DNA of 10,001 bases, from NCBI GenBank assembly GCA_902805995.1, contig CADCUU010000500.1, positions 1-10,001 on the forward strand. Direction: 5' to 3'. Both the position numbers and the translations under genes were made by a program. Within the stretch, counting starts at the first letter, position 1. Each line of letters begins with the position of its first letter. The notes under the pieces are model-generated. The model had not been told where the DNA came from. It did no database searches and was given only the letters and a program-made list of their open reading frames with translations. Origin of the DNA: an uncultured Rubellimicrobium sp. GTDB lineage: Bacteria; Pseudomonadota; Alphaproteobacteria; Rhodobacterales; Rhodobacteraceae. Of the stretch, positions 1 to 10,001 are shown piece by piece.

Positions 1-940
1 ACTCCTCCGCCGCATGCAGAACGGCGGCCCGCGCCCCGACATCGTCACCGACCAGACCTCCGCCCACGATCCCCTGCACGGCTACTGCCCCGCCGGCTGG
101 TCCCCCGCCGAATGGCGCGCGAAACAGGAAACCGAGCCCCAATCCGTTGAACGCGCCGCCCGCGCCTCCATGCGCTCGCATGTCGAGGCCATGGTCGGCT
201 TTTGGGAAGCGGGCGTCCCCGTCCTCGACTACGGCAACAACATCCGCCAGGTCGCCAAGGACGAAGCGCTGGACAACGCCTTCGCCTTCCCCGGCTTCGT
301 CCCCGCCTACATCCGCCCGCTCTTCTGCCGGGGCATCGGCCCCTTCCGCTGGGTGGCGCTGTCCGGCGACCCGGAGGACATCCGCAAGACCGACGCCGCG
401 ATGAAGCGCCTCTTCCCCGACAACGCCCATCTCCACCGCTGGCTCGACATGGCGGCGGACCGCATCGCCTTCCAGGGCCTCCCCGCCCGCATCTGCTGGA
501 TCGGCCTCGGCGACCGCCACCGCGCAGGGCTCATGTTCAACGAGATGGTCGCCTCCGGGGAACTCAGCGCCCCGGTCGTCATCGGCCGCGACCACCTGGA
601 CAGCGGCTCGGTGGCCTCCCCCAACCGGGAAACGGAGGCCATGCGCGACGGCTCCGACGCGGTGTCCGACTGGCCGCTCCTCAACGCGCTCCTCAACACG
701 GCGTCGGGGGCGACCTGGGTGTCGCTCCACCACGGCGGCGGGGTGGGGATGGGCTATTCCCAGCATTCCGGCGTGGTCATCGTGGCCGATGGCACCCCGG
801 AGGCGGCGCGGAGGCTCGACCGCGTCCTCTGGAACGACCCCGCCACCGGCGTCATGCGCCACGCCGACGCGGGCTACGAGATCGCGAGGGACTGCGCCAA
901 GGACAAGGGCCTGCGGCTGCCGGGCATCCTGGGCAACTGA
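1..940 (+). CDS. hutU: Urocanate hydratase (urocanase), C-terminal part, cut by left edge
   Basis: Urocanase is the second enzyme of histidine degradation. It uses tightly bound NAD+ to hydrate urocanate to imidazolone propionate in the cytosol. The open frame runs in from base 2, so the first ATG (14) is internal, not a start. The stretch [12 protein letters not shown] follows immediately, then [10 protein letters not shown], which carries the family's essential cysteine (Cys410 in the Pseudomonas enzyme; Cys105 counted from the ATG at 14). After that come [27 protein letters not shown] and the near-terminal [15 protein letters not shown]. About 312 residues are present of a usual 555-560, so roughly 245 N-terminal residues lie outside. 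The C terminus is intact, ending in the stop at 938-940. Other hut genes are expected to the left. There is no sign of decay. The downstream neighbour is convergent, so this gene closes its transcription unit. Confidence 0.97.
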
Positions 941-1032
941 TCCAGGCCGGGCCGCCCTGAACCCGCCCCGTCGCCAGGGCGCGTCGTCCACCACGTCGCC
1001 CGGTCAGCCTCAGGCCCGCCGGGCAGGGGCTC

Positions 1033-1836
1033 TCACTGCTTCGACAGCCAGTCCCGGAACTCCGCCACCACCTCGTCCTGCGCGCTCACAAGGTACTCCG
1101 CCGATGGATAGGCTCCGCCATGCACGTCCTCCGCAAAGGCGCGCATCGCGGCGACCCGCTTCTCCTGCAAGCGCGCGCGTTCCGCCCGGAAGTCGGCATA
1201 CACCTTGGCGTGGCGCGGCACCCGCCCCTCGGTCTGCCCCAGCACGTCGTCGGTGAACAGGTACTGCGCGTGCCCCTTCGCCCCCCCACCCATGGAGACG
1301 AGGAACAGCGAGGTCCTTTCCGCGATGGCCTCGTTGATCTGTTTCGGCACTACCTCGATCTCCACGGCGAAGGCCCCGGCCTCCTCCTGCGCCTTGCACT
1401 GCTCCCAGACGAGCTTCGCGGTGTCGAGCGTCTTGCCCACCGCTTTGAAGCCGCCCGTCCAGGTCCGTTTGGACGGGACAAGCCCCACATGCCCGCAGAC
1501 CGGAATGCCGTTCTCGCTCAGCGCCCGGACGGTCCTCAGCGACCCCGAGCAGTAGACCGCATCCGCCCCCGCCTTATAGAGCGGAAAGGCCCAGCGCAGG
1601 AAATCGGACGTGTCACCGATCTCGAAGAAGTTGTCCCCCGGAAAGGCGAACGCCTTGGGCGCCACCTCGCGAAAGCGCCGGTCGAGGATCATCGCGGGCG
1701 GGACGGACAGAAGCTCCACCCCCGCCTCCTCGGCAGCCTGCGCCTCCTCCAGCGTCTCGACCCGGAGCATGGCGAACTGGTGCGTCCCCCGCGCGGCGCG
1801 AAGGTCGGCGACGGTCCAGCGCGACGACGGCGTCAT
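1033..1836 (-). CDS. PanB-like (ketopantoate hydroxymethyltransferase superfamily) protein with altered active site
   Basis: This 267-residue TIM-barrel protein has the length and C-terminal half of PanB, which normally transfers a C1 unit from methylene-tetrahydrofolate to 2-oxoisovalerate for pantothenate synthesis. Matches seen: IPVCGHVGL (111-119) for PanB VCGHLGL, a GGFKAVGK stretch (128-135) for GGYKVQGR, EVVP at 161-164 keeping the catalytic-type Glu, SMGGG (181-185) for GIGAG, and GAYPSAEY (241-248) for GVYPGEEH. The N-terminal half departs. The VGDSLG segment holding the metal-binding Asp45 of E. coli PanB reads SVPPAM, and VKIEGG with Lys112 and Glu114 reads VYCSGS. Canonical ketopantoate synthesis is therefore unlikely, and the substrate is unknown. 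The gene starts inside the end of mocE with a 4-base ATGA overlap, so the two are translationally coupled and it probably works with the MocDE-like oxygenase. Automatic annotation would probably name it PanB. Family placement is firm; function is open. Confidence 0.85.
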   Translation of the reverse strand: MTPSSRWTVADLRAARGTHQFAMLRVETLEEAQAAEEAGVELLSVPPAMILDRRFREVAPKAFAFPGDNFFEIGDTSDFLRWAFPLYKAGADAVYCSGSLRTVRALSENGIPVCGHVGLVPSKRTWTGGFKAVGKTLDTAKLVWEQCKAQEEAGAFAVEIEVVPKQINEAIAERTSLFLVSMGGGAKGHAQYLFTDDVLGQTEGRVPRHAKVYADFRAERARLQEKRVAAMRAFAEDVHGGAYPSAEYLVSAQDEVVAEFRDWLSKQ

Positions 1837-2147
1837 GCCTCCACCATGACGAGCACGCGCCCGCCCTCGGCCTTGGTCGGGTAGGTCCGCAGGTTCACGC
1901 AGGCTGGCGCGCGCTTGGCCTGCCCTGTGCGGTAGTCGAACTGCCCGTTATGCTTGGGGCACTCGATCACGTAGTCCATGACCAGCCCCCCCGCGAGGTG
2001 GACGTTCTCGTGGGTGCAGAGCCCATCCGTGCAGAAGAACTCGCCGTCCGGGCTGTGGTAGAGCGCGTAGGTGCGCCCCCCGTGGTCCCAGCGCATCACA
2101 TCCTCGTCGTCGATCTCGTCCACAGCGACCGCGTCGATCCAGGGCAT
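1833..2147 (-). CDS. mocE: MocE-like Rieske [2Fe-2S] ferredoxin
   Basis: This small soluble electron carrier has 104 residues, the usual size of MocE-family ferredoxins. It holds the Rieske ligand pattern C-x-H then C-x2-H: Cys44 and His46 in LCTHENVHL, and Cys63 and His66 in ECPKHNGQFD. An acidic N terminus and a WDHGGRTYALYH strand match the front of the Rieske fold. There is no catalytic domain, so it should hand electrons to a partner oxygenase, and the desaturase-fold gene just upstream in the same unit is the obvious one. In Rhizobium leguminosarum MocE is the ferredoxin of the MocDEF rhizopine system (established knowledge). The start at 2147 is set by GGGAGGA six bases upstream. An 86-base spacer with two hairpins separates it from mocD, and its stop overlaps the PanB-like start. 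No ferredoxin reductase (MocF) is in the window, so it must borrow one from elsewhere. It could serve another oxygenase of similar type. Confidence 0.88.
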   Translation of the reverse strand: MPWIDAVAVDEIDDEDVMRWDHGGRTYALYHSPDGEFFCTDGLCTHENVHLAGGLVMDYVIECPKHNGQFDYRTGQAKRAPACVNLRTYPTKAEGGRVLVMVEA

Positions 2148-2171
2148 TCAAGGTCCTCCCGTTTATGAAGA

Positions 2172-2228
2172 GGCCGGGCGCAAGGGCCCGGCCGGGTATC
2201 GATGTGAAAGGCCGCGTCACCCGCGGCC
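2172..2228 (-). repeat. Two consecutive hairpins between mocD-like and mocE-like genes
   Basis: Stem 1: GGCCGGGC (2172-2179) with GCCCGGCC (2186-2193), 8 pairs, 6-base loop. Stem 2: GGCCGCG (2210-2216) with CGCGGCC (2222-2228), 7 pairs, 5-base loop. Stem 2 lies five bases after the oxygenase stop as transcribed. Neither has a T-tract, so they look like mRNA-stabilising or processing elements that could uncouple oxygenase and ferredoxin levels. Confidence 0.6.
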
Positions 2229-2233
2229 CGATG

Positions 2234-3322
2234 TCACTCGGCCGCGGTCCCAAGGGCGGCGGAGTGGAAATCCTCCCGGTAGGGGCGGGCGGTCGCGGGC
2301 AGGTCGCGCCGCAGGAAGTAGTCCTCGTAGGCAAGCTGCCGCTTCAGCGCGGGCCACATCTCGCGGAAGCCCTCGGCGATCGACGCGTTCGGCGCGGGCA
2401 GGTCGTGCCTGATCAGCTCATGCAGCTTCGGCAGCGCGTGGTAGGGCACCATGGGGAACATGTGGTGCTCCACGTGGTAGTTCATGTTCCAGTAGATGAA
2501 CCGCGACACCGGGTTCATGTAGACGGTGCGCGAGTTCAGCCGGTGGTCGATCACGTTGTCCGCAAGGCCCCCATGCTGGAGCAGCCCCGTCATGATATGG
2601 TGCCAGGCGCCGTAAAGCCGGGGTAGCCCGATCACCAGAAGCGGCAGGATGGAGCCCGTGACCACCGCGAGGAGGATCGTCGCCGCATAGATCGCGACCC
2701 AGACCCGCGCCACGCGAATCACCTTGGGCTTCTCGCTGTCGGGGATGTAGGTCGCCTCCTCCGGGTCGAGCCGCCCCAGCGCGTTCACGACCATCCGCTT
2801 CCATCCGGCCCAGCCGTCGATGATCCCGAACACGTTCAGCACCAGCTTGAACAGCGCGGGCGGGCGCATGATCGCGATCTCGGGGTCGCGGCCGACGATG
2901 TAGGTGTCCGTGTGGTGGCGCGCATGGCTCCAGCGCCAGGAATGCGGGTTCCGCACGATCATGAAGCAGGCGATCTGGTACACCCAGTCGTTCATCCAGC
3001 CCGTCTTGAAGGCGGTGCCGTGCTGCGTCTCGTGCCAGCGCGAATCCGACGCCGAGCCGTAAAGCACGCCGTAAGCCAGCCAGAAGGGCAGGGACAGCCA
3101 GGGATGCCCGCCGAGCCAGAGCGCGATTCCCGCGCCCGCCAGCACGGCCATCGAGCCCAGCCAGATCGCGGTGTCGCGGATCGCGGGCTCGTCCCGGCGC
3201 TGCATCAGCTCCTTCATGACCTTGCGGGGCACCTCGGTGTGGTACCACTCCGCCGCGGCAAGGCCCGTCTCCACGGCCCGTCGCCCATCCGGGCCCAGTA
3301 GACTGTAGTCGCGTGTCGCCAT
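2234..3322 (-). CDS. mocD: MocD-like membrane di-iron oxygenase (fatty acid desaturase/hydroxylase fold)
   Basis: This is an integral membrane non-heme di-iron enzyme of 362 residues. It has the three histidine boxes of the desaturase/hydroxylase family: HETQH at 97-101, HARHH at 133-137 and HVEHH at 283-287, plus an extra His250 in LLQHGG that is often a further ligand. Hydrophobic segments at about 52-70, 76-92 and 205-232 provide the membrane part. The C-terminal 70 residues are soluble and charged. The ATG at 3322 is chosen because GAGGG sits six bases before it; an upstream in-frame ATG at 3424 would only add a proline/arginine-rich tail translated from the control region. The family includes MocD, proposed to oxidise the O-methyl group of 3-O-methyl-scyllo-inosamine, and true lipid desaturases, and sequence alone does not separate these. 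The MocE-type ferredoxin encoded next favours the MocD reading. A cyclitol substrate for a membrane enzyme is unproven. Confidence 0.87.
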   Translation of the reverse strand: MATRDYSLLGPDGRRAVETGLAAAEWYHTEVPRKVMKELMQRRDEPAIRDTAIWLGSMAVLAGAGIALWLGGHPWLSLPFWLAYGVLYGSASDSRWHETQHGTAFKTGWMNDWVYQIACFMIVRNPHSWRWSHARHHTDTYIVGRDPEIAIMRPPALFKLVLNVFGIIDGWAGWKRMVVNALGRLDPEEATYIPDSEKPKVIRVARVWVAIYAATILLAVVTGSILPLLVIGLPRLYGAWHHIMTGLLQHGGLADNVIDHRLNSRTVYMNPVSRFIYWNMNYHVEHHMFPMVPYHALPKLHELIRHDLPAPNASIAEGFREMWPALKRQLAYEDYFLRRDLPATARPYREDFHSAALGTAAE

Positions 3323-3345
3323 GAGGAGCCCTCGCAAAGGGTTGA

Positions 3346-3374
3346 ATTGCAGTCGCGCCCTGGACGGGCGCCAA
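3346..3374 (-). promoter_or_regulatory. Candidate sigma70-type promoter of the mocD-mocE-panB-like unit
   Basis: On the minus strand TTGGCG (3374-3369) stands 17 bases before TGCAAT (3351-3346), each matching 4 of 6 consensus bases. Transcription would begin near 3338, just ahead of the GAGGG at 3333-3329. The -35 box lies inside the 3365-3390 inverted repeat, so a bound repressor there could block it. Moderate to weak support. Confidence 0.35.
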
Positions 3375-3390
3375 AAATGTTCTGCGCCCG
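3365..3390. repeat. Inverted repeat over the mocD -35 region, possible operator
   Basis: Perfect 7-base arms CGGGCGC (3365-3371) and GCGCCCG (3384-3390) flank a 12-base AT-rich centre containing five consecutive A. Location over the candidate -35 box fits an operator. As RNA it would be a hairpin only if transcription started further upstream. No known binding motif was recognised. Confidence 0.35.
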
Positions 3391-3636
3391 GGGCGTGCGC
3401 GCCACGGGCAGGGTTCCTGCCCAAGTGGACACGATGATCCCCAGGGCAGGCTCGTCCAACGACCCCGCGCCGCGCTCCTCCATCCCGGGCGGGGCGGCAG
3501 GCTGGCCCCGGACGCGCGCGCGCCCCGGGAGGGGTGCACGGGGCACGGCGTTCACTGGCCTGTCCTGCTCGCTCCGCCTCGGGTTCAGGAGCTTCGACAC
3601 GAAGTCGTCCCGTTCTCTACCTCACGCCGCCCAAAT

Positions 3637-3658
3637 TGTCCAAGATCGCTGCTGGACA
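3637..3658. promoter_or_regulatory. TGTCCA-N10-TGGACA inverted repeat, candidate regulator site
   Basis: Perfect 6-base arms at 3637-3642 and 3653-3658 with a 10-base spacer, flanked by A/T runs (AAAT on the left, TTT on the right). It ends 29 bases before the lacI-type TATAAT box. Suitable for a dimeric regulator. LacI proteins usually prefer closely spaced half-sites with a central CG, so the binder is uncertain. Confidence 0.35.
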
Positions 3659-3687
3659 TTTCGTCATAAACCATCAAGACTGACCCC

Positions 3688-3693
3688 TATAAT
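3688..3693 (+). promoter_or_regulatory. Perfect -10 box (TATAAT) upstream of the LacI-family gene
   Basis: TATAAT stands 30 bases before the ATG at 3724, rare in such GC-rich DNA. The -35 position 17 bases upstream reads CATAAA (3665-3670), a poor match, so the promoter may depend on an activator or be weak. Transcription would start near 3700, giving a leader of about 24 bases. Confidence 0.5.
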
Positions 3694-3723
3694 TGAGGTT
3701 ATCACATCAAAGGTGTCGAGATC

Positions 3724-4755
3724 ATGGCGCGCAGGCCCACCATCCAGGACGTCGCCAAGGCCGCCGGCGTAAGCCAGGCCACCGTCGATCGCGTGCTCAA
3801 CGGGCGGGAGGCCGTGCGCGAGGAAACCGCCCGCCGCGTTTACGAGGCCGCCCGCCGCGTGGGCTACCACGCCGCGCCCCTGATCGCGCAGCGCCTCCAG
3901 CCCGAGGTGCCGTCTCTCCGTCTCGGCGTCGTGCTCCACAAGGAAAAACAGCCCTTCTATCAAGCCTTTGCGGCTGAGATCGAGGCCGCCGCCCGGCGCG
4001 CTGCGGGCGTCCGCGTTCGCCCGATCATCGAGTTCTCCTCCTCCCAGGCCCCGACCGAATTCGCGTCCCTCATCCTGGGAATGCGGGGCAGGGCGGACGT
4101 GGTCGCCGCCAGCGCCGTGACCCATCCCGACGTGACCGAGGCCGTGTCCCAGCTCCGCAGCGAAGGCATCCCCACCTTTGCGCTCCTCAACGACTTCGCG
4201 CCCGGAATTCGCCAGAATTATTTGGGGCTTAACAATCTGAAGGTCGGCCGCATCGCCGCCTCGCTGATCGGCCTCGCAGCGCACAAGCCCGGCCGCGTCG
4301 CCGTCTTCGTGGGCGGCTACCGCTGGCACGGCCACGAGTTGCGCGAGGCCGGCTTCCGAAGCTGGTTCCGGGAGTTCGCCCCCCAGTTCCAGCTCCTCGA
4401 CACCCTGGTGAACCTGGAGACCCGCCAGCTCACCTACGAGGCCACCCTGGACCTCCTGAACCGCCAGAGGGAGCTTCGGGGCCTTTATGTGGCCGGCGGC
4501 GGCATGGAAGGCGCCATCGCCGCCCTGCGCGAAGCCCGTAAACCAGGAGAGGTTTGCCTTGTTGTGAACGAACTGACGCCTCAATCCCGTGGTGCATTGG
4601 TGGACGGGTTCGCCACGATGGTGATCGCCACGCCGTTGCCCCAGCTCTGCGACGATCTCGTCCGCCTGGGGGCCGAGGCTGCAAGGACTGGACCCACCGA
4701 TACGGCGGGCCAGCACTTCCTCCGGCCGGAGCTTGTGCTCCCCGAATCCGTCTGA
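3724..4755 (+). CDS. LacI-family transcriptional regulator
   Basis: This DNA-binding regulator of 343 residues has the standard LacI layout. The N-terminal helix-turn-helix is TIQDVAKAAGVSQATVDRVLNG (residues 6-27 in all). The common Ser of ATVSRVLN is Asp22 here, a variant I associate with regulators next to ribose/inositol-type ABC transporters. A hinge region lies at about 46-60 and a periplasmic-binding-protein-like effector domain at about 65-343, with strands such as LRLGVVLH, RVAVFVGG and LYVAGGGMEGA. The start is fixed by the helix-turn-helix beginning at residue 6. The Shine-Dalgarno sequence is modest (AAAGG about 10 bases upstream). The gene is divergent from the oxygenase unit and 162 bases before the transport operon, so it plausibly controls both and itself. 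The ligand is probably the transported sugar or cyclitol or a breakdown product, by analogy only. Confidence 0.93.
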   Translation: MARRPTIQDVAKAAGVSQATVDRVLNGREAVREETARRVYEAARRVGYHAAPLIAQRLQPEVPSLRLGVVLHKEKQPFYQAFAAEIEAAARRAAGVRVRPIIEFSSSQAPTEFASLILGMRGRADVVAASAVTHPDVTEAVSQLRSEGIPTFALLNDFAPGIRQNYLGLNNLKVGRIAASLIGLAAHKPGRVAVFVGGYRWHGHELREAGFRSWFREFAPQFQLLDTLVNLETRQLTYEATLDLLNRQRELRGLYVAGGGMEGAIAALREARKPGEVCLVVNELTPQSRGALVDGFATMVIATPLPQLCDDLVRLGAEAARTGPTDTAGQHFLRPELVLPESV

Positions 4756-4774
4756 GGCAGAGCCGTCACAACCC

Positions 4775-4791
4775 TGATGTCCCACGCATCA
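4775..4791. repeat. Short inverted repeat TGATG-N7-CATCA after the lacI-type stop
   Basis: Perfect 5-base arms at 4775-4779 and 4787-4791, 29 bases upstream of the operon's -35 box. It could be a weak transcript end for the regulator gene or a regulator site. No T-tract follows, so an intrinsic terminator is not supported. Confidence 0.3.
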
Positions 4792-4819
4792 TAATTCCCC
4801 CGATTTCTCGTCATTGTTG

Positions 4820-4847
4820 TTGACAGACCTCTCGGTAAGGTTGCAAT
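4820..4847 (+). promoter_or_regulatory. Candidate sigma70 promoter of the isomerase/ABC-transporter operon
   Basis: A perfect TTGACA (4820-4825) is followed after 16 bases by TGCAAT (4842-4847, 4 of 6 consensus). Transcription would start near 4854, leaving a leader of about 64 bases before the ATG at 4918. This is the best -35 box seen in the window, and the TGCAAT -10 box is shared with the candidate mocD promoter. Confidence 0.6.
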
Positions 4848-4859
4848 CAGGCGTCGGGA

Positions 4860-4872
4860 CAGTCGCGGACTG
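4860..4872. promoter_or_regulatory. Palindrome CAGTC-GCG-GACTG, candidate operator
   Basis: A perfect 13-base palindrome with a CG-containing centre lies about 6 to 18 bases downstream of the predicted start of transcription, where LacI-family repressors often bind. It is the best placed operator candidate for the neighbouring regulator. No second identical copy was seen in the window. Confidence 0.4.
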
Positions 4873-4879
4873 GAGGGTG

Positions 4880-4890
4880 CCGATCATCGG
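4880..4890. repeat. Palindrome CCGAT-C-ATCGG in the operon leader
   Basis: A perfect 11-base odd palindrome, eight bases downstream of the preceding one and ending 27 bases before the isomerase ATG. It may be a second operator or a small leader hairpin; the one-base centre argues against an RNA stem. Confidence 0.3.
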
Positions 4891-4917
4891 CGCCGGACCG
4901 CGAGGGGAAAACATTCG

Positions 4918-5745
4918 ATGCTGGCGTTCGCGCTCAACCACATGACAGTGGCACGGCTTTCCTTTGCCGATCTGCTGGAGGCCGCCGCCGATCTCGGCTG
5001 CGTCGGCGTGGAGCTTCGCTGCGACCTCCCCCAGCCCCTTTTCGACGGCCTTCCGCCGGAGGCGGCGGGCGACATGGCCCGCGAACGGGGCCTCAGCATC
5101 CTCGCCGTGGCCGAGGTCAAGCGCTTCAACGACTGGTCCGAGGACAAGGCCCAGGAGGCTCTCGCCCTCATGAGGACCGCGCGGGCCTGCGGCGCCGAGG
5201 CCGTGTCGCTCATCCCCCGCAACGACAACGGCGGCATGGGAAACGGCGAACGGCAGGCCCATCTCCGCGTGGCCCTCAAGGCCCTGCGCCCCATGCTGGA
5301 GGATCACGACCTCGTGGGCCTCATCGAGCCCCTGGGCTTCGCCACCTGCACGCTGCGCCACAAGGCCGAAGCCGTGGAGGCCATCGAGGCGCTGGGCGCC
5401 CGGGGCCGGTTCCGGCTCGTCCACGATACCTTTCACCACCACCTCGCGCAGGGCGGCCCGATCTTCCCGGAGCACACCGGCATCGTCCACGTCTCTGGCG
5501 TGGTCGATCCGCTGATCTCGGTGGCGGAGATGAGGGACGGGCACCGCGTCCTCGTCGATGCCTCCGACCGGCTCGGCAACCTGCGCCAGATCGCGGAGCT
5601 TCGCGCCGCCGGCTGGAACGGCCCGCTGAGCTTCGAGGCCTTCGCGCCCGAAACTCACGCCGCGGCCGACCCGGTGGGCGACCTGCGGGCGTCAATGGAA
5701 TTCATGAGGTCGCATCTCGCGGCCCGGACGGCCTCGGCCGCCTGA
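4918..5745 (+). CDS. MocC/IolI-like TIM-barrel sugar (inosose) isomerase/epimerase
   Basis: This 275-residue cytosolic enzyme belongs to the xylose-isomerase-like TIM-barrel (AP-endonuclease 2) family. The opening ALNHMTVARLSF and the LGCVGVELRCDL segment (27-37) resemble rhizopine-catabolism MocC and inosose isomerase IolI. Likely divalent-metal ligands at the expected strand ends are Glu137 (LIEPLGF), Asp170 (LVHDTFHHH), His191 (VHVSG) and Glu240 (LSFEAF), matching the E-D-H-E pattern of IolI. Members isomerise or epimerise keto-sugars or inososes. The context of an inositol-type transporter and an IolG-like dehydrogenase favours a keto-inositol substrate, though hydroxypyruvate isomerase is the common automatic name. 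GAGGGG lies 10 bases before the ATG, which is needed for the first strand. It is the first gene of the operon, 88 bases before the first binding protein. Confidence 0.85.
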   Translation: MLAFALNHMTVARLSFADLLEAAADLGCVGVELRCDLPQPLFDGLPPEAAGDMARERGLSILAVAEVKRFNDWSEDKAQEALALMRTARACGAEAVSLIPRNDNGGMGNGERQAHLRVALKALRPMLEDHDLVGLIEPLGFATCTLRHKAEAVEAIEALGARGRFRLVHDTFHHHLAQGGPIFPEHTGIVHVSGVVDPLISVAEMRDGHRVLVDASDRLGNLRQIAELRAAGWNGPLSFEAFAPETHAAADPVGDLRASMEFMRSHLAARTASAA

Positions 5746-5776
5746 AACAGAATGGGGCCCCCGAGGAGGGAGGTCT

Positions 5777-5809
5777 GTCCGGCCCAAAACGATCCGCGGC
5801 GTGCCGGAC
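5777..5809 (+). repeat. Spacer hairpin with GTCCGGC/GCCGGAC arms before binding protein 1
   Basis: Arms 5777-5783 and 5803-5809 pair perfectly over seven bases around a 19-base loop, in the 88-base spacer between isomerase and first binding-protein genes. The same two heptamers recur in later spacers of this operon. It could be a processing or stability element; it has no T-tract. Confidence 0.45.
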
Positions 5810-5833
5810 GTCGCTCAAGTGGAGGGGTCCACA

Positions 5834-6799
5834 ATGAACAAGAAGCTTCTTCTCGCGGCCGCCGCCGTCGGCATCGGTGCCGGCTTCATCGGCGTCATGT
5901 CCTCGGCAGGCGGGTCCAAGACCGTCGGCGTCGCCATGGCGGCCTTTGACGACAACTTCCTGACCGTCCTGCGCAACGGCATGACCGACTATGCGGGCAC
6001 GCTCGAAGGCGTGGAGCTGCAGGTCGAGGACGCCGAGGACGACGTCGGCAAGCAGCTCAACCAGATCGAGAACTTCATCGCCTCGGGCGTTGACGCGATC
6101 ATCGTGAACGCGGTGGACACCTCGGCCACCCAGGCCATGACCGACAAGGCCGCCGCGGCGGGCATCCCGCTCGTCTACGTGAACCGCCAGCCCATCAACA
6201 TCGACACGCTGCCCGACAACCAGGCCTTCGTCGCCTCCAACGAGGTCGACTCCGGCACGCTCCAGACCACCGAAGTCTGCCGCCTCCTCAAGGACGCGGG
6301 CCTCGCCCAGGCCAACATCCTCGTCATGCAGGGTGAACTCTCCAACCAGGCCGCCGTGGTCCGCACGCAGGACATCCACGACGTGATCGCCACGCCGGAC
6401 TGCTCCTTCATGACCATCGTCGAAGAGCAGACCGCGAACTGGGACCGTCAGGAGGGCGCGGACCTCATGACCAACTGGCTCACCTCGGGCGTGAAGTTCG
6501 ACGCCGTCATCGCCAACAACGACGAAATGGCCGTCGGCGCGATCCAGGCCCTCAAGGCCGGGGGCATCTCTATGGACGACGTGGTCGTCGCCGGCATCGA
6601 CGCGACGCAGGACGCTCTCGCGGCCATGCAGGCGGGCGATCTCGACGTCACCGTGTTCCAGGACGCGGCCGGCCAGGGCTCGGGCTCGCTCGACGCCGCC
6701 CTCGCGCTCGCCAACGGCCAGCCGGTGGAGCAGAAGGTCTACATCCCCTTCCAGCTCGTCACCCCCGCGAACCTCGCCGACTACCTGACCGCCAACTGA
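5834..6799 (+). CDS. Sugar/cyclitol ABC transporter substrate-binding protein 1 (MocB/RbsB-like)
   Basis: This exported binding protein of 321 residues belongs to the ribose/inositol periplasmic-binding family and captures substrate for the permease encoded downstream. The N terminus MNKKLLL plus a hydrophobic Ala/Gly-rich stretch to about residue 26 is a signal peptide; the cleavage site is not a clean Ala-x-Ala. The mature part opens with SKTVGV. By hand alignment to E. coli ribose-binding protein, sugar-contact positions are kept: Arg118 (VNRQP, for Arg90), Arg177 (for Arg141), Asn229 (NNDEM, for Asn190), Asp256 (GIDAT, for Asp215) and Gln276 (VFQDA, for Gln235). The ATG at 5834 is chosen over 5801 because GGAGGGG lies six bases upstream and the signal peptide then starts correctly. 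The next gene is a gapless paralogue at about 75% identity. MocB-like is a family-level call; ribose, inositol or inosamine are possible ligands. Confidence 0.93.
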   Translation: MNKKLLLAAAAVGIGAGFIGVMSSAGGSKTVGVAMAAFDDNFLTVLRNGMTDYAGTLEGVELQVEDAEDDVGKQLNQIENFIASGVDAIIVNAVDTSATQAMTDKAAAAGIPLVYVNRQPINIDTLPDNQAFVASNEVDSGTLQTTEVCRLLKDAGLAQANILVMQGELSNQAAVVRTQDIHDVIATPDCSFMTIVEEQTANWDRQEGADLMTNWLTSGVKFDAVIANNDEMAVGAIQALKAGGISMDDVVVAGIDATQDALAAMQAGDLDVTVFQDAAGQGSGSLDAALALANGQPVEQKVYIPFQLVTPANLADYLTAN

Positions 6800-6812
6800 T
6801 CCGACCGGCCGG

Positions 6813-6829
6813 GCCGGACCGCGTCCGGC
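6813..6829 (+). repeat. Tight hairpin GCCGGAC-CGC-GTCCGGC between the binding-protein genes
   Basis: A perfect 7-base stem (6813-6819 with 6823-6829) and a 3-base loop, 13 bases after the stop of binding protein 1 and 20 bases before the next ATG. No T-tract, so more likely a stabilising or pausing hairpin than a terminator. Same arms as at 5777-5809 and, extended, at 9757-9786. Confidence 0.6.
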
Positions 6830-6849
6830 GCTCTTGAAAGGGGTTTCGC

Positions 6850-7815
6850 ATGAACAGAAAGCTGCTTCTCGGGGGCGCCGGCGTCGGCCTGGCCGCAATG
6901 CTGGCGGGCCTGATGGCCACGGGATCGGGAACCAAGACGATCGGCGTCTCGATCCGCGACTACGACGACATCTTCCTCAGCGTCCTGCGCGACGGCATGA
7001 CCGACCATGCCGTCACGCTCGAAGGCGTCCGCATCACGATGGAGGACGGCGACAACGACGTCGTCAAGCAACTGAGCCAGATGGAGAACTTCATCGCCTC
7101 GGGCGTGGACGCCATTGTGATGAACGCGGCCGACACCTCGGCCACGCAGGCCATGACGGACCGGGCGGCGGCGGCGGGCATCCCGCTCGTCTTCGTCAAC
7201 CTCGAACCCGTCAACATGGCCGAGCTTCCCGACAACCAGGCCTTCGTCGGCTCCAACGAGGTCGACTCCGGCACGCTCCAGACCCAGGAGGTCTGCCGCC
7301 TCCTCAAGGAACAGGGCGTGGCGCAGGCCAAGGTCCTCGTGCTCCAGGGCATGCTGTCGAACCAGGCCGCCGTGGTCCGCACGCAGGACATCCACGATGT
7401 CATCGAAACGCCCGAATGTTCCTTCATGACCGTCATCGAGGAGCAGACGGGCAACTGGCAGCGCCAGCAGGGGGCCGACCTCATGGCCAACTGGCTGACC
7501 TCCGGCATCGAATTCCACGCCGTCATCGCCAACAACGATGAAATGGCGATCGGCGCGATCCAGGCCCTCAAGGCCGGGGGCGTGCCGATGGACGACGTGA
7601 TCGTCGCGGGCATCGACGCGACGCAGGACGCGCTCTCGGCCATGCAGGCCGGGGATCTGGACGTGACCGTGTTCCAGGACGCGGCCGGGCAGGGGCGGGG
7701 CTCGCTCGACGCGGCCCTCGCCCTCGCCAGCGGCGAGGCTGTCGAGCAGAAGGTCTACATCCCCTTCCAGCTCGTCACCCCCGCCAACATTCAGGACTAC
7801 CTGACCGTCAATTAG
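6850..7815 (+). CDS. Sugar/cyclitol ABC transporter substrate-binding protein 2 (paralogue of protein 1)
   Basis: A second exported binding protein, also 321 residues, aligns with protein 1 without a gap. My hand count gives 242 identical residues, about 75%. Identity is about 55% over residues 1-80 (signal peptide and start of the N-terminal lobe) and about 82% afterwards. The signal peptide is MNRKLLLGGAGVGLAAMLAGLMATG. Arg177, Asn229, Asp256 and Gln276 are kept, but the position of ribose-contact Arg90 is Leu118 (VNLEP), and residues 36-38 change from AAF to RDY. A different ligand preference is therefore plausible, with Arg36/Asp37 possibly compensating. GAAAGGGG lies seven bases before the ATG, 50 bases after protein 1. 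Only one permease and one ATPase gene follow, so both proteins probably feed one importer. Tandem duplication is the simplest origin. Confidence 0.93.
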   Translation: MNRKLLLGGAGVGLAAMLAGLMATGSGTKTIGVSIRDYDDIFLSVLRDGMTDHAVTLEGVRITMEDGDNDVVKQLSQMENFIASGVDAIVMNAADTSATQAMTDRAAAAGIPLVFVNLEPVNMAELPDNQAFVGSNEVDSGTLQTQEVCRLLKEQGVAQAKVLVLQGMLSNQAAVVRTQDIHDVIETPECSFMTVIEEQTGNWQRQQGADLMANWLTSGIEFHAVIANNDEMAIGAIQALKAGGVPMDDVIVAGIDATQDALSAMQAGDLDVTVFQDAAGQGRGSLDAALALASGEAVEQKVYIPFQLVTPANIQDYLTVN

Positions 7816-7859
7816 GGCGGTCGGGCGATCGTGCCGGGATCCACGTGAGACCGGTTCGC

Positions 7860-7884
7860 GGGGCACCCCTCAGGGGGCTGCCCC
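7860..7884 (+). repeat. GC-rich hairpin between binding protein 2 and permease genes
   Basis: Outer arms GGGGCA (7860-7865) and TGCCCC (7879-7884) enclose CCCC-TCA-GGGG (7866-7876), giving a nearly continuous 10-pair stem with a two-base bulge. It sits 44 bases after the binding-protein stop with no T-tract. Such stems after binding-protein genes commonly protect the upstream mRNA and lower permease expression. Confidence 0.6.
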
Positions 7885-7920
7885 GCCAATCAACCCCCAA
7901 CCGGCAGGAGCAGACATCCC

Positions 7921-8967
7921 ATGGCCGAAATCGCAGTCAATCCGGGAAGGGCCGTCGCGGGAAAGCCGCGCACGACCTGGCCCCTCGAACTCAACGCCCT
8001 CGTGGGCCTTCTCGCCATCGCCCTCATCTTCGAGATCGCGGGCTGGATGGTCCGTGAGCAGAGCTTCCTCCTCAACTGGCAGCGCCTGTCGATCATGATC
8101 CTGCAGGTGTCCGTCGTGGGCATCATCGCCGTGGGCGTGACGCAGGTCATCATCACCGGCGGCATCGACCTGTCGTCCGGCTCCATCGTCGGCATGACCG
8201 CCCTCATCGCCATGAGCTTCGCCCAGGCGGGCACCCGCAACGGCCAGGACTTCACCGACGCGGTCTTCTGGAACCAGGGCTGGACCGACCTTCCGGTCTT
8301 CATGCCGATCATCGTGGGCCTCGCGCTCGGCCTGATCGCGGGCCTCGTGAACGGCGCGCTGATCGCCTACACCAAGATCCCGGCCTTCATCGCCACGCTC
8401 GGCATGATGGTGTCCGCCCGCGGCGTCGCCAAGTGGTGGACCAACGGCGAGGCCGTGTCGAACCCGACCGAAGGCTTCATCTCCATCGGCACCGGCATGA
8501 TGCCCGTCATCATCCTCCTCGTGGTCGGCGTCTTCTTCCACCTGCTGCTGACCTACACGCTCTACGGCCGCCACACCTACGCCATCGGCTCCAACGCCCA
8601 GGCCGCGCGGATGTCCGGCATCAACGTCGAACGTCACCTCGTGATGGTCTACGCCATCGCCGGGATGCTGTCCGCCGTCGCGGGCCTCGTGGCTGCCTCG
8701 CGCGCCCTGACCGCCCAGTCGGGCATGGGCCAGATGTACGAACTCGACGCCATCGCCATCGCGGTCATCGGGGGCGTGTCCCTGATCGGCGGCCGGGGCT
8801 CCATCGTCGGCGCAGGCATCGGCATGCTGATCTTCGGCGTGATCATCTCCGGCTTCACCTTCCTTCAGGTCGACGCCTTCTACCAGGAAATGATCAAGGG
8901 CGCGATCATCGTGGCCGCCGTCGTGGCCGACATCTACCGCCAGAAGAAGCGCGGAATCGTGGACTGA
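7921..8967 (+). CDS. Sugar ABC transporter permease, RbsC type
   Basis: The inner-membrane channel subunit has 348 residues and belongs to the branched-chain-type permease family (BPD_transp_2) used for ribose, xylose and inositol import. A cytosolic N terminus of about 22 residues precedes a series of hydrophobic helices (for example 24-43, 56-79, 128-150, 192-212, 241-260, 295-315, 326-338). Family hallmarks are ITGGIDLSSGS (79-88 region), the cytosolic loop LYGRHTYAIGSNAQAARMSG (214-233), which contacts the ATPase, and ELDAIAIAVIGGVSLIGGRGS (274-294). AGGAG ten bases upstream supports the ATG. The protein probably works as a homodimer since no second permease is present. The ATPase gene starts 11 bases after the stop. 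The sequence does not determine the substrate; neighbours suggest a cyclitol. Confidence 0.96.
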   Translation: MAEIAVNPGRAVAGKPRTTWPLELNALVGLLAIALIFEIAGWMVREQSFLLNWQRLSIMILQVSVVGIIAVGVTQVIITGGIDLSSGSIVGMTALIAMSFAQAGTRNGQDFTDAVFWNQGWTDLPVFMPIIVGLALGLIAGLVNGALIAYTKIPAFIATLGMMVSARGVAKWWTNGEAVSNPTEGFISIGTGMMPVIILLVVGVFFHLLLTYTLYGRHTYAIGSNAQAARMSGINVERHLVMVYAIAGMLSAVAGLVAASRALTAQSGMGQMYELDAIAIAVIGGVSLIGGRGSIVGAGIGMLIFGVIISGFTFLQVDAFYQEMIKGAIIVAAVVADIYRQKKRGIVD

Positions 8968-8978
8968 GGTAAGGACAC

Positions 8979-9749
8979 ATGGCCAAGATCATTCTCAAGA
9001 CCGAAGGTCTCACAAAGCACTACGGCGGCATCCACGCCCTCCAGGACGCGGACTTCGAACTCCGCGAGGGCGAGCGCGTCGCGATCGTCGGCGACAACGG
9101 GGCGGGCAAGTCCACCTTCGTGCGCCAGATCACCGGCGTGGAGCAGCGCACCGGGGGCCGCATCTGGTTCGACGGCAAGGAAGTCTTCTTCCAGGGCCCG
9201 CTCGAAGCCCGTGAAGCCGGCATGGAATGCGTGTTCCAGAACCTCGCGCTCTGCGACGACCTGGACGTGCCCTCCAACCTGTTCCTGGGCCGCGAAAAGC
9301 TGCTCGTGAACCTCGGCCCCTTCTCGATCCTGGACAAGCGCGGCATGCGCAAGGCCACCGAGGACGGGCTCCGGCGGACGGGCGTGCGGATCCCGCGCCT
9401 CGACTACTCGATCCGCCGCATGTCGGGCGGCCAGCGCCAGGGCGTGGCGATCGCGCGGACGGCGACCTTCGCCTCCAAGATGATCATCATGGACGAGCCC
9501 ACCGCCGCCCTCGGCGTGCAGGAAACCGCGCAGGTGGAGAACATCATCCGCACGCTCAAGGCCCAGGGCACGCCGCTGATCCTCATCAGCCACAACCTGC
9601 GCCAGGTCTTCGACCTCGCCGACCGGATCGTGGTGTTCCGCCGCGGCCACATCGTCGCCAACCTCCGCCGCGAGGAAACCGACGGCAACGACATCGTGGC
9701 CTACATCACGGGCGTGAAGACGCAGAACACCGCCTCGGCGATGATGTAA
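8979..9749 (+). CDS. Sugar ABC transporter ATP-binding protein, single cassette
   Basis: The cytosolic ATPase that powers the importer has 256 residues. Walker A is GDNGAGKST (38-46), the Q-loop Gln87 (VFQNLAL), the signature MSGGQRQ (148-154), Walker B MIIMDEP (168-174, with Glu173 as catalytic base) and the switch His205 (ISHNL). RbsA/XylG-type ATPases of this transporter class often carry two fused cassettes of about 500 residues; this one has a single complete and apparently active cassette, so it should dimerise. The shorter form is known in FrcA-like and other alphaproteobacterial systems, so this is not a truncation. GAGGTAAGGA overlaps the end of the permease gene just before the ATG, giving tight coupling with an 11-base spacer. 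Confidence 0.96.
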   Translation: MAKIILKTEGLTKHYGGIHALQDADFELREGERVAIVGDNGAGKSTFVRQITGVEQRTGGRIWFDGKEVFFQGPLEAREAGMECVFQNLALCDDLDVPSNLFLGREKLLVNLGPFSILDKRGMRKATEDGLRRTGVRIPRLDYSIRRMSGGQRQGVAIARTATFASKMIIMDEPTAALGVQETAQVENIIRTLKAQGTPLILISHNLRQVFDLADRIVVFRRGHIVANLRREETDGNDIVAYITGVKTQNTASAMM

Positions 9750-9756
9750 AAGGCTC

Positions 9757-9786
9757 GGCCGGACGCGCCTTCGCGCCCGTCCGGCC
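9757..9786 (+). repeat. 9-bp hairpin after the ATPase gene, terminator-like without T-tract
   Basis: Arms GGCCGGACG (9757-9765) and CGTCCGGCC (9778-9786) pair perfectly; the 12-base loop can add a CGC/GCG pairing. It begins eight bases after the ATPase stop. The following TCTGCCTT is only weakly T-rich. It contains the same GCCGGAC/GTCCGGC core as two earlier spacer hairpins. Confidence 0.6.
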
Positions 9787-9802
9787 TCTGCCTTGACGCG
9801 AA

Positions 9803-9839
9803 ATCGTCCCCGGCCCTTGCGGCCCGGGCCCCGAACGAT
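9803..9839 (+). repeat. Second hairpin of the ATPase-dehydrogenase spacer
   Basis: ATCGT (9803-9807) pairs with ACGAT (9835-9839), and inside it GGCCC (9812-9816) with GGGCC (9826-9830), separated by a symmetric 4x4 internal loop and capped by nine bases. It ends five bases before the terminator stem. It may be a leader structure interacting with the terminator; function unknown. Confidence 0.4.
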
Positions 9840-9844
9840 CAAGG

Positions 9845-9873
9845 ACCCCCGCGAAAGCGGGGGTTTATTCTTT
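9845..9873 (+). terminator. Intrinsic (Rho-independent) terminator upstream of the dehydrogenase gene
   Basis: ACCCCCGC (9845-9852), GAAA tetraloop (9853-9856) and GCGGGGGT (9857-9864) form a perfect 8-base stem followed by TTTATTCTTT to 9873. This is a textbook terminator. Its T-tract ends directly against the GAGGAGGG Shine-Dalgarno sequence (9874-9881) of the next gene, so it lies in that gene's leader. Confidence 0.85.
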
Positions 9874-9888
9874 GAGGAGGGAACATCC

Positions 9889-10001
9889 ATGACCGTCAAA
9901 TTCGGGCTTCTGGGCGCCGGCCGCATCGGCAAGGTCCATGCGCGCGCCATCCGCGCCGACGCCGACGCGCAACTCGTCGCCGTGGCGGACGCCGTCCCCG
10001 C
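9889..10001 (+). CDS. iolG: Gfo/Idh/MocA oxidoreductase, probable inositol 2-dehydrogenase, N terminus only
   Basis: Only the first 37 residues are in the window. They form the start of a Rossmann fold: strand VKFGLLG, dinucleotide-binding GAGRIG (G-x-G-x-x-G) at 9-14, helix KVHARAI, then strand QLVAVADA, whose terminal Asp typically contacts NAD ribose. Members are NAD-dependent dehydrogenases of about 330-345 residues. The FGLLGAGRIGKVHA opening is typical of alphaproteobacterial inositol 2-dehydrogenase (IolG), which oxidises myo-inositol to 2-keto-myo-inositol, and of MocA. A keto-inositol product would suit the isomerase at the head of the operon. GAGGAGGG seven bases upstream supports the ATG. 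The gene is separated from the transporter operon by a strong terminator. The iolG name is a family-level guess. Confidence 0.75.
   Translation, partial: MTVKFGLLGAGRIGKVHARAIRADADAQLVAVADAVP

Follow-up and report, generated by a model that had tools for sequence, protein, structure and literature searches.

Gene content and organization of the locus

The window analyzed here is a whole contig of 10,001 bases from a draft host genome (504 contigs, 85% complete). Its minus strand carries, at 1033..3322, the mocD-like, mocE and panB-like genes that the initial annotation had placed there, and the identities proposed for the first two (membrane di-iron oxygenase and Rieske ferredoxin) are borne out by a PF00487 match with three histidine boxes and by a TIGR02377 score over the cut-off. 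The following features are present:

1033..1836, minus strand: PanB-like (KPHMT-fold) protein, 267 aa, predicted C1-handling enzyme (PF02548)
1833..1836, minus strand: ATGA overlap of the mocE stop and the panB-like start (read from the sequence)
1833..2147, minus strand: MocE-family Rieske [2Fe-2S] ferredoxin, 104 aa (TIGR02377, PF00355)
2234..3322, minus strand: MocD-like membrane di-iron oxygenase of the FA_desaturase family, 362 aa (PF00487, E 3.4e-35)
3724..4755, plus strand: LacI-family regulator, divergent from mocD (PF00356, 54.3 bits; PF13407)
4918..5745, plus strand: xylose-isomerase-like TIM-barrel protein (PF01261, 74.5 bits)
5801..6799, plus strand: sugar-type ABC substrate-binding protein 1 (PF13407, 174.1 bits)
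6850..7815, plus strand: sugar-type ABC substrate-binding protein 2 (PF13407, 169.5 bits)
7921..8967, plus strand: ABC permease (PF02653, 130.3 bits)
8979..9749, plus strand: ABC ATPase, single domain, 256 aa (PF00005, 96 bits)

The MocD-like protein starts with an ATG at 3322, matches PF00487 with 122.5 bits and contains the boxes HETQH, HARHH and HVEHH in its translation; MocE reaches 163.9 bits against the MocE_fam_FeS model (TIGR02377, cut-off 136.15) and has the Rieske motifs CTH and CPKH. The mocD gene lies upstream of mocE with a gap of 86 bp, and the TGA of mocE overlaps the ATG of the panB-like gene as ATGA (1836-1833), an overlap from which translational coupling of these two genes appears likely. 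A consensus scan of 900-3800 returned no promoter-like sites, no minus-strand terminator-like site and one plus-strand terminator-like site at chance level. No gene for a MocF-type reductase is present in the window. The two substrate-binding proteins are 75% identical to each other, and LacI-type homologues are divergent from mocD in other loci as well. The host genome also contains, elsewhere, a canonical PanB (341.3 bits) as well as iolD; PurU, FTHFS and FolD had no match in the draft, perhaps because it is incomplete.

Conservation and distribution of the trio

Searching named genomes for proteins closely related to the PanB-like protein yielded 80 loci; they are the top 80 of 549 confirmed ones and, thus, near kin. 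In 73 of these 80 best-scoring loci both MocD and MocE lie within 3.5 kb of the PanB-like gene (tblastn), and several of the seven loci without the full trio sit at contig ends; counted by HMM, MocD and MocE are each found at 80 of the 83 PanB-like places in the named loci. The MocE neighborhood survey proposed in the initial annotation was run on 149 genomes of the window's family. These contain 41 MocE genes that exceed the cut-off, of which 28, counting that of the window, have a PanB-like neighbor no more than 5 kb away. The suggested conservation of the trio outside the window's strain is, thus, supported by both counts, and the contrary expectation, that the three genes would rarely be adjacent elsewhere, fails. 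The other 13 MocE genes (4 of them on contigs < 10 kb) have no PanB-like gene within 5 kb, indicating that not all such systems need a PanB-like protein. Seen from the PanB-like side, MocE lies within 5 kb of 32 of 50 places, among 77 MocE places compared (all 41 over the cut-off plus the first 36 listed below it).

The distribution of PanB-like genes is patchy: 14/240 genomes in the class sample, 32/149 in the family sample, counting the window's genome, and 34/151 in Rhizobiaceae (44 places). A single genome of the class and family samples has up to four matches. All 14 positive genomes of the phylum sample (299 genomes) belong to the window's class. The family sample has 49 places in genomes other than the window's own, and the neighborhoods of all of these but three (G320:C25, G277:C18 and G253:C20) were retrieved. 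Separately, a record titled uncultured beta proteobacterium (L175) carries a PanB-like gene beside purU.

Divergence of the PanB-like protein from PanB

PanB normally performs C1 exchange between methylene-THF and a ketoacid. We take its Mg ligands to be Asp45, Asp84 and Glu114, to which Lys112 is added as a further site residue, and Glu181 is presumably engaged, in the role usually assigned to it, on the ketoacid. The window's protein scores 124.6 bits against PF02548 (gathering score 28.7), with only profile positions 96-258 of 259 covered, and has the TIM barrel of the KPHMT fold in its predicted structure; against the panB equivalog TIGR00222 it reaches 95.3, far under the cut-off of 207.55, and it is also under the NF001452 cut-off. 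The equivalents of PanB His136 and Glu181 (His116 and Glu161 in the window) are kept in 147/147 relatives. Compared with PanB (1m3u, 3vav, 1o68), some 20 residues that follow the Asp45/Ser46 segment are missing from the PanB-like protein, and Asp84, Lys112 and Glu114 are each kept in 0/147 relatives; the Asp45 position, in a region of uncertain alignment, is Asp in 10/147. The family has acquired new invariants, e.g., His209. Since the usual role of Glu181 is on the ketoacid, retention of this Glu alone is no pointer to folate.

Changing partner oxygenases

An oxygenase gene lies within 6 kb of 48 of the 62 PanB-like places outside the window in the class and family samples, the remaining 14 including some near contig ends. 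By overlapping counts, these oxygenases are of the MocD family (33 places), of a second membrane di-iron family, FA_hydroxylase (PF04116, 13 places, examples confirmed by Pfam), and of the PhyH 2-oxoglutarate dioxygenase family (PF05721, 7 places, examples checked by Pfam); four of the seven PhyH matches (L085, L100 at two places, and L102) are weak, at 70-88 bits with a three-sequence model. FA_hydroxylase directly adjoins the PanB-like gene (gaps of 2-74 bp) in L051, L066, L076, L082, L104 and L108, and in L051, whose PanB-like protein is 66% identical to the window's, it occupies the usual place of MocD. Twenty Rhizobiaceae places, hand-picked from the 44 and including all seven with purU, have MocD (11), FA_hydroxylase (4, one of them, L241, a weak match of 83 bits) or PhyH (6) within 6 kb.

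A quick tree was built from 86 PanB-like proteins and two PanBs, with 19 of the 80 named loci taken by hand and with L052 and L160 represented by an identical sequence. Nearest-oxygenase labels require 22 changes on this tree (30.9 on average after shuffling); the FA_hydroxylase label alone requires 8, and starred branches force at least 7 of these. The labels do cluster, yet the partners appear, from this tree, to have been swapped repeatedly.

Linkage to purU and folD

The gene order mocD-mocE-FAD reductase-panB-like-purU-folD is found on one Agrobacterium and one Mesorhizobium plasmid, and purU comes after panB-like on a plasmid of R. leguminosarum and on one of S. meliloti; a fifth plasmid record (R. 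leguminosarum) has panB-like with neither purU nor folD. These five records (purU in 4/5) were hand-picked from 442. The order PanB-like-PurU-FolD occurs in L111 and L112. In Rhizobiaceae, PurU lies within 2 kb of 7/44 PanB-like places, in six genera, where genome sizes and PurU numbers predict 0.048 (the corresponding Poisson value, 1e-13, ignores shared ancestry). Of 151 PanB-like places (62, 83 and 5 places plus the window), 15 have PurU within 6 kb (11/146 without the five hand-picked plasmid records) and 3 have FolD. FrmA, FrmB, GlyA, GcvT, MetF and PanC are within 6 kb in 0/151 places, a comparison made uneven by queries from E. coli for the first five and from Agrobacterium for PurU and FolD; among seven other control genes, six gave 0/151 and a response-regulator type gave 3.

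PurU accompanies both membrane oxygenase families. One strand of L232 reads MocE-MocF-PurU-FA_hydroxylase-PanB-like, and L231 has FA_hydroxylase, MocE, PanB-like and PurU in that order with interruptions, vs. MocD-MocE-MocF-PanB-like-PurU in L233-L237. The PurU label, carried by 12 rows, switches 8 times on the PanB-like tree. At the genome level, no enrichment of PurU was found either in Rhizobiaceae (21/34 genomes with PanB-like vs. 100/151 overall) or in the class sample (3/14 vs. 54/240); PurU is enriched by adjacency only. Three loci around PurU proteins similar to a linked one had no PanB-like, MocD or MocE match.

Substrate and the rhizopine connection

The initial annotation likened mocD and mocE to the pair proposed for rhizopine demethylation, and indeed the window shares a MocD-type oxygenase and a MocE ferredoxin with the rhizopine mocDEF system as described in the consulted part of PMC10107442; rhizobial loci also share the FAD ferredoxin reductase, and the regulator of L109 scores over the cut-off of the rhizopine MocR model (751.3 vs. 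650) while the binding protein there fails its own. The window differs in having a LacI-family regulator, with no MocR anywhere on the 10,001-base contig, no MocF and another binding protein. Against the rhizopine binding protein model NF052284, its two proteins score 39.7 and 38.9, far under the cut-off of 420. Conversely, mocD, mocE and panB-like are absent from nine Rhizobiaceae loci around rhizopine-type binding proteins (eight over the cut-off; some loci end at contig ends). A rhizopine cluster as such was, therefore, rejected on these scores and loci, and the unit is not specific to rhizopine. The suggestion that the PanB-like gene lies outside the described moc set agrees with the moc units named in that part of PMC10107442, which include neither a panB-like nor a purU gene.

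The module is located within sugar-type transport clusters. Inositol genes over their cut-offs lie beside it in L079 (IolC) and L096 (IolB, IolD), and in L067 an IolB-like gene (152.9 vs. cut-off 205) and a class II aldolase adjoin a window-type cluster; a protein labeled IolE reaches only 28.6 vs. a cut-off of 290. Our best guess for the substrate is an O-methyl-inositol or a methyl-sugar.

Proposed function and alternative explanations

We propose, with a probability of roughly 45%, that the trio is an oxidative O-demethylation module in which the PanB-like protein loads the released C1 unit onto THF. The ABC transporter would import an O-methylated polyol (probably methyl-inositol or a methyl-sugar), whose methyl group would be hydroxylated by MocD, reduced via the Rieske ferredoxin MocE; a reductase would be needed for this pair, and MocF is encoded in 12 of the 20 hand-picked Rhizobiaceae loci. 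The resulting hemiacetal would decay to the free polyol and formaldehyde. The PanB-like protein, as a presumed PanB descendant that lost the Mg/ketoacid site and kept Glu161 and His116, may transfer the C1 unit, from formaldehyde or straight from the hemiacetal, to tetrahydrofolate, giving 5,10-methylene-THF, which linked folD and purU products could convert to 10-formyl-THF and formate. Because PanB-like genes accompany three oxygenase families and stand repeatedly beside PurU or FolD, we infer that their products act on the shared C1 product, and with the ketoacid/metal side gone, loading of C1 onto THF would be the simplest remaining chemistry. Counting against this folate reading, PurU is linked in a minority of cases and FolD in even fewer, and a general trap for formaldehyde would not call for several paralogues in one genome.

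The initial annotation had the PanB-like protein act on the oxygenase product, and this part is retained, narrowed to the C1 product; a lyase, aldolase or isomerase activity on the sugar or inositol skeleton left after demethylation we now consider unlikely. Such an activity would fit the predicted TIM-barrel fold, the ABC transporters, TIM barrels and dehydrogenases that surround PanB-like genes in sugar-type catabolic clusters, and the presence of up to four of these genes per genome, several beside different transporters; however, the PanB-like protein stays constant while the oxygenase family and the catabolic partners vary, purU or folD recurrently adjoins it directly, and in L233-L237 it stands between MocF and PurU. 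Quite unlikely, in our estimate, is a metal-free aldol addition of formaldehyde to a non-THF acceptor, with the C1 unit kept as carbon. This chemistry is compatible with the universal Glu181/His136 equivalents (147/147) and the predicted PanB fold, and it accounts for oxygenase linkage without purU, but it leaves the recurrent purU and folD unexplained, and in the loci clustered no neighbor is equally constant besides oxygenase, ferredoxin, regulator and transporter.

It appears improbable that the protein serves the oxygenase as a non-catalytic or binding partner (a stabilizer, a binder of formaldehyde or hemiacetal, or a sensor): loss of three PanB metal/substrate positions in all 147 proteins and the frequent oxygenase linkage (48/62) agree with such a role, whereas strict retention of the PanB His and Glu, together with new invariants such as His209, suggests an active site. 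The protein is very improbably an ordinary ketopantoate hydroxymethyltransferase, i.e., a spare panB, despite the PF02548 match and the automatic record names. This candidate was rejected on the scores under TIGR00222 and NF001452, the changed Asp84, Lys112 and Glu114 positions, the absence of PanC within 6 kb of any of the 151 places, and the canonical PanB of the host.

Relation to known systems

Routing of C1 units from demethylation or dehalogenation through THF with a clustered purU has precedents in the sarcosine oxidase cluster glyA-soxBDAG-purU (PMC3691474) and in chloromethane utilization, where C1 passes to THF and then to a FolD/PurU branch (PMC3621897). In those systems the oxidase or methyltransferase itself passes C1 to THF, whereas here a separate PanB-fold protein is proposed for this step. 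Condensation of formaldehyde with THF is called spontaneous in the consulted part of PMC8879981, which names Fae for H4MPT and Gfa for glutathione as accelerating enzymes; relative to the enzymes named there, the PanB-like protein would be a counterpart for THF, likened by function (not by sequence) and with a different proposed cofactor. More tentatively than the module itself, we suggest that it may be a dedicated methylene-THF-forming enzyme, the THF counterpart of Fae, which could have arisen from PanB through loss of the metal/ketoacid half of the active site and become a plug-in part for three demethylating oxygenase families in rhizobia and Rhodobacteraceae.

Among the matches listed in a search of titles and abstracts of the open-access literature, no paper describing the mocD-mocE-panB-like trio was found. 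The PanB-like family deserves direct testing. If the proposal is true, an enzyme for the THF step, encoded in a widespread operon, would fill a gap in one-carbon metabolism and could explain the alphaproteobacterial use of O-methylated polyols without formaldehyde poisoning. Relatives of the window's protein carry the automatic record name 3-methyl-2-oxobutanoate hydroxymethyltransferase, which would, in that case, need correcting.

PanB-like genes beside purU and alternative oxygenases

On one Rhizobium leguminosarum plasmid, the PanB-like gene (coding for a protein of predicted KPHMT fold) stands in one array with mocDE and purU, which encodes a folate C1 enzyme:

pRLa11 (L109), 4602-9831: mocD-mocE-FAD reductase-panB-like-purU, with a regulator at the head

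This regulator passes the rhizopine MocR model, although the binding protein of the same locus was ruled out as a rhizopine binding protein. A PanB-like/purU pair, here divergent, is also present in a record titled uncultured beta proteobacterium (L175), with no MocDE match near the pair; judged from translations, its neighbors resemble a TIM-barrel isomerase, an AGE-type protein and a TRAP transporter.

In six further loci (L244-L248 and L250), the PanB-like gene shares its locus with a PhyH dioxygenase and with components of an ABC transporter (for L245, an ATPase match only), while searches for MocD and MocE matched neither, and these loci are candidates for a further demethylation system. 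A PanB-like subgroup from other Alphaproteobacteria (L093, L094 and L097-L099), possibly carrying an N-terminal extension, comprises two loci where a PhyH dioxygenase adjoins the gene and three without an oxygenase inside 6 kb.

Folate C1 enzymes and flanking genes of the window

Profile searches of the window's own draft genome for FolD (PF02882) and FTHFS (PF01268) yielded no match, the same FolD search matching 12 of 14 control genomes; either genome incompleteness or an alternative C1 route may account for these missing matches. The genes flanking the trio include:

2-940, convergent with the panB-like gene: urocanate hydratase (hutU), truncated by the contig start
5801-6799, plus strand: substrate-binding protein 1
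6850-7815, plus strand: substrate-binding protein 2, in tandem with the preceding gene

In Rubellimicrobium mesophilum (L115), hutU lies on the same side as in the window, <1 kb away. The tandem substrate-binding proteins share 75% identity and are accompanied by one permease and one ATPase, the latter a single-domain protein of 256 aa vs. ~500 positions in the related sugar ATPase models that it matched.
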